The notes under the pieces were generated by a model that ran no database searches, had not been told where the DNA came from, and saw only the letters and a program-made list of their open reading frames with translations. From NCBI RefSeq assembly GCF_000949475.1, contig NZ_JRHC01000002.1, positions 62,001-126,000 on the forward strand: DNA of 64,000 nucleotides, in the 5' to 3' direction. The position numbers and the translations under genes are program-made. Shown one piece after another: positions 1-64,000 of this stretch. How positions within the stretch are numbered: position 1 is the stretch's first letter; the number at the start of each line of letters is the position of its first letter. The DNA is from Draconibacterium sediminis. GTDB taxonomy: Bacteria > Bacteroidota > Bacteroidia > Bacteroidales > Prolixibacteraceae.

Positions 1-58
1 AATTATTATTCAGAAATAATTTAAAAGCCTCTTCAATAATTCTTTCTTTTGTTGTCAT
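1..58 (-). CDS. TetR/AcrR-type regulator, N-terminal fragment cut by window edge
   Basis: The reverse complement opens with an ATG and reads MTTKERIIEEAFKLFLNNN, then runs off the window. This is the typical first helix of a TetR/AcrR repressor (T-[KR]-x-x-I-[IL]-x-x-A-x-x-L-F). It is divergent from the UpxY gene, with about 380 bp between them. Only 19 codons are visible, so the family is inferred from the N-terminal helix alone. Confidence 0.5.
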   Translation of the reverse strand, partial: MTTKERIIEEAFKLFLNNN

Positions 59-438
59 AACACTGTAGATCTAATGCTAACAAACTTACGTAAAAAGCAT
101 GATTAAGCCAATGAAACAATCATTTTTATGATCGAAAATATCATATGGTATCGCTAACCATTTTTTTGTTTGGATTATTTTTTCATATATTTACATACCG
201 CATATATGGTATTTTATTGGACGCTATACATACATTATTTGTGCTAAGCGACGTGCCTTTGGCATGCTCGGCAACTGCAAATGTTAGTAAAGATGACTTC
301 CTGAAAAAGTTATAATTATATGAAAGAACAACCAGATAGACTCTAGCTATACGACAGGATTATTAACCAATATTTATTTGGTTGTATAGTAAAATTCACA
401 GAAAAAGGGTGCTTAATATACACCATTAAATCTATACC
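59..438. other. Divergent intergenic region, no gene seen
   Basis: This AT-rich stretch lies between the divergent TetR fragment and the UpxY gene and should hold both promoters. A small GC-richer patch near 245-275 contains a short hairpin (GTGCC-TTT-GGCAT). No convincing ORF, RNA or TetR operator could be assigned. Confidence 0.4.
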
Positions 439-1008
439 ATGCCAGACAGAATTATTCATATGAGAGGAGGGGCACAATTTCATGAAACGCAGAATGATTT
501 CACGAAAAAAGCATGGCATGTATTTTATCTTCGTCCACGTAATGAAAGAATTGCAACCCGGCTAATTTCGAATCATGGCTATGAAGTATTTTGTCCTGCA
601 ATTCCCAAATCAAGACTATGGAAAAACAGACAACGAAAAAAGATCTGGTTCCCGCTATTCCCCAATTACTTATTTGTCTTTACTTATCACCATGAAATAT
701 ATACCATTCGAAGAATATCTCAGGTTGTAAACTTTGTTTCTTTTGCCGGCAAACCATCCACAATAACGGAAAAGGAGGTAGATGGAATACGGAAAATGTT
801 GGAATTAGGGAATGTGATTACTGTAGAAAATCAGTTCTCCAGCGGAGAACATGTACGAATTGTTTCCGGTCCATTAAAAGGACATGAAGGAATTCTGGTA
901 AAACGACAAAATAAAAGCCGCTTTGGTATTCGTCTGAAAGCCATCAGCCACTCCGTATTTATCGATATATGCCAATCAGACCTCGAGAAACTTAAAAAAG
1001 CACATTAA
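439..1008 (+). CDS. UpxY-family transcription antiterminator (NusG paralogue)
   Basis: This is a specialised NusG paralogue expected to bind RNA polymerase and suppress termination in one target operon. After about 24 extra residues, the NGN domain spans about 25-120 (KAWHVFYLRPRNE, then FPLFPNYLFV, the typical P-LFPGYLFV block). A C-terminal KOW-type region (SGEHVRIVSGPLKGHEGIL) follows at about 135-185. The 189-residue length suits the family. ATG at 460 is a possible alternative start and would remove the unusual leader. UpxY genes normally head capsule or exopolysaccharide clusters. Here the next genes are a broken Crp/Fnr gene and a MauE-like gene, so it is an orphan within this window. 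The family call is firm; the target operon is unknown. Confidence 0.88.
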   Translation: MPDRIIHMRGGAQFHETQNDFTKKAWHVFYLRPRNERIATRLISNHGYEVFCPAIPKSRLWKNRQRKKIWFPLFPNYLFVFTYHHEIYTIRRISQVVNFVSFAGKPSTITEKEVDGIRKMLELGNVITVENQFSSGEHVRIVSGPLKGHEGILVKRQNKSRFGIRLKAISHSVFIDICQSDLEKLKKAH

Positions 1009-1124
1009 TAAATTTTAGCTCTCTGACTAAAGCGATGTCGTTATACTCAGAAAATTACAATTGTTCTTTTTTGAGGAGACATATATACCTTACTATTTTA
1101 ATCCGAACTTCTTAAACGTTAACT

Positions 1125-1735
1125 ATGGAAAAACACAGTTTATATGAAGTCATTTTTAAATTGAAGCCCTTGCCCAAAAAACTTACAGAACGATCCTATG
1201 TTGATGCTCTGATTACTGCCATTGACGAACGATTAACCATAACCGAGCACAGATACCGGTCATTGTTGCTTAATGCCGGGCATCGGTCAGATTATATGTA
1301 TTTTGTGGAGAAAGGCATTGCCCGGTGCTTTCATTTGACGATCGTAGCGGAAGGGAACTTACTTCCATTCTTTGGAAAGAACAGAGTATTGTTTGTGATC
1401 CGGTGAGTTTTTTTCAGCGCAAGACATCAGAGGTTAATATTGAAGTGATGCCGGGAAGTTTATTGCTTTCGATCTCTCATCCCCAATTGCAGGACATATT
1501 TCATGAGTTCCCGGAAGCAAGCGTTTTTGAACGTTGTGTTTCCCTTCAGTATGTTTACTTTTTTGCCCAAAGATCCCGGCAATTAGCAGTGAACTCTCCA
1601 TGGGAAAGGTACCTGCACTTATTAGCATCACATCCGGGTATCGAATTAAAAGTATCGAAGGATATCATAGCATCTTATTTGAACATAGCCCCACAGTCAC
1701 TTAGTAGAATGCTTCGGAAGAAAGGGCATCCCTGA
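1125..1735 (+). pseudogene. Crp/Fnr-family regulator, disrupted by a -1 frameshift
   Basis: Two overlapping frames together make one Crp/Fnr-type protein. The first (MEKHSLYEVIFKL...YMYFVEKGIARCFH) carries the start of the cyclic-nucleotide-binding beta roll. The second resumes with FDDRSGRELTSILWKE and continues through the dimer helix to a C-terminal HTH (SKDIIASYLNIAPQSLSRMLRKK). Adding one T to the TTT run at 1334-1336 restores a continuous protein of about 203 residues, the normal family length. The result is either a genuine pseudogene or a homopolymer sequencing error; the downstream frame shows no other stop, so any inactivation is recent. Confidence 0.8.
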
Positions 1736-1897
1736 TTATTTAGCAGTTTTGATTTCATTTTAGAAGATGATCAGTTGCTATAATTCACTTTTCGAATTCT
1801 GATTTTTAAGAGTGCCCCATCAGTCGGTTAAGTTGTTTTTTGATCCGGGTTCTTTCATTTGTTAATACAGGTTCAGACGAATGACCCGGCTCAACTG

Positions 1898-1905
1898 TAC
1901 CTTTG
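1898..1905 (+). promoter_or_regulatory. Bacteroidota -7 promoter box for the MauE-like gene
   Basis: TACCTTTG matches the TAnnTTTG -7 element used by the primary sigma factor of Bacteroidota. It lies about 135 bp before the MauE-like ATG, which implies a long leader. The -33 element is not obvious. Call made on the motif and position only. Confidence 0.4.
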
Positions 1906-1944
1906 TAAATGTATTGAGGCAAAAACATGACCTCTAATATTTAA

Positions 1945-2007
1945 CGGGAGAACGGAAATATACATCAACCACTAGTTGTTCAATAACCCGAAGATTACAT
2001 TCTCCCG
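1945..2007 (+). repeat. Inverted repeat in the leader of the MauE-like gene
   Basis: CGGGAGAA (1945-1952) and TTCTCCCG (2000-2007) are perfect 8-base complements between the predicted promoter and the start codon at 2041. They could close a leader-RNA domain of about 63 nt or be a widely spaced protein site. No known riboswitch was recognised. Confidence 0.35.
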
Positions 2008-2040
2008 CAGACAGACCTTTAAAACAAACATTTATAAGCT

Positions 2041-3579
2041 ATGAAAAAGCTCCTGATAAAACACTTTTCAATTCTGGTTCCAGTCACCTCCTATTTGTAT
2101 ATCCTGCTTTTTGTGTATGCCGGGTTCAGCAAATTGCTGGACTATGAAAACTTCACTGTACAGTTAGCACAGTCGCCATTACTAAGCGCATATGCCGGCG
2201 TGGTTGCACCTGCTGTAATATGCATGGAATTCATGCTGTCCTTATTATTGATTTTTAGAAAGACTCGTCTAACAGGTCTTTATGGATCATTCTTTCTAAT
2301 GATCGCTTTTACCATCTATATTTATCTGATCCTGAATTACAGCGATTTTGTTCCCTGTTCGTGTGGAGGTATCATTGAAAAATTGAACTGGACGGAGCAC
2401 ATGATTTTTAATATTACTTTCGTCATCCTGGCTCTTCTTGCAATCGCATTTTCAGAAAAAGAGAAGCATACACGAAAACACATGGTACTTTTAAAAACAT
2501 CCTTGCCATCCTTGCTGGCAGCAGGTGTTGTTGTCGGGCTCTTTTTGTCATCTGAGCATATTATAAAAAAAGAAAACAATTTTATTCGCCGGTTTGGGCA
2601 ACATTCTCTTAGAGATGAAAAGGCACTAGATCTGGGAGTAAACTCCTATTATTTTGCAGGGATAGCCTATGGACAGATCTATCTTGGAAATTATACAGCG
2701 CCATTAGTTTTAACCAGCGTGGATACCTCTTTGACAACCAAAGTGCCGGCTAAATTAGAGCTTGACGATACTGACCTTCCATTTCGTTCCATAAGAATAC
2801 AAATAGAAACTCCCTATTTTTATGTATATGATGGCAATATTCCGATAATATACAGAGGAAAGCTGGGCGATTCTCATGCCCACACAATCAGTTTTGAAGA
2901 CTGTTATTTTTCTCAATTGCAAGTGATAGACTCCATTAATTTTGCCTTCAGGGCACAAAGCAGAAGTACCAAATCCCAGGTATTGGGAAGGCTCAGTCTT
3001 AACCGGGAGCCTAAAGTAACCCTCAACTATGGATTGCTGGAAAAACAAATAGACGGAATGTTTGATACCGACGGTAAGTTACTTCGCGATAACAGCACCG
3101 GAGAACTGGCCTACATCTATAGCTACCGAAACGAAATTCTGGTGATGAACAAGGAACTACAACTTCTGCAAAAACTTCATACCATTGATACCATATCCCA
3201 TGCACAGGTGCAAGTACGAAGGCTATCTGACGGAAGACATAAATTAGGTGCACCACCACTACAGGTAAATAAGACTGCCCTGCTATATAAACAAGTGTTA
3301 TTTAATGAATCCATGTTAATGGGAAAATTCGAATCCCGAAAGGCATGGCAACAAGCGGCCATTGTTGACATGTACAGTACGGGGAGACAAGAGTATTTGG
3401 GCAGTTTCTATATATACCACCGCGGGGAAAACAAAATGTCTCAAATGCTTGCCACAGATAATTATCTATTTGTATTGCGTGGCAGTGAAATCGTGCGCTA
3501 CCGTTTTGCGCAAGCGGTGACGGCGAATTTCAAAACGGGGGAAGCTGAAAACCCAAAACAGAGTAAGCAAGAATTTTAA
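2041..3579 (+). CDS. MauE/DoxX-type redox-associated membrane protein with periplasmic C-terminal domain
   Basis: Residues 1-135 form four hydrophobic helices of the MauE/DoxX type (YILLFVYAGFSKLLDYENF near the start, PCSCGG near residue 105). In this family the membrane part is linked to disulfide or redox handling of exported partners. A further hydrophobic segment (about 150-170) leads into about 340 residues predicted to be periplasmic, with repeated beta-rich stretches that resemble a propeller. The 89-residue Cys-containing protein starts 9 bp downstream, and the pair recurs in Bacteroidota as I recall. I infer that this protein matures or reduces the small partner during export; no substrate is known. 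The C-terminal fold is a guess from strand pattern. Confidence 0.65.
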   Translation: MKKLLIKHFSILVPVTSYLYILLFVYAGFSKLLDYENFTVQLAQSPLLSAYAGVVAPAVICMEFMLSLLLIFRKTRLTGLYGSFFLMIAFTIYIYLILNYSDFVPCSCGGIIEKLNWTEHMIFNITFVILALLAIAFSEKEKHTRKHMVLLKTSLPSLLAAGVVVGLFLSSEHIIKKENNFIRRFGQHSLRDEKALDLGVNSYYFAGIAYGQIYLGNYTAPLVLTSVDTSLTTKVPAKLELDDTDLPFRSIRIQIETPYFYVYDGNIPIIYRGKLGDSHAHTISFEDCYFSQLQVIDSINFAFRAQSRSTKSQVLGRLSLNREPKVTLNYGLLEKQIDGMFDTDGKLLRDNSTGELAYIYSYRNEILVMNKELQLLQKLHTIDTISHAQVQVRRLSDGRHKLGAPPLQVNKTALLYKQVLFNESMLMGKFESRKAWQQAAIVDMYSTGRQEYLGSFYIYHRGENKMSQMLATDNYLFVLRGSEIVRYRFAQAVTANFKTGEAENPKQSKQEF

Positions 3580-3588
3580 TTTTTAATT

Positions 3589-3858
3589 ATGAAAAATTTA
3601 AAAAGCCTTATTTTACCCGCTGCTATTATATTGATAGGAGCCGGTGCCGCTCTTGCAACTAACGTTGCAAAAAATTCGGATTCTAATTCGCAAACCGGAT
3701 ATTATATCGACAGCTCTACGGGAGAATGTCGGCAATCTCCGGAAATGTGTTCCACCACACCTGGGGATTTATGTACCTGGGATGATGGTTCAAGTATCCA
3801 CAGTTTGTTCCAGGCTGATACCGAGTGTACGGTTTCATTGTACAAACCTGTGAATTGA
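3589..3858 (+). CDS. Small exported Cys-containing protein (DUF6520-like)
   Basis: An 89-residue protein starting MKNLKSLILPAAIILIGAGAALATN, a clear signal peptide. The mature part of about 65 residues has four Cys (ECRQSPEMC, DLC, TEC), many Ser/Thr, and a Tyr-Tyr-Ile-Asp segment. Size, signal and spacing match the short DUF6520-type proteins that follow MauE-like genes in Bacteroidota. It starts 9 bp after the MauE-like gene and is followed by a terminator-like hairpin, so the two form an operon. Function unknown; a secreted peptide or a disulfide-bonded surface factor is plausible. Confidence 0.6.
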   Translation: MKNLKSLILPAAIILIGAGAALATNVAKNSDSNSQTGYYIDSSTGECRQSPEMCSTTPGDLCTWDDGSSIHSLFQADTECTVSLYKPVN

Positions 3859-3866
3859 GAAAGAAA

Positions 3867-3889
3867 GGGGATGCCACATAGGCACCCCC
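3867..3889 (+). terminator. Terminator-like hairpin after the MauE/DUF6520 pair
   Basis: GGGGATGCC and GGCACCCCC pair with one mismatch around an ACATA loop, starting 9 bp after the stop codon. The T-tract is weak. Position between convergent genes supports a terminator. Confidence 0.5.
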
Positions 3890-4002
3890 TTCTCCCCATT
3901 TTGTAGGAAAAGAATATCTTTCCCTTCTATCATACTCTCCAAAACCTTACATGATAAATGTCCTGTCTGCTATTTCCCGTTTCCGACCGTCAAAAGAGGA
4001 GG

Positions 4003-6522
4003 TCAATCGAGTCTTTTGTTAATCCAATCGATGTCTGTATTTCCTTTCAAAAAGTAATCGAACCAATCCAGAATTCTGCTTGTAAGGTCGAATTGTGCCC
4101 GGGGTTTTATTAAGCTATGCCCTTCGCCCTCGTAAAATAGCGCCACCACATCTTTTTTGTTCCTACGCAGGGCATTGTAAAAGGCCATGCTGTGGTCGCT
4201 GGTTACATTTTGGTCTTCCAGACCTGACCATAACAACACGGGGGCATTTACTTTGTCGGCCTGATAAATGGGGTTGTTTGCGAGATACAATGCTTTATTC
4301 TCCCAAAAAGCTACACCCAGTTTATACATATTGGCTTCTATCCTTACATAATCAGGGAAAAAGAAATTATAATTGAAAGCATTGGCAGCCCAAATAATGT
4401 CACTATGCCCAGAGCCGGAAACATAAGTGGCAAAACGGTTAGACCGGGTAGCAATAAAATCAGTTTCATAACCACCAAAGGAATGACCGGTTAAGCCAAT
4501 TCTGTTTTTATCGATTAAGGGATTGCCGACTAAAGCATCCAAAGCATGGTTAACACAATCCAGCGCATCCATACCTGGGCCATCTTTCCCCTGGACAACA
4601 ATGTCAGGCAGATACACAAAATAGCCTTTTTCAATAAGTAAACGTATATTAAACCCGAGCCCGTTATAATAAAACGGATACGGATACCGATTTGACAGAC
4701 TACGCTGTTTCTGATAAATGTGCACCACCATCGGGTATTTTAGGGAAGGCTTATAGTTTGCCGGATAATACAAAACACCTTTCATGGGAATACTGTCGCT
4801 GTTGGCATAGGAAACAATTTCCTGTTTGAAGGATAAAACGGCTTTGTCGGCCTTATTACTTTGATAAATAACCTGTTTCTTTTTCCCCATTTCTTTATAA
4901 ACCAGGCGTGGCGGCTGATTGAAATCCTCTTCGGTATAGCAAAAATGGTTGTACGAGCTATTATAAACCAGGTTTTCTATGCGCTTACCTGTTGGTGGGA
5001 TAACCGTATCCTGCCTGCCGTTTTGCCACAATATGTAAGCACTCATGTTTTCCCGTGAATTATATAGTTTAAGCAACAAAGCTTTCTCCGGGGTAATTAT
5101 ATTTTCGGAAAAATCAAGAGCCGGCAACGTGTTGCGAGATGTCCCATTCAGGATGGTAACCTGATATCCTTCAAAATGGCCCAATTGAACGGGCTCTTCT
5201 TCCGCTGCCAGGTTGTAACGCCACAGCCCGCCTTCACCTTCGAACAGTACTGTGTCAGTGCCTGTTACAAAATAGGGAGTATTTAACTTACTGTTGACGA
5301 TCGTTCTTTTAGTGCCGGTGGGGATATGATATAAAGACCATGCCTCGTCTTTTTTGTACAAAACATACCGTCCGCCGGGTGAGGTGTAAAGAAGATTCCG
5401 GGATGTAGTATCCATCAGTGTATAACAATCTTTCTGCCGGTCGTAAACGTTTACCTTATACCGGGGAGGCTGGGGAAAGTCTTGAAAGTAATAAGGGTCC
5501 AGACTCAGGAAATAACGTTTACTCCCGATGTTTGCATTTTTGGTAAGTTGATTGTTCCCTATTCGGTGTACCCTTTTTTTTTCAGGTTCCCACACAAAAA
5601 AACTGTCTCTGTTTGGAAAGAATTTCTGTCTCAGTCCTTTTTCGTTTCCGTACCAGATATCAACCGGGGAGCCGCTTCCTTTTTTGCGTGGCATTCTAAT
5701 TTTTAAGAAATAGCTTCTACTCTCCGGTATTATTTCAATAGATCCCTTTTGAAAGTTTAAGGGTAAAATTTCTTTTAAAGGGTAAGCTATTTTATTGCTA
5801 AAATCCAGGTAAACGAATTCCTGGCAATCATTCTCAGGTACTTGTTCACAGATAATGACCCCCTGTTTTTCCGGGACTGTGACCAAAGAGACAATTTTAT
5901 GCGTAGTTTCATATACTTTTTCTGTGGATTCTCCTTTAAGCCGAAGGATTTCATACCTGTTTTCTCCGTTGTCTGTAATGGCATAAATATGGTTGCCGCC
6001 TGTGGGATAAAACCGGGTCACATGATTTGCAGCATTAATCAAATCCCCCCTGTTATTGCGCAGTTCAACCCTGTTGTTATGCTCCTGGCTGTAATCCAAC
6101 AGAAAATTCCCGTTACCGCTTAAGGATTGTATGCTTTTTACACCTTTATAGAAAATGCCGGATTGTTTGTCCAGGTCAAGCAGCTCGGTTTGCCGTTCAT
6201 ATTGTAATAATAAGTGATGGTTGTCAACAAACACCACTTTCCATACGTTTTGCCTGTATCCCATAATACTGTGTTTCACAGGATCACGGAGGTCGAACAA
6301 AATCAGGGTGTCCTGATCCATATCACCTATTTCCCTCACGGGCATCCTACTCCGCTTGCGTATTGTCAGCCAGTTGCCGTCTTCGGACATTACAGTACCG
6401 CTAATATTATGTGATGCTTCATTAGCAATCCGGGACAGGCTGTCGTGTCTGCTTTGTGCAGTTAATTCCCGGCCTGCCAGAATCAGCAGAACCGGGATTA
6501 TGAAAAGAATTGCGGTTTTCAT
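4003..6522 (-). CDS. S9-family prolyl-oligopeptidase-like serine peptidase, exported
   Basis: An 839-residue protein with a signal peptide (MKTAILFIIPVLLILAG...TAQ), a long N-terminal beta-propeller-like region (about 30-560) and a C-terminal alpha/beta-hydrolase peptidase domain. The nucleophile motif GHSFGG puts Ser at about residue 681. The acid lies in SGLEDQNV (about 770) and the His in GEGHSL (about 802), the order expected for the S9 family. It begins 3 bp after the SusD stop and is the third gene of the SusC-SusD operon. It probably trims peptides in the periplasm after SusCD uptake. Whether it is a dipeptidyl peptidase or an acylaminoacyl peptidase cannot be told. Confidence 0.88.
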   Translation of the reverse strand: MKTAILFIIPVLLILAGRELTAQSRHDSLSRIANEASHNISGTVMSEDGNWLTIRKRSRMPVREIGDMDQDTLILFDLRDPVKHSIMGYRQNVWKVVFVDNHHLLLQYERQTELLDLDKQSGIFYKGVKSIQSLSGNGNFLLDYSQEHNNRVELRNNRGDLINAANHVTRFYPTGGNHIYAITDNGENRYEILRLKGESTEKVYETTHKIVSLVTVPEKQGVIICEQVPENDCQEFVYLDFSNKIAYPLKEILPLNFQKGSIEIIPESRSYFLKIRMPRKKGSGSPVDIWYGNEKGLRQKFFPNRDSFFVWEPEKKRVHRIGNNQLTKNANIGSKRYFLSLDPYYFQDFPQPPRYKVNVYDRQKDCYTLMDTTSRNLLYTSPGGRYVLYKKDEAWSLYHIPTGTKRTIVNSKLNTPYFVTGTDTVLFEGEGGLWRYNLAAEEEPVQLGHFEGYQVTILNGTSRNTLPALDFSENIITPEKALLLKLYNSRENMSAYILWQNGRQDTVIPPTGKRIENLVYNSSYNHFCYTEEDFNQPPRLVYKEMGKKKQVIYQSNKADKAVLSFKQEIVSYANSDSIPMKGVLYYPANYKPSLKYPMVVHIYQKQRSLSNRYPYPFYYNGLGFNIRLLIEKGYFVYLPDIVVQGKDGPGMDALDCVNHALDALVGNPLIDKNRIGLTGHSFGGYETDFIATRSNRFATYVSGSGHSDIIWAANAFNYNFFFPDYVRIEANMYKLGVAFWENKALYLANNPIYQADKVNAPVLLWSGLEDQNVTSDHSMAFYNALRRNKKDVVALFYEGEGHSLIKPRAQFDLTSRILDWFDYFLKGNTDIDWINKRLD

Positions 6523-6525
6523 GCC

Positions 6526-7896
6526 TTAGTAACCTGTATTTTGAGGGTTGAGATTAGGATTCAATAATAATTCGTTTTGGGGTAATGGCCATACCTGCAT
6601 ATAATCTTCCCAGTTCGCTTTTACCGCTCTTATTTCATCAAGGTGCCCCATACGTTTCAGGTCAAGGAAACGGTGTCCAAACTCGGTAAAGAATTCGCGG
6701 CGCTTTTCTGCCAACAGTTCATTAATGAAATCTTCGTCAGACAAAGACGTAAGCGCAGTCAGTCCGGCCCTTTCGCGGATAGCATTCAAATAAGGTAATG
6801 CTTCATTCTGCCGGTTTTGTCTAATCAGCGCTTCGGCCATAATAAAATAGGGTTCTGCAAGGCGAAAAATAACGGAGTATTCATTGTCATTTGACCCGTT
6901 ATCCTTGTTTTTGTATTTAAACGGCCGGTACCACGATTTTTCATCAAAAGATACTTCGGCCATCCATACCTGTATGCGCAGGTCGTTATTATCAAAGGAA
7001 TTGACCAGATCCGGTGCCAGGGTATAAGCACTGGGAGCCGCATCAGTAAAATAGTAAAAGGAGGCTTCTTCGGTGGCGTCTCCATCATTTTCCGGTTCCA
7101 ATTGCCAGAGAATATGCTGACCCGTTTTATGAAATACTTCGCTGATATCCTCCTCAAACTCATATAAGGGCGATTGTATAATCGTACCTATCATTTGTTC
7201 GGCGAGTTCCCATTCTTCCCTGAGCAGATAAATACGGGCCAGCATCAGTTGCGCTGCCTTTCGGTTCAGGTAAATACGTTCTGAGTTACGGTATTCATCC
7301 TCTATAAGCAAAGCCGCTTCTGTTACATCGGTTTCCAGTTGTTCCAATACTTCCGTAGCATCTGTCTTAGTTAGATTACGATTGTATTCATAATCCAAAC
7401 TATTGGTATAAGGAATATCGCCAAAAAACTGTTGGAGATAATAATAAATGAGGGAACGGATAAGCAAGGCTTCTCCCGTAATTTGATTCTTTTCGGTATC
7501 AGAAAGTTTTGTTGAATGGGTTGCCCCATAAATAATGGAATTGGCATAATAGACCTGCCCGTAGGCGGTATTCCATATATTTGAAATAACCGTATTGGTT
7601 TCCTGCTGCAGGTTTCTGGAAATATCCAGTATCCCGTTCTGGTCATTGGTGTAGCAATCCAATTCGTCGGTGTAAGAAGCCATTAAGGTACCGGCGGTAT
7701 AAAATCCGGCACCTGTAATAACTGATCCGTCGCGTAAATCGGCATATAACCCTGCAAGAGCTGCATTTGCCGTTTCGGGGCTTTCAAATACCTGTTCCGT
7801 GCCCAGCTGGTTAGTCGGGGCGTCAACATCAACCAATTCTTCGCAGGCTGTCAGCAGAAATACACCAAAGCAAAACAATAAATATATATTTTTCAT
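6526..7896 (-). CDS. SusD/RagB-family surface nutrient-binding lipoprotein
   Basis: The N-terminus MKNIYLLFCFGVFLLTACEE has a lipobox (LTAC). The protein has SusD hallmarks: TNQLGTEQVFESPETANAALAG near residue 30, TPR-like helices (EALLIRSLIYYYLQQFFGDIPY) in the middle, and the C-terminal block LAEKRREFFTEFGHRFLDLKRMG. Its 456 residues are normal for the family. It lies 12 bp downstream of the SusC gene and 3 bp upstream of the S9 peptidase. It should act as the lid that captures substrate for the SusC channel. The peptidase neighbour suggests peptides rather than glycans (inference). Confidence 0.93.
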   Translation of the reverse strand: MKNIYLLFCFGVFLLTACEELVDVDAPTNQLGTEQVFESPETANAALAGLYADLRDGSVITGAGFYTAGTLMASYTDELDCYTNDQNGILDISRNLQQETNTVISNIWNTAYGQVYYANSIIYGATHSTKLSDTEKNQITGEALLIRSLIYYYLQQFFGDIPYTNSLDYEYNRNLTKTDATEVLEQLETDVTEAALLIEDEYRNSERIYLNRKAAQLMLARIYLLREEWELAEQMIGTIIQSPLYEFEEDISEVFHKTGQHILWQLEPENDGDATEEASFYYFTDAAPSAYTLAPDLVNSFDNNDLRIQVWMAEVSFDEKSWYRPFKYKNKDNGSNDNEYSVIFRLAEPYFIMAEALIRQNRQNEALPYLNAIRERAGLTALTSLSDEDFINELLAEKRREFFTEFGHRFLDLKRMGHLDEIRAVKANWEDYMQVWPLPQNELLLNPNLNPQNTGY

Positions 7897-7908
7897 GATT
7901 CTATGTTT

Positions 7909-10900
7909 TTAAAAGTTAAGTTGTAGGCCAAAAGACCATGTTCTTAGCGGTGGCAAAAAACCGGTCGAGAAAAATTCCGGGTCAAGCCCAAAATAATCAG
8001 TGAAGGTCAACAGGTTTTGTCCCTGTACATACAGCCTTATATCCTGTACTTTTTTGTAAACCGGTAAACGATAGCTTAGCTGTACATTTTTTAACCGGAT
8101 AAAAGAAGCATCGCTAATGGTGGCTGTACTGTTTTTGAAATACCTCAGCACCTTGTTTTTCTGAGCGTCGGCTCCGGAGGTATAGGCCATATACCGGCCA
8201 TCGGGATTAGTTTCCGACCATACATCCAGAACTTCTACAGGCTGGTTGTTCATCGTACCCGGGTTCAGCATTAAAGCATTGTAACTACTCTGCCGTTGTT
8301 TTACAAACTGGAATAAAAACGAGAAATCCCATCGTTTATAAGCAAACTGGTTCGACCAGCCACCAAAGTACTTTATCCCCACATCTTCAATCACCTGATT
8401 GTCATCGGGGGACGTAATACTGCCATCGTCGTTATAGTCGGTAAATGTGTAGAGGCCGGTTTCGGGATCGATACCTTCGTAATTATAAACTTTTTTAATG
8501 GAGACAGGATAGCCCACCTCGTAGGAGTTGGCGTAGGTGGAACCTTCTATACCGGGGAATTCCACCAGCTTGTTAGTTGGAAAACTGATATTCAAATCAC
8601 TACCCCAGCGAAAATCCTTTGTTTGGATTGGTGTGGTGTTGAGTTCGAACTCTGTACCTTTGTTTTCTACGGTAGCCGGTAGGTTGGCTTGTATACTGCT
8701 AAAGCCCGTAGTGGCAGGTAAGGGAATACCTACTAACTGGTTGCCTGAACGGTTTCGGTACCAGACTGCTGAAAAGTGCATACGGTCGTTTAGAAAGCCG
8801 GTTTCCAGCGCTACTTCCAGCTTGGTGGTTTTTTCCCAGCTAAAATAAGGGTTGTACAGCCGGGAAGGGTAAAGCGAAGAGCTACCGCCATAGCTGGTAC
8901 TGCTTAAGGTATAGGTATCCAGATACTGATAATCGCCAATCAGGTCGTTGCCGGTAGTTCCGTAGCTGGCCCTAAGTTTACCAAAATTGAGCCAAGTACT
9001 GTTTTTCAAAAAATTCTCTTCGCTGAACAACCAGGCAGCTCCCACAGCCCCGAAACTGGCAAAACGGTTGTTGGTCCCGAAACGGCTGGAACCGTCGCGC
9101 CGCCCGGTAAGGTTTACGATGTACCGTTTTTTGTACTGGTAATTTACCCGCCCGAAAACTGCAAAATAGCGATATTCGGTTTTCGCATCGTTTTGTACCG
9201 AAACCGTATTAGCCGCTTCCAGGTTGGTAATAAGAGCATTGCTCTCAAACCCATATCCAAAGATCTGCAATGAGGTTTTGTCCCGTTGTTGATATGTGCT
9301 TCCGGACAGCAGGTCGAATTCATGGTCTCCATACTTTTGTTTGTAGTTCATCTGGGGTTCTACTAGGTATGAAAACAGACGGTTTTGGCTCTTATAAGCT
9401 GAAGATCTGGCCGGGGTAATTCCAAAGGCCGGGTTATATTTTGTATTGGGAGACAGCAGTAATTCTTCGGAACCTTGTTGGTTGATTCCGCCATTTAGTT
9501 TTATATAAACTGCAGGTAATAATTCGTAAGAAATGTTCATGTTAAGGTTAATAGTTTTCACCTTACTTGAATAGGTGGCCTCGTAAGCGGCTACCGGGTT
9601 GTTAAAGGTTTTGTTTTCCCAGTTCAGGCTGCCATCGCCCTGGTAAAGTGCCGGGGCATTCGGGCTTAAGATCAGCGTTTTGCTGGTGATGTCGGCTTGT
9701 ACAAGGTTGTTGGACTGATCCGAAAACAAAGTGTTTGCATTTAGAATAAATTTGTTGTCTTCGGAACGGTGATTCAGATTCCAGGACAGGTTATTGGTTT
9801 TGTATTTGAAACCCTTACCGTAAACCGTGCTTTGCTCGTTGTGGCTACCACTGATTAGAAAGCGGGTAGTTTGACTGCCTCCATTTACCGATAGCTGAAT
9901 ATTGGAGTTGGTGGCTGTTTCGCCAATCAGTTCCTCCTGCCAGTCGGTGTAACGACTTTCGTCCCAGGTGCCATTTACATCGTAGGCATTGGCCGGATAG
10001 TCTGTTCTTCCATCGTTGGCATAAGCCTGGCGGCGCATTTCCAGATACTGCTCTGTATTCATCAGTTCCATTTTATTGGCTATGCGGCTAATCCCGTAAC
10101 TGCTGTTAATACTGAAAACGGTTTTGCCACCCGCTTTTCCTTTTTTGGTGGTAACCAGGATTACTCCGTTGGCACCGCGTGATCCGTAGATGGCTGTTGC
10201 ATCGGCATCTTTTAAAATTTCGATACTCTCAATATCATTTGGATTGATGGCATTAAGCGGACTGGTTTCTCCGCGTGGCAGTATCGCTCCGGAAAGTGAA
10301 GAACTGCTTTCAGCGCTTACCGGTACTCCATCGATTATGTACATCGGATAGTTGCCGGCACGGCGCAGGCTGTTAACTCCGCGTATCTGTATGTTGTAAC
10401 CACCGCCGGGAACTCCGCTGCCCTGGGTAATATTTACGCCGGCCATGCGACCCTGAACTGCCGACAACACATTATTTACAGGCTGGTTTTCGATCTCTTT
10501 GGCTGCCACAGTAGAGATGCTGCCGGTACGTTCACGTTCTTTTACAGTATAGTAACCGGCATTAACCGTTACTTCTGAAAGTGTGGTAATATCTTCCTGT
10601 AGCTGTAAATCCACCAGTGAACGTCCGTTTACAGGAATTTCTGTGGTTTTAAAACCAATAAAGGAAAATGAAAGTATCGCATCAGTAGGCACGTCGTCTA
10701 AGAAATAACGCCCGTTGGCTTCGGTAATCGTACCAATTGATGGTGATTCTTTTAGAACTACGTTTACTCCGGGAAGTGGCTGTTTATTCTGATCCGTTAC
10801 ACGACCACTAACGTTAATGGTTTGTGCGTAGGCGTGGCCGGAGAACAACAGAATGGGAATACAAAAGATAACTAATAGCTTAAGCGTTCTGTCCATGCCG

Positions 10901-10959
10901 TTTAGTATTTGCGACACACGACGTAATAATGCAGAGGAATAGCTTTTAAAATTTTGCAT
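7909..10959 (-). CDS. SusC/RagA-family TonB-linked outer-membrane transporter
   Basis: A 1016-residue TonB-dependent transporter. After an N-terminal extension and signal (about 25-46) comes a carboxypeptidase-regulatory-like domain (about 48-125, VSGRVTDQNKQPLPGVNVVL). The SusC plug follows, with NVLSAVQGRMAGVNI, IRGVNSL and YIIDGVPV plus the ILKDADATAIYGSRGANGVI block, and then a long beta-barrel ending ...WSFGLQLNF with a terminal aromatic. It lacks an STN domain, so it is not itself a FecR-type signalling receptor. It heads the SusC-SusD-peptidase operon; two hairpins sit in its upstream region. Confidence 0.95.
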   Translation of the reverse strand: MQNFKSYSSALLRRVSQILNGMDRTLKLLVIFCIPILLFSGHAYAQTINVSGRVTDQNKQPLPGVNVVLKESPSIGTITEANGRYFLDDVPTDAILSFSFIGFKTTEIPVNGRSLVDLQLQEDITTLSEVTVNAGYYTVKERERTGSISTVAAKEIENQPVNNVLSAVQGRMAGVNITQGSGVPGGGYNIQIRGVNSLRRAGNYPMYIIDGVPVSAESSSSLSGAILPRGETSPLNAINPNDIESIEILKDADATAIYGSRGANGVILVTTKKGKAGGKTVFSINSSYGISRIANKMELMNTEQYLEMRRQAYANDGRTDYPANAYDVNGTWDESRYTDWQEELIGETATNSNIQLSVNGGSQTTRFLISGSHNEQSTVYGKGFKYKTNNLSWNLNHRSEDNKFILNANTLFSDQSNNLVQADITSKTLILSPNAPALYQGDGSLNWENKTFNNPVAAYEATYSSKVKTINLNMNISYELLPAVYIKLNGGINQQGSEELLLSPNTKYNPAFGITPARSSAYKSQNRLFSYLVEPQMNYKQKYGDHEFDLLSGSTYQQRDKTSLQIFGYGFESNALITNLEAANTVSVQNDAKTEYRYFAVFGRVNYQYKKRYIVNLTGRRDGSSRFGTNNRFASFGAVGAAWLFSEENFLKNSTWLNFGKLRASYGTTGNDLIGDYQYLDTYTLSSTSYGGSSSLYPSRLYNPYFSWEKTTKLEVALETGFLNDRMHFSAVWYRNRSGNQLVGIPLPATTGFSSIQANLPATVENKGTEFELNTTPIQTKDFRWGSDLNISFPTNKLVEFPGIEGSTYANSYEVGYPVSIKKVYNYEGIDPETGLYTFTDYNDDGSITSPDDNQVIEDVGIKYFGGWSNQFAYKRWDFSFLFQFVKQRQSSYNALMLNPGTMNNQPVEVLDVWSETNPDGRYMAYTSGADAQKNKVLRYFKNSTATISDASFIRLKNVQLSYRLPVYKKVQDIRLYVQGQNLLTFTDYFGLDPEFFSTGFLPPLRTWSFGLQLNF

Positions 10960-10991
10960 AAAATTTATTTTAATATTGGGTAATAAGGTTA

Positions 10992-11047
10992 AATCCTAAG
11001 ATGCCAGGATTGGTATGTGGATCGTGAAGGTTTGGTGGTTCACGATC
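10992..11047 (-). promoter_or_regulatory. Two adjacent perfect hairpins upstream of susC
   Basis: AATCCT/AGGATT (10992-10997 and 11006-11011) is followed by GATCGTGAA/TTCACGATC (11020-11028 and 11039-11047), a perfect 9-bp stem with a 10-nt loop. They lie 33-88 nt before the susC start codon on its coding strand. They could be a 5' leader structure or operator sites controlling the PUL. No T-tract follows on either strand. Confidence 0.45.
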
Positions 11048-11325
11048 ATTTACAGGAAGTCATTCCTCACTCGGGTGATTTAATTTTGTTTTGGTACAGG
11101 CTATGGTGCCGGCTGAAAAAAAATACCAAACTCATGTAGGAAAGTGTAGATGCAAAACTGAATAGTTTTTGCCGTTTCCCTGGCTTGTTGTTGACTATTT
11201 GAGGAATCGCAAAAAGTTCAAAGCATTTCCGGAAAATTAAACACACAGGGGCATAATTTTCCTTGTGTGGAAAGTTTTTCATAAATTTCGACGTTAGTTG
11301 ATGATTATCGAATTAATTAACATCC

Positions 11326-11363
11326 AAGCCTGCTACACGTCGCCAAACTGTTGTAGCGGGCTT
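11326..11363. repeat. Hairpin with 12-bp arms
   Basis: AAGCCTGCTACA (11326-11337) pairs with TGTAGCGGGCTT (11352-11363), with one G-T pair, around a 14-nt loop. No T-tract follows on the plus strand, and no minus-strand gene ends here. It could be a mobile-element end, a small-RNA stem or a protein site at the boundary of the accessory island. Confidence 0.4.
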
Positions 11364-11471
11364 AACTTTCAGCAGTAATATTAGTACATCATAGGCAAAA
11401 TAATTTTGAGATTATAAGGTCGCCCTTTTATTATTTTACAGATATGATAAATCAGGAAAGTGCACAAAAAA

Positions 11472-11537
11472 GGCGTGGAACCTGACTTACCAAATCGAGG
11501 TACTGGTATACCTATAGGAGATAAGCAGGCCCACGCC
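11472..11537. ncRNA. Long nested hairpin, candidate structured RNA or element end
   Basis: A 66-nt segment folds as one long interrupted stem. GGCGTGG (11472-11478) pairs with CCACGCC (11531-11537), CCTG with CAGG, CTTA (11486-11489) with TAAG (11522-11525), and CC with GG. The apical stem is AGGTA/TACCT (11498-11502 and 11509-11513). The several independent helices make chance unlikely. It is about 225 bp upstream of the XRE gene, and both strands can fold. I did not recognise it as any named RNA family. It may be an untranslated RNA, a leader, or a hairpin end used by an HUH-type transposon. Confidence 0.45.
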
Positions 11538-11704
11538 AAAATCGTAATGATATGACGTGAGCATTTTCACTTATTGTCCCTCCTTTTGAAAATTACCAGT
11601 TTTCGATTTGAGACTTAAAGTGCGAATGCTTCTAGTATCTTTTACTATCGAAGATTCGCAAAATTACGTTACATATTTTATATACTGAAGCAAATATAGT
11701 GAAT

Positions 11705-11738
11705 TATTTATTCAATACAAATATGTATCGAATAAATA
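11705..11738 (+). promoter_or_regulatory. Inverted repeat operator upstream of the XRE gene
   Basis: TATTTATTCAATAC (11705-11718) and GTATCGAATAAATA (11725-11738) are inverted 14-base arms with one mismatch, separated by 6 bp and ending 25 bp before the XRE start codon. Placement and symmetry fit an autoregulatory operator for the HTH protein. Confidence 0.6.
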
Positions 11739-11763
11739 AAGCTTTTTTCTCAAGTTTTACTTT

Positions 11764-12135
11764 ATGAGAAAGTATACTGAGATGGAATTAGAATTACTTA
11801 ACATGCAAATAGGTTGTATGCTAAGATTGGGCAGATTAAAGAAAGGTATGTCTCAACTTGATCTTGCTTTATTGTTAGGATCCAATCCGACCATGATAGG
11901 AAGAATCGAACGATTTGAGAATGTTAGCGGGTGGGATAAAATACTTTCTATTAGTCAGCAGTTAAGTATTGATTTTTGTAATTTATTTGTTTTGAAGACC
12001 AAGGAAGAATTATTGTTGGTTGTTGAAGAGTCTTTTAAACTCGAAGATAAACTAACCCAAGAAAAAAGGGATTATTATGATTATCTAAAGTCCCAGATTA
12101 TCAATCGATATTCTTTATTGAAAAAGAAAAAATAG
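11764..12135 (+). CDS. XRE-family HTH regulator
   Basis: A 123-residue protein with an XRE-type HTH at about 15-70 (GCMLRLGRLKKGMSQLDLALLLGSNPTMIGRIERFENV). The C-terminal tail of about 45 residues is charged and helical, with a Lys-rich end (LLKKKK). It is the first plus-strand gene of the accessory island, with an inverted repeat just upstream that it may bind. About 450 bp of non-coding DNA separate it from the PHP-ATPase gene, so co-transcription is uncertain. It may control the island or belong to a separate cassette. Confidence 0.85.
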   Translation: MRKYTEMELELLNMQIGCMLRLGRLKKGMSQLDLALLLGSNPTMIGRIERFENVSGWDKILSISQQLSIDFCNLFVLKTKEELLLVVEESFKLEDKLTQEKRDYYDYLKSQIINRYSLLKKKK

Positions 12136-12589
12136 TATTTGTCGTAATATAATTCTCTTAAACAACTGTTTGATGGATTCGAAAAGGAATATGGCATTAA
12201 TATTCCTGATTAAGCCCATTGGCTATTTGGCATAAGTTTTAATCCCAGTAATTCCAGCTTTGATTTACATTCTTTTCCTGAAACTACTTTAATATTTCCG
12301 ATTTTAATCAGGGCTTTTTCATATATTTTTCAATGATCACCCATAACAAAGTGGCTATCAATAAACGAGTGTTGCTTTTATTCTTTATTATGCTAACTTT
12401 AAACTCCGAATAGAAACCATAACGCATTGATTACGCGCCCGAATATAAGATTCAAGCATAAAGTACGATTCCGCACTCAAAATGGACGGATAACCCAATC
12501 TTACAATGGAGAATTGAAAATCAGCGTAGCGAAATAACCTGACTTGTTGGGTTCCAAAATCATTGTGCCTAAAATACCAAAACCGAAAA
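12136..12589. other. Long intergenic region between XRE and PHP-ATPase genes
   Basis: No gene is seen in these 450 bp. Short frames here are broken and unlike the neighbouring genes. AACCCAA (12492-12498) and TTGGGTT (12547-12553) are inverted across about 60 bp, shortly before the PHP-ATPase start. The promoter of the PHP-ATPase pair should lie here but was not clear. Confidence 0.4.
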
Positions 12590-14734
12590 ATGAAAATTGA
12601 TATTCATACACATACAAGAAAAGTAAAGTCTGGAGATGCTCCAACAAGGAATATTGATAAAGAGGAATTTGCGGATATTATAAAAGATACAGATGTCAAT
12701 ATTTTAGCTATTACAAATCATAACCACTTTGACTCAGTTCAATTTGAAGAATTTAGGGATAGCGTTATTTCTTATTGCCAAGTTTGGCCTGGAATTGAAC
12801 TTGATGTTTTAGAAAATGGAAAGAGGTCTCATTTAATTGTAGTATGTAATCCCAAGAATTACAAAAGCTTTAATCTTGTAGTAAGTCAATTACTTGATGG
12901 AAAAAGTGCTGATGCTTTCACTATATCATTAGAAGACTTGGTAGTTAAATTTGACACATTAGATTGTATTTATATAGCACATTATTTTGTTAAGAAACCA
13001 AACTTGGGTAATGAAGAAATAGAAAAGCTTTATTCTTTAGTTTCAAACCCGAAACGAATATTAAAAGAAGCAACAAATTCTATCTCTGCTGGTATTTATA
13101 TCAGTCATGGTCATAATTCGATTTTTGGATCAGACGTTAAGGATTGGAAACAATATATAGAAATTTCAAAAACCTTACCTGAATTAAGATTACCTGTAGA
13201 AAGCTTTGAGCAATTTTGTTTGCTTCTTGAAAAAGATGAAGCGACTATAAATACAATCCTAGACAAGAAACAAAAACAAAGTATAGAGTTATTCCCTTTT
13301 AAAAGTGACCCATTCGAAAAAGTTGAATTAGATATTTTTTCTGATATTAATATTCTTTTTGGAAGCAAAGGAACTGGTAAAACAGATATTTTGGAAGCTC
13401 TATCAAAGCACTTTAACACTAAAGGTCATAAAACTTCAGTCTATAAATCAAATGACAATCATTTAAATGAAGTTTTTGACATTAAGGGTAGTTCGTTTAA
13501 TTGTAAAGCATCGGATTATGGTTTTGATGAATGCGAAGATGAGATTACTTTTCTAAAAAATGTAACAGAAGGTGAAGTTACTAGCTTAAATAAGTATGAA
13601 CTTCATTTTTCGTTTCAGGAAACAAATAAAATATCTCAAAAACTAAAAATAAAAGAGATTAATAATGAGGATGAAGAAGAATCAGAAAGAGCTTTGAATG
13701 AAATAACTGAGATTCTTGATAATTTCAAATCCTTTAATGACTTTATTAGCGAAAATGATGAATTATCAGAGTTTATAAATGTTGAGTTAATTCAAGAATT
13801 GTCTGACATTTTAGAAAAAATCCTACAACAACTTAAGATTGGTACCGAAAATAATTTCCTAGATAACAAGTCTATAAAGTTGCTTAATGGTCTTGTTTCT
13901 TGCTTCAATACAGAAATTTCAAAAAAAACAAATCAACCACCCAAACCAACCAAAACTGGTTTTTTAAACTATTCACGAAATCGAATAAAAATAGAAAGAG
14001 CTGCAAAAAAAATTATTGCATTAGTAAATCAACCAATAAACCCAATTGAGGAATATGCAGGAAGCTTAGGGATAAAGGGGGAATTGAAATGCAGAACGAA
14101 TTTGATTTTTCATAATGGTTCAATTTCGAATGGCGACTATACGCCTGTGAAGAATGTAAATAAAACACCTCAAAAAAAGTTTGTCAAGGCAATAGATTCC
14201 ATTTCAAAGCATACATATTCAAATGAGTTATTTTCGAAAATTGCTGACTTAAATGAAATAGAAAATATTGAAACTATTAACACTCTAAGTGATTTGCTTT
14301 TGAAACACAAACATTTTACGCTTAATGATAATGTTTATAATCCTTCAAATGGTGAGTCTTCGATGATTTTACTTCATAAAGAACTAGTTGAAGAAAAAGA
14401 TATTTATTTGATTGATGAACCTGAAAAAAGTTTAGGTAATGACTATATAAATGATGTAATAGTTCCTTTGCTAAAGGAAAAAGCATTGCTTGGGAAAAAA
14501 GTAATTATTGCTACGCATGATGCAAATATTGCTGTAAGAACTTTACCGTATAATTCTATTTACAGATTGCATGAGTTAGGACAGCATTTTACAATGGCTG
14601 GAAACCCATTTTCAAATTCCTTAAAATGCAAATATGGTTCAAGACCAGAGCTTGACTGGAAAGAAATTAGTATGAAAACATTAGAAGGTGGAAAAGAAGC
14701 CTTTGGAGAAAGAGGAAAAATATATGGAAACTAA
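12590..14734 (+). CDS. PHP-domain phosphoesterase fused to ABC/AAA-type ATPase (TrlF-like), putative defence protein
   Basis: I chose the ATG at 12590 because the protein then starts MKIDIHTHT, the first metal-binding motif of a PHP domain. Residues 1-240 carry further PHP motifs: ITNHNHFD, WPGIELDV, HLIVVCNP and a late SHGH...GSD; the usual TDH is TNH here. The C-terminal half is an ATPase: Walker A GSKGTGKT at 258-265, a signature-like SNGESS, Walker B IYLIDEPE and H-loop ATHDAN near the end. The order resembles TrlF-type PHP-ATPases found in immune islands. It overlaps the next gene by 11 bp. A nucleotide- or nucleic-acid-cleaving effector gated by the ATPase is the likeliest role. Codon use is very AT-rich, as across the island. 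Confidence 0.75.
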   Translation: MKIDIHTHTRKVKSGDAPTRNIDKEEFADIIKDTDVNILAITNHNHFDSVQFEEFRDSVISYCQVWPGIELDVLENGKRSHLIVVCNPKNYKSFNLVVSQLLDGKSADAFTISLEDLVVKFDTLDCIYIAHYFVKKPNLGNEEIEKLYSLVSNPKRILKEATNSISAGIYISHGHNSIFGSDVKDWKQYIEISKTLPELRLPVESFEQFCLLLEKDEATINTILDKKQKQSIELFPFKSDPFEKVELDIFSDINILFGSKGTGKTDILEALSKHFNTKGHKTSVYKSNDNHLNEVFDIKGSSFNCKASDYGFDECEDEITFLKNVTEGEVTSLNKYELHFSFQETNKISQKLKIKEINNEDEEESERALNEITEILDNFKSFNDFISENDELSEFINVELIQELSDILEKILQQLKIGTENNFLDNKSIKLLNGLVSCFNTEISKKTNQPPKPTKTGFLNYSRNRIKIERAAKKIIALVNQPINPIEEYAGSLGIKGELKCRTNLIFHNGSISNGDYTPVKNVNKTPQKKFVKAIDSISKHTYSNELFSKIADLNEIENIETINTLSDLLLKHKHFTLNDNVYNPSNGESSMILLHKELVEEKDIYLIDEPEKSLGNDYINDVIVPLLKEKALLGKKVIIATHDANIAVRTLPYNSIYRLHELGQHFTMAGNPFSNSLKCKYGSRPELDWKEISMKTLEGGKEAFGERGKIYGN

Positions 14735-15017
14735 AAAAGCAACGATAAGAAGAGAAGAAAAGAACACTTATTTAGTGCTAGAAGTCGGTGAAAGTACTGT
14801 TCAAATTGTTTTGACGGATGATAATCCGAACAATGTCAAGATTGCTTTCAATTCAATTCTAAAAGAACTAAAAAGCGGATTGTTTGAATATGTTTTAGAG
14901 GATGAAACGCCTGATTTATATAATAACATTTGTGTTGAATATCTGAAGCAATTAAACAGTGAAATGCAATCGATTCATAATGAATTAGTAGAGTATGAAC
15001 TAACCGAAAACGAATAA
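14724..15017 (+). CDS. Small partner of the PHP-ATPase, unknown function
   Basis: A 97-residue acidic protein starting METKKATIRREEKNTYLVLEVGE. The ATG at 14724 is preceded by an AGAGGA-type ribosome site inside the end of the PHP-ATPase gene, which it overlaps by 11 bp, so translation is probably coupled. The first half is predicted beta-rich (YLVLEVGESTVQIVLTDD); the second is helical (LYNNICVEYLKQLNSEM). No family was recognised. The coupling suggests it is an obligate partner, regulator or antitoxin-like brake of the ATPase. Confidence 0.65.
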   Translation: METKKATIRREEKNTYLVLEVGESTVQIVLTDDNPNNVKIAFNSILKELKSGLFEYVLEDETPDLYNNICVEYLKQLNSEMQSIHNELVEYELTENE

Positions 15018-15070
15018 AAGACTGGGCACAGAACTGTTTATACAAAATGGGCGATATTGTAGTAGTTTTA

Positions 15071-15124
15071 GGGGCTGTAGCCTGCTTGAAATTATCACGG
15101 TTTGATAAGATTGAAGCCCGTAAT
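15071..15124. repeat. Degenerate intergenic repeat, copy 1
   Basis: A small hairpin (GGCT-GT-AGCC, 15073-15082) is followed by a 33-nt block at 15092-15124. That block matches 20385-20417 at 24 of 33 positions, including the shared end AGCCCGTAAT. The copies sit after the PHP-ATPase pair and after the ATPase-nuclease pair. They are probably old mobile-element or cassette-boundary sequence. Confidence 0.45.
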
Positions 15125-15224
15125 TGCTCACATTTGCAGATACTTGTTGGTTGGCAATATTTAAAAAAGGTCAATGCGATTTAAACTATATTTCAAATTA
15201 ACATAAAACAAATAAATTAATAAT

Positions 15225-15443
15225 ATGGATTCAATAAAATTTCCAGTCGAAAATTTGACAGATGAAGAAGTTCTTAAAGAGTTTATCAAAAGATTTGAGT
15301 GTGATGGAGCAGTGCTAATCTACATGGAATCCAATACTGAATATGGTTTTGGTAGATGGAAAAACCATCAAGGTAAAAATTGGGTTCAAACACTTTTTAA
15401 ACATATCAAGAAAATAGATTCAAATAAAATAAGTATTAACTAA
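15225..15443 (+). CDS. Small hypothetical protein, first gene of the PurA/NDT operon
   Basis: A 72-residue protein (MDSIKFPVENLTDEEVLKEF...) with an acidic helical N-terminus and a basic C-terminus (TLFKHIKKIDSNKISIN). No signal peptide, membrane segment or known domain was seen. It precedes the next small gene by 13 bp on the same strand and has the same AT-rich codon use, so it is probably transcribed with the three genes that follow. Function unknown. Confidence 0.6.
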   Translation: MDSIKFPVENLTDEEVLKEFIKRFECDGAVLIYMESNTEYGFGRWKNHQGKNWVQTLFKHIKKIDSNKISIN

Positions 15444-15456
15444 AAAATTTAATGTT

Positions 15457-15780
15457 ATGGGCGGAGGAGGTTCCTATTCCAGATACAGTAGAAGGATCCC
15501 GGATAATAATCCTGAGGACAATTGTGATAAACTTCATTTTATTACTGACCTGCAAAAGATCCAACAAAATATTACCAAATACAATGTTGATGATATTTTA
15601 GAGGTAAAATTAGATGTTGTAAATAACATTTATGTTGAAGGAAATCATGGCATTTGTGGCTATATTACAGCAATGTCAGCAACGCAATTAATAAGATGTC
15701 TAAAAAAGGGGAAACAATTTATTGCTACTATCCTTAGCATTTCTAATACAAGCTGTAGAGTTGAAGTAACTCCTTTATAG
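15457..15780 (+). CDS. Small Gly-rich-N-terminus beta protein, PurA/NDT operon
   Basis: A 107-residue protein starting MGGGGSYSRYSRRIPDNN, followed by CDKLHFITDL and a beta-rich core (ILEVKLDVVNNIYVEGNHGICGYI...LIRCLKKGKQFIATILSI...CRVEVTPL). The pattern of a Gly-rich disordered start, a C-D-x-L-x-F motif and a small barrel recalls short proteins often seen near bacterial defence genes, and loosely a HIRAN-like barrel. That is recollection and inference, not a demonstrated match. It ends 8 bp before the PfkB-NDT gene, so the two are co-transcribed. Confidence 0.65.
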   Translation: MGGGGSYSRYSRRIPDNNPEDNCDKLHFITDLQKIQQNITKYNVDDILEVKLDVVNNIYVEGNHGICGYITAMSATQLIRCLKKGKQFIATILSISNTSCRVEVTPL

Positions 15781-15788
15781 AAATTAAC

Positions 15789-16982
15789 ATGCTAAATATT
15801 ATTGGAGGGAGCTATGTGGAAAATTGCATAGACCCATCATATCAGGAGCTATATGGCTCTGGGCTAAGGGCAGCAGCTGCATTATCAAAAAAAGGATTCG
15901 ATATTAATCTCTTTAGTCTAATTTCTGAGGATTTAAGAGAATTAGCAGAATTAAAAGGTCGAACGTTTGGGTATAATTGTAATTATTGGTCCACCAAAGA
16001 CACTATAGAATTTGATTACTATCACCCCTTGGCATTTCCAAGCATAATCAATTATTATGACAATTCACCAACTCAGGAAATTAAGCTAAGTGAAAATGGT
16101 GATTTTTTATACTATGGTATGCTTGAGGCCAATTTTATATTTCAAGGTAAATATGTAGTTTATGATCCTCAGAATTATAAAAGTTTTAAAACTACTGGTT
16201 CAACAGCTAAGCACTTGGCTATTATTCTAAATAAAAAAGAAGCGTTGCACTTTTCAAAATCAGAAAGTGATGATCTCTCAATTATTGGAAAAGAGTTATT
16301 AAAAACAGAAAATGCAGAAGTTATTGTTATAAAGAATGGTGTCAATGGTGCTTATGTTGTAGATAAAGAGGGGATTTCAGAGATTCCTGTATTTGCTACA
16401 ACTAACGTATGGCCGATTGGATCTGGAGACATATTTACTGCAACATTTGCGTGGCAATGGATTATTGAGAAAAAGAATCCAAGAGATGCTGCTTATTATG
16501 CTTCAAAAATGACTGCAATTTTTTGTCAAACTATGCAATTACCGATAAGTGAAATCTCGGAGGAAATATTGCCAAGAGAAATTAAAAGTAGAACAAATAA
16601 AATTTATCTGGCTGGCCCATTTTTCACAGTTGCTGAAAGGTGGATTATAAATGAAATAAGGAATATTTTAATTGATTTTGGCAACGAAGTTTTTTCTCCT
16701 CTTCATGATGTTGGGATTCTAGATACAAATAAAGTACAGTCCGAATCTATAAATATTGCTACACAGGATTTAGATGCATTAACAAAATGTGATACAATCT
16801 TTGCCATTGTGTCAGGGTTAGATGCTGGAACTTTATTTGAAATTGGATTTGCAAAAGCAGTAAAGAAAAGGGTAATCATATTGGCTCAAAACGTGAATGA
16901 AAATGATCTTACAATGTTGATTGGCTCTGAGTGTGAAATTACCAATGATTTATCAACTGCAATATATATGGCTTCATGGTAA
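15789..16982 (+). CDS. Fusion of PfkB-type sugar/nucleoside kinase and nucleoside 2-deoxyribosyltransferase
   Basis: Residues 1 to about 255 form a ribokinase/PfkB-like domain: MLNIIGGSYVEN at the start, GSGLRAAAALSKKG, and the phosphoryl-transfer motif GSGD at 211-214 with Asp214 as likely base. Residues 271-397 are a nucleoside 2-deoxyribosyltransferase: KIYLAGPFF for substrate entry and DAGTLFEIGFA carrying the catalytic-type Glu. The two activities could build a nucleoside on a chosen base and phosphorylate it. It overlaps the PurA-like gene by 7 bp, so the enzymes are coupled. The kinase N-terminus is divergent, so its substrate (nucleoside or sugar) is uncertain. Confidence 0.82.
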   Translation: MLNIIGGSYVENCIDPSYQELYGSGLRAAAALSKKGFDINLFSLISEDLRELAELKGRTFGYNCNYWSTKDTIEFDYYHPLAFPSIINYYDNSPTQEIKLSENGDFLYYGMLEANFIFQGKYVVYDPQNYKSFKTTGSTAKHLAIILNKKEALHFSKSESDDLSIIGKELLKTENAEVIVIKNGVNGAYVVDKEGISEIPVFATTNVWPIGSGDIFTATFAWQWIIEKKNPRDAAYYASKMTAIFCQTMQLPISEISEEILPREIKSRTNKIYLAGPFFTVAERWIINEIRNILIDFGNEVFSPLHDVGILDTNKVQSESINIATQDLDALTKCDTIFAIVSGLDAGTLFEIGFAKAVKKRVIILAQNVNENDLTMLIGSECEITNDLSTAIYMASW

Positions 16983-18157
16983 TCAAAAATGCTTTTATCG
17001 TTGTGGGACTTGGCTTTGGGGATGAGGGCAAAGGTTTAGCAACAGACTTTCTATGTTTACAGCATCCTAACTCAATTGTGATAAGACACAACGGGGGACA
17101 CCAAGCTGGACATTGTGTAACTACTAAAGATGGGAAAAGACATGTTTTTTCTCATTTAGGATCTGGTTCATTGAGAAAAATTCCAACATTTTGGTCTAGG
17201 TTCTGCACGGTTGAGCCTTGTTCATTAGTAGAGGAAATTAAACACTTAGAATATGCCCCAACTGTGTACATTGATTATCAGTGTCCCTTAACAACTCCAT
17301 ATGATATCTTTTTTAATCGTGCACAGGAAATAACAATGGATAACAAAAGAATTGGCAGTTGCGGGCTTGGTTATAGAACTACAATCGATAGACAAACGAA
17401 TCTTTCAGTCAAATTATCCTTCAATGATATCGTAGCTTCAGAAGATATAAGCGAGAAACTATATATAATAGAAGATTATTATAGAACAAAAACAAACTTA
17501 GAAACCAAATTTATTTTTGATACATTTTCACATATCGAAGAAACAAATAGATATCTTTCAGCAATAGAAAATATAAAAAAACTAATCTCTCAAAAGATTA
17601 TTATTCCAGTTCATGAAAAAGAAGTTATTCATTCTAAACAATGGAATACATACATCTTTGAGGGAGCACAAGGCATTCTATTAGATCAAAGATTTGGTAC
17701 AAAACCCCACATAACGAAGAGTAATACAACTTCTAAAAATGCAATTGAGATAATCTCCAGTTATAGGGATGTTGATTTTAAGAGTAGTATATTTTATGTA
17801 ACAAGAGCTTATCAGACTAGACACGGTGCAGGTCCGTTTAGAACAAAAAATCCAAGATTTAAATTAAAAAACAATGAATCGGAAACGAATCTAACAAATG
17901 AATTCCAAGGTGAATTTAGAACTAATTTTTTAGATATTGATCAGTTGAATTATGCGCTAAAATGTGATAACATCTTCTCTTTAGGCTTTGATAAGAGTCT
18001 GATAATAACGTGCCTAGATCACTTTGACTCAAGTGAAATAATTGTATATTGCAATGATAAAGAAACTAAAATCGATTATAGAGAAATATCGCAGAACCTT
18101 TCATTTGAGTTTAAAAATATTCATTATAGTTTTAGTAGCTGTGCTGAACAGTTATGA
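16976..18157 (+). CDS. Divergent adenylosuccinate synthetase-like ligase (PurA superfamily)
   Basis: A 393-residue PurA homologue, shorter than housekeeping PurA (about 430). Conserved signatures are GDEGKG (catalytic-type Asp16), NGGHQAGH (His46, equivalent to the PurA general acid), FEGAQG-LLD, ITKSNTT and TRHGAGPF. The PurA TTGRGIGP loop is changed to a SCGLGYRTT segment, the Arg-rich GRRRRTGW loop is reduced to GEFRTNF, and the C-terminus is cut short. PurA joins Asp to C6 of IMP using GTP; phage PurZ enzymes are relatives acting on dGMP. The neighbouring kinase-deoxyribosyltransferase suggests an unusual purine (deoxy)nucleotide substrate. This is not the housekeeping gene: there are no purine-pathway neighbours. 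Confidence 0.82.
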   Translation: MVIKNAFIVVGLGFGDEGKGLATDFLCLQHPNSIVIRHNGGHQAGHCVTTKDGKRHVFSHLGSGSLRKIPTFWSRFCTVEPCSLVEEIKHLEYAPTVYIDYQCPLTTPYDIFFNRAQEITMDNKRIGSCGLGYRTTIDRQTNLSVKLSFNDIVASEDISEKLYIIEDYYRTKTNLETKFIFDTFSHIEETNRYLSAIENIKKLISQKIIIPVHEKEVIHSKQWNTYIFEGAQGILLDQRFGTKPHITKSNTTSKNAIEIISSYRDVDFKSSIFYVTRAYQTRHGAGPFRTKNPRFKLKNNESETNLTNEFQGEFRTNFLDIDQLNYALKCDNIFSLGFDKSLIITCLDHFDSSEIIVYCNDKETKIDYREISQNLSFEFKNIHYSFSSCAEQL

Positions 18158-18194
18158 CTCAATAATAACAACTACCGCCAACTCAGTACATATT

Positions 18195-18340
18195 GCAGGG
18201 CGGGGTTGGGTGGTTCGCCAACTGCGTCCCGAGGCTCCGGGGCTCACATCGCAGTCCCGTGTCAGCCAGCGCGCAGACTGGAACGCTCTCCGAAATCCGC
18301 CTCTACAACATGTGCCACCGTTAGCTGGAAGGTAAAAAAA
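18195..18340. other. GC-rich intergenic block between two modules
   Basis: Within very AT-rich surroundings, this stretch of about 145 bp is strongly GC-rich (for example GGGCGGGGTTGGGTGG, CCCGAGGCTCCGGGGC) and ends ACCGTTAGCTGG. It has no credible ORF. It separates the PurA-like gene from the ATPase-nuclease pair and looks like foreign boundary DNA such as a recombination site or transposon end. Confidence 0.45.
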
Positions 18341-18401
18341 TACAACGACACAATGACTGGGAAAAGAGTTTTTAATCTTATAAGTATCTAAAGAAATGAA
18401 T

Positions 18402-18409
18402 TACTTTTG
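18402..18409 (+). promoter_or_regulatory. -7 promoter box for the ATPase-nuclease pair
   Basis: TACTTTTG fits TAnnTTTG and lies 21 bp before the ATPase start codon, giving a short leader. This supports an independent promoter for the two-gene module. Confidence 0.45.
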
Positions 18410-18430
18410 TACAGTAAAAAAACATAGGAT

Positions 18431-19672
18431 ATGAGCAAAATAAGAATCAAGAACTTCGGCCCGATCAAAGAAGGAATGCTGGATAATGATGGCTGGATAG
18501 ATATAAAAAAAGTCACTGTGTTTATTGGTAACCAAGGTAGTGGAAAAAGTACGGTGGCAAAAGTTTTTTCTACATTCAGTTGGTTGGAAAAGGCCATCAA
18601 CAGAAGAGATATTGAAAAGGGAAAAGTTACTTTTAATATGATTAAAAATTTTCTCCAATATCAAAAGATTCAGAGCTATTTTAAGAACAACACTTGCATT
18701 GAATATATAGGAGAAAGGTATCACATACTTTGTGATACGTCAAAACAATTTCCGGTAATAACAGAGGTTAAGGGGAATTCATATATTGTTCCCAAAATTA
18801 TGTATGTTCCTTCTGAAAGAAATTTCTTGAGTACAATCAAGGATGCATTTGACGTGAGGGGATTGCCAGATAATTTATTCACCTTTGGCGAGGAATTAAG
18901 AAAAGCGCAAAAAGAAAGTGTAAAAAAGGTCAGTTTGCCATTAAAAGGGTATTCCTACGAATATGATGAAAATGAGGATTTATCTTATATTATTGGAAAT
19001 GATTACAGAATTAGCATAATTGAAGCTGCCAGCGGATTTCAATCATTCATCCCATTATTTCTTGTTTCCAAAAAACTTGCTTCTTTGATTTCTAAAAATC
19101 AGGAAAAAATGAAAAGCGAATTAACTGTAACACAATCAGTCAGATTTGCCAATGAAATAATGAAGATAATGAACGACAACACTCTAAGTGATAAAGAAAA
19201 AAATAAACTTACCAAATCTGTTCGAGCCAGGTATTTTAATAAATGCTTTATAAATATTGTTGAAGAACCAGAGCAGAATTTATTTCCTACATCTCAACGA
19301 CAAATGTTGAATTGCCTAATGGAATTTAGAAATCAGACCAAGGGTAATAGATTGATTATGACCACTCATAGTCCATATTTGATTAACTATTTGACTTTGG
19401 CTGTAAAGGCCGAAAATGTTTATAAAACCTTGGCAGAGAAAGGTTTCAAATTAAGTGACCCTGAGGTTTCTCAAGTCAATGAAATCGTACCTATATCATC
19501 AACTGTTGTTGCTGACGATTTAGCCATATATGAGTTGAATGATAAAAAAGGAACTATTAAGACACTAGGTAGATTTGAAGGTATCCCATCTGACAAAAAT
19601 TACCTCAATGTTTCTCTTGGAGAGGTTAATCGACTTTACGACTCACTTTTAGAAATTGAAGAAGAATTATGA
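18431..19672 (+). CDS. ABC/OLD-type AAA ATPase, putative two-gene defence system
   Basis: A 413-residue soluble ATPase. It begins MSKIRIKNFGPI, the usual SMC/RecF-like opening. Walker A is GNQGSGKST at 33-41, followed by a signature-like EAASGFQS. The Walker B region is FINIVEEPEQNLFP (Glu-Glu rather than Asp-Glu) and the H-loop is MTTHSPYLI, which place it with AAA_15/OLD-type ATPases. The last four bases overlap the next start codon (ATGA), so ATPase and nuclease are made together. In such pairs the ATPase usually senses and licenses the nuclease; that role is inferred here. Confidence 0.83.
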   Translation: MSKIRIKNFGPIKEGMLDNDGWIDIKKVTVFIGNQGSGKSTVAKVFSTFSWLEKAINRRDIEKGKVTFNMIKNFLQYQKIQSYFKNNTCIEYIGERYHILCDTSKQFPVITEVKGNSYIVPKIMYVPSERNFLSTIKDAFDVRGLPDNLFTFGEELRKAQKESVKKVSLPLKGYSYEYDENEDLSYIIGNDYRISIIEAASGFQSFIPLFLVSKKLASLISKNQEKMKSELTVTQSVRFANEIMKIMNDNTLSDKEKNKLTKSVRARYFNKCFINIVEEPEQNLFPTSQRQMLNCLMEFRNQTKGNRLIMTTHSPYLINYLTLAVKAENVYKTLAEKGFKLSDPEVSQVNEIVPISSTVVADDLAIYELNDKKGTIKTLGRFEGIPSDKNYLNVSLGEVNRLYDSLLEIEEEL

Positions 19673-20172
19673 GCGTAAATTTTCAAGAGAAATCTTGCCA
19701 GATTGTGATAGGCGATAGGAAATTTGGTATTTATGACGCAGAAGATAAAACTCCTGCAAAAATTATCGACTATGATTCCGACTTGTGCAATGCTAGGGTT
19801 ACTAATGAAAGAGAAGTTGATATACTTTTTACCGCTATTGACAATTGTATAATTATTAATAGGCCAAATGGTGAAATGGACAATCGCTGCGATGCAATGT
19901 TGAGTTATGAATCAAATTTGCTTTTTATCGAGTTAAAAAATAAAAGAGACAAATGGCAATCAGAAGGTTTATCTCAGATAGAAAGCACAATAAAAAGAAT
20001 GATTGATGAAATTCCCGATTACTATTTTGATTTTAAGAAACGAAAAGCAATAGTAGCAAACCGAAAAAATAAATTTCCTTCTTTTCATGAATCAAATGCA
20101 GAACAACGCGAATATTTTAGCTCAAAGTATAAAATGAGAATCCAATTTGAAGCGGAAATCAATTTGAAATAA
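19669..20172 (+). CDS. PD-(D/E)XK-like nuclease partner of the ATPase
   Basis: A 167-residue protein with a restriction-endonuclease-like core: NRCDAML supplies an Asp, and LLFIELKNKRDKW gives the E-x-K motif after a hydrophobic strand. SQIESTIKRM adds the Gln-containing helix seen in many PD-(D/E)XK enzymes. These lie at about residues 75-120. The start codon overlaps the ATPase stop (ATGA). No methyltransferase is nearby, so it is not a classical restriction-modification system. A DNA- or RNA-cleaving effector is the best reading. Confidence 0.65.
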   Translation: MSVNFQEKSCQIVIGDRKFGIYDAEDKTPAKIIDYDSDLCNARVTNEREVDILFTAIDNCIIINRPNGEMDNRCDAMLSYESNLLFIELKNKRDKWQSEGLSQIESTIKRMIDEIPDYYFDFKKRKAIVANRKNKFPSFHESNAEQREYFSSKYKMRIQFEAEINLK

Positions 20173-20360
20173 ATAATGTTTAATTAAAAAAATACTTTAG
20201 CATATTGTCAGTTATTAACTTGTATTTTGAGTATAAGTTTATAAAGGCAAAAGAACTTTCATTTATTAGTGCTGTGACAAAAAATAATACAAAAAGAATG
20301 AAAGAAAAAATATAACCAAGCAGATATCTTTATGTGTCATAGCCGTTTTTGTGGGTAAGT

Positions 20361-20417
20361 GCGGGTTCATCACCCGCTTTTACTTCATCTCGATTTGAAA
20401 GGAAACTAGCCCGTAAT
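20361..20417. repeat. Degenerate intergenic repeat, copy 2
   Basis: A hairpin GCGGGT/ACCCGC (20361-20366 and 20372-20377) is followed 7 nt later by a 33-nt block matching the copy at 15092-15124 (24 of 33 identical). The same hairpin-then-block layout in both copies supports common descent. Confidence 0.45.
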
Positions 20418-20917
20418 CGGCAACTACTCCGCTCGCGCCAATCAGCGATCGGTGTGCAATTCTGCAGATTGAACCCCTTCTTTTCCGCCTGTTTCCCAAT
20501 AATTGGAGATCGAAGGAATGTATTGGTCGATTTTAGTATCAAATAGATACCACAGTTTAATTGTTCAGGTATTCCAACCGGATTAAAATACTTTTTCCAT
20601 GTATTATTATTTAAAACCCAATTTCCGCTTGCAACAGTTTTGGCGGGTGCTTCCACGGTACCTGTTTGTTACAAGCGGAGAACCTGCGGCCAGGCCCTTG
20701 CCGGGAGTAGTCCTGCGCAAGGGATAATCAATTATTTTTTATTTCAATTTTCACTCCACTGTGCCGCAGCTGCGGCTTTACCCCATCAATTTACCGGATA
20801 TTACTTTTACCGCTTCACGCTGTTTGGGTTCGAACAGAGGAGGGGAGGTATTGCCTGGTTTTTGGGGGATGGCCCGGCGGTACGTAGAGATTTATATAAA
20901 TTTAAAAAAAACAAATT
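20418..20917. other. Non-coding region before the HU-like gene
   Basis: Open frames are present on both strands but none resembles a protein. The region includes the hairpin at 20695-20723 and a perfect 14-bp palindrome, GCCGCAGCTGCGGC, at 20763-20776. Its raised GC content separates the AT-rich island from the ICE-related genes. Confidence 0.4.
20695..20723 (+). terminator. Strong hairpin, terminator-like
   Basis: CCCTTGC (20695-20701) pairs perfectly with GCAAGGG (20717-20723), and the inner CGGGA pairs with TCCTG. An A/T-rich run with a T6 tract begins about 10 nt downstream. No gene ends close by, so it may end a transcript from the island or be part of an element boundary. Confidence 0.4.
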
Positions 20918-21298
20918 ATGTCGATATTATATTCAAAAATTCAACGGGTGAACCCACGCAACCCACAAGCCGACCGTAAATGGTACCTGGTGCCCAACCG
21001 CGTGGAACAAAAAACAGAAAAGGAGATTGCCGAAGCATTGAGTAAAAACACCACCTTAAGCCGTGGTGAAGCGGCCCTGGTAGTGGATGAGCTGCAAGCG
21101 GTGATCCAGAATGCCCTGCTCGATGGCTGCTCGGTGCAAATGGGCGACTGGGGCTCGTTTCAGCTAACGTTCAACTGCACCGGCACGGATACCGAAGCGG
21201 AATGTACAGCCGATAAAATTACATCGGTCAACATCCGTTTCCGCCCCGGCAAACAGATGAAAGAGGCCCTGTCGAAAGCTACCTTTGTAGCCCGGTAG
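20918..21298 (+). CDS. HU-like DNA-binding protein (Bacteroidota HU-HIG type)
   Basis: A 126-residue nucleoid-type protein: KTEKEIAEALSKNTTLSRGEAALVVDELQAVIQNALLDGCSVQMGDWGSF is the helical half of an HU fold, followed by strands ending VNIRFRPGKQMKEALSKATF. It is longer at the N-terminus than canonical HU and matches the Bacteroidota-specific HU variants often scattered near mobile DNA. Its base composition is more GC-rich than the preceding island. A strong hairpin follows the stop. It probably bends or coats DNA; a role with the adjacent ICE genes is possible but unproven. Confidence 0.85.
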   Translation: MSILYSKIQRVNPRNPQADRKWYLVPNRVEQKTEKEIAEALSKNTTLSRGEAALVVDELQAVIQNALLDGCSVQMGDWGSFQLTFNCTGTDTEAECTADKITSVNIRFRPGKQMKEALSKATFVAR

Positions 21299-21319
21299 TG
21301 CCCGCTTTCTGTTATAGTA

Positions 21320-21357
21320 CCACAACCTCCCGACAGTTTGTTGGGAGGTTGCTGTGG
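21320..21357 (+). terminator. Hairpin terminator after the HU-like gene
   Basis: AACCTCCC (21324-21331) pairs with GGGAGGTT (21343-21350), extended outward by CCAC/GTGG. It starts 22 bp after the stop codon. No long T-tract follows. Confidence 0.55.
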
Positions 21358-21412
21358 CTGCTCGAAATTCATCAAGGTCTTTTCCGGAAATCGTCTTGAT
21401 CTTTTAAGAAAA

Positions 21413-21446
21413 TCTTCTTCATGAAGTTTGGAATTCTTCTTCATGA
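21413..21446. repeat. Direct repeats TCTTCTTCATGA
   Basis: The 12-mer TCTTCTTCATGA occurs at 21413-21424 and 21435-21446, with a further related segment (TTCTTGATGA) near 21459. The spacing is about two helical turns, upstream of rteC. These could be binding sites for a regulator of the excision genes. Confidence 0.35.
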
Positions 21447-21603
21447 TTTGGTGGAAGTTCTTGATGAGTTATTTCGGTTGGATTTGTGCGACATGAATAG
21501 TTAGATTCATTAGGAGTGCTGATTATAAGCACCATTTTTTCGAATAAGATCTTAAGCCTCTACCCCATTCAGCTATTTACTCACCAATCAAAAACTATAA
21601 TTT

Positions 21604-22437
21604 ATGCTTGAATACATTACGAACCTGCGTAAACAGACCGATGAACTAATAGAGAGTATAGAGTCATCGAATACCAATGTCTTAAAAAAATCGCTCGAAG
21701 CATCGCGAGTGCTTGCTGAATCGTTTGATAAACTAAAACAATTTATTCTTTCTTATAAATTTCGGGACGAAATGGAAGAGATTACCTTTTTTAAAGAGAT
21801 TAAACCGAAATTTTGTTACCGTTTAATTTATTACCGAAAAATCTACAACATCGAAATGAACCGCCCTGCAGGAGCCAACAAACAAAAGGAGTATCTCTCC
21901 GAACAATTGAACGAGATTAATAAATACAACGTTAAGCGGCTGGATTTTATTCGTTATTACCGTTCGGGGGCTTCTCATCTTGATTCGTTATATTTTCTTC
22001 GAGGAAAGATGGATACCGAACAGTACCTGGAAACCTTCTATTTTGAACTGGATCCAAATTTTTCGACAAACTGCGATTTTAAAGTTGCAAAAATATTATC
22101 AAACGATATGTTATCAGCTTATCTGATGCATGAAATAGAGCTGTTAAACACTAACGGATTAACGCCATTTCATTTTGGCTACCCTGCTACCAAACTCACA
22201 TGGAAAGGAACAAAAACAGAATTGATGGAACAGCTTTACTCATGGGATAGTGATAATTCTTTCGGCGATGTACCCCTAACACAATTATCCGATTACATCC
22301 AGAAAGTTTTTAATATCCAGCTGGATAAAAACCTATCGCGTTCATTTAGCGATATGAAAATCCGAAATGTCCCTACCCCATTTCTTGATAACTTAAAAAA
22401 TGCTCTCTTAAAACGAATGGGACGCAAATCGGAATAA
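21604..22437 (+). CDS. rteC: RteC-family regulator of ICE excision
   Basis: A 277-residue protein with the RteC pattern: an N-terminal helical region, then FKEIKPKFCYRLIYYRKIYNIEMNRP, LNEINKYNVKRLDFIRYYRSGASHLDSLYFLRG and a C-terminal DNA-binding-like part (FGDVPLTQLSDYIQKVFNIQLD...FSDMKIRN). In CTnDOT, RteC activates the excision operon. The next gene is an excisionase-like HTH protein, as expected for this role. It marks the right-hand side of the island as ICE DNA. No RteA/RteB two-component pair is present nearby. Confidence 0.85.
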   Translation: MLEYITNLRKQTDELIESIESSNTNVLKKSLEASRVLAESFDKLKQFILSYKFRDEMEEITFFKEIKPKFCYRLIYYRKIYNIEMNRPAGANKQKEYLSEQLNEINKYNVKRLDFIRYYRSGASHLDSLYFLRGKMDTEQYLETFYFELDPNFSTNCDFKVAKILSNDMLSAYLMHEIELLNTNGLTPFHFGYPATKLTWKGTKTELMEQLYSWDSDNSFGDVPLTQLSDYIQKVFNIQLDKNLSRSFSDMKIRNVPTPFLDNLKNALLKRMGRKSE

Positions 22438-22607
22438 TTACACCGAGTATGTATTCATAATAACTAAAGCAAACTTATTAAAAGCACAACATTCTAAACA
22501 CTGTCTATCTGTACCTTACACCAATCACAGAAAGAAAAATGATACCGACTTCCTGATCAGCCATACTCCTTCCCCTTAAGTTTACGGTAATTTTAAAAGT
22601 TACTGAA

Positions 22608-22898
22608 ATGTATATCGATCAAAAATATTTTGATTCATGGATGAACCGGTTAACAAGTCAACTGGAGAAAATTGGTCGAAAAATTGACCGTCAGGACAAT
22701 TCCATTACTCCGAAAATTGATGATGAGGTTTTACTTGATAATCAGGATCTATGTCTTTTACTAAAAGTAAGCCAACGAACCTTGCAACGATTCCGTACTT
22801 CCGGGAAACTTCCTTATCGGTTAATAGGCAGAAAGGTTTACTATCTGGAATCAGATGTTACTCATTTTATTCATGATGGATTTCCTAAGAAATTGTAA
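22608..22898 (+). CDS. Excisionase-like HTH protein
   Basis: A 96-residue protein: a helical N-terminus (MYIDQKYFDSWMNRLTSQLEKIGRKID) and a HTH_17/excisionase domain (LDNQDLCLLLKVSQRTLQRFRTSGKLPYRLIGRKVYYLESDV). Such proteins act with integrases to excise conjugative transposons. It is 170 bp downstream of rteC on the same strand. The N-terminus recurs as a broken copy at 62845-62931, 40 kb away, which suggests that the cargo between them was inserted into or duplicated part of an ICE. Confidence 0.82.
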   Translation: MYIDQKYFDSWMNRLTSQLEKIGRKIDRQDNSITPKIDDEVLLDNQDLCLLLKVSQRTLQRFRTSGKLPYRLIGRKVYYLESDVTHFIHDGFPKKL

Positions 22899-23241
22899 CC
22901 GGCTCTTTACTTTATAATGTATTCATTTTAGTATTGTACAAATATATGTTTTACCCAAAAATAATTTTCCATTAAGGTATTCAACTTTTAAAAGAGAGAT
23001 ATAAAATAATAGGTAAATCTCATAAATAGTCGTCCTTAACTATCTGTAATTTATTACACTATCTTCTATTAAGAAAGATTTATACCATTTGCGTAAATAT
23101 TATAAGAGAAAGACTAGAAAAGGCTAATAAATTCGCCTTTTGTAATACAAGAAAGTACGTCAAAGATTGTAAATACATTAAAGTTTCCTTATAAATAAGT
23201 GTTTACGTTTAAAGTTTAGATTCAAAAAAATAAAAAGAAAC
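22899..23241. other. Intergenic region after the excisionase gene
   Basis: No gene is visible. A weak hairpin AAAAGGC/GCCTTTT (23118-23124 and 23135-23141) could terminate transcription from the ICE genes. The AT-rich remainder precedes the ArsR operator. Confidence 0.35.
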
Positions 23242-23267
23242 ATTATTCAATAACTCTATTGAATAAT
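23242..23267 (+). promoter_or_regulatory. ArsR-type palindromic operator
   Basis: Perfect 11-bp arms ATTATTCAATA and TATTGAATAAT flank ACTC. The site covers the expected -33 region of the promoter whose -7 box is at 23282-23289. The repressor gene starts 47 bp downstream, so this is very likely its own operator. Confidence 0.75.
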
Positions 23268-23281
23268 TGAAACCAGACTAT

Positions 23282-23289
23282 TATATTTG
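23282..23289 (+). promoter_or_regulatory. -7 promoter box of the ArsR-rhodanese operon
   Basis: TATATTTG matches TAnnTTTG exactly, 25 bp before the chosen start codon and 14 bp after the palindrome. A TTG at 23259-23261 within the palindrome is suitably spaced as a -33 core. Confidence 0.6.
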
Positions 23290-23314
23290 TTCAATCAAAA
23301 CAATTAGCACTAAA

Positions 23315-23986
23315 ATGAAAGGTAGAGAATTTAAGGATGCTATGTACGACGGGCTTTCCAAATTGATGAAAGCTCTTGCAAATCCTGCACGACTCGAAAT
23401 CATCGAAATGCTTTCGCAAGGTGAAAAAAGTGTTGAAGGAGTTGTTGCAGTAACCAAACTGACGGTAGCAAATGCCTCGCAACACTTGCAGGTACTTAAA
23501 AATAACAATATTGTAAAATCACGAAAAGAAGGACATTACGTTTACTATTCACTAGTTAATAACGAATTTCTGGCCCTTTACCAGCACATTACAAAGTATG
23601 CTGTTTCTGAAATTGCCGAACTGGAAAGAACTTTAAATCAGCAACGCAAAAACAATAAAGCGCTCAATTCGGTGAGTCTCGACGAGTTGGAGCAGATGAT
23701 TCTCAACAAAAATGTATTGTTGATGGACGTGAGGCCGTCTGCGGAATTTGAAGTAGACCACATCACCGGGGCTGTTTCTGTTCCAATGAACGATTTATTG
23801 TGTTGCCTGAAAGATTTTTCAAAAGAACAGGAAATCGTTGCTTATTGCCGGGGACCATTCTGTGTGCTGGCCGATGAGGCGGTCAAAATTCTCTCCGAAA
23901 ACGGTTATAAAGTAAGACGGCTGGATGAAGGATATCCTGAGTGGAAAATGAGGCAGCTGGAAAAAGAAAATCATGAAAACATATAA
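23315..23986 (+). CDS. ArsR/SmtB repressor fused to a rhodanese domain
   Basis: The ATG at 23315 was preferred over an upstream TTG because the upstream codons overlap the promoter. Residues 10-95 are an ArsR winged helix (LANPARLEIIEMLSQGEKSVEGVVAVTKLTVANASQHLQVLKNNNIVKSRKEGHYVYYSL). Residues 125-215 are a rhodanese domain with the persulfide Cys in YCRGPFC. The Cys probably reads persulfide or sulfane sulfur and controls DNA binding at the palindrome just upstream. It heads a sulfur-handling gene set (porin, cysteine desulfurase, DsrE proteins), which fits a reactive-sulfur sensor. Sensing of another thiophilic agent is possible. Confidence 0.88.
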   Translation: MKGREFKDAMYDGLSKLMKALANPARLEIIEMLSQGEKSVEGVVAVTKLTVANASQHLQVLKNNNIVKSRKEGHYVYYSLVNNEFLALYQHITKYAVSEIAELERTLNQQRKNNKALNSVSLDELEQMILNKNVLLMDVRPSAEFEVDHITGAVSVPMNDLLCCLKDFSKEQEIVAYCRGPFCVLADEAVKILSENGYKVRRLDEGYPEWKMRQLEKENHENI

Positions 23987-24025
23987 TGATCAATCGGCAC
24001 AAGCTAGAATGAAAAAATTTATGTA

Positions 24026-25135
24026 ATGAAAAAATATTTAGTAATATTAATTATAGGCGCATTTTTCTCACCCCAAAAAACTAAAGCTCAGAATAAAGTC
24101 GATATCGGTTTTTGGACACAGGCCTGGTATCAACATGTTGAAAATGGCAAAGGTGACAATGGATTGAATGACTTTATGCTTCGCAGAGTCTATCTTGCAG
24201 TTAAAGGACAGCCAACCGAATATCTCAGTTTTTTTACCCACATTGCCGTTGACCGATTTGGCCAGGATGGACTGGACAATCCATCAATGGGACTCGGCAG
24301 CGGTTTGACTTTCCGCGACCTGTGGATTACTCTTGACATGGATGAAAGTTTCAAAATACAGGCCGGACGGATGTACGTGCCGCTAACAAGGAATTACGGC
24401 ACTACCTCTACCAAATCACTGTTAACTACCGACTTGTCATTTATGCAGGGGGGAATACGCGGAGTTATATTCTATACCAGTAAAGTAGGAAGAGACGACG
24501 GGATTACACTTTGGGGTAATCCTTTCGATGGTTTGTTTCAATACCGGCTAATGATCTCCGAAGGTATCGAAAGCATTGCAAATCCTGACGATAATCTGCG
24601 TTATGTAGGCCGTGCTGTACTAAACCTGCTGGAACCGGAAACAGGATGGTTTAACCAGGGTACGTACCTTGGGAAGAAAAGAGTGCTGAGTATCGGCGCT
24701 GCTTTCGATTTGCAAAGCAACCTTACGTTGAATAGCGAGCCGGGGCAAGACAATTTTATATGGACACTCGATGCGTTCTTTGACCACCCCGTTGCCAATG
24801 GAGCCGTCACAGCAGAAAGCGCTTACATCAGCCTTAAAAACAGTACCCAGGCGAATAGTTTTGTACAACTGTCCGCATCTGATGATGCAGATTTTTTTTA
24901 TATACAGGCCGGTTACTATTTCAATAGCCCGGTTGCTGTGGGAAATATACAACCCTATTTTCGGTACGAAACAGTTTCAATAAAACAAAAGGAGAATACA
25001 GGTATTTTTAGTGGTGGGCTCAATTATTATCTCAAAGGACACAATGCAAAAGCAAGCCTCGATTATACGATAATTAACTATCCGGAGGCAGATGCGCAAG
25101 GGATTTTTACTGTGCAATTAGCTGTAGGAATTTAA
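24026..25135 (+). CDS. Outer-membrane porin
   Basis: A 369-residue beta-barrel protein with a signal peptide (MKKYLVILIIGAFFSPQKTKAQ). The alternating aromatic strands (VDIGFWTQAWYQHVENGKGD..., FFTHIAVDRFGQDG, QAGRMYVPLTRNYG) and the C-terminal strand ending FTVQLAVGI resemble the phosphate-selective O/P-type porins. It begins 40 bp after the ArsR-rhodanese gene. It may admit sulfur oxyanions or another small solute used by this operon. Substrate unknown. Confidence 0.75.
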   Translation: MKKYLVILIIGAFFSPQKTKAQNKVDIGFWTQAWYQHVENGKGDNGLNDFMLRRVYLAVKGQPTEYLSFFTHIAVDRFGQDGLDNPSMGLGSGLTFRDLWITLDMDESFKIQAGRMYVPLTRNYGTTSTKSLLTTDLSFMQGGIRGVIFYTSKVGRDDGITLWGNPFDGLFQYRLMISEGIESIANPDDNLRYVGRAVLNLLEPETGWFNQGTYLGKKRVLSIGAAFDLQSNLTLNSEPGQDNFIWTLDAFFDHPVANGAVTAESAYISLKNSTQANSFVQLSASDDADFFYIQAGYYFNSPVAVGNIQPYFRYETVSIKQKENTGIFSGGLNYYLKGHNAKASLDYTIINYPEADAQGIFTVQLAVGI

Positions 25136-25147
25136 ATTCGAAAAAGA

Positions 25148-26286
25148 ATGAGCGTACCAATTTATCTTGACTATAACGCCACTACTCCCATTGCTCCTGA
25201 GGTGACAGAAGAGATGTTGCCTTATATTCTGACATATTTCGGGAACCCGTCCAGTAGTTATGCCATTGGGTGCCACAACAAAGAAGCTATTGAAAAGGCA
25301 CGGATGCGGGTTGCAGGTCTGCTCGGTGCAAAGCCCGAAGAAATCATTTTCACGAGCGGCGGTACTGAATCGAACAACTATGCCATCCGCGGGGCCGTTT
25401 TGGCGAATCAGGATAAAGGAAAACACATCATTACTTCGCAAGTGGAACACCCGGTGGTGACCGAAGTTTGCAGCTACCTGGAGAAACAGGGTTATGAAAT
25501 TACCCAGCTTCCGGTCGATTCTTACGGAAAAGTAAATCTGGAAGACGTTGAAAAGGCTATCAGGCCTGACACGGTTCTGATTTCCATCATGCATGCTAAC
25601 AACGAAGTGGGAACTATTCAGCCAGTAAAAGAAATTGGCGAAATAGCAAAAAAACACAGCGTCCTTTTTCATACCGATGCGGCACAATCGGTTGGTAAAA
25701 TTGAAACCGACGTAAATAAATTGGGCATCGATATGCTCTCTGTCGCCGGGCACAAATTATACGCTCCCAAAGGCATCGGAGCGTTGTACATTCGGGATGG
25801 CGTGAGATTGGAAAATCTGATTTTTGGCGCAGTACAGGAACAAGGATTGCGACCTGGTACTGAAAATGTACCATATATCGTTGCACTTGGAAAAGCCTGT
25901 GAATTAGCCACAGACAATTTTGAGACCAGCAAAATGCATCTTTATCAAATGCGGCAACGGTTATTAAATGGCTTTATAATGAAATGTCAGACAACCATAA
26001 AACTGAATGCCGACCTCAAAAATTGTCTCCCGAATACGTTGAGTATCGCATTTGATAAAGTGGATGCACATACACTTGTATCATTGGTCAGTCAAAAAGT
26101 TTTTTCTCAACAGGCTCAGCCTGTCATGCCGATTCGGTTGAGATTTCTCCAGTACTGAAAGCGATGCAGGTAGATTCCCTGACAGCAGCTGGTACAATAC
26201 GAATTTCAACAGGAAAATATACAACGAAAGAAGAAATTGATATCGCAATTGATGCGATTTCAGAAACAGTAAGTAAACTCTTATAA
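25148..26286 (+). pseudogene. NifS/IscS-type cysteine desulfurase, frameshifted before the catalytic Cys
   Basis: The intact part (residues 1-318) is a class-V PLP aminotransferase: DYNATTP at the start, FTSGGTESNN, the PLP Asp in FHTDAAQS, and the Lys in SVAGHKLYAPKG. At the six-T run 26100-26105 one T appears to be missing. In the +0 frame the protein ends at 26158, while the shifted frame resumes as STGSACHADSVEISPVLKAM with the catalytic Cys and runs to a normal C-terminus at 26286. The full product would be about 379 residues. It is either a homopolymer error or a real loss of activity. It would supply persulfide sulfur to the neighbouring DsrE/rhodanese proteins. Confidence 0.85.
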
Positions 26287-26307
26287 TCAAAAATTAAACT
26301 CAGTTTT

Positions 26308-26724
26308 ATGAAAAAGTTAATTTTCACCTTGTCCCTAATGCTGTCGTTATTTTCTACCCACTTGTCAGCACAATTAAATTCTCAATCTTCGTCAAATACT
26401 CCCACATCCATTGGTATGGTCATTTATTCCAACGATGTGGAAACGGTTTGGAATGCATTTCGTTTAGCTAATTATTCAAAAAATCAGGGAGACACGGTTC
26501 AGGTATTCTTGTTGGGAAAAGGAGTGGAAGTCGATTTGCTGGTTAATGATAACAAGGATTTAAAACAACAGGTGGATGCATTTCTTGAAAAAGGTGGTGA
26601 AATTCAAGGTTGCGGAACTTGTTTGAAAAGCCGTAAAAATGACCAGCCTCAAGTTTGTACTTTTTCATCACTTGCTGATTTATACACCATCATTCGTAAA
26701 AATAAAATTGTATTAACTTTTTAA
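26308..26724 (+). CDS. Exported DsrE-like sulfur-carrier protein
   Basis: A 138-residue protein with a signal peptide (MKKLIFTLSLMLSLFSTHLSAQ) and one DsrE/DsrF-like domain: GMVIYSNDVETVWNAFRLANYSKNQGDTVQVFLLGKGVE. The Cys pair in GCGTCLKS sits where sulfur-relay DsrE proteins carry their persulfide. Export to the periplasm contrasts with the cytoplasmic paralogue at 27189, suggesting sulfur transfer on both sides of the membrane. It follows the cysteine desulfurase by 21 bp. Confidence 0.82.
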   Translation: MKKLIFTLSLMLSLFSTHLSAQLNSQSSSNTPTSIGMVIYSNDVETVWNAFRLANYSKNQGDTVQVFLLGKGVEVDLLVNDNKDLKQQVDAFLEKGGEIQGCGTCLKSRKNDQPQVCTFSSLADLYTIIRKNKIVLTF

Positions 26725-26734
26725 TTATTTGAAT

Positions 26735-27160
26735 ATGAAAGAAAAAATGACACCAGAAAAAATGATTGAAATGTTCACCTATGAAATTTCAAGTAAACTG
26801 CCAATTAATGATATACATGAAAAAGTTCCTGCTGCATGTGAGCAGAATAAATTTGCATTGCTTCAGACGTATGTTTATCATGATATTGTCGCTGGGAAGG
26901 GGTTTCCAATTGACCGAAAAGTTTACATATACGAAATTTGCCAGGCAAGAACAGCAGCAGAAATGCTTACTGATTTTCCACACTTTTCTCTGTTTATGCC
27001 ATGTAAATTAGCTATTTATGAGAAGAATGATGAAACTGTAATCTCTACTATGAATATGAGAGCGGTGCTTGATGCCGTTCGTTCCAATTCCGAACTTTTT
27101 AACGATGCAACTTCGCTGTTTAACACGCTTAAAATTTTAATGGATAATATTTCAAAATAA
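26735..27160 (+). CDS. DUF302-family protein
   Basis: A 141-residue protein; ATG at 26735 is preferred over a TTG six bases earlier. The pattern VYIYEICQARTAAEMLTDFPHFSLFMPCKLAIYEKNDETVISTMNM is the DUF302 core, with its conserved Cys in the E-I-C and M-P-C positions. DUF302 proteins often occur with sulfur or redox genes in environmental bacteria, but their biochemical role is undefined. It lies 10 bp after the exported DsrE gene and 28 bp before the second one, in one operon. Confidence 0.8.
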   Translation: MKEKMTPEKMIEMFTYEISSKLPINDIHEKVPAACEQNKFALLQTYVYHDIVAGKGFPIDRKVYIYEICQARTAAEMLTDFPHFSLFMPCKLAIYEKNDETVISTMNMRAVLDAVRSNSELFNDATSLFNTLKILMDNISK

Positions 27161-27188
27161 AAATAATCAACGTACAACTTTTAAAACA

Positions 27189-27551
27189 ATGCAAATGCAG
27201 AAGATTTTGATTTTAATTAATGATGGCCCTTACGGTACAGAAAAAGCGTATAACGGATTACGATTGGCTAATCAGTTGAATAAAGCTCATGAAGATGTGG
27301 AAGTTCGGATATTTTTAATGGCTGATGCTGCTACATGTGCAATCCCCGGCCAGGTGACTCCAAATGGATACTACAATATCGAGCGCATGTTAAAATACTC
27401 CATCAACAAGGGTGCAAAAGTGAAAATTTGCGGTTCGTGTGCAGATGCCCGTGGTATCAAAAACAAAGAGCTAATTGAAGGAGCCGAAATTAGTACAATG
27501 GCTGAACTTACGCAATGGGTAGTTGATAGCGATAAGATGGTTACGTTTTAA
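27189..27551 (+). CDS. Cytoplasmic DsrE-family protein
   Basis: A 120-residue DsrE-like protein without a signal peptide: MQKILILINDGPYGTEKAYNGLRLANQL at the start, a mid-domain Cys in ATCAIPGQ, and CGSCADARGI carrying the paired Cys. ATG at 27195 is an alternative start. It is the last gene of the sulfur operon and probably carries a persulfide from the desulfurase or rhodanese partners. The end MVTF is nearly the same as that of the exported paralogue (VLTF). Confidence 0.85.
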   Translation: MQMQKILILINDGPYGTEKAYNGLRLANQLNKAHEDVEVRIFLMADAATCAIPGQVTPNGYYNIERMLKYSINKGAKVKICGSCADARGIKNKELIEGAEISTMAELTQWVVDSDKMVTF

Positions 27552-27688
27552 ACTTGAAATGTCTACAACTATCGATTTCAATTCAAATCAAAACTAGTTG
27601 GGAGTAAGAAGTCTTCGTTAGTGAAAAAATCCTTAATTTGTTCTGAAAAGGACATTTTATATCCACTCAATATTTAAACAAAGAGTAG

Positions 27689-28111
27689 ATGAAGGCAATG
27701 AATCAGAAAATCGACAACAGACTGGAATTGAGGAATATTAGGCCAACTGCCATGCGCCAGTTGGTTTACGATGTACTGGATAAAAATAAAAAGGCACTGA
27801 GCCTTTATGAGATTGAACAACAATTCGAAGATGTTGACCGCTCCACCATTTTTCGCACTTTAAAAACGTTTCAGGACAATTATTTAATTCATAGTATTGA
27901 TGATGGCACAGGAGCGGTTAAGTATGCCTTGTGTGATGAAGAATGTACCTGTCAGCCAGATGACTTGCACATTCACTTTTTATGCACCAAATGTGGACAA
28001 ACCAATTGCCTTAAAAACATGCCAGTCCCTAAAATGGACTTACCTCAAGGTTTCTCTTTCGAAAGTGCCAATTTTGTAATTAAAGGTATTTGCTCAATTT
28101 GCCGAAAGTAA
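27689..28111 (+). CDS. Fur-family metalloregulator
   Basis: A 140-residue Fur/Zur/PerR-type protein: winged helix at about 15-80 (RPTAMRQLVYDVLDKNKKALSLYEIEQQFEDVDRSTIFRTLKTFQD), then a His/Cys-rich metal domain (HIHFLCTKCGQTNCL and the C-terminal CSICRK). The two CxxC pairs form the structural zinc site. It lies between the sulfur operon and the RND efflux genes, so it may control metal export in response to zinc or a similar ion. Its exact metal is not evident. Confidence 0.88.
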   Translation: MKAMNQKIDNRLELRNIRPTAMRQLVYDVLDKNKKALSLYEIEQQFEDVDRSTIFRTLKTFQDNYLIHSIDDGTGAVKYALCDEECTCQPDDLHIHFLCTKCGQTNCLKNMPVPKMDLPQGFSFESANFVIKGICSICRK

Positions 28112-28141
28112 CTTTGCAATACTGTTGCACAATCTTTTACT

Positions 28142-28149
28142 TATTTTTG
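28142..28149 (+). promoter_or_regulatory. -7 promoter box before the efflux cluster
   Basis: TATTTTTG fits TAnnTTTG and lies 32 bp before the small ORF at 28181. It would drive that ORF and the CzcA-CzcB genes. Confidence 0.4.
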
Positions 28150-28180
28150 TATGAGAAAATAAAAATGGAGCAGGCATAAA

Positions 28181-28495
28181 ATGAGAAATAACATACTCAA
28201 AATATTTACCCTGGAGATGCTATGTTGTTTTACAATTGCCGTTTTAGAATTGGATTTCGGTGGGAATGTTGAACAAACGTGGCATGATGAATATGACTCA
28301 TACACAACTAACACAAAAGTAATAGGTCAGGACTGTAACTTTATTCCTTTCTTCAGTTTCTCAGATTTTAATTCAACGACCGGAAATATTTTATACCTTC
28401 CTATAATCTATGTTTCAAATGATATTGATAAAAGTTCTCGTAATTGTTTTAAGAAAAGTAAAATTTTCATAAAACACGAGGCTTTTCTTATTTAG
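28181..28495 (+). CDS. Small hypothetical protein preceding the RND efflux gene
   Basis: A 104-residue frame beginning MRNNILKIFTLEMLCCFTIAVLELDFGGN with a hydrophobic, signal-like N-terminus and no recognisable domain. A promoter-like box precedes it and it ends 59 bp before the CzcA-type gene. Similar short, poorly conserved frames precede czcA in other Bacteroidota as far as I recall. It could be a small metal-responsive protein or a decayed frame. Confidence 0.45.
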   Translation: MRNNILKIFTLEMLCCFTIAVLELDFGGNVEQTWHDEYDSYTTNTKVIGQDCNFIPFFSFSDFNSTTGNILYLPIIYVSNDIDKSSRNCFKKSKIFIKHEAFLI

Positions 28496-28554
28496 CCCCG
28501 CTTCCGTATTATTTTCCAAATTGTTTATTTCTTATTCATTCTTAACTAAAAAAT

Positions 28555-31500
28555 ATGATTGAAAAAATCATTCATTTCTCTATACATAATAAATTGGTAA
28601 TCGGAATCTTTACGATTGCTTTAATTATTTGGGGTATTTTTTCGCTCGCACATTTACCCATTGATGCCGTACCCGATATTACCAATAACCAGGTGCAGGT
28701 AATTTCACTGGCCCCAAAACTGGCTGCACAGGAGGTAGAACAATTCATAACCAACCCCATAGAATTATCCATGAAACTTATCCCTGAGGTCATTGAAATA
28801 AGGTCTATTTCAAGGTTTGGGTTAAGCGTGGTTACTATCGTTTTTAAAGACAAGGTGAATATTTACCTTGCCCGGCAGTTAGTGACTGAAAAGCTCAAGG
28901 AAGCCGAAGCAAATATACCCGATGGGCTGACCAATCCGGAACTCGGCCCAATTACCACAGGTTTGGGCGAAATTTATCAGTATGTGGTCAAACCTTTGCC
29001 GGGCTACGAAGACAAATACCCGGCAATGGAACTGCGTACTATTCAGGATTGGATAGTGCAACGACAATTGGCAGGCACCCCGGGATTAGCCGAGGTTGGT
29101 GCATGGGGCGGTTACGTAAAACAATATGAGATAGCCCTCAATCCATCAAAATTGAATAACCTCGACGTGTCTATTTCTGAAATAATGCAAGCCCTGGAAG
29201 AAAATAATGAAAATACTGGTGGTGCATATATCGAAAAAGGGACTAATGCCTATGTAATCAGGGGTATCGGTATGGTAAAATCGTTGAAAGATATTGGCAA
29301 AATTGTAATAAAATCGAATAAAGGCGTACCGCTCCTGGTACGAGATGTAGCAAATCTTCAATTTGGTCATGCCATACGTTACGGGGCGGTTACGAAAGAC
29401 GGTCAGGGAGAAGTTGTTGGCGGTATCGCCATGATGTTGAAGGGAGAAAACTCAGCCGAAGTAATTAAAAACGTCAAGCTGAAAATAGAAGAAATAAAAA
29501 AAACACTTCCCGAAGGCGTAACCATCGAACCTTTTGTTGACCGCACCAAACTGGTGAACAAAGCCATTCATACGGTAACCCGAAACTTAGTGGAAGGGGC
29601 CCTGATTGTCATCTTTATCCTTGTATTATTACTTGGCAATTTACGTTCCGGCTTGGTTGTGGCTTCCGTAATCCCTTTATCAATGTTATTTGCTGTTTCC
29701 ATGATGCGGATATTCGGAATATCAGGAAACCTAATGAGCCTTGGCGCAATTGACTTCGGGCTAATTGTCGACGGTGCGGTAATCATCGTAGAAGCTACGG
29801 TGCATCACATATCTACCCGAAAATTAAAATATAAATTGAAGCAAAAAGAAATGGATGCAGAAGTAATTACCTCTGCATCCCGTATTCTTAAATCGGCATC
29901 ATTTGGGGTAATCATTATCCTTATTGTTTACATTCCTATACTTACACTTTCAGGTATTGAAGGAAAAATGTTCAAACCAATGGCAGAGACAGTCTCTTTG
30001 GCTTTGCTGGGTTCGCTCATTCTTTCGGTATCATATGTACCTGTTGTTTCATCCTTGTTTTTAAACAGAAATGTTTCTTCCAAAGAAAATATTTCAACCC
30101 GGTTAATGCGCAGGATGTACAAGGTTTATCATCCGGTTATAGAATACACCATACGGCACAAGGCCATTGTAATCGGAACGGCATTTATTCTTTTTATTTT
30201 TAGTTTTTGGCTGTTTACAAGGTTAGGTGGCGAATTTATACCACAACTGGAGGAAGGGGACTTTGCAATAGAAACTTCTTTGATGCAGGGTGCATCATTA
30301 GCACAATCCATAGCTGCTTTTTCTGCTGGTGAAAAATTATTGAAAGAACGTTTCCCTGAAGTGATATCAGCCGTTTCACGTATCGGTTCGGGAGAAGTGC
30401 CTTCCGACCCCATGCCTGTTGAAAATGGCGATATGATGGTTATCCTGAAAGATAAGGGCGAATGGACAAGTGCAGAAACCACCGAAGAACTCAGGGAGAA
30501 GATGGAAGAAGCACTTTCTGAAATTCCGGGAGTAAGATGGGAAATATCCCAACCTATTCAAATGCGTTTTAATGAATTAATGACAGGCATTAAGCAGGAT
30601 GTAGCCGTGAAAATTTATGGTGAAAATATGGAGATACTAAACAGTAAGGCCAACGAAGTATCAAAACTCATATCCGGTGTAAAAGGAATAACTACGCCTT
30701 ATATTGAGAAAGTTACAGGTCTTCCGCAAATTTCGGTTGAATACAACCGGGACAAGCTGTCGCAATATGGAATTTCAGTAGCGGAAGTAAACCTGGTTTT
30801 ACGTGCTGCGTTTGCAGGTGAAAAAGTAAGCACGGTGTATGAGGGCGAAAAGCGGTTTGATATGGTGGTAAGATTGGATAAAGAATACCGAAAGGACATC
30901 AACGATGTGGAAGCTTTATATATTCCACTTCCATCCGGCAAACAAATTCCTATCGGACAACTGGCCGAAATAAAATATGTTGACGGGCCTTCCCAAATTT
31001 CAAGAGACAATGCCGAACGCAGGATTTATGTTGGGTTTAATGTTCATGACCGTGACGTGGAATCGGTTATTGAAGAAATACAAAATATTCTTGATGCTAA
31101 ATTGCAACTCCCAGCCGGATATTACATTACCTATGGCGGGCAATTTCAAAACCTCATGCAAGCCAAAGAAAGGCTTTCCATTGCTGTTCCCATTGCTTTA
31201 TTGCTGATTTTTATATTGCTATATTTCGCCTTCGGTTCAGTGAAACAAGCCTTGCTAATATACTCAGCCATTCCATTGTCTGCAATCGGCGGTGTATGGG
31301 CTTTGTACCTTCGGGATATGAACTTTAGCATATCGGCAGGGGTTGGATTTATTGCCCTTTTCGGTGTAGCCGTACTGAACGGGATTGTACTTGTCAGCTA
31401 TTTCAATCAGTTGAAAAGTGAGGGTATCACCGATGTTTATCAAAGGGTAAGAGAGGGGACAAAAGTACGGCTTCGCCCCGTAATAATGACTGCCTCTGTG

Positions 31501-32907
31501 GCAGCGCTGGGCTTTTTACCAATGGCAATTTCAAAATCGGCAGGGGCTGAAGTTCAAAAACCATTGGCTACCGTAGTTATCGGGGGATTAATAACTGCCA
31601 CTATACTTACATTGGTAGTTCTTCCGGCATTATATATTGTATTTTCCGAAAAGAAATTCAAGATACCAAAAAGAAGTACCAAAATTGCCGGATTGTTTAT
31701 TCTGGGACTTTCGTTCTTAACCCTTCCAAATGGGAAAGTTTATGGGCAATCTGATACGATAAAACTTACTTCAATAGACGATGCCATAAGGGTCGGTATT
31801 GAAAATAACCTTCTGGTTAATTCAGCCGAATTGGAAGTGAAAAAGCAGCAATTGGCCAAAAAAAGTGCACTTGACTTCAATAAAACCGGGGTTGATTTCG
31901 AATATGGAAACACGGATAGTCCTACTGCTATTGATAACTCCTTCGAAATAAGTCAGGAATTTGCTTTTCCAACCGTATATATCAACCAGTCGAAACTGGC
32001 AAAAGCCCATATAAAGAGAAGTCAGTTAGGTAAAGAAGCAGTAATAAATGAGCTGATAAAGGATATTAAAAATACATGGAACCAATACCTGTTTTCAGTT
32101 GAGATACATAAACTTTTAGAATATCAGGACAGTTTGTACCGAAATTTCCTTGAAGCGGTGGAACTGCGCTACAAAACAGGAGAAAGCAGTTTGCTCGAAA
32201 AGAATGCAGCACAAGCGCTTCAACTGGAAATAATGAACAATTATAAAAAGTCGGAGCGTGAAATTCTAATACGTAGAGAGGAATTGAAAAACCTGCTGGG
32301 CATTGATAACCTGCAAATAAGCCGTGCCAATGCATTTGAATATAAAAATTTTAGCCAAACATCAGATAGCCTTACTGCCGATAATAACCCCGGCATTCAC
32401 TATTTGCAACAACAAACAGATATAGAAAAGAGGACCGCCAGGGTGGAACAGGCCAAAGCATTACCGGAATTTTCAATCGGATACCTGAACCGGACATTTA
32501 ATGAATCGAATTTACCCGACCGGTTTTCGGGGATTCATGCCGGTATTTCCATTCCTTTATGGTATCGTCCCTTTAATGGGAAAGTGCAGGAGGCAAAAGT
32601 GAATTCACAAATTGCTGAAAACAATTACAATTATCAAAAACAAACATTACAAAAAAATATCTCGGTAGCATGGCAGGAATACCTTCAGTGTAAAGACATT
32701 GCAGATTATTATAAACAACAGGGTATTCCACAGGCTGATTTACTAATTGATAACGCTAATAAAAGTTTTGCAGCAGGTGAAATAGGCTACTTGGAATACT
32801 TGCAGCATATAAGCAGCGCAATGAATATCAAAAGCGCTTATCTTGAGAATGTAAACAATTATAATCAGGCCGTCATCCAACTGGAATATTTAACTGGAAA
32901 TAAATAA
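28555..32907 (+). CDS. CzcA/CusA-family heavy-metal RND pump fused to a TolC-like outer-membrane factor
   Basis: Residues 1 to about 1040 are a complete HME-type RND pump: HLPIDAVPDITNNQVQ at the start and 12 membrane spans. DFGLIVDGAVIIVE in TM4 carries the proton-relay Asp residues of divalent-metal exporters. About 20 hydrophobic residues ending in a VYGQ cleavage-like site (1040-1065) lead into a C-terminal TolC/OEP domain (about 1065-1450; IDDAIRVGIENNLL, coiled-coil helices). This fusion is common in Bacteroidota. With the adaptor 36 bp downstream it forms a full tripartite exporter for Zn/Co/Cd- or Cu/Ag-type ions. Confidence 0.93.
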   Translation: MIEKIIHFSIHNKLVIGIFTIALIIWGIFSLAHLPIDAVPDITNNQVQVISLAPKLAAQEVEQFITNPIELSMKLIPEVIEIRSISRFGLSVVTIVFKDKVNIYLARQLVTEKLKEAEANIPDGLTNPELGPITTGLGEIYQYVVKPLPGYEDKYPAMELRTIQDWIVQRQLAGTPGLAEVGAWGGYVKQYEIALNPSKLNNLDVSISEIMQALEENNENTGGAYIEKGTNAYVIRGIGMVKSLKDIGKIVIKSNKGVPLLVRDVANLQFGHAIRYGAVTKDGQGEVVGGIAMMLKGENSAEVIKNVKLKIEEIKKTLPEGVTIEPFVDRTKLVNKAIHTVTRNLVEGALIVIFILVLLLGNLRSGLVVASVIPLSMLFAVSMMRIFGISGNLMSLGAIDFGLIVDGAVIIVEATVHHISTRKLKYKLKQKEMDAEVITSASRILKSASFGVIIILIVYIPILTLSGIEGKMFKPMAETVSLALLGSLILSVSYVPVVSSLFLNRNVSSKENISTRLMRRMYKVYHPVIEYTIRHKAIVIGTAFILFIFSFWLFTRLGGEFIPQLEEGDFAIETSLMQGASLAQSIAAFSAGEKLLKERFPEVISAVSRIGSGEVPSDPMPVENGDMMVILKDKGEWTSAETTEELREKMEEALSEIPGVRWEISQPIQMRFNELMTGIKQDVAVKIYGENMEILNSKANEVSKLISGVKGITTPYIEKVTGLPQISVEYNRDKLSQYGISVAEVNLVLRAAFAGEKVSTVYEGEKRFDMVVRLDKEYRKDINDVEALYIPLPSGKQIPIGQLAEIKYVDGPSQISRDNAERRIYVGFNVHDRDVESVIEEIQNILDAKLQLPAGYYITYGGQFQNLMQAKERLSIAVPIALLLIFILLYFAFGSVKQALLIYSAIPLSAIGGVWALYLRDMNFSISAGVGFIALFGVAVLNGIVLVSYFNQLKSEGITDVYQRVREGTKVRLRPVIMTASVAALGFLPMAISKSAGAEVQKPLATVVIGGLITATILTLVVLPALYIVFSEKKFKIPKRSTKIAGLFILGLSFLTLPNGKVYGQSDTIKLTSIDDAIRVGIENNLLVNSAELEVKKQQLAKKSALDFNKTGVDFEYGNTDSPTAIDNSFEISQEFAFPTVYINQSKLAKAHIKRSQLGKEAVINELIKDIKNTWNQYLFSVEIHKLLEYQDSLYRNFLEAVELRYKTGESSLLEKNAAQALQLEIMNNYKKSEREILIRREELKNLLGIDNLQISRANAFEYKNFSQTSDSLTADNNPGIHYLQQQTDIEKRTARVEQAKALPEFSIGYLNRTFNESNLPDRFSGIHAGISIPLWYRPFNGKVQEAKVNSQIAENNYNYQKQTLQKNISVAWQEYLQCKDIADYYKQQGIPQADLLIDNANKSFAAGEIGYLEYLQHISSAMNIKSAYLENVNNYNQAVIQLEYLTGNK

Positions 32908-32943
32908 TTGAAATAACTTCATAAAATTTTAAATAAACGCACC

Positions 32944-34116
32944 ATGAAAAAATATAGCTATATAGCAGCACTTATTTTTCTTGTTTTATTACAGTATTCA
33001 TGTACGCAGGGTCAACATGAAACAGTGGAAAACGAAGAAGAAAATGAAGTAGTAACAGAGGCAATCTTTACACCTGTACAGTACAAAAATGCGGGTATAG
33101 AGCTTGGTCATATAGAATATAAGAACTTGCGTAATGTTGTTAAATCTAACGGATACCTCGAAGTTCCCCCTCAGAACAAGGCAAATGTAGCACCCGTTAT
33201 GGGCGGTATTATTAAAGAAATTTACGTGTTGGAAGGCAATTATGTAAAAAAAGGCCAGTTATTAGCCAAAATGGAACACCCCGATTTTATAAAGCTACAG
33301 GAAGCCTACATTAAAGCACTGGCAGATTTTGATTATTTGGAAAAAGAATATGCACGTCAAAAAGAATTGAGTGTTGGTAATGTAAATGCCGAAAAAATAC
33401 TTCAGCAAACCGAATCCAATTACAAAGCAGCCCGGGGGCAGGTTCACTCTCTTGAAGCCCAATTAAAAATGTTCTCGTTGGATATCGAAGAAATAGCAAA
33501 TGGGCATATCATTCCATTCGTTCCATTAAACAGCCCTATCAATGGCTATGTTGGGCATATCAATGCAAGTATTGGAACTTATACTGAACCCAATCAACCC
33601 ATTTTTGATATCGTGGACAATCGTAAAGTTCATGTTGACCTGATGGTTTACGAGAAAGACATTTACAAGGTGAAACCCGGTCAAAAAGTTGATTTTGTGC
33701 TAACCAATCAGGGCAGTGAAATCATAAAGGGAAAGATATTTGGCATAAGTAAAAGTTTTGAAGACGAAACCAAAGCCCTTGTTGTTCATGCCAATATCAT
33801 GGGTAAATCGCCTGAATTGATACCCGGTATGTTTGTAAATGCCCTGATTGAAACTGGTTCCGATTCTGTTCCTGCCGTACCCGTCCAGGCTGTTATAAAT
33901 GAAGCCGGCAAAGAATATATTTTCATCAAAGCCGCAAACGTGGAACCTTCAGATGAAAATATAGTATTCAAACGGGTTGAAATAAAAACCGGGCTGGAGG
34001 ACTTAGGATATGTTGAAATACTCCCATTGGATAATCTTCCACCTGATTCTGAAATTGCCATAAAGGGAACATTTTATATTCATTCAGTATTTAAACCGGG
34101 AGTTGATGAAGAATAA
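32944..34116 (+). CDS. RND periplasmic adaptor lipoprotein (CzcB/CusB type)
   Basis: A 390-residue membrane-fusion protein. The N-terminus MKKYSYIAALIFLVLLQYSCTQGQ has a lipobox. A barrel-sandwich domain (VAPVMGGIIKEIYVLEGNYVKKGQLLAKMEHPDF) is split by a coiled-coil hairpin (about 120-185) and completed by VPLNSPINGYVGHINASIG. Beta-barrel and membrane-proximal domains follow. It joins the CzcA-type pump to its outer-membrane channel, here the C-terminal domain of the pump itself. Confidence 0.92.
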   Translation: MKKYSYIAALIFLVLLQYSCTQGQHETVENEEENEVVTEAIFTPVQYKNAGIELGHIEYKNLRNVVKSNGYLEVPPQNKANVAPVMGGIIKEIYVLEGNYVKKGQLLAKMEHPDFIKLQEAYIKALADFDYLEKEYARQKELSVGNVNAEKILQQTESNYKAARGQVHSLEAQLKMFSLDIEEIANGHIIPFVPLNSPINGYVGHINASIGTYTEPNQPIFDIVDNRKVHVDLMVYEKDIYKVKPGQKVDFVLTNQGSEIIKGKIFGISKSFEDETKALVVHANIMGKSPELIPGMFVNALIETGSDSVPAVPVQAVINEAGKEYIFIKAANVEPSDENIVFKRVEIKTGLEDLGYVEILPLDNLPPDSEIAIKGTFYIHSVFKPGVDEE

Positions 34117-34241
34117 ATTGCATTCAATAAATTAAAAAATCAATTGACTAAATGAATATATCTGAATTACATCTTGGGTATCCCAAAAACAAAGAACTGA
34201 AGGGGTAATTGTCAAAAACACCATTTATAAAAACAAAAAAT

Positions 34242-34901
34242 ATGTCAGAATACAAACATTCATACGAGAGAAAAACCATGTGGGTGGTACTTTTAACTGC
34301 CGTTACAATGGTTGTTGAGATAGTTTTTGGGTTATCCACAAAATCGATGGCACTACTTGCCGATGGTATTCACATGGGGTCACATGTGCTGGCAATTGGC
34401 TTAAGCTGGTTAGCCTATATCATTGTCAGGAAAGTATCGAAGAACGAAAAATTTACAGGTGATTCAAATAAAATCCTTTCCCTTTCAGGCTATAGCAGCG
34501 GGTTAATGTTGCTAATATTTGCCATAGTAATTATGGTTGAAGCGATTGAACGATTATACAATCCGGTGGATATTGTTTATAAGGAAGCCATTATGGTCGC
34601 CATAATCGGTTTGGTAGTAAATATTGCCAGCGCATTTCTTTTACACCATAACCATGAACATTCAGACCATAATATACGTGCAGCTTATTTACATGTAATT
34701 GCAGATGCTTTGACAAGTGTTTCAGCTATATTAGGACTTGCCGCAGCTATGATTTGGGATATACCGTTTATTGATACTATTGCTGCGTTGATCAGTTCAT
34801 TCGTCATAATCAAATGGTCAATCGGATTGTTGAAAGATTCCGGAAAAGTATTGTTGGATATTGAGCATCATCATGAAAATCATGAACCCCATCATCATTA
34901 G
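34242..34901 (+). CDS. Cation diffusion facilitator (CDF) family metal exporter
   Basis: The ATG at 34242 was chosen over an upstream TTG. The 219-residue protein has six membrane spans, the metal-site motifs LLADGIHMGSHV (TM2) and HVIADALTSV (TM5), a His-rich loop (HHNHEHSDHN) and a His-rich tail (HHHENHEPHHH). It lacks the large cytoplasmic C-terminal domain, like the short DmeF/ZitB-like members. It should export Zn, Co or Cd by proton antiport, passing ions to the RND system encoded upstream. Its 3' end overlaps the next gene. Confidence 0.88.
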   Translation: MSEYKHSYERKTMWVVLLTAVTMVVEIVFGLSTKSMALLADGIHMGSHVLAIGLSWLAYIIVRKVSKNEKFTGDSNKILSLSGYSSGLMLLIFAIVIMVEAIERLYNPVDIVYKEAIMVAIIGLVVNIASAFLLHHNHEHSDHNIRAAYLHVIADALTSVSAILGLAAAMIWDIPFIDTIAALISSFVIIKWSIGLLKDSGKVLLDIEHHHENHEPHHH

Positions 34902-35091
34902 CAGCACTATAACCTGCCCTAAGTGCGGTTTTCAAAAAGAAGAAATCATGCCTGAAGATTCGTGCTGGTTTTTTTATGAATGTAAAAACTGTAAAACTGT
35001 CTTGAAACCAAAATCAGGGGACTATTGTGTATATTGTTCTTATGGCTCGGAGAAGTGTCCGCCTAAACAGCAGAAGAAAGATTGTTGCTAA
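34873..35091 (+). CDS. Small GDCCVxC-like Cys-rich protein
   Basis: A 72-residue protein (alternative ATG at 34882) with CPKCGFQKEEIMPEDSCWFFYECKNCKTVLKPKSGDYCVYCSYGSEKCPP. This matches the GDCCVxC family except that the motif is GDYCVYC. Ten Cys in the chain, mostly in pairs, suggest metal binding. The family often accompanies metal or mercury resistance genes. It overlaps the CDF gene by 29 bp, so the two are co-translated. Confidence 0.82.
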   Translation: MKIMNPIIISSTITCPKCGFQKEEIMPEDSCWFFYECKNCKTVLKPKSGDYCVYCSYGSEKCPPKQQKKDCC

Positions 35092-35269
35092 TTCAATTTT
35101 GAATATATTTTAAGAAGTCGAGGAAATCTAAATTGAAAGGTGAAATTGAAAAGATTGAAGGGTCGATCTGTAAGTGATTAACTACGCTCTCCGTAAACGA
35201 TTGGCAAATACTTTCCCGTTACATGCAAATCATGGCCGGCTGTTTTCAGGAGTTTAATACAAGCTTTCT

Positions 35270-37987
35270 TTATGAAATACCTGCCAAAGCTGTCTCTATC
35301 TTTTCAAGAAGGAGTTCCCGCTTAATTGGCTTGGAAATAAAGTCATCACAACCCGCGTCCTTGGCTTTGTTGGAATCTTCAGGCAGGGCATAAGCGGTCT
35401 GTGCGATTACTTTTATTTCCTGTCGAAGTTTTTTTATCCTTCTGGTAGCTTCCAGGCCATCAATCCCCGGTAGTTTTATATCCATCAGGAGTAGTTTGAT
35501 TTCGGGATTTAATTCCACCAGTTTTATTGCATCTTCACCATTTTCTGCTTCCAGAAGTTTATATTTTGTTGCACTTAATGAGGCTTTTAAAAAGTGCATG
35601 TTAACAGGTTCGTCTTCAATCAAAAGTATAGTGTGTCCCGATGAAACTTCAGGCTTTGCATACTTTTGAGGTTGAACGGAAATGGAATAACATTCTACCA
35701 TGGGAATAGTAAAATAAAATTTCGAACCAATACCTTCTTCTGATTCAAGCCAAATTCTGCCCCCAAGCATCTCAACATATGATTTTGAGATAGCAAGCCC
35801 CAACCCAGAGCCTTCAAATACTCTTGTGTCTTCAATGTCAGCTTGTTCAAACCGATTGAAAACAGCCGTTTGCCTATGAAGGGGAATACCAATTCCGGTA
35901 TCTTTAATACAGAATTGTATATATCCGTTTTGAACCAAAAAGTTAACCTTTATTTCTCCCTTATCGGTATATTTAATCGCATTTTTGATCAGATTAGTGA
36001 GAATGGATTCCAGTTTATTCCTGTCGGTTTGAGTGAAAAGGTTTGTTTCTGCACTCTCGTTTTCCAGAATAAGAATTATTCCTTTATTATTAGCCTGGAG
36101 TTTGAAAAAGTCAATTATATTTTCTAAAACAGCGGGGATATTAATCGCGGTGGCCTGGACATTAACTGCTCCGGACTCAATTTTAGAGATTTCGATGATG
36201 TCGTTTACTGTATTCAACATTCGTTCGCCACTTTGGTGGATGATACGGATAAACTCATCTTTCGATTCATCACTTAAGTCAGGCTCCGAAAGTAAGCTGG
36301 TGAAGCCTAAAATACCATTCATTGGCGTCCTGATTTCGTGGCTCATATTGGCCAAAAAAGCCGATTTTAGCCGGTCACTTTCTTCCGCCTTATCTTTTGC
36401 ATCAACCAAATCGTTATAAATTTTTTTCTTGTCAGTAATATCATTGATTAAAACCAGACGGGCATCATTTCCATTGAACGTGATTTGGTGAGAATAAATC
36501 TCTACATCGATGATGGTACCATCTTTTTTGCAATGTTTCCACTCACCGGAGCTGCTATACTTCTTGTCTAGTTGTTTTATAAATTTTAATATATTTTGAA
36601 TGTCTTCAGGAGGGCGTATGTCTTTTATGTTCATACTAAGGAATTCCTCGTGAGAATAGCCATAATTCGCAACAGCTGTCTTATTAACTTCAAGAAAATC
36701 CAGTGTTTCCTTGTCGTAAATCCACATAGGCTGAGGATTACGTTCAAACAAATACTTGTATTTTTCTTCACTAAGCTTAAGTTCTCTCTCCGATTGTTTG
36801 AGTTTTGTTATGTCTGTTATACTACCAATATATCCAACAATATTGTTGTTTAAATCGAATTCAGCTGTTGCATGCCCCATTACCCAAACCATACTTCCAT
36901 CCGGATGAAGAAAGCGATAGTTGGCAACAGAATCTTTTTTCTCCTGAACATCAGATTTCCATTTTCCAGTCAGGTACTCCCGGTCATCAGGATGAACCGC
37001 TTCCTGCCATCCATAACCAAGCGCTTCTTCCTGATTTATCCCGGATATGATGCACCATTCCGGATTAACATAGGTTGTATATCCATCGGGGCGGGAACGA
37101 AAAATGCCAACCGGCGCAGATTTGGCCAGCGATTGAAAGCGTTGTTCAGAAGCATAGAGCTGCGTGGTTCTTTTCTTTATTTTACGCTGTAAAAGGAGAT
37201 TAAACAAAAGGCTGATACCAATTAAAACTGCAATAATTCCGATTACAAATAAATATGCATCAGCCGTATGTCTCAATAATTTTATGTCTTGTTTTGAACG
37301 TGGAAGCAATTGATAGTAATCACTTAACGGTTCATCATAATCATGTTGAGACAAAATCCCGGAAATTTGAATCTTCTCTCCAAGTGAAAATTGAGCAAGT
37401 AGTTCCGGATTTTTACTATTTTTTGAATTATAAATCATGAGAGTACTGTCGCTTCCTTCCATTCCTGAAATGATAACATAAGTACCTCCGGCATTATAAC
37501 TTTTATTAATAACCATTCCCTTTACAGAGACAAGTTGTCCTTCCAATTCTTCTTTACTGTGTTTTTTCAATTCAACAGGCGTAGGAAGAATACGCCTTAG
37601 TGTATCCGCCAAAACAATAACGGGATTGAGGATTTGTGTTGTTCCCCGGTATTGCCCGATTACCCCACTTATAACCAAACTGTCGCCTGCTTGGATGATA
37701 GGGCCCCTGTAATTGCGATCATAAACAAAAATACCTCCTGTTTGATCCTGAAGCGCAAATTGCAGGCGCCCGGGCCACAAAACATTTGAAGAGATGGTAG
37801 CGCGTCCGGCAATAGTAACAGTGTCACCCAACAGGTCCGGGACAAAGTTTGAATCACGATCTGCCCTGGCTTCGTAAATCGATAGATCAATAGGATGGTT
37901 TAAATGCCGATCCGTTCTATTTGAAGATCGCGAATGAGTGGAAGCCAATAAAAATATTAAGCTTGAGAAAAATAAAAACTTCATCAT
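35270..37987 (-). CDS. Hybrid sensor histidine kinase with OB-fold-like periplasmic sensor and two PAS domains
   Basis: A 905-residue protein: signal peptide (about 1-20) and a periplasmic region (35-235) with OB-fold-like strands (DTVTIAGRATISSNVLWPGRLQFALQDQTGGIFVYD). Then come one membrane span (245-265), two PAS domains (about 280-525), HisKA with MSHEIRTP (His at about 549), HATPase (DTGIGIP, GSGLGLAI) and a C-terminal receiver with phospho-Asp at about 836 (LLMDIKLPGIDG). No DNA-binding output domain is attached, so it must signal to a separate regulator. It is convergent with the metal genes and does not clearly belong to them. Confidence 0.9.
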   Translation of the reverse strand: MMKFLFFSSLIFLLASTHSRSSNRTDRHLNHPIDLSIYEARADRDSNFVPDLLGDTVTIAGRATISSNVLWPGRLQFALQDQTGGIFVYDRNYRGPIIQAGDSLVISGVIGQYRGTTQILNPVIVLADTLRRILPTPVELKKHSKEELEGQLVSVKGMVINKSYNAGGTYVIISGMEGSDSTLMIYNSKNSKNPELLAQFSLGEKIQISGILSQHDYDEPLSDYYQLLPRSKQDIKLLRHTADAYLFVIGIIAVLIGISLLFNLLLQRKIKKRTTQLYASEQRFQSLAKSAPVGIFRSRPDGYTTYVNPEWCIISGINQEEALGYGWQEAVHPDDREYLTGKWKSDVQEKKDSVANYRFLHPDGSMVWVMGHATAEFDLNNNIVGYIGSITDITKLKQSERELKLSEEKYKYLFERNPQPMWIYDKETLDFLEVNKTAVANYGYSHEEFLSMNIKDIRPPEDIQNILKFIKQLDKKYSSSGEWKHCKKDGTIIDVEIYSHQITFNGNDARLVLINDITDKKKIYNDLVDAKDKAEESDRLKSAFLANMSHEIRTPMNGILGFTSLLSEPDLSDESKDEFIRIIHQSGERMLNTVNDIIEISKIESGAVNVQATAINIPAVLENIIDFFKLQANNKGIILILENESAETNLFTQTDRNKLESILTNLIKNAIKYTDKGEIKVNFLVQNGYIQFCIKDTGIGIPLHRQTAVFNRFEQADIEDTRVFEGSGLGLAISKSYVEMLGGRIWLESEEGIGSKFYFTIPMVECYSISVQPQKYAKPEVSSGHTILLIEDEPVNMHFLKASLSATKYKLLEAENGEDAIKLVELNPEIKLLLMDIKLPGIDGLEATRRIKKLRQEIKVIAQTAYALPEDSNKAKDAGCDDFISKPIKRELLLEKIETALAGIS

Positions 37988-38495
37988 TATATTTTAACTT
38001 CTGTATTCTTCTTTAGGGAAAGAATTAAGTGATAAAGATAAATAAAAATGGATGTTGATCAACTTAATTTGTAGTTGGAGAGAGTTAGCTATGTAATGAT
38101 TGCAACGAAGTATAACACACAAGAATTTAAGCCACAATCCTGAGTTTTCCCGGATTATTATTTTAGGTCCGTTATCATAACCAGATAAATTCCAGTAATA
38201 TTGGACAAATCCCTGTTCTTACAAGTATTTGCCCAATGAATTCGCTTTTAATTTTCGAATAAAATTTTTAGGGATTCAGAATTATAAATTCCAACTTTAA
38301 GGGATTACGCATCCTTAATCCCCGGAATACTTTTTGTGTAATAATTAATCATTTATATTATTAAAAATCTGTCAACCTATTTTAGGACGATTCACAATTT
38401 AGAATATCCTATTGAAGAGGCCTTCATCAATAAAATTTATGATGTAACGGGATTTAATACTCATAAAAATATGAATTTCAATTGCGCACAATTTT
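37988..38495. other. Intergenic region, no gene seen
   Basis: About 500 bp of AT-rich DNA between the hybrid kinase and the beta-barrel gene. It presumably holds the kinase promoter and the 3' end of the envelope operon. I saw no ORF, hairpin terminator or repeat that I would defend. Confidence 0.4.
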
Positions 38496-39683
38496 TTAAT
38501 CGAAAATCAAATAATTCAGTCCGAATAAAAACTCACTGTTACGGTATGACCTTCGGGTTACTTTGTAATCCAGTTCCGTATTTGATCGCCTGTTGTCCAT
38601 CGAAAAATTAGCATATAATTCCAGGTATCTGGTCCATTTGTACTTTGCTTTTAATTTAAAATCTACATATTGATATTTAAGCGGGACAGCAGTATCGTCA
38701 TAAGTAAATGCCAGTCTCTTTTGATATTGGACCATCCGATAATCCGAATTGAAATATACATACCACTTTTTACTGGAATACCTTAAACTGAGTTCAGGCC
38801 TGTACCCTTTGTAACTGTAATATCCCTGATAAAGGTCAGTTCTTTTGAACAGGCTGAAACCGGGGGCAACCATGAATCCTTTAGCTGGCTTGGATTCAAA
38901 CTCAATATCGATGGTTGAATACCGGTATTTTCGAAGTTGAGATGCCAGATTATTCATTACCTCAGGCTGATTTTGTGGTTTTAAGGTGATTCCAAGGCTG
39001 TCGGAAGCCGGGTAATTCAGATAATTCCGTTGCCTCAGATCAAAATCAAAATGAATGCTATTCTTTTTGTTCAGTTTATACTCATTTTTAAAATCAAAAT
39101 CAAAATTTACATGTGTAAGGGGCATTTGGGTCGTATCGGCAAAATAGTTATTGTAATTAACCGAGAATTGTGGATTGGATTCCAATTTTGAAAAGTCCAT
39201 TATTATACCCAGCATTCCTTCATGACTTTTGTATTTAAATGATCTTAACAGTTCATCTCCGGAAATAGACGTTCCCAGTTTATCTTTATAGCCAAATGAA
39301 TACTCGGATTCAAGTGTTATTTCTTTTCCCAAATTTTTATCAAAAGCCACATACCCATCCCATTGTAGCTGGTTAGCCTGGGAATAATCCAGATAACGGC
39401 GGGTCCACAATTCACTACCTGTTTCAAAACTATATTTATTTTTTTTCCTGATACGGTAACGTGCATCGTATCCTATTTCACCAAAAAAACTATTTACAAT
39501 AAAGTCATCTTTGTTAAGATACACGTTATCCGAAGCATTAAAAAGTACTTCCGGGGCTTTGAAAATATTATTTTCCCTCCCTCCGTATGAATAAAATTCC
39601 AGATCGAAACTGTTTTGACTTTTTGTTTCGAGGGAGAAAAATATGCTTAATAATAAAGCTAGATATAGGGTTCTACTATTCAT
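38496..39683 (-). CDS. Outer-membrane beta-barrel protein, unknown function
   Basis: A 395-residue protein with a signal peptide (MNSRTLYLALLLSIFFSLETKSQ) and alternating strands throughout (FDFDLRQRNYLNYP, LSLRYSSKKWYVYFNSDYRMVQYQKR), ending RNSEFLFGLNYLIFD with a terminal aromatic pattern. No family was recognised. It is the last gene on the minus strand of the envelope cluster, 284 bp beyond the T9SS-like gene, so it may have its own promoter. It may anchor or export the product of that cluster. Confidence 0.7.
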   Translation of the reverse strand: MNSRTLYLALLLSIFFSLETKSQNSFDLEFYSYGGRENNIFKAPEVLFNASDNVYLNKDDFIVNSFFGEIGYDARYRIRKKNKYSFETGSELWTRRYLDYSQANQLQWDGYVAFDKNLGKEITLESEYSFGYKDKLGTSISGDELLRSFKYKSHEGMLGIIMDFSKLESNPQFSVNYNNYFADTTQMPLTHVNFDFDFKNEYKLNKKNSIHFDFDLRQRNYLNYPASDSLGITLKPQNQPEVMNNLASQLRKYRYSTIDIEFESKPAKGFMVAPGFSLFKRTDLYQGYYSYKGYRPELSLRYSSKKWYVYFNSDYRMVQYQKRLAFTYDDTAVPLKYQYVDFKLKAKYKWTRYLELYANFSMDNRRSNTELDYKVTRRSYRNSEFLFGLNYLIFD

Positions 39684-39967
39684 TGTAAGATTTATTTATT
39701 GTTTATAGAAATTTATCTGTTAATCCAACGTCTGGCCATCAATGCACAATCAGCTGACTATCAATGTTTTTATGTTTTTTTTGCAAATTAATTTATCCGA
39801 CATTATATTGAACAATAACATTTCATGTATCCTGTTTGGTGCACCTTCAAAAAAAGAGGACATTATTCCCGCTAAAGGGATAAACAGGGAACCGGTTATA
39901 TTAACATTCAAATAATGAATCAACTTTTTGCCCCTTGTTTTTAAATCGGTTGAGTTTAGGGAGATCC

Positions 39968-40603
39968 TTACAAACTGATTTTATGGGTATAAATGACACC
40001 ATCGTTACCCCTCAAGACAAAAATGTAAATCCCTGGCCTGTACGATGGAATATTAATTTTTTCGTATTTCTGAATAATTTCTTTCGTAACAATTGGACGT
40101 CCCAATAAATCGTACACGATAGCAATTCCAGAAGGAGAGTTCCTTATACCGAGATTTTGTTCGGAATGATTGAAAAATAGCACTAACTCATTTTTCATCT
40201 CCTCTGAGATACCGCTTACAATACATGGATCCAATCCTGTATTTCCACCTACACAGGTCTGGCAACTGTCCAGGTAGGCGCTACCGCCAAATATCCCATT
40301 ACAATCAACCACACATTGTGCTGTAGGTGATTCGGTAATTTCAAAATTCGCGAATACTTTTTGTACAAAGCTTTCATGTTCTAAAATGATGGTGTACGTT
40401 CCTCCCGGAATATTTTCAATGAAGAACTCGCCGTTTATATCGGTAGTATCAATGAAATTTGTGTTTTCAAGCCAGACGATTGCACCACTAACAGGTGTAT
40501 TATCTGTTTCGTTCAAAACCGAACCGCAAAGAACTCCCGCCTGAGTATTTAGGTGGCAAACGATGATGATCAAGAGCAGAGTTGTTAACTTTTTCATTTT
40601 CAA
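39968..40603 (-). CDS. Exported surface protein with carboxypeptidase-regulatory-like and T9SS-type C-terminal domains
   Basis: A 211-residue protein: signal peptide (1-22), a CarboxypepD_reg-like beta-sandwich (about 23-95; GSVLNETDNTPVSGAIVWLENTNF) and a Cys-containing spacer (VDCNGIFGG, DSCQTCVGGNTG) common in Bacteroidota surface proteins. The C-terminal about 70 residues (GIAIVYDLLGRPIVTKE...YRPGIYIFVLRG) resemble a type IX secretion sorting domain. It is 22 bp downstream of the TPR gene, in the same operon. It is probably secreted and attached to the cell surface. Confidence 0.72.
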   Translation of the reverse strand: MKMKKLTTLLLIIIVCHLNTQAGVLCGSVLNETDNTPVSGAIVWLENTNFIDTTDINGEFFIENIPGGTYTIILEHESFVQKVFANFEITESPTAQCVVDCNGIFGGSAYLDSCQTCVGGNTGLDPCIVSGISEEMKNELVLFFNHSEQNLGIRNSPSGIAIVYDLLGRPIVTKEIIQKYEKINIPSYRPGIYIFVLRGNDGVIYTHKISL

Positions 40604-40625
40604 ATATTTTTTAATTTGCGTCCTT

Positions 40626-43250
40626 TCAATTGTCCATTTTCTGGAGCAACTCCTTTGCCGGTATATAACCGGAATTTAAATCTAATGTCTTAATAAGGTA
40701 CTCCTTCGTTTTAACTATGTCATTCATGCCCTGAGCGGCCAGGGCAAGATTGTATTTTGTTTTCCAGGAGTTCGGAGCAAGCTTGTCCAAATCCGATAAA
40801 ATTTCTGTTGCTTCTGCAAATTTATTCTGTTTCAAATAGGTTACTCCCAGGTTATTTAATGCACTCTTGTTCTTTCTATTTATTTTCAACAACCTTTGGT
40901 AATATAAAACGGCTCTTTCATAGTCACCTGTATCGGAATAGAGTTTGGCTAATCCGAAATAAGCTTCTTCGTATTTTTCATCATACTCAATGGCTTTATT
41001 ATAGGCCGCGATTGATTTATCATATTCCCTCTGTTTTTTATAAGCGATGGCCAGATTTAAGTGTGCCCTGGCATAATCCGGTTTAACCCGGATGGCATTT
41101 TCATAACACGAGGCAGCCTTTGGGTAATTGCCTTCTTCTCCGTAGGCAATTCCCATATTGTAATAGGCACGGTAGTGTTTTGAATTTAATTGTGTTAATT
41201 TTTGCAGGATCTCTATCGTCTTTTTATAATTTTCATCTTTCATGTACAATAAGGAAAGATTATATAAGGATTTTTCATTACCGGCATCGATGGAAAGTAA
41301 ATCTTTGTATTTTTCTTCAGCCAACGTTATTTGGTTGGTTTTACCGTAAGCCACAGCCAGGTTATACATAACGTCGACATTATCCGGCTCAAATTCCAGA
41401 GCCCTTAAATAAAGTTCTACAGATTTTTCAGGTTGGTTTTTTGATGCATATAATACGCCTAACTGGTTAAGCGCAGCAGTATTTTCCGGTTGAAGTTCAA
41501 TCAATTGTTTTATTAATTCGATAGCGCTGTCAGGTTTATTTAGCTCAGCATATACTTTTGCCAGATTAAACATGGCTTCGGTATAATCCTTTTTTAATCG
41601 TAGTGCTTTTTGCAGTGTTTCTTCTGCTTTTAAATACTTTTTACTTCTATAATACAAGACTCCCATATTAAAATAGGCTTCTGTAAATCCGGGATTAAAA
41701 TTTGTGGCTTTACTATAATATTCAGTGGCTTCATCAACTTTGTTTAAGTCAGTATAAATTTTACCAAGATTATAGTAAGCTTCAGCATATTCGGGGTTTA
41801 AACGGATGGCATTTTGATAACAAACCTCTGCTTTAGTCAGGCTATCCATCCGTGCTTTTACCACACCGAGATTTAGCCAGCCAGGTCCATAATCGGGATA
41901 CACCCGAACCAACTTTTCAAAAACTTTCCCTGATTCTTCAAAATTATTTACCCGCATAAAGGCAAGAGCCAGGTTGTACCGGGCTTCCAAATGCTTTTCA
42001 TCTTTCAGTATAACTTGCTGGAATTTTTGTATTGCCTGTGAATATTTAGCTTCTTTAAAATCTACCAATCCCAGGTTATAGAGAATTTGTTCATTCCCGG
42101 AATCATTTAATAAGGCTTGTTTTAAATCCGCCCGGGCAAGTTCGAAATTTTCAGTTCGCAGATAAAATGTTCCCCTATTATAGCGTATTTTTGCAGAATT
42201 TGGTATCTGACTAAGTCCCTTCCCATAAATTTCAAGTGCCTCTTTTTCCATTCCCTTTTCCATATAATCCAAAGCCAGATTAACGTAAACTTCTTCGTAA
42301 AGAAGATTCTGCCCAAGTAACTCATTATACAACTCCCGGGCTTCAGTGTGACGGTTGGTTTTGCTGCAGATAAGAGCGAGGTTAAACTTTGCCTTTACAT
42401 TTTCAGGTTGCAAACGGAGTACGGTTTTATAGTTTTCCTCTGATTCTTTGTAATTTTCTGTCACCTGATTGAGATAAGCCATATTATACCAGGATTCAGT
42501 GTGAGCTGGATTCAATTCGATGGCCCTTTTATAGGATTTTATGGCGTTTTTGTACTCTTGTTCTTTTTGGTAAAGTAACCCGAGGTTATAATGAGTCTTG
42601 TATGAATTTTCAGATTTGTCGAGTTCGCTGGCTTTTTTCAGTAAGTTAATGGCATCATTATTTTTTCCTTCTTTCAACCGGATTGTCCCAAGGTTATAAT
42701 ATGCATCGGCATAGTTTGGTTGCAGGTCAATCGCCTTTTGGTACAGAACTTTTGCTGAATCGGAATTACCCTGTAATGAATATGCATATGCCATATAAAA
42801 ATATGCACGAGCCATATCAGGGGCAAGCTCAATGCTGTTCTTAAGCTGCTCAATCCCAACGGCATTATTGCCCTCTTTTATTGACGCGATCCCTAACGCA
42901 AGTAAATACTTTGGATTGTCCGGATCGCTTTTTACTGCATCGGTATATAAACTAACCGCTTTTTTATAATCCATTTGTAGCTCTGCTTCACGCGCAGCAA
43001 TGAAGGAGCTATTTGTCCCCTGGTTTTCGTCAGGATTTTCTTCTCCCCCAAAACGCTCATCAATTGGCAAGCCTTCTTCCGAAGGTATACTGTTGACTGA
43101 GTTGTGTGAAGTAACAACTACCCGGACATTATTTTCATCGAGTATCCATTTTTCAAAAAAACCAAATTTGCTGAAAAAGTTGGTCAACAGCAGCACCATC
43201 AACACCATAAAAGGGAAAATATATATTTTAAAGATTCCTAGTTTTTTCAT
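40626..43250 (-). CDS. Large membrane-anchored TPR protein
   Basis: The ATG at 43250 has a strong ribosome site (GGAGG, 7 bp before) inside the end of the ATP-grasp gene, so the earlier in-frame codons are not needed. The 874-residue protein has one N-terminal membrane anchor (about 5-25), a linker, and roughly twenty TPR units from about residue 80 to the end (repeated A-x-x-x-Y-x-x-A-I-x-L-x-P motifs such as NPEYAEAYYNLGKIY). It is probably an assembly scaffold in the periplasm. It starts one base after the ATP-grasp stop. Confidence 0.9.
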   Translation of the reverse strand: MKKLGIFKIYIFPFMVLMVLLLTNFFSKFGFFEKWILDENNVRVVVTSHNSVNSIPSEEGLPIDERFGGEENPDENQGTNSSFIAAREAELQMDYKKAVSLYTDAVKSDPDNPKYLLALGIASIKEGNNAVGIEQLKNSIELAPDMARAYFYMAYAYSLQGNSDSAKVLYQKAIDLQPNYADAYYNLGTIRLKEGKNNDAINLLKKASELDKSENSYKTHYNLGLLYQKEQEYKNAIKSYKRAIELNPAHTESWYNMAYLNQVTENYKESEENYKTVLRLQPENVKAKFNLALICSKTNRHTEARELYNELLGQNLLYEEVYVNLALDYMEKGMEKEALEIYGKGLSQIPNSAKIRYNRGTFYLRTENFELARADLKQALLNDSGNEQILYNLGLVDFKEAKYSQAIQKFQQVILKDEKHLEARYNLALAFMRVNNFEESGKVFEKLVRVYPDYGPGWLNLGVVKARMDSLTKAEVCYQNAIRLNPEYAEAYYNLGKIYTDLNKVDEATEYYSKATNFNPGFTEAYFNMGVLYYRSKKYLKAEETLQKALRLKKDYTEAMFNLAKVYAELNKPDSAIELIKQLIELQPENTAALNQLGVLYASKNQPEKSVELYLRALEFEPDNVDVMYNLAVAYGKTNQITLAEEKYKDLLSIDAGNEKSLYNLSLLYMKDENYKKTIEILQKLTQLNSKHYRAYYNMGIAYGEEGNYPKAASCYENAIRVKPDYARAHLNLAIAYKKQREYDKSIAAYNKAIEYDEKYEEAYFGLAKLYSDTGDYERAVLYYQRLLKINRKNKSALNNLGVTYLKQNKFAEATEILSDLDKLAPNSWKTKYNLALAAQGMNDIVKTKEYLIKTLDLNSGYIPAKELLQKMDN

Positions 43251-43251
43251 T

Positions 43252-44121
43252 TCAACCTCCAATTTTTTCAAGTTCCCTATACAATCCTTTCCCATTGATA
43301 TTTTGAATTTCAAGGCCAGGCCGAACGTTTAGCTCTAAAATCTGTGGGCCATAGCGTTGGTCGATTACAAAATCAATTCCCAGATAATGAAGTGGAACAA
43401 CCTCCTGTATTTTTTGAGAGATTTCCATTATTTCACTCCAATAAGGGAGCTGTAACCCGGTAAGAATTACCCCGGTATCAGGATGGGTGCCGAATGACGA
43501 TGAGAGGCCCGGGGCAATAAAAGTTATCCCAGACCCGATGTCAATACCTACCCCAATCCCTCCTGCGTGAAGGTTGGCTTTCCCTTTGGAACGCTTTGAG
43601 GGAATCCGCATCATTGCCATCACTGGTGTTTTCTTAAAAACAATAACCCTTATGTCTGGAATTCCTTTGTAGCTGATTTTTTTCAAGAGGTCATCCAACT
43701 GAATTTTTTCTTCAATCAGCAGAGCGTCATCCATATTATCCAATGAATATACCCCGCTCAGGATGGAAGATGCATGTTGTGAAAGCCTTTCTTTTGAATA
43801 TTTCTCACCTGACGATGTGATCCATTTTCCATTTGTAAATTCATCAATAATCAGAATACCACTTCCTCCTTTTCCTTTCGCCGGTTTCATTACAAATCCC
43901 GACTGGCCGTATAAATCCTGTGCAATGTTTTTCAACTCGAAAAAATATCGATATGCCTTAATCAGCCTTGGAGTGGGAAATCCTTGTTTTTCCAGCAATT
44001 CCTTTGAAACCAGCTTGTCATCGGCCATCTTATAATGTTTACGCTCATTGTATTCATAAATAAAATCGATGTTACGCCGGTTAATCCCCAATATCTGATT
44101 ATATCTGCTTTTCTTACTCAT
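43252..44121 (-). CDS. RimK-like ATP-grasp ligase (alpha-L-glutamate ligase-like)
   Basis: A 289-residue ATP-grasp enzyme. Visible signatures are the Gly-rich loop GFVMKPAKGKGGSGI, IPDIRVIVF, MAMMRIPSKRSKGKANLHAGGIGVGID, and the metal-binding end GIDFVID...QILELNVRPGLEIQ. It should form an amide bond using ATP and an amino-acid or peptide donor. Neighbours are a membrane transglutaminase-like protein (8-bp overlap) and a TPR protein. Ligases of this kind with a 7TM transglutaminase-like partner have been described as a conserved amidoligase neighbourhood, but the product is unknown. Confidence 0.87.
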   Translation of the reverse strand: MSKKSRYNQILGINRRNIDFIYEYNERKHYKMADDKLVSKELLEKQGFPTPRLIKAYRYFFELKNIAQDLYGQSGFVMKPAKGKGGSGILIIDEFTNGKWITSSGEKYSKERLSQHASSILSGVYSLDNMDDALLIEEKIQLDDLLKKISYKGIPDIRVIVFKKTPVMAMMRIPSKRSKGKANLHAGGIGVGIDIGSGITFIAPGLSSSFGTHPDTGVILTGLQLPYWSEIMEISQKIQEVVPLHYLGIDFVIDQRYGPQILELNVRPGLEIQNINGKGLYRELEKIGG

Positions 44122-45739
44122 TGAAAAGGATTTTTCTGAATCTCCATACTTCTGTTAAACGCATCCCGGTCCAGTTTCCAAAATATAAGCCTCCACAAAT
44201 TACCAGAAGCATCGTTTCCGGGAAAGCAAGAACAAACGTTTGTAAAGCCAGAGATGTAATCACGATGTAGCAAAAAATGACAGTAATGACGGTATTGCCA
44301 TAAATTTTTAAGGCTTCCCTTGTCCCTGTTTCCTCGCTGATAAGGGAAAAACGTTCAATGGTAATAGCCATCAAGGCAAGTGGAAATAAGGTTGCTTTGG
44401 CTAATTGCATATTTCCAACCAGTACCCCGGAGGCTGATATAATGAGCAGGGAAAAAACCACAAATACCAAAAGGATGGTCAGTTTTGGGGTGTGTGTGAT
44501 TTTTAACCGGTTTACCCCCCACCGGATAATTGCTCCTGTAACGATTATCATCGAAAAGGTAACCAAGCCCCATAATAAATTGGTTTCGCGAAACGAAGAA
44601 GCGATTAGGGCAGGCAAGAATGTTCCAAAAGTCTGCAGTCCAATTACATTTCGAAAGATAATGGTGACGATGGCGCCGATGGGTATCATCAGTATAATCC
44701 TTAGTAAGCTTAATGACAGTCCGGCCTTTTGAAATAAATTCCATGCGTTCATGATGTTAAGAGGGTGAGCTGCCAACCCTTCATAATCTGATTCACGGGT
44801 AAAATCTTCGCGTTCAATGGAAAATGAGTATTTAAAATTTACATTTGATGTACGGCGAAAAAAAGCTTCATCGCCATAAGATGTAATCAGATAATTTTTG
44901 GGCATTTCGGCAAAGTGGTTATTGGTTGGGTCCATGGTCACCCATTCATCGCCGATTAACACTTCCAGCCATTGATGGGTAACGGTTTTTGTACCAGGAT
45001 TAAGAATAATCCCGCCCACCAGCCGGGCAGGGATTTTTAATGTTCTCAATAACCCAACCATTAACCTGCTTTTCCCGTTACAGCTTGCCTCCTGAAGGCG
45101 TAAGGCGGTCAAAGCATCTGTTTTGCCAGAAAATCCGGTGGTTTTAATATTATTATGAACGAAACTGAAAATTTTTGTCAGCACTTCGATTAAATCGGAG
45201 TTCCTGTCAATATCCAGGGATGTTAATACTTGGACAAGCTCTTCATCTCCTGATTGGACAAGGTCGGTATTCTCCAGGTACTTTTGATTTGATGAATTAT
45301 TTAAGGAGGATATTGGTAGTTTCTCAGGCAACAGAAAACTAACTTTCCTGCTTATAACATTAAACGAATAACTTATTTCCTGATGTCTGTCAGCATTTAC
45401 CTGGTTCCAGATCCCCGTTCTGTTTAAACCTGAATTCAACTGGGAATAATTAAAAGGTCCTGATAAAACCTGTTCATCGAAAATTTCCTGATGTGCATTT
45501 GTCGGTGGAAGCATTGCCCTGATATTTATTTCTCCCCCATGCCCGGTTGCCTCCATTGTTAAAGTTACCCGATACCCGGTTTCGGGCAATACCGTGGCCG
45601 GAGTATAATTAAATAGGAAAACCTTTATCAGAACCAGCCCGGCAAATATGGCAAGCAGCACAATAATGGTCATGTTTTTAATATTCATCCCTCTCAGCTT
45701 TTTGTTAAAAATCATAAATAACACGATTAAGAATCCCAT
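44114..45739 (-). CDS. Membrane-bound transglutaminase-like protein with C-terminal 7TM domain
   Basis: A 541-residue protein (an internal ATG at 45688 could be the real start, avoiding most of the overlap with the peptidase gene). After one N-terminal span, a periplasmic part includes a transglutaminase-like core (about 195-280) with Cys in EASCNGKS, His in THQWLEV and Asp in TMDPTN. About seven spans follow (about 350-530; LGLQTFGTFLPALIASSF). The family is usually named inactive transglutaminase, yet the triad is complete here. With the ATP-grasp ligase it may process or transfer a peptide across the membrane. Confidence 0.85.
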   Translation of the reverse strand: MGFLIVLFMIFNKKLRGMNIKNMTIIVLLAIFAGLVLIKVFLFNYTPATVLPETGYRVTLTMEATGHGGEINIRAMLPPTNAHQEIFDEQVLSGPFNYSQLNSGLNRTGIWNQVNADRHQEISYSFNVISRKVSFLLPEKLPISSLNNSSNQKYLENTDLVQSGDEELVQVLTSLDIDRNSDLIEVLTKIFSFVHNNIKTTGFSGKTDALTALRLQEASCNGKSRLMVGLLRTLKIPARLVGGIILNPGTKTVTHQWLEVLIGDEWVTMDPTNNHFAEMPKNYLITSYGDEAFFRRTSNVNFKYSFSIEREDFTRESDYEGLAAHPLNIMNAWNLFQKAGLSLSLLRIILMIPIGAIVTIIFRNVIGLQTFGTFLPALIASSFRETNLLWGLVTFSMIIVTGAIIRWGVNRLKITHTPKLTILLVFVVFSLLIISASGVLVGNMQLAKATLFPLALMAITIERFSLISEETGTREALKIYGNTVITVIFCYIVITSLALQTFVLAFPETMLLVICGGLYFGNWTGMRLTEVWRFRKILFNE

Positions 45740-46673
45740 ATAGTTCTTCCTCTTCCCTTTTTAGTTTTCCTTCGTTCAGGGGTTGTTTAGGCGAGCAAAT
45801 TTCAAGTGTAACCGAAGGATGGGGGTTCAAACAGGTTTTGGTCCCTATGGGGATTAATTCTTCCATCATGAAACCGCTCGTACACCAATCAGAGGCTATC
45901 CCGGGGCTGTTTACCATCTCTGACGATGAGCGCCAGGGAGGCTCCGCTGAGCCTCCTGCAGCAATAATCATATCTCGCAACCGGGTTAGTGCAGCATTTC
46001 CTGACGAATAAAAAGCACCTTGTCCCAGCTTGTTATTTTCGATGGGTACACGGACCAGATTTTCATATATGTTTTCATTTCCCGAATGAAGAAAAAGACT
46101 GGCTTTATATTTATTTTGGTTTATTAGATTAATCAAAGCAACGGTTTCCGGTTCCGGTTGTTTCTCGATGCTCCCGAATGGAAAATTCCTGTTCAGATCA
46201 ATACCTTTTCCATTCTCCCTTTCATTTTCGATATAACCATCCGGGTTATGGATGAGAATGATATCGACCGAAATTTTCTGCACGCTTATTTTTTGACCGT
46301 TACCTTCGTCTAAAAAACGTGCCATAAAATATAAAAGGGCTGTTACCGGCGCCGCTTCATCTCCATGGGTGCCGGCAACAATCAGGAACCGTGATTCTGT
46401 ATCTTCCCCGGTATACCCAATCCGAATCAAGGGAATGGGTTTGTGAAGCCTGGCGCTTCTGCCAATCCTGAATAATTCGGTGTTTCCCGGAAAATTTTTA
46501 TGAATCCTGTTTAACCGAGCGTAAAGCTCATCAATAACAGGATACAGATTCAAAGTATAGGTATCGTCACATTCAAAACTTTGCACCTTTTTTATCCTGT
46601 TGGTATGGTCAGAACATCCTGTCAGCATGATGAGCAGAAGCAGAATCCTGAGAAATAGCCCTTTAATAATCAT
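45705..46673 (-). CDS. Lipoprotein zinc carboxypeptidase of the M14/succinylglutamate desuccinylase type
   Basis: A 322-residue protein with lipobox (LIMLTGCS). Zinc ligands are visible in GTHGDE and LFLHSG; GKGIDLNRNFP gives the substrate-binding Asn-Arg of M14 peptidases, and VTLEICSP the catalytic Glu. It would cleave an amino acid or acyl-amino acid from a periplasmic substrate, perhaps the product of the adjacent ATP-grasp ligase. Its 3' end overlaps the transglutaminase-like gene by up to 35 bp. Confidence 0.83.
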   Translation of the reverse strand: MIIKGLFLRILLLLIMLTGCSDHTNRIKKVQSFECDDTYTLNLYPVIDELYARLNRIHKNFPGNTELFRIGRSARLHKPIPLIRIGYTGEDTESRFLIVAGTHGDEAAPVTALLYFMARFLDEGNGQKISVQKISVDIILIHNPDGYIENERENGKGIDLNRNFPFGSIEKQPEPETVALINLINQNKYKASLFLHSGNENIYENLVRVPIENNKLGQGAFYSSGNAALTRLRDMIIAAGGSAEPPWRSSSEMVNSPGIASDWCTSGFMMEELIPIGTKTCLNPHPSVTLEICSPKQPLNEGKLKREEEELYGILNRVIYDF

Positions 46674-46682
46674 TCTGCTTTT

Positions 46683-48308
46683 TTAAGGTAAGGTATTTAA
46701 ATAGCTTTGCGCTTTGGCAGCTTTTGAACAGTTCGGATAATCAATGATAACCTTCTCATAAGCAATACGTGCATTTGCAATGTCACTTGATTTATGATAG
46801 CTCCGGGCAATGTAATACCATGCTTCGCCAGCCATTTTGTTGCTGCTTTCCGTTGTAACCACATGCTGTAAAGAAATAACCGCGTTGACATAATCCGTTT
46901 GATGATAATAGCTAAGTCCAATCCAATAATAACAGGAAGGTAATTTTGTACTCTGTGGATAATTGGTAATGACATTATAAAATTCCGATATCGCGTTGGA
47001 ATAATCATCACTGTTATAGTAACACCATCCTATTTTATACTGGGCCTGGTCGGCGTTATCAGAAGAAGGATGTGCGGATACAATCGCGGCATAATCTGCC
47101 CTGGCATCGGCGTAAGTATATGTTTCCAAATCATATTTACAATTTGCCTTGTAATACATCGCTGAAACTTTATTGTCACTTTTAGGGAATGTGGTTATAA
47201 AAGAATCATATTCAGCTATCGCCGATGCTAATTGGTTGTTGTTATAATAAGCCATAGCCCGGTAATACTTGGCTTTTTCAGTTCTTAAACTGGCAGGATA
47301 GGTAGACAAAAAGGTTGAGAAGTCATTAATCGCCGTTGCATAGCCTGAAGCTCTGTAATTTGTATAACCAATCTGATAATGCGCATCTTCAGCATTGGAC
47401 GTATTCGGATAATTATTTATCACCTTGTTGAATTCGGTAATAGCCTGTGCGTAATTTCCTGCTGATGAATAGATGGTTGCAATGTTGTACTGCGCATCGC
47501 CTGCTCTAGCAGATGATGGATAATCCTGAATCAGTTTCTTGTAGGCATTTATTGCGGATGTATTGTCATTTAACTTCTCATAGGCCCTGCCCACAGAATA
47601 CTGGGCATCTGAAGCCTTTGCATTTGTAGGATAATTATTAACTACTTTGTTATAGTAAGAAATGGCACCGGAAAAGTTTTCCTTCACTGCTTCAATTTTA
47701 CCCAACCAATAATTTGATAGAGGGATTAATGGATGTGTGGGATATTTTGATATAAACGAAGTAAATCTTGCTTCTGCTACGTCATAGTCATCCAGCGTAT
47801 AATAATCAAAGGCAATTTTATATTCCGCATCAATAACCAGGCTGTCACCAGGAAATTTATCAATTAACTCCTTGTATGAGGCTATCGCTGCCAAGTCCTC
47901 ACCCTTTATGTCCAAACGATTGGCTTTAACAAAGAGTTCTTCTGCCGAACTGCTTTTTTGAATTGCTGTTAATGTTATTTTCCCAACCGAAACAGTTTCC
48001 CCTGCTTTTGTTAAATTAACATTACTCACAAAAGCATCCTGAAAACCAGTCTTTTGGGCTTTCAGCGTGTAGCTGCCATAGGGGACAGAACTAATGGTAT
48101 AATTCCCGTAGGAATCACTTATTGCGACAAGAGATGTCCCTTCGATAAAAATATAAACATCGCTGTGCGTTATTTGCCCGCTAAGTTCCACCGTACCCTT
48201 TATAAATCCTTTCGGTGTAATTCCGGTGACCAGGGTTTGTGCGAATAAATTTATATTCATCACACCAATTAAAACGAATAAAGCTGTTAATGAAATTTTA
48301 TTAGCCAT
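46683..48308 (-). CDS. Exported TPR protein with carboxypeptidase-regulatory-like domain
   Basis: A 541-residue protein with signal peptide (MANKISLTALFVLIGVMNINLFAQ), a CarboxypepD_reg-like domain (about 36-115; GTVELSGQITHSDVYIFIEG) and about ten YbgF/BamD-type TPR repeats (about 120-540) with the recurring pattern D-A-x-Y-x-I-G...A-I-x-x-Y-x-x-x-I-x-x-Y-P. It ends 9 bp upstream of the peptidase gene and heads the operon. A periplasmic scaffold or cell-wall-associated role is likely. Confidence 0.85.
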   Translation of the reverse strand: MANKISLTALFVLIGVMNINLFAQTLVTGITPKGFIKGTVELSGQITHSDVYIFIEGTSLVAISDSYGNYTISSVPYGSYTLKAQKTGFQDAFVSNVNLTKAGETVSVGKITLTAIQKSSSAEELFVKANRLDIKGEDLAAIASYKELIDKFPGDSLVIDAEYKIAFDYYTLDDYDVAEARFTSFISKYPTHPLIPLSNYWLGKIEAVKENFSGAISYYNKVVNNYPTNAKASDAQYSVGRAYEKLNDNTSAINAYKKLIQDYPSSARAGDAQYNIATIYSSAGNYAQAITEFNKVINNYPNTSNAEDAHYQIGYTNYRASGYATAINDFSTFLSTYPASLRTEKAKYYRAMAYYNNNQLASAIAEYDSFITTFPKSDNKVSAMYYKANCKYDLETYTYADARADYAAIVSAHPSSDNADQAQYKIGWCYYNSDDYSNAISEFYNVITNYPQSTKLPSCYYWIGLSYYHQTDYVNAVISLQHVVTTESSNKMAGEAWYYIARSYHKSSDIANARIAYEKVIIDYPNCSKAAKAQSYLNTLP

Positions 48309-48419
48309 TTGTGATGTGTTAAATGTTATATGATTTGAATTGTTTCCAATTTCCTGTGTAATTTTTAATTTCTCTCACGGTTTCCAACAAACCACAACAT
48401 TCGTATAGGGCATTTATTT

Positions 48420-48818
48420 TCAATTCCCTTTTTGCACTGTAAAATGAATGTCACCGGAGTAATTTGTTAAAGTGACCTGAATTTTCCATGCTCCCGGATT
48501 CCCGGAATCAGTTACAAAACTTCCATTATCATCGATTCTGTTGGAGTAGACTTCCGTGTTATTTGAGTCAAAAACTTTAAGTGTCACGGTTCCATTTTGC
48601 AAATTCGTTGATTGCCATATTTTTGCCACACCTGATGTATTGCTCCAGGTGTATTCCAGAACTTTGGTAACATTTACCATATTGGTAACCTGGAACGAGA
48701 AATTATCCACTTTATTAATGATCGTTGGCTCATTGACAAGTCCATCGTCCTTTGAACAGGACGAAAAAATAGCTAAGCTTAGCAGTAAAAAAGCGGTAAG
48801 TTTTAGTGAATTTTTCAT
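48420..48818 (-). CDS. Small putative lipoprotein, unknown function
   Basis: A 132-residue protein with a lipobox (LAIFSSCSKDD). The mature part is beta-rich (FSFQVTNMVNVTKVLEYTWSNTSG...GAWKIQVTLTNYSGDIHFTVQKGN), suggesting a single jelly-roll or Ig-like domain exposed at the surface. It is a single gene: 111 bp upstream of the TPR gene, with a bidirectional hairpin on its 5' side. Confidence 0.75.
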   Translation of the reverse strand: MKNSLKLTAFLLLSLAIFSSCSKDDGLVNEPTIINKVDNFSFQVTNMVNVTKVLEYTWSNTSGVAKIWQSTNLQNGTVTLKVFDSNNTEVYSNRIDDNGSFVTDSGNPGAWKIQVTLTNYSGDIHFTVQKGN

Positions 48819-48888
48819 TTTTATTGAATTTAAATTTTTGTTAGATTTTAATATGGTATTTTGTGCCGTTTTTAAATTTTGTTTAGAT

Positions 48889-48914
48889 AAAGAGGAAGCC
48901 TCTACTTCCTCTTT
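48889..48914. terminator. Bidirectional hairpin terminator
   Basis: AAAGAGGAAG (48889-48898) and CTTCCTCTTT (48905-48914) form a perfect 10-bp stem with a 6-nt loop, followed by TTT on the plus strand and AAA-rich sequence before it. It lies in the 372-bp gap between two minus-strand lipoprotein genes. The same GAGGAAG core recurs in the second hairpin at 49131-49153. Confidence 0.6.
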
Positions 48915-48916
48915 TT

Positions 48917-49130
48917 AACGAATAATTTATGCAACGATGAAACGACCCTATGCACCTAATTAATGAATGCGTATACAGAAAAGTTAATCCTAGGTACGTA
49001 AGATTGTTTCTTTATTCTAAATTCCAGTTTTTGTCGAAAGTGTTATCCAGATTTTGTTTATCATCCGGCAATGTCTCATTTTTTTCAAAAAAGAGATATG
49101 CAATATGCCTCGTAATCTTATTTTTGGAAT
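48917..49130. other. Spacer between two GAGGAAG hairpins, no gene seen
   Basis: About 210 bp of AT-rich DNA between the two hairpins, with no defensible ORF. Promoter elements for the minus-strand lipoprotein at 48420 are expected nearby but were not clear. Confidence 0.35.
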
Positions 49131-49153
49131 GAGGAAGCGTTATCCGCTTCCTC
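49131..49153 (-). terminator. Hairpin terminator after the lipoprotein gene at 49191
   Basis: GAGGAAGCG (49131-49139) and CGCTTCCTC (49145-49153) form a perfect 9-bp stem. It lies 38 bp after the stop of the minus-strand lipoprotein gene and is followed on that strand by ATTCCAAAAATAAG, a poor T-tract. On the plus strand TTTT follows. Confidence 0.5.
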
Positions 49154-49190
49154 TTTTGTTCCATCAGGAACAAATCTATTTGTATATACC

Positions 49191-49889
49191 TCATTGATTG
49201 ATTTCAACTTCCTTTGCCAAATCCAGTCCATCGGATACGATATCGAAAATATCAGAATTGTAATTCTCACTGATAACTATGACCCCGTTTACTTTCGATG
49301 CAGAGGACAATTGTTCATTTGTTACCGCTGCAAACCAAGCCGAAGGATCGATGGTAACTTGTGCCAGCGCACTTTCGTTTGTTGAAAAGGTTATTTTCCC
49401 CTGTTTTTCAACTTCGAAGTTTTCTCCGGAATTAAATTCAAAAAGCACGTCGTGGCTTGTCCCGCTTAAATCTATATAAGTCCCGTTTAATCGAATGGCG
49501 GGTTCCGGCCCATTATCCTGAAGTTCTATTTCCACTTCCACCTGGTCGTACGTCCCGGCAGGAATTTCGGCGTAAGAAATGTCCGGTGTTGTTTTACCTG
49601 TTGCAAAGTCAATTTTTGTATTCATCTCCACTTGGAAATCAATCCCTACAGAATCATTTTGTGTCTGAGCCTGGAATTCAACTCTTCTAAGAATTATAGT
49701 TCCGGAAGCAAATGATAACGATTTTGATTGACTTGTTGATTTTAATACAAAGGGTGTAGTAATCGTATTAAATTTCAGATCGATCTTTGGTTCGGTTAAA
49801 GAATCATCGTTGCTACAACTAGCAAAAATAATTGCGAAGAACAGTAAAACTGATAATTGTTTTAATTTAAATCTTTTCATAATTTTCAA
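49191..49889 (-). CDS. Putative DUF4382-like lipoprotein
   Basis: A 232-residue protein (second ATG at 49880) with lipobox (FAIIFASCSND). The mature domain is beta-rich, with SGTIILRRVEFQAQ, DISYAEIPAGTYDQVEVEIEL and a C-terminal ITFSTNESALAQVTIDPSAWF, which resembles DUF4382-type domains of Bacteroidota lipoproteins. It is 28 bp downstream of the acidic lipoprotein gene and probably in its operon, divergent from the sigma factor gene. Confidence 0.7.
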   Translation of the reverse strand: MKIMKRFKLKQLSVLLFFAIIFASCSNDDSLTEPKIDLKFNTITTPFVLKSTSQSKSLSFASGTIILRRVEFQAQTQNDSVGIDFQVEMNTKIDFATGKTTPDISYAEIPAGTYDQVEVEIELQDNGPEPAIRLNGTYIDLSGTSHDVLFEFNSGENFEVEKQGKITFSTNESALAQVTIDPSAWFAAVTNEQLSSASKVNGVIVISENYNSDIFDIVSDGLDLAKEVEINQ

Positions 49890-49917
49890 TTTTTGTTAAT
49901 CCATATTCATTCTGTAT

Positions 49918-50961
49918 TTATTCTAATCTTGAGAAATATAAATTTTTATTCCTATCCTCTTCATCACCTTGGGCTATCAATTTAACTCCCTGACTTCCAG
50001 CTTCGATAATCTCCCAATCTTCATTTAGCCAATCCAAGGATTCGTCATCTGTATCAAATTCAATTTCAATAATGTTTTCTAGTTCTTCAATATACAGTTT
50101 CCATTCACCGGGAATACTCTCCTGGCTATGCTCTGCTTTCAAGGTATAATTGGGGTAAAAAACAAATGTATACCCCATAAATGCTGATGTTTTATCTGAA
50201 GCATCAGAATAAAGTGATACAATCCAGGCATTTGACGTTAATAATTCCGCAAAAGGATAGTCTTCTTCATTAAATTCTATCACATCATCTTCATCACAAC
50301 CATCACTTAATACTGATATCATTTCCTTCAATTCAGTATTGTTGTTTACTCTAATCGTATCCTCATTGTAAAATAACAATTGGATTGGATATAGCATTTC
50401 AATAATAATATCATCTTCCAAATCGTCAAATAAGTTGTATAACTCCGAATCATTTTTAACTACTACGTTTTCATGCTTTTGAAAAGTGATATTATAGGTC
50501 ATCAATTCAATAGGGAAAATAAAATCAACACATTCTATATCATCATCTTCCAGTTCATCAAATTGTTCCCTTAATTCTTCCAACTCATCTTCATCATTCA
50601 AAATAATTTCTGTGTAATCATGCAGAATAATTGTAATAGGAAAAATGATTTCTATGTCATCGTGATACTCATAATAGTCATACTTTAATTTGTTAATATC
50701 TGCATCTGAATTAATAGTAAAAACCTGGTCATTAATTTCTACCTCGTACGGAAATTTTATGCTAAATCCGCTACACTTATCGATAAAATTATCGATAGAT
50801 CCATCTTTAAGAACGACATTATGGATTAGTCTGGCAAGCGTATCATTTGCGCTAATTACTTCTTCTTCACCAGGTTCTGTTATTTCAATATATTCTTTCT
50901 GGCAACCAAAAGCAATTAGTGTAACCATCAGAACCAACCAATATAAATTTATAGATTTCAT
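49918..50961 (-). CDS. Acidic lipoprotein with four internal repeats
   Basis: The start at 50961 gives MKSINLYWLVLMVTLIAFGCQKEY, a lipoprotein signal with lipobox AFGC. Residues about 60-240 hold four related units: FPYEVEIND...INKL, FPITIILHDY...ELEELRE, FPIELMTYN...ELYNLFDDL and YPIQLLFYN...ELKEMISVL. Each starts with an aromatic-Pro and ends with an acidic N/D-x-x-E-L helix. A lipocalin-like tail (AWIVSLYSDASDKT...WKLYIEELENIIEI) follows. It is very acidic. It is divergent from the sigma/FecR/receptor genes over a gap of about 115 bp and may be controlled by that sigma factor. Confidence 0.72.
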   Translation of the reverse strand: MKSINLYWLVLMVTLIAFGCQKEYIEITEPGEEEVISANDTLARLIHNVVLKDGSIDNFIDKCSGFSIKFPYEVEINDQVFTINSDADINKLKYDYYEYHDDIEIIFPITIILHDYTEIILNDEDELEELREQFDELEDDDIECVDFIFPIELMTYNITFQKHENVVVKNDSELYNLFDDLEDDIIIEMLYPIQLLFYNEDTIRVNNNTELKEMISVLSDGCDEDDVIEFNEEDYPFAELLTSNAWIVSLYSDASDKTSAFMGYTFVFYPNYTLKAEHSQESIPGEWKLYIEELENIIEIEFDTDDESLDWLNEDWEIIEAGSQGVKLIAQGDEEDRNKNLYFSRLE

Positions 50962-51076
50962 ATTGTATTTCATGTTTACAAGAATTAAACAGTTCATCAA
51001 AAAAATGTCCTACCTCCGATTCAATTTTTTTTTTGTAACCTTGTGTTTTCGTCTTTTAAATACGTTAACATTAATA

Positions 51077-51601
51077 ATGACCAAGAGCGATCGAAATAAG
51101 AATGTATGCCATGAAAAAGTGTTTAATGAGCTTTTCAAATCACTTTCGAAGGATTTGTATAATTTTCTTTATTACAAATATGGCGAAAATAACAATCCTG
51201 AGGATGTTGTTCAGGTTGCTTTTGAAAAACTTTGGAAGAATTGTAAAATGGTTGTGCCGGATAAAGCAAAATCTTTTATCTATACAGTTGCAAACAATGA
51301 AATGCTGAATTCAATTTCACGCAAGAAAACAGCGCTCAATTATAGCATTCAAAAGCCCAAAGATCATTCCATCGAATCTCCTGAATATTTATTAGAAGAG
51401 AAAGAATATCACGAACGACTAAAGAAAGCCATTGAAGAATTAACAGAAGAACAACGCGTCACATTTTTACTGAATAGGGTTGATGGGAAAAAACATCAGG
51501 AAATTGCAGATTTGCTTGGTATCTCTAAAAAAACAGTAGAAAAGCGAATATATACTACATTAAAAATACTTCGAAAAAAAGTTGAAACCGATAAAATTTG
51601 A
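51077..51601 (+). CDS. ECF sigma-70 factor
   Basis: The ATG at 51077 gives a 174-residue protein of normal ECF size; earlier in-frame codons run back into the divergent promoter region. Region 2 is FKSLSKDLYNFLYYKYGENNNPEDVVQVAFEKLWKN; region 4 is LTEEQRVTFLLNRVDGKKHQEIADLLGISKKTVEKRIYTTLKILRKKV. It is followed by FecR and a TonB receptor with an STN-like domain, the classic cell-surface signalling arrangement. It probably activates these genes and the divergent lipoproteins. Confidence 0.92.
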   Translation: MTKSDRNKNVCHEKVFNELFKSLSKDLYNFLYYKYGENNNPEDVVQVAFEKLWKNCKMVVPDKAKSFIYTVANNEMLNSISRKKTALNYSIQKPKDHSIESPEYLLEEKEYHERLKKAIEELTEEQRVTFLLNRVDGKKHQEIADLLGISKKTVEKRIYTTLKILRKKVETDKI

Positions 51602-51657
51602 CAATACAGGTAGGATTTTAAGACTTGAACCTGTTATAATAATGGAATTCGAATGCA

Positions 51658-52575
51658 ATGAATAAGGAAGAAAAAATAAGGAAATGGCTTGCCGGAGAAC
51701 TATCGGAAACTGAAAAGAATAAATTTGAACTCAGTTCAGAATTTGTAGAAATTAAAAGGTTACTAGAGGCAGTTAAATCTTTTAAAGCGCCTGATTACGG
51801 CATTGACACTGAACTTAACAAGTTATCGAAAAACATTTTCCACCAGCAAAAAACTATTAATTTTTACAAAAAAATTAGCCCTTTGTTAAAAATTGCGGCA
51901 ATATTAATTTTTGTTATTGGCACAAGCCTTTTTTCGTATAAATACTTTTCCAAAATCAATATTAAAGGCGAATGGTTTGCAGAACAAGGCGAAGTGTATT
52001 TGCCGGATTCATCGCTAGTAATACTTAATTCCGGGTCTAGATTAAGATATTCTATAGATAATTGGGCGAATGAACGCAATGTTCAACTAGAAGGCGAAGC
52101 GTTTTTTAAAGTAAAAAAAGGCTCACTTTTTAATGTTTCAACAGAAAATGGAACGGTAGAAGTTTTGGGAACAGAATTCGATGTTAAGGATTGGGGAAGT
52201 TATTATGAAGTTACTTGTTACACTGGTTTGGTTAAGGTTAATACAAGTGAAAAATCGGTACTATTAAAACCCAATTCGGTATTTAGAAATATTGGTGAAA
52301 ATGATACGGAATATACAATTTCAAATCAATCTGAACCGACATGGCTTAAAGGGGAAAGTACTTTTAAAAGTGTTCCTTTAGTTTATGTTTTCGAGGAACT
52401 GGAAAGACAATATGAAACTTCTGTTAAGACAATAAATGTTGACCTCAACCAATTATTTACCGGAAGTTTCTCTCACGATAATTTAGAACTCTCAATTGAA
52501 GCAATTACCATTCCGATAAATTTAGATTACAAGATTAAAAAGAACAAAAATATTATAACCGTTGAAGATAAATAA
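51658..52575 (+). CDS. FecR-type anti-sigma regulator
   Basis: A 305-residue protein: cytoplasmic N-terminus (MNKEEKIRKWLAGELSETEKNKFE), one membrane span (about 80-98; ISPLLKIAAILIFVIGTSLFSY), a FecR periplasmic domain (YLPDSSLVILNSGSRLRYS...RNVQLEGEAFFKV...VEVLGTEFDVKDWG) and a C-terminal DUF4974-like domain (PLVYVFEELERQYETSVKT). It transmits the receptor signal to the sigma factor. It lies 56 bp after the sigma gene and overlaps the receptor gene by 14 bp. Confidence 0.93.
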   Translation: MNKEEKIRKWLAGELSETEKNKFELSSEFVEIKRLLEAVKSFKAPDYGIDTELNKLSKNIFHQQKTINFYKKISPLLKIAAILIFVIGTSLFSYKYFSKINIKGEWFAEQGEVYLPDSSLVILNSGSRLRYSIDNWANERNVQLEGEAFFKVKKGSLFNVSTENGTVEVLGTEFDVKDWGSYYEVTCYTGLVKVNTSEKSVLLKPNSVFRNIGENDTEYTISNQSEPTWLKGESTFKSVPLVYVFEELERQYETSVKTINVDLNQLFTGSFSHDNLELSIEAITIPINLDYKIKKNKNIITVEDK

Positions 52576-55078
52576 AGTCTTCATATTAAGTTTACTTATG
52601 CTGGTTTTATTGCGTGGAAATTGCTTTGCTCAAGATACCGGAAAAATAACATTGGATAAGTATCTTAAAATTCTTGAGACCAAATACAATGTAGCTTTTA
52701 ACTATGCGGATAAGAATATAAAGAATGTTTATGTGGCAGCCCCCAAAGACGATGTTTTAAGTCTTGAGCAGCACATAGAAATTCTTGAAGAAGAAACTGA
52801 CCTGGCATTTAACATATTATCATCAAAGTATATTGCAATCACTAAAACAAATCAGATTCTAGAAATTAAGGGAACCATTATCGATAAGGAATCCCAACGA
52901 ATAATTGATGGGGCTATTATCTATTCTAAAAAGACCTATGTAGTAAGTGATAGTTCCGGTAAATTTTCATTTGTAGCAAACATGGCAGAAGATTCGCTGT
53001 TAACTATACGGTATACCGGATATAAAACTCAGTTACACCAAATAAACATAGAATTAAGTGATGCCGTATTCGAAATGATTCCTGATGTGCAAGAGTTGGA
53101 AGAGGTTGTGATTAATTATATTGTCAAAGGTATCGATAAGTTATTGGATGGTTCTGTTCAGTTAAATGTTAAAAACATTGAAACTTTGCCGGGACTTATT
53201 GATGCTGATGTATTACATACAATTCAACTCTTTCCCGGAGTAAAAAGTATCAATGAAACAGTATCGGATATTAATATTCGTGGAGGCACCAACGACCAGA
53301 ATTTGGTACTCTGGGATGGGATAAAGATGTATCAAACCGGACATTTTTTTGGGCTTATATCTGCCTTCAACTCCCATCTTATTAGTAAAACAACGATTAT
53401 AAACAACGGGACGAGTGCTAAATATGGGGAAGGTGTTTCGGGTATCATTGACATGCAACAACATGATTACCTGGCGAATAAATCTGAATTTAGTGCAGGA
53501 ATAAATTTGATTAGTACCGATGCCCTTGTGAAATTACCAGTTAATAACAAATTGTCCCTCCTTATGGGGGCCAGAAGATCTATCAACGATATCATAACCA
53601 CTCCGACATACAATAACTATTACGACCGTGCATTTGGCCATTCTGAAGCATCAAGTAACCATTTTAACGGCTTGGGACCAGATAAGTATCATACATTCTT
53701 ATTTTATGATCTGAGTGCAAGCTTACTCTACAATATTTCTGAAAAGGACAAGATGAAAGTTAGTTTCTTGAATATTCGTAATAACATTGCGTTTGAGGAA
53801 AACAATTTAATTAGGGATACTTTAAAAAATAAAATAAGCAATTTAAGTCAATGGAGTTATGCGACAAATGTAAAGTATTCTCGTTATTGGAGTGATAAAC
53901 ATACTACTTTATTATCAGTGTATTTATCTAATTACAATCTAGATGGATTTAATGCCGACATAGTAAATGAACAACACCACTCACAAAAGAATGAGGTGCT
54001 TGATTGGGGTATTAAATTACACTCTCACTTAAGTTTAAACGAAAATCTTAATATTGTAAATGGTTACAACTTTAATGAAATTGGTGTACGTAATTTTGAT
54101 AACATAAATAAACCAAATTACACCCGAGACATTAAAGACGTGCTTAGAGTTCATGCTATATACAGCGAAGCAGAATTCAAAAAATTATTTGAACGAATTT
54201 ATTTTCGATTTGGTTTACGCGCTAACTATTTCAATAAATTTGACAGATTATTGTTGGAACCAAGGGTGGCTTTAAATTTTAGATTAATGGATAACATTTC
54301 ATTAATTTTGTTAGCTGAAAGCAAGAGCCAGTTTACCACTCAAACAATTGATTATCAGACAGACTTTCTGGGTATTGAAAAAAGAAGATGGGTATTATCA
54401 AATAACAAAAGTGTTCCGGTTGTAAAAAGTCATCAGTATTCACTCGGAATCAATTACAACAAAAAGGACCTTCTTATCACTTTTGAGGCTTATAATAAAA
54501 ATGTTAATGGCATTATATCACCCAGCCAGGGGTTTCAAAATCAATTCGAATATATATATGCTCTGGGGGAATATGACACCAAAGGATTAGAAACCTTAAT
54601 TAATAAACGATTTGCAAACTGGAACTCATGGATTAATTATTCAATCTCCAGGAATGATTATACGTTTCCCGATTTTGCTCCTTCTGTCTTTCCTCATAAT
54701 TTAGATATTCAACACGCTTTGTCACTTGGTTGCAACTATGGTCTGAAACATTTTGACATTTCCACCGGATTACATTGGCGATCAGGTAAACCCTTTACTA
54801 AACTCCAATCAGAACTGGCAAGCGTGAAAAATGAAATTGTATACCAAGATCCGAATAGTTCTCGAACCGATGAATTTATGAGATTTGATATTTCTACAAA
54901 ATATAAATTCAATATTGGTAAAATTAATGGGGAGATTGGAGCATCTATCTGGAATATTTTAAATAGAAAAAACACCATTAATATCTACTACCAGGTAAAT
55001 GGACTTGGAGAAATTAGAATGATTAGCCAGAATGCCTTGAAAACTACGCCAAATGTTAGTGTGAGATTTTTGTTATAG
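52562..55078 (+). CDS. TonB-dependent receptor with STN-like signalling domain
   Basis: An 838-residue receptor: signal peptide (about 1-24), STN-like domain (about 25-100; ITLDKYLKILETKYNVAFNYADKNIKNVYV) and a CarboxypepD_reg-like domain (about 104-180; GTIIDKESQRIIDGAIIYSK). The plug follows (about 200-310; VLHTIQLFPGVKSI, DINIRGGTNDQNLVLWDGI), then a barrel ending PNVSVRFLL. The STN-like domain and the linked FecR/sigma genes make it a transducer as well as a transporter. Its ligand is unknown; no SusD partner is present. Confidence 0.9.
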   Translation: MKINKVFILSLLMLVLLRGNCFAQDTGKITLDKYLKILETKYNVAFNYADKNIKNVYVAAPKDDVLSLEQHIEILEEETDLAFNILSSKYIAITKTNQILEIKGTIIDKESQRIIDGAIIYSKKTYVVSDSSGKFSFVANMAEDSLLTIRYTGYKTQLHQINIELSDAVFEMIPDVQELEEVVINYIVKGIDKLLDGSVQLNVKNIETLPGLIDADVLHTIQLFPGVKSINETVSDINIRGGTNDQNLVLWDGIKMYQTGHFFGLISAFNSHLISKTTIINNGTSAKYGEGVSGIIDMQQHDYLANKSEFSAGINLISTDALVKLPVNNKLSLLMGARRSINDIITTPTYNNYYDRAFGHSEASSNHFNGLGPDKYHTFLFYDLSASLLYNISEKDKMKVSFLNIRNNIAFEENNLIRDTLKNKISNLSQWSYATNVKYSRYWSDKHTTLLSVYLSNYNLDGFNADIVNEQHHSQKNEVLDWGIKLHSHLSLNENLNIVNGYNFNEIGVRNFDNINKPNYTRDIKDVLRVHAIYSEAEFKKLFERIYFRFGLRANYFNKFDRLLLEPRVALNFRLMDNISLILLAESKSQFTTQTIDYQTDFLGIEKRRWVLSNNKSVPVVKSHQYSLGINYNKKDLLITFEAYNKNVNGIISPSQGFQNQFEYIYALGEYDTKGLETLINKRFANWNSWINYSISRNDYTFPDFAPSVFPHNLDIQHALSLGCNYGLKHFDISTGLHWRSGKPFTKLQSELASVKNEIVYQDPNSSRTDEFMRFDISTKYKFNIGKINGEIGASIWNILNRKNTINIYYQVNGLGEIRMISQNALKTTPNVSVRFLL

Positions 55079-55210
55079 ATTTTGTTCCTATTTCGGGTTA
55101 AAATAACAATAAGGGATTCAATTTTAATTAATCAAATTACCCTATTTCTTTTGAAATGATTTATCCCTTTTAAGTCATTGTTTGTAACAAGGCGCTGAGA
55201 TTCCAGGTAA
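55079..55210. other. Short intergenic gap between the receptor gene and the IS element
   Basis: AT-rich DNA without a gene. It might be expected to hold the lost 3' part of the antiporter gene on the far side of the IS, but none was seen, so the insertion was followed by deletion or rearrangement. Confidence 0.4.
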
Positions 55211-56276
55211 TGTTGGACACTTGAGTAAATTTCAAATGTCCAATAATTTAGAATTATGGAAAAGGAATTCAAAAAACGAGTAAATAACACTCTTCAACAT
55301 CGACGCAAATTACTTGTACTAAAACTCATGTAGCAAGAGAAAAATATCTTTAAGGCTTGTAAAAAATTGAGATACTAAGATCAACCTATTATGAATGGAA
55401 ATCCCGCCACAAAAATATGGAGTCAAGCACTATTTTCGGATTAAAGAGGATCGGGCATATCAACTAAGAGTGGGATGTGATATTGTAAATAAAATCCATT
55501 AAATAAGAAAGGAATTTCCAATAGGACCAATACTGATTAAGTGGCTCCTGGAAAGATATTTCAACATCGAAGTTTCGGACTCAAGTGTCTATCGCATCTT
55601 CGCAAAATATGGTATAACCCGATTAGAGGATACAGCATCCGGAAGAACAGCACTTACGAAACGGGACAACAAAACTTCGCCATGGCATCATGTCCAAAAT
55701 GGATGTTAAGTTTTTAATCTTCAAAGCTGATAATGGCGAGAAAACCAAGCGTTACCAATTTACAACAATTGATGTTGCCATAAGAATAAGGGCCTTGAAG
55801 ATCTGTGAAAAAGATCACGAAAAGAGTGCCATTGATTTTGTTAACTATGAGATTGAGCGTTTCCCGGTTGAAATACATACCATCCGAACGGACCGTGTTT
55901 GTGAGTTCCAGACTAAACTTCATTGCGCATAGAAGACCATGGAATGAGGCGCGTATTAATAAAGCCAGGATCTCCACAGTTGAAAGGCAACATTGAACGC
56001 TCACATCGCACCGAAGAGGATGAATTTTACCAACTGTTATCTCTTAAGGATGATGTTGATTTTGGGAAAAATTTAGAAACCTGGGAGAAATTTAAAACTA
56101 TCACTCACCACATTCAGCCCATGATGGAAAACGCCATATGAACAATTAAAAAGCCAATTGAGTTATTGATAATTTTCTCAGTGTGATGCTAAAAGTAAAC
56201 AACATTGCAACAGACCATTAAAATAATTATGATCTATGAAAAGTGTCTCTTAACTTTAACAAAGAATTGTCCAATG
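55211..56276 (+). mobile_element. Decayed IS481-type insertion sequence
   Basis: TTGGACA (55213-55219) at the left and TGTCCAA (56268-56274) at the right are inverted ends, giving an element of about 1.06 kb, a size typical of IS481 members. The interior holds a degenerate transposase with several stops and frame changes. The right end falls inside the antiporter fragment read on the minus strand, so the insertion truncated that gene. No target-site duplication could be seen. Confidence 0.65.
55256..56169 (+). pseudogene. IS481-family DDE transposase, degenerate
   Basis: The frame starts MEKEFKKRVNNTLQHRRKLLVLKLM and stops, then recurs in pieces. LIKWLLERYFNIEVSDSSVYRIF is a helix-turn-helix segment. 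MDVKFLIFKADNGEKTKRYQFTTIDVA, VEIHTIRTDR and LIKPGSPQLKGNIERSHRTEEDEFYQLL are the integrase-core strands with the DDE Asp and Glu. The end reads TPYEQLKSQL before a stop. Several stops and shifts make it inactive. Identification rests on the integrase-core motifs. Confidence 0.75.
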
Positions 56277-56515
56277 AAATCTGCCATAAAATACAAATAC
56301 AATAATCCCATTGTCCCCAGAAGATTGAATTCCAAATCGGGAGAAACCAATTTGAATCCATGCAAACCAATGATAGCGCCGCTAATGAGTAAACCAACAA
56401 TTGATGGAATACGAATTCTTTCGAAAAAAACCGGCCCAATGAGCAAAATTACCAGAACCAAGGTAATAATTACAACCGGCTCATTAAATGGCAACTGGAT
56501 TAAGGCATGAAACAT
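56234..56515 (-). pseudogene. Second cation/proton antiporter, N-terminal fragment cut by the IS
   Basis: MFHALIQLPFNEPVVIITLVLVILLIGPVFFERIRIPSIVGLLISGAIIGLHGFKLV is the start of a KefB/NhaP-type antiporter, with the first transmembrane helices intact (residues 1 to about 78, down to 56277). After GLLYLYFMA the frame leaves antiporter sequence and reads IS end sequence (FIGQFFVKVKRHFS). It starts 2 bp after the stop of the intact antiporter, so the two were an operon of paralogues. Non-functional as a transporter. Confidence 0.8.
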
Positions 56516-56517
56516 AG

Positions 56518-57840
56518 TCAGTTATTTTTATCTCCCGAAATATTATCAGAAGGGTTATGCTCGGTTGAATTATTTTGAACAACATCAAAAGGTATTTCTT
56601 CTGATCCAACCGTTTCTATTCTGCGTTTTTTGAAACCATCGAGCAGGTTTGGTTTTAAACTAATCATTATTACCAATAAGGAGCAGATAACAATACTGAA
56701 AAGTACGATGGAATACCCCAGGTCGATTATTATCTCTCCATGAGCCAGCCCCCTTTGTAACGGCAGAGAAGCTAACACTGCCGGAACCAATCCCTTAGGT
56801 GTCATAACCGCCATTATTGTTTTTTCAGGTTTGGTAATATTTTTACCGGTAAGATAAACGACACCCGGAATACGAAAAGCAATTATTAACAAAACGATTA
56901 GAAATCCTGTTGCATAAATTGCAGGTACACCAAACTGCAGTGAGATACCCACATAAACAAAGAAATAAGTCTGCATGATAAATACTACCTCAGCAAAAAA
57001 ATCTCTTTCATTCGGATTAAATCCCGAACTTTTGAACGTAAAAACCTTCCTGAATTTTTTATATTCAACCAGTCCGTCAATATTACCCAAAATAATTTCA
57101 AAAGATAAAACGGCGATGCCCCCGTTTAATCCCAATAACTCAACAACGCCACACAGAACAAAAACAAAGGCAAGGGTGGTGAACATCGAATTTTTCACGC
57201 TTCTTATTTTTCCAATAAAAATTGACCATAAGAACCCACTCAATAAACCCAGGATTACGGCAAAAACAAAGGCCTTCCACATCTTTAAAAGAATCATTTG
57301 GGGTGACACAACATTCTCGGCCATTCCATCAAGCAGGGCGAGACCAACTACCAGGCAAAGTACATCGCTTAGCGCCGATTCGAGTATTAAAACGGATGTA
57401 CTTTTTTCACCCATCTTTAACTGCCTCACCATTGGAATGACTACTGCTGACGAGGTTCCTCCAACGATAGCTCCGATAAATACAGAACTCATAACATCAA
57501 CACCCAATAGCCAGCGTGAAACCCAGGAAGTAAGCAGAATTGTTATAATAAAGTTTAGCAGGGTTAATACCGTAGCAGAGCCAATGGCTTTTTTTATTTC
57601 TCTGAAGTGGAGGCCAGCGCCACTTTCAAACAAAATTACAACAAGTGTAATTGTAGTGAAAACATTGCCAAGTTTACCAAAAAAGTCGATGGTGACAATT
57701 CCACTTACCGGTCCGATAATTATACCAATTAAAAGTAGCAGAAGAACATTGGGGATTTTTGTTTTATCGAAAAGTTGATTGAAAACGTGCGATAAAAAAA
57801 TAAGTACTCCCAAAATTATTATAGTGATGTATAAATTCAT
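56518..57840 (-). CDS. Cation/proton antiporter (CPA family)
   Basis: A 440-residue protein with about 12 membrane spans: IPNVLLLLLIGIIIGPVSG, VVILFESGAGLHF, FIGAIVGGTSSAVVIPMVRQL, SVLILESALSDVLCLVVGLAL (the ES-S-D core typical of NhaP/KefB-type antiporters) and MTPKGLVPAVLASLPLQRG. It has a short hydrophilic tail and no RCK domain. It probably exchanges Na+ or K+ for protons. It is divergent from the TrkH locus, with a paralogous but truncated second antiporter directly downstream, so this looks like an ion-homeostasis locus. Confidence 0.88.
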   Translation of the reverse strand: MNLYITIIILGVLIFLSHVFNQLFDKTKIPNVLLLLLIGIIIGPVSGIVTIDFFGKLGNVFTTITLVVILFESGAGLHFREIKKAIGSATVLTLLNFIITILLTSWVSRWLLGVDVMSSVFIGAIVGGTSSAVVIPMVRQLKMGEKSTSVLILESALSDVLCLVVGLALLDGMAENVVSPQMILLKMWKAFVFAVILGLLSGFLWSIFIGKIRSVKNSMFTTLAFVFVLCGVVELLGLNGGIAVLSFEIILGNIDGLVEYKKFRKVFTFKSSGFNPNERDFFAEVVFIMQTYFFVYVGISLQFGVPAIYATGFLIVLLIIAFRIPGVVYLTGKNITKPEKTIMAVMTPKGLVPAVLASLPLQRGLAHGEIIIDLGYSIVLFSIVICSLLVIMISLKPNLLDGFKKRRIETVGSEEIPFDVVQNNSTEHNPSDNISGDKNN

Positions 57841-58028
57841 CCTTAGTTTTTAATAAAATAGTTTAGTGAAAAATACTGTTATTTTATTGATAAGAACCAG
57901 CGCCAGAGTCAAAATTGTAAGTCATAAAAACTGTCTTTATATAATCTTTATACATCCCAGCCTAGTTTTTATAAAATATTGATATCGTAACTAGTTCCTT
58001 TGTATTAGTAACAGTAACAGATTAAACT

Positions 58029-58142
58029 ATGTCTTCTTTTTGGAATACGGTGGGTATAATCATACTGATAATTGCCTTTGTTTATGTACTATCTGTGGCA
58101 GTAACAACATTGGTAAAATTTATGAAAAACGATGATGATTAA
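58029..58142 (+). CDS. Single-TM microprotein upstream of TrkH
   Basis: A 37-residue frame, MSSFWNTVGIIILIIAF and so on, with one transmembrane helix (about 8-28) and a charged tail (KFMKNDDD). It starts 69 bp before TrkH. It resembles the 38-residue microprotein after TrkH: both have W-[ND]-x-[VI]-G-I-I-[IV]-L near the N-terminus, an aliphatic helix, and LVKFM or LIKYYM at the end. It is too short for ordinary gene callers. It may be a small subunit or stabiliser, as KdpF is for KdpABC. Confidence 0.5.
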   Translation: MSSFWNTVGIIILIIAFVYVLSVAVTTLVKFMKNDDD

Positions 58143-58210
58143 AGAAACTCAGAATTTAGGCTAAAAAAAGTGAGTGGAGTTCTTAAATCAAAATATGTAT
58201 AGAGGATTGT

Positions 58211-59662
58211 ATGGACAAGATTATAAACTTCAGGTTAACTTCGAAAATACTTAGCAGAAATGTATTCATCGTTTCTCTGTCAATTTTAGTTTGTTCCTTT
58301 ATCGCTTTAATTTATTCTGAGCCGGTATTTCCATTTTTAGTTTCCTTTTTAATATCGCTTACGGTAGCTGCTATATTGTTTCTGATATCAAAGCAGGAAA
58401 AAAATAGTGCTGAATTAAACCGTAAAGATGCCTATTTTGCAGTAACAAGTTCATGGATTTTAATGACTCTATTGGGGAGTCTTCCTTATTTAATTTCAGG
58501 AAGTATTCCAGTATTTGTCGATGCTTTGTTCGAATCAGTATCCGGTTTTACAACTACCGGATCCTCCATTTTAACTGATATTGAAGCACTTCCTAAATCC
58601 ATTCTATTCTGGCGAAGTTTAACCCACTGGATTGGGGGAATCGGCATTATTGTATTGGTAATACTTATAATGCCAACCTTACAAATTGGCGGCTACCAGT
58701 TGTTTACAATGGAGTCGTCGTTGCAGGAAAAGATACATCCCAAAATAAAATCGGTAGGTCAACGTATTCTTGCCATTTACATGCTGCTTACGGCTGTCGA
58801 AGTTGTTCTCCTACTGCTGGGAAAAATGAATTTGTTTGACAGTGTTTGTCATGCGTTCGGCACCATCGCCACCGGAGGATTTTCTCCTAAAAATACCAGT
58901 ATCACAGATTATTCGCCTTACATACAGTATGTAATAATGATATTCATGTTGCTGGCAGGAACCAATTTTGTGATTCATTATTACATATTGAAAAGAGAAT
59001 TCAGAAAGGTAAAAGAGAACGAAGAGATGAGATTTTATTTTGCCGTTGTATCTATTGTTGGGCTAATCATCACTTTGGTTTTGTTTTTCAGGATGAACAA
59101 ACCTTTTGAAGAAGCGTTTCGCGAAGCTTTTTTTCAGGTCATTTCAATTGTTACATGTACTGGTTTTGCTTCAGCTGATTATTTAAACTGGCCGGTATTT
59201 GCCTGGGTTCTTATATTCCTGATAATGTTTCTCGGAGGTAGTACCGGATCTACTGCCGGAGGAATAAAAATGGCCCGACATCTGGTATTATTAAAAAACA
59301 TTCGACGAAATTTTCGTGAGTTTCTACACCCCCATGCCATTTTGCATTTGAGAATTAACGGTAGGCCGATAAATGATGAAACCAATAGAACCATCCTTTC
59401 CTTTATAAGCATCTATGTCATTGTTTTTGTTATCGGAAGCATTCTGATTGTAGCTACAGGAGTAGATATTAGAACGGCGAGCAGTTCGGTAGCAACCTGC
59501 ATGGCTGGTATCGGTCCAGGAATTGGAACAGTTGGTCCGGCAAGTAATTTTGCTCATCTACCTGCGAACAGCAAAGTCCTCCTTTCTATTTTAATGATTA
59601 TCGGCCGGCTTGAGATCTACACTGTGATTGTTTTGTTTACTAAAAAGTTCTGGGAACATTAA
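58211..59662 (+). CDS. trkH: TrkH-family K+ uptake channel subunit
   Basis: A 483-residue membrane protein with the four pore-loop signatures of TrkH/KtrB: TTTGSSIL, ATGGFSPKN, TCTGFASADY, and late-pore residues around ATCMAGIGPGIGTVGPASNF. The intramembrane motif GGSTGSTAGGIK is present. It imports K+ (or Na+) and needs an RCK-domain partner (TrkA/KtrA), which is not encoded next to it here. It is flanked by two single-TM microproteins and followed by a KdpD-like kinase. Confidence 0.93.
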   Translation: MDKIINFRLTSKILSRNVFIVSLSILVCSFIALIYSEPVFPFLVSFLISLTVAAILFLISKQEKNSAELNRKDAYFAVTSSWILMTLLGSLPYLISGSIPVFVDALFESVSGFTTTGSSILTDIEALPKSILFWRSLTHWIGGIGIIVLVILIMPTLQIGGYQLFTMESSLQEKIHPKIKSVGQRILAIYMLLTAVEVVLLLLGKMNLFDSVCHAFGTIATGGFSPKNTSITDYSPYIQYVIMIFMLLAGTNFVIHYYILKREFRKVKENEEMRFYFAVVSIVGLIITLVLFFRMNKPFEEAFREAFFQVISIVTCTGFASADYLNWPVFAWVLIFLIMFLGGSTGSTAGGIKMARHLVLLKNIRRNFREFLHPHAILHLRINGRPINDETNRTILSFISIYVIVFVIGSILIVATGVDIRTASSSVATCMAGIGPGIGTVGPASNFAHLPANSKVLLSILMIIGRLEIYTVIVLFTKKFWEH

Positions 59663-59882
59663 CTTTAAAAAGATTATAAAATGCTAAAAATAAACATCTG
59701 TGGTTATAAATAAGAATATATGCGAGTAACTCTTCTAGCTTTCAAGGTGCTATTTCGGGATACACATACAATTGTCAAAAGTGACTTATTGTCAATTTTT
59801 ATAATATCCTTATCACATTCCACGATTCTTTATAAAACATTTATAAAATCGTCCTCAACTTTGCTTTGTAGATTTTGTACGA

Positions 59883-59999
59883 ATGAAACTTACAGCCTGG
59901 GATATTATAGGGATAATCGTTTTAGTATTGACATTTCTTGTCATCATTGGTAAAGCGTTGTGGCTTCTTATTAAATACTATATGCGCTTGAATAAGTAG
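59883..59999 (+). CDS. Single-TM microprotein downstream of TrkH
   Basis: A 38-residue frame, MKLTAWDIIGIIVLVLTF and so on, ending KALWLLIKYYMRLNK. It has one helix and a basic C-terminus, and is clearly related in layout to the microprotein at 58029. It lies about 220 bp after TrkH. The upstream regions of both share TTTATAAAAT and CTTTGTA elements, suggesting similar promoters. Confidence 0.45.
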   Translation: MKLTAWDIIGIIVLVLTFLVIIGKALWLLIKYYMRLNK

Positions 60000-60093
60000 A
60001 AGGTTTGTTAAAATGATAGATTCAGAGATTTAAACTAAAAACAATATCTTGTAAAAGTTAATTTATATACCGAAAAACGATACTAGAATAGCC

Positions 60094-61638
60094 ATGCCCG
60101 ATAAGTTTTTTACAAAATATCCGAATTCCACGCTGCTTTCAAAAAAAATAAAGCACTACCTTCTGGCTATAATTATTGTTAGCGTTACAGCTTTGCTTTG
60201 CATCCCGCTTTCAAATACCCAAAGCTATTATGTTGTTTCGTTTATTTTATTGTTTGTGGTTTCATTTCTGGCAACAATTAAGGGGATTGGCCCCGTGCTT
60301 GTGGCCGCCACCTTAAGTGCCCTGGTCTGGAATTTCTTTTTTATTCCGCCGCATTACACTTTTCATATCGAAAAAGCTGAGGATATTCTAATGTTCGGGA
60401 TGTTTTTTATTATCGCTTTTCTTAACGGAATTCTAACCACCCGGGTAAGAAGGCAGGAGCAATTAGCAAGGGAGAGGGAAAAACGGACGAACGCCCTGTT
60501 TCAACTTACCAAAGAACTATCGAAAGCAAACGGAATTGAGGAGGCAACAAAGGTAGCCACCGACAATATTAAGCTCTATTTTAAACTGGAAGCCTACATT
60601 GTTTTACAGAACGGCGAAAATGTGCTTCAGCCTTTCAAACAAATAAAAGAAGACAAAACACTTAACGAACGGGAATACGAAATTGCAATGCACGCGTTTG
60701 AGAAGTTGGAAATGGCTGGACAATTCTCAGGTATTTCGTCTGCACATGAGAAAACATTTTATCCGATGAAAGGAACTCGTTTAAATCCTGGAGTTATTGT
60801 TGTAAAACAAAATGATGAACTGGACGAAGTTCAGAAAATATTATGGGATACCTTTTTAACCCAGATTTCCAATGCGCTGGAGCGCGAGTTTCTGGGAGAA
60901 CTGGCGCAAAAAGTCCGTTTTTTGGATGAATCAGACCGGCTTTACAGAACGCTATTCAATTCCATCTCACATGAATTACGTATCCCGGTTTCTACAATCA
61001 TGGGAGCTTCTGATACAATAATCAGTTCGAATAGTTCAAAAGATGTTCAATCTGAATTATGTCATGAAATTTTCACGGCCTCGCTCCGATTAAACAGGCT
61101 AATTGAGAATTTGCTAAATATGTCGCGTTTGGAAAGTGGACATTTTTCCGTGAGGCTCGATTGGTACGATATGAACGACCTGATCAATAAAATAACCAAA
61201 GATTTGTCGGAAGAATTAAGTGCTTATCATTTTAAGGTTGTAATCGATGATGAAATGCCCCTTGTGAGAATAGACTTTGGTTTGATTGAACAAGTGCTAT
61301 ATAACCTGCTTATAAATTCTACTCAATATGCACCGGATTCAACTGAAATAGCGCTTTCTGCAAAGCATGAAAATGAAAACCTGATTATTGAAATAACAGA
61401 TGAAGGACCGGGATTCCCGGAAACTGAGCTCAAAAACGTTTTTATGAAATTTTTTAAAGTTAACAGCCGGAAAGCAGGTGGACTGGGTTTGGGACTATCC
61501 ATCGTAAAGGGATTTATAGAGGCGCATAACGGAACAATTGATGTTTCAAACCGAGAGAATGGTGGAGCAAAATTTACCATCCAGATCCCATCAGAAAAAC
61601 CGGAAATTAAAAAACAGGAAGATACGATTCATGAATGA
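60094..61638 (+). CDS. KdpD-like sensor histidine kinase without the N-terminal KdpD domain
   Basis: A 514-residue protein. A DUF4118 four-helix membrane region (about 25-110; LLAIIIVSVTALLCIP, SALVWNFFFIPPHYTFHIEKAEDILMF) matches the centre of KdpD. A GAF-like linker, HisKA (NSISHELRIPVSTIMG) and HATPase (NLLINSTQYAP, DEGPGFPE, GLGLGLSIVKGF) follow. The N-terminal KdpD and USP-like domains are missing. The response regulator overlaps by 8 bp. No kdpABC lies in view; TrkH is the nearest possible target. Confidence 0.88.
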   Translation: MPDKFFTKYPNSTLLSKKIKHYLLAIIIVSVTALLCIPLSNTQSYYVVSFILLFVVSFLATIKGIGPVLVAATLSALVWNFFFIPPHYTFHIEKAEDILMFGMFFIIAFLNGILTTRVRRQEQLAREREKRTNALFQLTKELSKANGIEEATKVATDNIKLYFKLEAYIVLQNGENVLQPFKQIKEDKTLNEREYEIAMHAFEKLEMAGQFSGISSAHEKTFYPMKGTRLNPGVIVVKQNDELDEVQKILWDTFLTQISNALEREFLGELAQKVRFLDESDRLYRTLFNSISHELRIPVSTIMGASDTIISSNSSKDVQSELCHEIFTASLRLNRLIENLLNMSRLESGHFSVRLDWYDMNDLINKITKDLSEELSAYHFKVVIDDEMPLVRIDFGLIEQVLYNLLINSTQYAPDSTEIALSAKHENENLIIEITDEGPGFPETELKNVFMKFFKVNSRKAGGLGLGLSIVKGFIEAHNGTIDVSNRENGGAKFTIQIPSEKPEIKKQEDTIHE

Positions 61639-62314
61639 AAATGAAAAAATACTAATCATTGACGATGAACTTCAGATTCGTCGTTTATTGGAAATTACAC
61701 TTTCGGCCAGCGGTTACAAGATTATTCAGTCTGTAAACGGAAAGGAAGCACTTGTGGATGCTGCAACCCATAACCCTTCGCTTATTATTCTGGATTTGGG
61801 GCTTCCTGATATTGACGGACAGGATATTCTGAAAAAACTGAGAGAATGGTTCACGAAGCCAATAATTATTTTGTCAGTCCGGGATTCGGAAGACGAAATT
61901 ATCAATGCCCTGGATAATGGAGCTAACGATTATTTAACCAAGCCTTTCCGATCCGGAGAGTTGTTGGCAAGAATCAGAGCCGCTATTCGGTCAATTGAAA
62001 ATACTTCAGATACGGCAACTTTGAGCTTCGAATCGATAACGATAGATTTGCAAAGCCATACCGTAAAGAAGAACAACGAATTGTTGAAACTTACCGCAAC
62101 CGAGTTTTCAATTCTGAGCCTATTGGCCAAAAATAGAGGAAGGGTACTTACCCATCAATACATTTTAAAAGAGATCTGGGGGCATGGTTATTCCAATCAA
62201 ACCCAATATTTAAGAGTATTTGTAGCACAACTTCGAAAGAAAATCGAGGATAACCCCTCAAAACCAACCTTGCTGATTACAGAATCAGGAATTGGCTATC
62301 GTTTTGCAGAATAA
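61631..62314 (+). CDS. KdpE-like OmpR-family response regulator
   Basis: The ATG at 61631 overlaps the kinase stop by 8 bp. The 227-residue protein has a receiver domain (ILIIDDELQIRR, phospho-Asp in LIILDLGLPDIDG, Lys in NDYLTKPFR) and a winged-helix DNA-binding domain (LLKLTATEFSILSLLAKNRGRVLTHQYILKEIWG). It probably regulates K+ uptake genes in the same locus. Confidence 0.9.
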   Translation: MNENEKILIIDDELQIRRLLEITLSASGYKIIQSVNGKEALVDAATHNPSLIILDLGLPDIDGQDILKKLREWFTKPIIILSVRDSEDEIINALDNGANDYLTKPFRSGELLARIRAAIRSIENTSDTATLSFESITIDLQSHTVKKNNELLKLTATEFSILSLLAKNRGRVLTHQYILKEIWGHGYSNQTQYLRVFVAQLRKKIEDNPSKPTLLITESGIGYRFAE

Positions 62315-62332
62315 TCAATAAATAATAATCCT

Positions 62333-62776
62333 GTGAATAAAACCATACCAAAATATGAAGCGGTAATTGACTTTGATCAAACGAAAGTTAAAGAGGCAGT
62401 TAATAAATTTATTGAGTTAAATCAAAACAGTGATTTTCATGTTAAAAGCAGGAATGATCATGCAGGAATTTATGTACTTAGTCTATTAAAGAATAATTTT
62501 TGGAATGGTTGTTCGGAAGGGAATATAACTATTTCGGTGCAAGAGTATGAAAAAACGAAAGTAAAACTCGTTGTTGATATTGACAATACGGGCATGAACG
62601 ATCCGGAAAATTATAATGACCTTGTTGAAGCGCAAAGTCAATTACTTCATGCATTATTTAATATTTTATCAGGAAATCTGGAGCAAAAAATAGTGGTGAT
62701 CCCAATGGGAAAAGGATGTCTTGGAATGTTTTTAGTTTTAATTATAGGAATTGGTACTCTTTATTATTTCTTTTAG
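62333..62776 (+). CDS. Hypothetical protein with C-terminal membrane anchor
   Basis: A 147-residue frame starting with GTG, 18 bp after the response regulator gene. Soluble N-terminal part of about 120 residues (NFWNGCSEGNITISVQEYEKTKVKLVVDIDNTG) and a C-terminal hydrophobic helix (GMFLVLIIGIGTLYYFF). No family was recognised. Position suggests it is the last gene of the TrkH-KdpDE-like locus and may be a tail-anchored accessory protein. Confidence 0.65.
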   Translation: MNKTIPKYEAVIDFDQTKVKEAVNKFIELNQNSDFHVKSRNDHAGIYVLSLLKNNFWNGCSEGNITISVQEYEKTKVKLVVDIDNTGMNDPENYNDLVEAQSQLLHALFNILSGNLEQKIVVIPMGKGCLGMFLVLIIGIGTLYYFF

Positions 62777-62844
62777 TAAAGACATTTAATTGTCGTAGAT
62801 GGAATTGTTACTTTCCTCCATATCTTCAGAATGCAAATCCAAGT

Positions 62845-62931
62845 ATGCACATCGATCCAAAATATTTTGACTCCCGAAAAGACTACTTGACAAATCAATT
62901 CGAGCATTTCCATCGAAAGATTCATAGTTAG
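62845..62931 (+). pseudogene. Remnant of an excisionase-like HTH gene
   Basis: A 28-residue frame, MHIDPKYFDSRKDYLTNQF and so on, aligns with the first 27 residues of the excisionase-like protein at 22608 (MYIDQKYFDSWMNRLTSQL...) and then stops. The HTH domain is missing. It marks the far edge of the cargo region and a second ICE-derived segment. Confidence 0.65.
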
Positions 62932-62983
62932 CACAGTTCATCAACTTCCATTATCATTGTTGAGATTTTCAAAATAATGGAGT

Positions 62984-64000
62984 TTAAATGGAAACCTTAA
63001 CTTTATTTGGTTCACGATCTATATAACTATGTTGTATTTTTCGCTCTATACCGGCTAGTTCAGCTTTTAGTTCTTTTAATTCATCTTCTTTTCTCCAGGC
63101 ACTATTCACTACTTCGTCCAACACTGGAATATCTTTTCCAGCATTTTCTGCATATTTTTTATGGTTATCAATCAAATACGGAATCCGTTCCATGGCTTTC
63201 AAAAAGCTAGTGCTTGCCAACTTCGGATCTTTGGCAATATGACCGTTGTTGTGTGTATATTTTAATCCGTTCTCACCTCGAACGAAAAACCGGTTTTCTT
63301 TAAAATCAAAACCATCTTTCATACTGGCCTCCGTTTTTACCAGGATTGAAAAGCCATACAAACTCCCTATTCTTCGGAACTCATCATTGGTTCGAATAGT
63401 CTCACTAATTTCATTAAGTCTGGCTCCTATAAGTTTAGGACTCGAACCGTTCACTCCGTCAATTCTTATCGCATTCATGATATTTCCTGATTCATCCTTT
63501 TTGAGAGCACCACTAAATGCCGTCCAATCAGACTGCATTTTTGTAATTATCCCCTGATGTAATTCAATACTCTGATGAATATCTTCCAGTCGAAAACGAG
63601 CTGTTGATTTACTTCTGCTAAAAGCGTGTCGTTCGCTTTCCAATGCTGCGATACGTTTCTCCAATTTTGCTTTTTCCAACAAATCAGTATTCCCGGAAAG
63701 AATGGCCACATACTCTGAAAAGTTCATGCCTGACTTTTCATCAAGACTACCTTCATCAATAGTTCGTTTCCCCAGGTTATTGGTCTTCAATTGCTGAATA
63801 AAAAGTTGCTTATTGTGGAGCAAATTAAACTTGTAGGAGTCCAAACTCTTTTCAACAGCATAAATAATTACATCCACCTTATTATCGGCAACTAGCTTGG
63901 CTATTTCATTTCCTTTGCGGATTGCCCTACCCTCCCGCTGTTCCAAATCCGATGGTCGCCATGGAGAATCCAGATGATGCAGTGCCACTGCCCTTTTCTG
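62984..64000 (-). CDS. ICE-type SNF2 helicase/DNA methylase, C-terminal part (cut by window edge)
   Basis: The frame is open to the end of the window and the visible 339 residues are the C-terminus of a much larger protein. RAVALHHLDSPWRPSDLEQREGRAIRKGN is helicase motif VI of SNF2-type proteins (with the Q-x-x-G-R-x-x-R pattern). The tail is helical (KLEKRIAALESERHAFSRSKSTARFRLEDIHQSIELHQGI). This is the end of the giant N-6 methylase/helicase carried by Bacteroidota conjugative elements. It reads toward the cargo region. Confidence 0.85.
   Translation of the reverse strand, partial: QKRAVALHHLDSPWRPSDLEQREGRAIRKGNEIAKLVADNKVDVIIYAVEKSLDSYKFNLLHNKQLFIQQLKTNNLGKRTIDEGSLDEKSGMNFSEYVAILSGNTDLLEKAKLEKRIAALESERHAFSRSKSTARFRLEDIHQSIELHQGIITKMQSDWTAFSGALKKDESGNIMNAIRIDGVNGSSPKLIGARLNEISETIRTNDEFRRIGSLYGFSILVKTEASMKDGFDFKENRFFVRGENGLKYTHNNGHIAKDPKLASTSFLKAMERIPYLIDNHKKYAENAGKDIPVLDEVVNSAWRKEDELKELKAELAGIERKIQHSYIDREPNKVKVSI

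What the first reader, a model, noticed from the sequence alone, without database searches (positions are those of the whole stretch)
15225..18157. Four-gene operon with a PfkB-nucleoside deoxyribosyltransferase fusion and a divergent PurA-like ligase
Two small proteins, a kinase-NDT fusion and a short adenylosuccinate synthetase-like enzyme are tightly packed (gaps of 13 and 8 bp, then a 7-bp overlap). The three activities could attach a base to deoxyribose, phosphorylate the nucleoside, and ligate Asp to the purine. That would be a route to a modified purine (deoxy)nucleotide, for DNA modification, as a signal, or as a toxic analogue. PurA relatives (PurZ) make 2-aminoadenine precursors in phages, but here the catalytic-type Asp is kept and other loops differ. 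No purine-biosynthesis genes surround it, and it lies between two likely defence modules.
Basis: partly seen in the sequence, partly recalled or inferred. Interest (0 to 1): 0.82.

Follow-up and report, generated by a model that had tools for sequence, protein, structure and literature searches.

The report
Candidate protein-purine conjugation defence operon
A four-gene bacterial operon in a defence island pairs an enzyme that swaps and phosphorylates DNA building-block bases with a remodelled purine-making enzyme that has lost its aspartate site and may instead attach a purine to the end of a small partner protein.

Summary
In detail: four tightly packed genes (72 aa; 107 aa; PfkB–NDT fusion; PurA-like), co-conserved, mainly in Bacteroidota, in defence-rich surroundings. 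The Asp-ligation reading is not supported: none of 46 window-type rows keeps the PurA aspartate-site residues T301, R303 or R305, while the phosphoryl-transfer core is kept. The gene lies outside housekeeping PurA and PurZ, with phage PHROG_1211. Two contexts point to a protein substrate. (1) The same fusion and a homologous small protein occur widely with a QueC-like ligase instead (90 loci: 79 QueC, 10 PurA-like, none both, 1 cut off); QueC-family Cap9 joins a nucleobase to a protein's N-terminal glycine, and QatC is proposed to. (2) PurA-like relatives in viral contigs lie just behind a vWA-like gene (76 of 80) whose residue 2 is Gly in 110 of 111 (background about 3%). I propose that the PurA-like enzyme activates a purine 6-oxo group and joins it to the N-terminal amine of the 107-aa protein (MGGGGSYS…), with PfkB–NDT supplying or processing the (deoxy)nucleoside. 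Against: Gly2 holds only in the window protein and close relatives; PurZ, an Asp user, also has gaps at 300–303; there is no biochemistry.

The parts
15225..15443 (+). 72-aa protein, found with PurA-type operons only; function unknown; 25 invariant residues in 8 aligned homologues
   Evidence: (0 of 79 QueC-type loci); no Pfam, NCBIfam, PADLOC or PHROG hit
15457..15780 (+). 107-aa protein: Gly-rich N-terminal tail plus a core with two invariant Cys (C23, C81 in 51 aligned rows); homologous to the small protein of QueC-type operons; proposed acceptor
   Evidence: only weak hits, E 0.02 or worse, in Pfam and NCBIfam, none in PADLOC or PHROGs
15457..15495 (+). N-terminal tail MGGGGSYSRYSRR, proposed acceptor end
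15789..16982 (+). PfkB kinase - nucleoside 2-deoxyribosyltransferase fusion
16428..16430 (+). codon of D214 in GSGD, the PfkB catalytic-base motif (role recalled)
   Evidence: D in 11 of 11 PurA-type and 78 of 78 QueC-type fusions aligned (L062 left out)
16839..16841 (+). codon of E351, taken as the NDT catalytic Glu (my mapping)
   Evidence: E in 11 of 11 and 77 of 78; a Glu nucleophile in NDT is named in a reference title seen
16976..18157 (+). PurA-like ligase without the PurA aspartate-site residues (PHROG_1211 type)
17018..17035 (+). GDEGKG phosphate loop with the kept catalytic Asp (E. coli D13)
17882..17923 (+). ETNLTNEFQGEFRT, which stands where E. coli PurA has the aspartate loop (TTGRRRRTG)
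12593..14734 (+). flanking PDC-M49A-like ATPase gene (context only)
18431..20172 (+). flanking PDC-M29A/B pair (context only)

Best explanation
A defence-island system that tags a partner protein with a purine. Shown by sequence: the PurA-like enzyme keeps the residues for phosphoryl transfer to a purine 6-oxo group but not the PurA aspartate-site residues; it takes the place of a QueC-like ligase in an otherwise homologous core (small Gly-tailed protein plus PfkB-NDT fusion); its relatives are paired with proteins whose N-terminal Gly is almost invariant. Inferred: the enzyme uses NTP to make a 6-phosphoryl purine and lets the N-terminal amine of the 107-aa protein, instead of the alpha-amine of Asp, displace the phosphate, giving a purine-6-N-protein conjugate. 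The NDT domain (base exchange) and PfkB domain (5'-phosphorylation) make the (deoxy)nucleoside or nucleotide substrate, or act on the protein-linked base. Inferred with least support: the tagged protein, perhaps with the 72-aa protein, senses or acts against phage infection.
For: Aspartate site: D13, K16, H41, Q224, T239 kept in 46 of 46; T301 to Q 46/46, R303 absent 46/46, R305 to F/M/L/P/V 46/46, V273 to H 46/46. Swap: 90 loci, 79 QueC, 10 PurA-like, 0 both, 1 cut by the contig end; PurA-type fusions form one clade (99*, 45-row tree). Homologous small proteins in both types. QueC-type small proteins start M[SGAT]G in 67 of 78 by a strict rule, against M[SGTA]G[SGT] in 3 and MSG[SGT] in 2 of 1101 neighbours. 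PurA-like relatives: a phrog_2971-type, vWA-like gene within 1.5 kb upstream on the same strand in 76 of 80 loci; Gly2 in 110 of 111 (6 truncated rows dropped), background 27 of 766 and 36 of 1101 and 2 of 90 neighbours of housekeeping purA. Tree: window type grouped with the vWA type, apart from PurA and PurZ (99*). QueC-family conjugation to N-terminal Gly: PMC11996544 (abstract), PMC13279940 (passages), PMC13329287 (sections 7 and 8). Defence genes near PurA-type loci (no control set scanned).
Against: Gly2 is not general in PurA-type operons: of 10 genome loci 2 start MG (window, L015), 5 start MKG or MKDGG, 2 start MSKR, and L017 has no ATG at that place; L016, outside the ten, starts MIGG. 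9 of 10 database homologues, all close, start MG. The three PurZ-like rows also have gaps at 300-303 (they keep R305), and a PurZ-type enzyme is solved with Asp bound (6tnh), so absence of R303 alone proves nothing. The IMP 5'-phosphate site changed in part (N38 to Q 46/46, T129 to C 40/46; R143 not aligned with Arg), so IMP may not be the substrate. The QueC partner of the other form lacks a Y-x-D-C motif (0 of 73). The vWA form sits in one genome among ADP-ribose-related genes. None of the proteins matches PADLOC. No complex model, no chemistry, no phage test.
Confidence: 0.47

Rival explanations
1. Small-molecule pathway: NDT and PfkB make an unusual (deoxy)nucleotide and the PurA-like enzyme joins a small amine other than Asp to it, giving a signal or a toxic analogue; the 107-aa protein is the receptor or a scaffold.
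For: All three activities are those of nucleotide metabolism; the changed pocket residues are invariant, so a new small nucleophile is possible; dGTPase genes lie within 6 kb in 11 of 90 loci; Gly2 is not general in PurA-type operons.
Against: Does not explain Gly2 in 110 of 111 partners of the relatives or the exchange with a QueC-like ligase.
Confidence: 0.27
2. The PurA-like enzyme still makes (deoxy)adenylosuccinate, with Asp bound by remodelled residues (H273, Q301 and others).
Against: T301, R303 and R305 kept in 0 of 46 and 0 of 81 rows, R305 also, which PurZ-like rows keep 3 of 3; a housekeeping purA is present.
Confidence: 0.13
3. The NDT domain is the effector: it cleaves or exchanges bases of the nucleotide pool or DNA during infection, and the other genes regulate it.
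For: NDT domains fused to abortive-infection modules were proposed to attack DNA (PMC3710099, passages); catalytic residues kept.
Against: Does not explain the constant ligase neighbour or the Gly tails; a kinase domain is fused in every full-length row aligned.
Confidence: 0.1

Closest known systems
QueC-type PfkB-NDT operon (QueC 'Cluster 4' of PMC13329287, described there as purine salvage)
   Same: Same fusion protein and a homologous Gly-tailed small protein, same order
   Different: PurA-like gene in place of QueC-like; 72-aa gene added; no nitroreductase-like, OGG-like or methyltransferase genes in the 10 loci
Type IV CBASS Cap9 and Qat QatC (nucleobase-protein conjugation shown for Cap9, proposed for QatC)
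   Same: Nucleobase-biosynthesis ligase beside a protein with a flexible N-terminal Gly motif, in defence loci
   Different: Ligase from the PurA family instead of QueC; no CD-NTase or QatA/QatD match among the four proteins; conjugation only inferred
PHROG_1211 PurA-like plus PHROG_2971 vWA-like pair of phages and plasmids
   Same: PurA-like enzyme of the same clade with the same residue changes, near an MG-starting partner
   Different: Partner is a vWA-like protein (by eye; no Pfam match); no PfkB-NDT fusion seen
Housekeeping PurA
   Same: Fold, phosphate loop, catalytic Asp and His
   Different: Asp-site residues not kept; separate clade; 393 aa
Phage PurZ
   Same: PurA fold
   Different: PurZ-like rows have Ser at the D13 position (3 of 3 here) and keep R305; separate clade

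Membership tests
Adenylosuccinate synthetase (PurA) | P-loop and catalytic residues D13, K16, H41, Q224 | tested here: met
   46 of 46 at each position. The His/Gln that varies in GG[HQ]QAGH of A2 is E. coli position 37, not 41
Adenylosuccinate synthetase (PurA) | Asp-binding T301, R303, R305 (roles recalled) | tested here: not met
   0 of 46; PurZ-like rows also lack 300-303 but keep R305
Adenylosuccinate synthetase (PurA) | Passes the curated model cut-off and groups with housekeeping PurA | tested here: not met
   124.6 against 395.55 bits; separate clade, 99* (52 of 157 rows, some long branches)
PurZ | Ser at the D13 position; PurZ model cut-off | tested here: not met
   D in 46 of 46; 35.2 against 300 bits
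PHROG_1211 PurA-like clade | Profile match and shared residue set (Q38, H273, Q301, R303 absent) | tested here: met
   E 1.3e-58; tree
PHROG_1211 PurA-like clade | vWA-like MG-starting neighbour | tested here: not met
   no A6 profile match within 6 kb in any of the 10 PurA-type loci
QueC-type PfkB-NDT operon | PfkB-NDT fusion with homologous small protein upstream | tested here: met
QueC-type PfkB-NDT operon | QueC-like gene near the fusion | tested here: not met
   0 of 10 PurA-type loci
Nucleobase-protein conjugation (type IV CBASS/Qat) | N-terminal Gly motif on the partner protein | tested here: inconclusive
   met in the window, L015 and 9 of 10 close homologues; of 10 genome loci 2 met, 7 not, 1 unresolved
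Nucleobase-protein conjugation (type IV CBASS/Qat) | QueC-family ligase | tested here: not met
Nucleobase-protein conjugation (type IV CBASS/Qat) | Covalent base on the protein | not testable with these tools
   needs mass spectrometry
Nucleoside deoxyribosyltransferase | Pfam domain and catalytic Glu | tested here: met
   E 4.9e-17; E351 in 11 of 11 and 77 of 78; nearer to NDT (7o62, E 3.7e-13) than to DNPH1 (about 5e-4)
PfkB kinase | C-terminal Gly-x-Gly-Asp motif | tested here: met
   D214 in 89 of 89 aligned fusions

The most novel reading that the evidence does not exclude
A second, independent enzyme family (PurA fold, not QueC) was turned into a ligase that joins a purine through C6 to the N-terminal amine of a protein. 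It would exist as two systems, vWA-paired in phages and plasmids and PfkB-NDT-paired in Bacteroidota defence islands; the second arose by exchanging a QueC-like ligase for a PurA-like one on the same core.
Probability: 0.4. Interest if true: 0.93.

Novelty: new variant of a known kind. Interest (0 to 1): 0.8.

Why it matters
If true, nucleobase-protein conjugation in immunity is not a peculiarity of QueC but a repeated invention, and PHROG_1211, annotated as adenylosuccinate synthetase in large phages and plasmids (226 phage records match the window protein), gains a testable chemistry: purine C6 joined to an N-terminal glycine. It would also recast QueC 'Cluster 4' operons, now described as purine salvage, as likely protein-modifying systems. 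Even if the acceptor is wrong, the 127 window- and vWA-type rows checked lack the PurA aspartate-site residues, so the usual name is doubtful for them.

Tried and rejected
Asp ligation or a PurZ-like modified DNA base: set aside as the main reading, because the PurA Asp-site residues are not kept and the Ser-for-Asp change of PurZ is absent. DNPH1-type dNMP hydrolase: less likely, the NDT domain is nearer to true NDTs. Phage origin of the whole operon: no fusion in the phage collection; the 9 near full-length fusions in viral contigs are all QueC-type. Wider survey: full-length fusion only in the own genome among 61 genomes (the other hits were partial) and among 395 genomes, so the operon is rare in the group and probably horizontally acquired (GC 28-38% at 11-21 kb against 44-46% at 8-11 kb). 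Bacteroidota-type promoter pattern: 5 matches in the window, 4.95 expected, none upstream of the operon. Repeats around the operon: only three short imperfect pairs. PDB profile search with the small protein: 2 weak hits, E about 0.04; with the vWA-like protein: none. PADLOC: no match for four vWA-like proteins and four genes from the A. vitis plasmid, its vWA-like gene counted in both. Literature: 10 searches; judged by the listings and the passages opened, none joins a PurA-like protein, NDT/PfkB and defence or an N-terminal glycine. The library lacks most subscription papers and preprints.

One search counts distinct proteins with a profile score of at least 100; the start was taken as the start codon nearest to position 1 of a profile whose 4 seeds all start MG (110 of 111 lie exactly there). 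The strict start rule misplaces several QueC-type starts (internal Met), so 67 of 78 is a lower bound. The label vWA-like is mine, from the LDxTGSM stretch; Pfam matched no vWA domain. Of the three PurZ rows one is S-2L PurZ; the two others are phage proteins annotated PurA-like that I grouped with it. Alignment at R143 and in the PurZ loop is unsure. The kinase-PurA fusions of L322/L323 were not followed.
Full report
Observation. The four ORFs, their coordinates and their spacing are as described. Pfam confirms a PfkB-NDT fusion and an adenylosuccinate-synthetase-like protein; NCBIfam places the latter far below the purA and PurZ cut-offs. The host has its own purA elsewhere. The genes lie between a PDC-M49A-like gene and a PDC-M29A/B pair, in a low-GC stretch.

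Two forms of one core. A genome scan with the fusion alignment found 309 relatives, of which 80 were kept; a viral-contig scan gave 9 more near full-length fusions. Clustering of neighbours and profile counts within 6 kb show two forms in 90 loci, window included. In 79 the fusion has a QueC-like gene beside it; of these, 78 have a homologous small protein, 70 an OGG-like gene, 62 a nitroreductase-like gene, 35 a D12-type methyltransferase and 10 a dGTPase. In 10 it has the PurA-like gene instead; all 10 have the small protein, 8 the 72-aa gene and 1 a dGTPase. One contig (L016) ends just behind the fusion. None has both ligases. PurA-type fusions, L016 included, are one clade (99*, 45-row tree); all come from Bacteroidota records except L016, a MAG labelled Bacilli that is almost identical to a Bacteroidales one. 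In plasmids 37 records carry the fusion, all under 60% identity; the two read in detail are QueC-type, one followed by an annotated anti-phage dGTPase, one by nitroreductase and methylase genes with a TIR gene further on.

What the QueC form suggests. Cap9 of type IV CBASS conjugates a 7-deazaguanine base to the N-terminal glycine of its partner (PMC11996544, abstract, the only text held; PMC13279940, passages). The same passages report an MGGS motif on the CBASS partner and an essential MGTS motif on QatB; QatC's own reaction is unresolved there. PMC13329287 (sections 7 and 8) describes QueC 'Cluster 4' with PF00294-PF05014 neighbours and calls it purine salvage; those two sections mention neither the small protein nor a PurA-like gene. 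Here the small proteins of the QueC form start M[SGAT]G in at least 67 of 78 (one search shows several of the 11 exceptions to be internal Met choices), against 3 of 1101 neighbours for M[SGTA]G[SGT]. Of 73 of these QueC proteins 70 keep SGGxDS and none has Y-x-D-C, so their base may not be CDG.

The phage side. The window protein matches PHROG_1211 (E 1.3e-58). In the first four relatives read (a Rhizobium, a Vibrio and a Mycobacterium phage, an A. vitis plasmid) a phrog_2971 protein lies just upstream (in the Vibrio phage with a 60-aa gene between) and starts MGGG, MGGA, MGSG or MGDG. In 80 viral-contig loci 76 have this gene within 1.5 kb upstream; of the other four, one has it 2.2 kb away, two are cut by contig ends and one lacks it. 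Of 117 distinct proteins, 111 had a determinable start: residue 2 is Gly in 110, whereas residues 3-5 vary. Background: 27 of 766, 36 of 1101 and 2 of 90. In two Bacteroidota genomes the pair is also present (MGGTRYD starts); in one of them it lies with PRTase, NDT-like, ADP-ribosylglycohydrolase, NADAR, Macro and KptA genes, so the vWA form may work in nucleotide or ADP-ribose repair and not only in defence.

Mechanism. PurA activates the 6-oxo group of IMP by phosphoryl transfer and lets the alpha-amine of Asp displace the phosphate (established knowledge). An enzyme that keeps the activation machinery, loses the Asp contacts, and sits beside a protein with a flexible N-terminal Gly tail would most simply use that N-terminal amine. 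Cap9 made the same kind of change to QueC chemistry. The exchange of QueC-like for PurA-like on the same core fits two enzymes that do equivalent steps. NDT and PfkB may make the substrate or modify the protein-linked base; the order is unknown.

What speaks against it. In PurA-type operons the second residue varies: the window, L015 and 9 of 10 database homologues start MG; the others start MKG, MKDGG, MIG or MSKR. A free alpha-amine is common to all, but Gly is not. A Tyr followed by Ser, Thr or Val at residue 10-16 is present in 18 of 19 aligned PurA-type small proteins, which suggests that the tail is recognised. Changes at the IMP phosphate site leave the substrate open. No structure of the small protein or of a complex could be made.

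Defence setting. Of 76 proteins flanking PurA-type loci (of 80 listed), single members match type IIG R-M, dGTPase, MkoA/MkoC, ThsA, AriA, DrmD, Hhe, PDC-M04 and PDC-S37 families at E below 1e-10, and two match mad3 (which shows 25 of 66 families; no control set was scanned). None of the four operon proteins matches PADLOC.

Verdict. A real, co-conserved, rare operon; probably not Asp ligation; most likely a PurA-based counterpart of QueC-type nucleobase-protein conjugation. The replacement and the loss of the PurA Asp-site residues are shown by sequence; the conjugation is a hypothesis with clear tests.

Noticed in passing
L137-L294, L133-L136: PHROG_2971 vWA-like proteins of phages have Gly at position 2 in 110 of 111 cases and lie within 1.5 kb upstream of PHROG_1211-type PurA-like genes in 76 of 80 loci; function unknown.
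   Followed up: partly
L320:3405-6227 and L321:439-6854: Bacteroidota islands with vWA-like and PurA-like genes; L321 also has PRTase, NDT-like, ADP-ribosylglycohydrolase, NADAR, Macro and KptA genes: an apparent NAD/ADP-ribose repair neighbourhood.
   Followed up: partly
L322:3928-5565 and L323:3962-5608: About 545-aa proteins with a P-loop-kinase-like N-terminal part (by eye) and a weak PurA-like match (62 and 54 bits), each behind a gene of about 540 aa.
   Followed up: no
window 12563-14734: PDC-M49A-like ATPase with a match at its N-terminus to the TrlF family, far below that model's cut-off (NCBIfam E 4.6e-14, 52 against 350 bits).
   Followed up: no
L025-L103: QueC-type PfkB-NDT operons carry variable extra genes: OGG-like, nitroreductase-like, D12 methyltransferase or dGTPase.
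   Followed up: partly
L017:9600-9750: The small-protein frame reads IIGGGGGYTTNYTRD upstream of its first ATG; the start may be a rare ATT codon.
   Followed up: no
window 18170-18340: GC-rich stretch (by eye) between the operon and the PDC-M29 genes in an otherwise AT-rich island; origin unknown.
   Followed up: no
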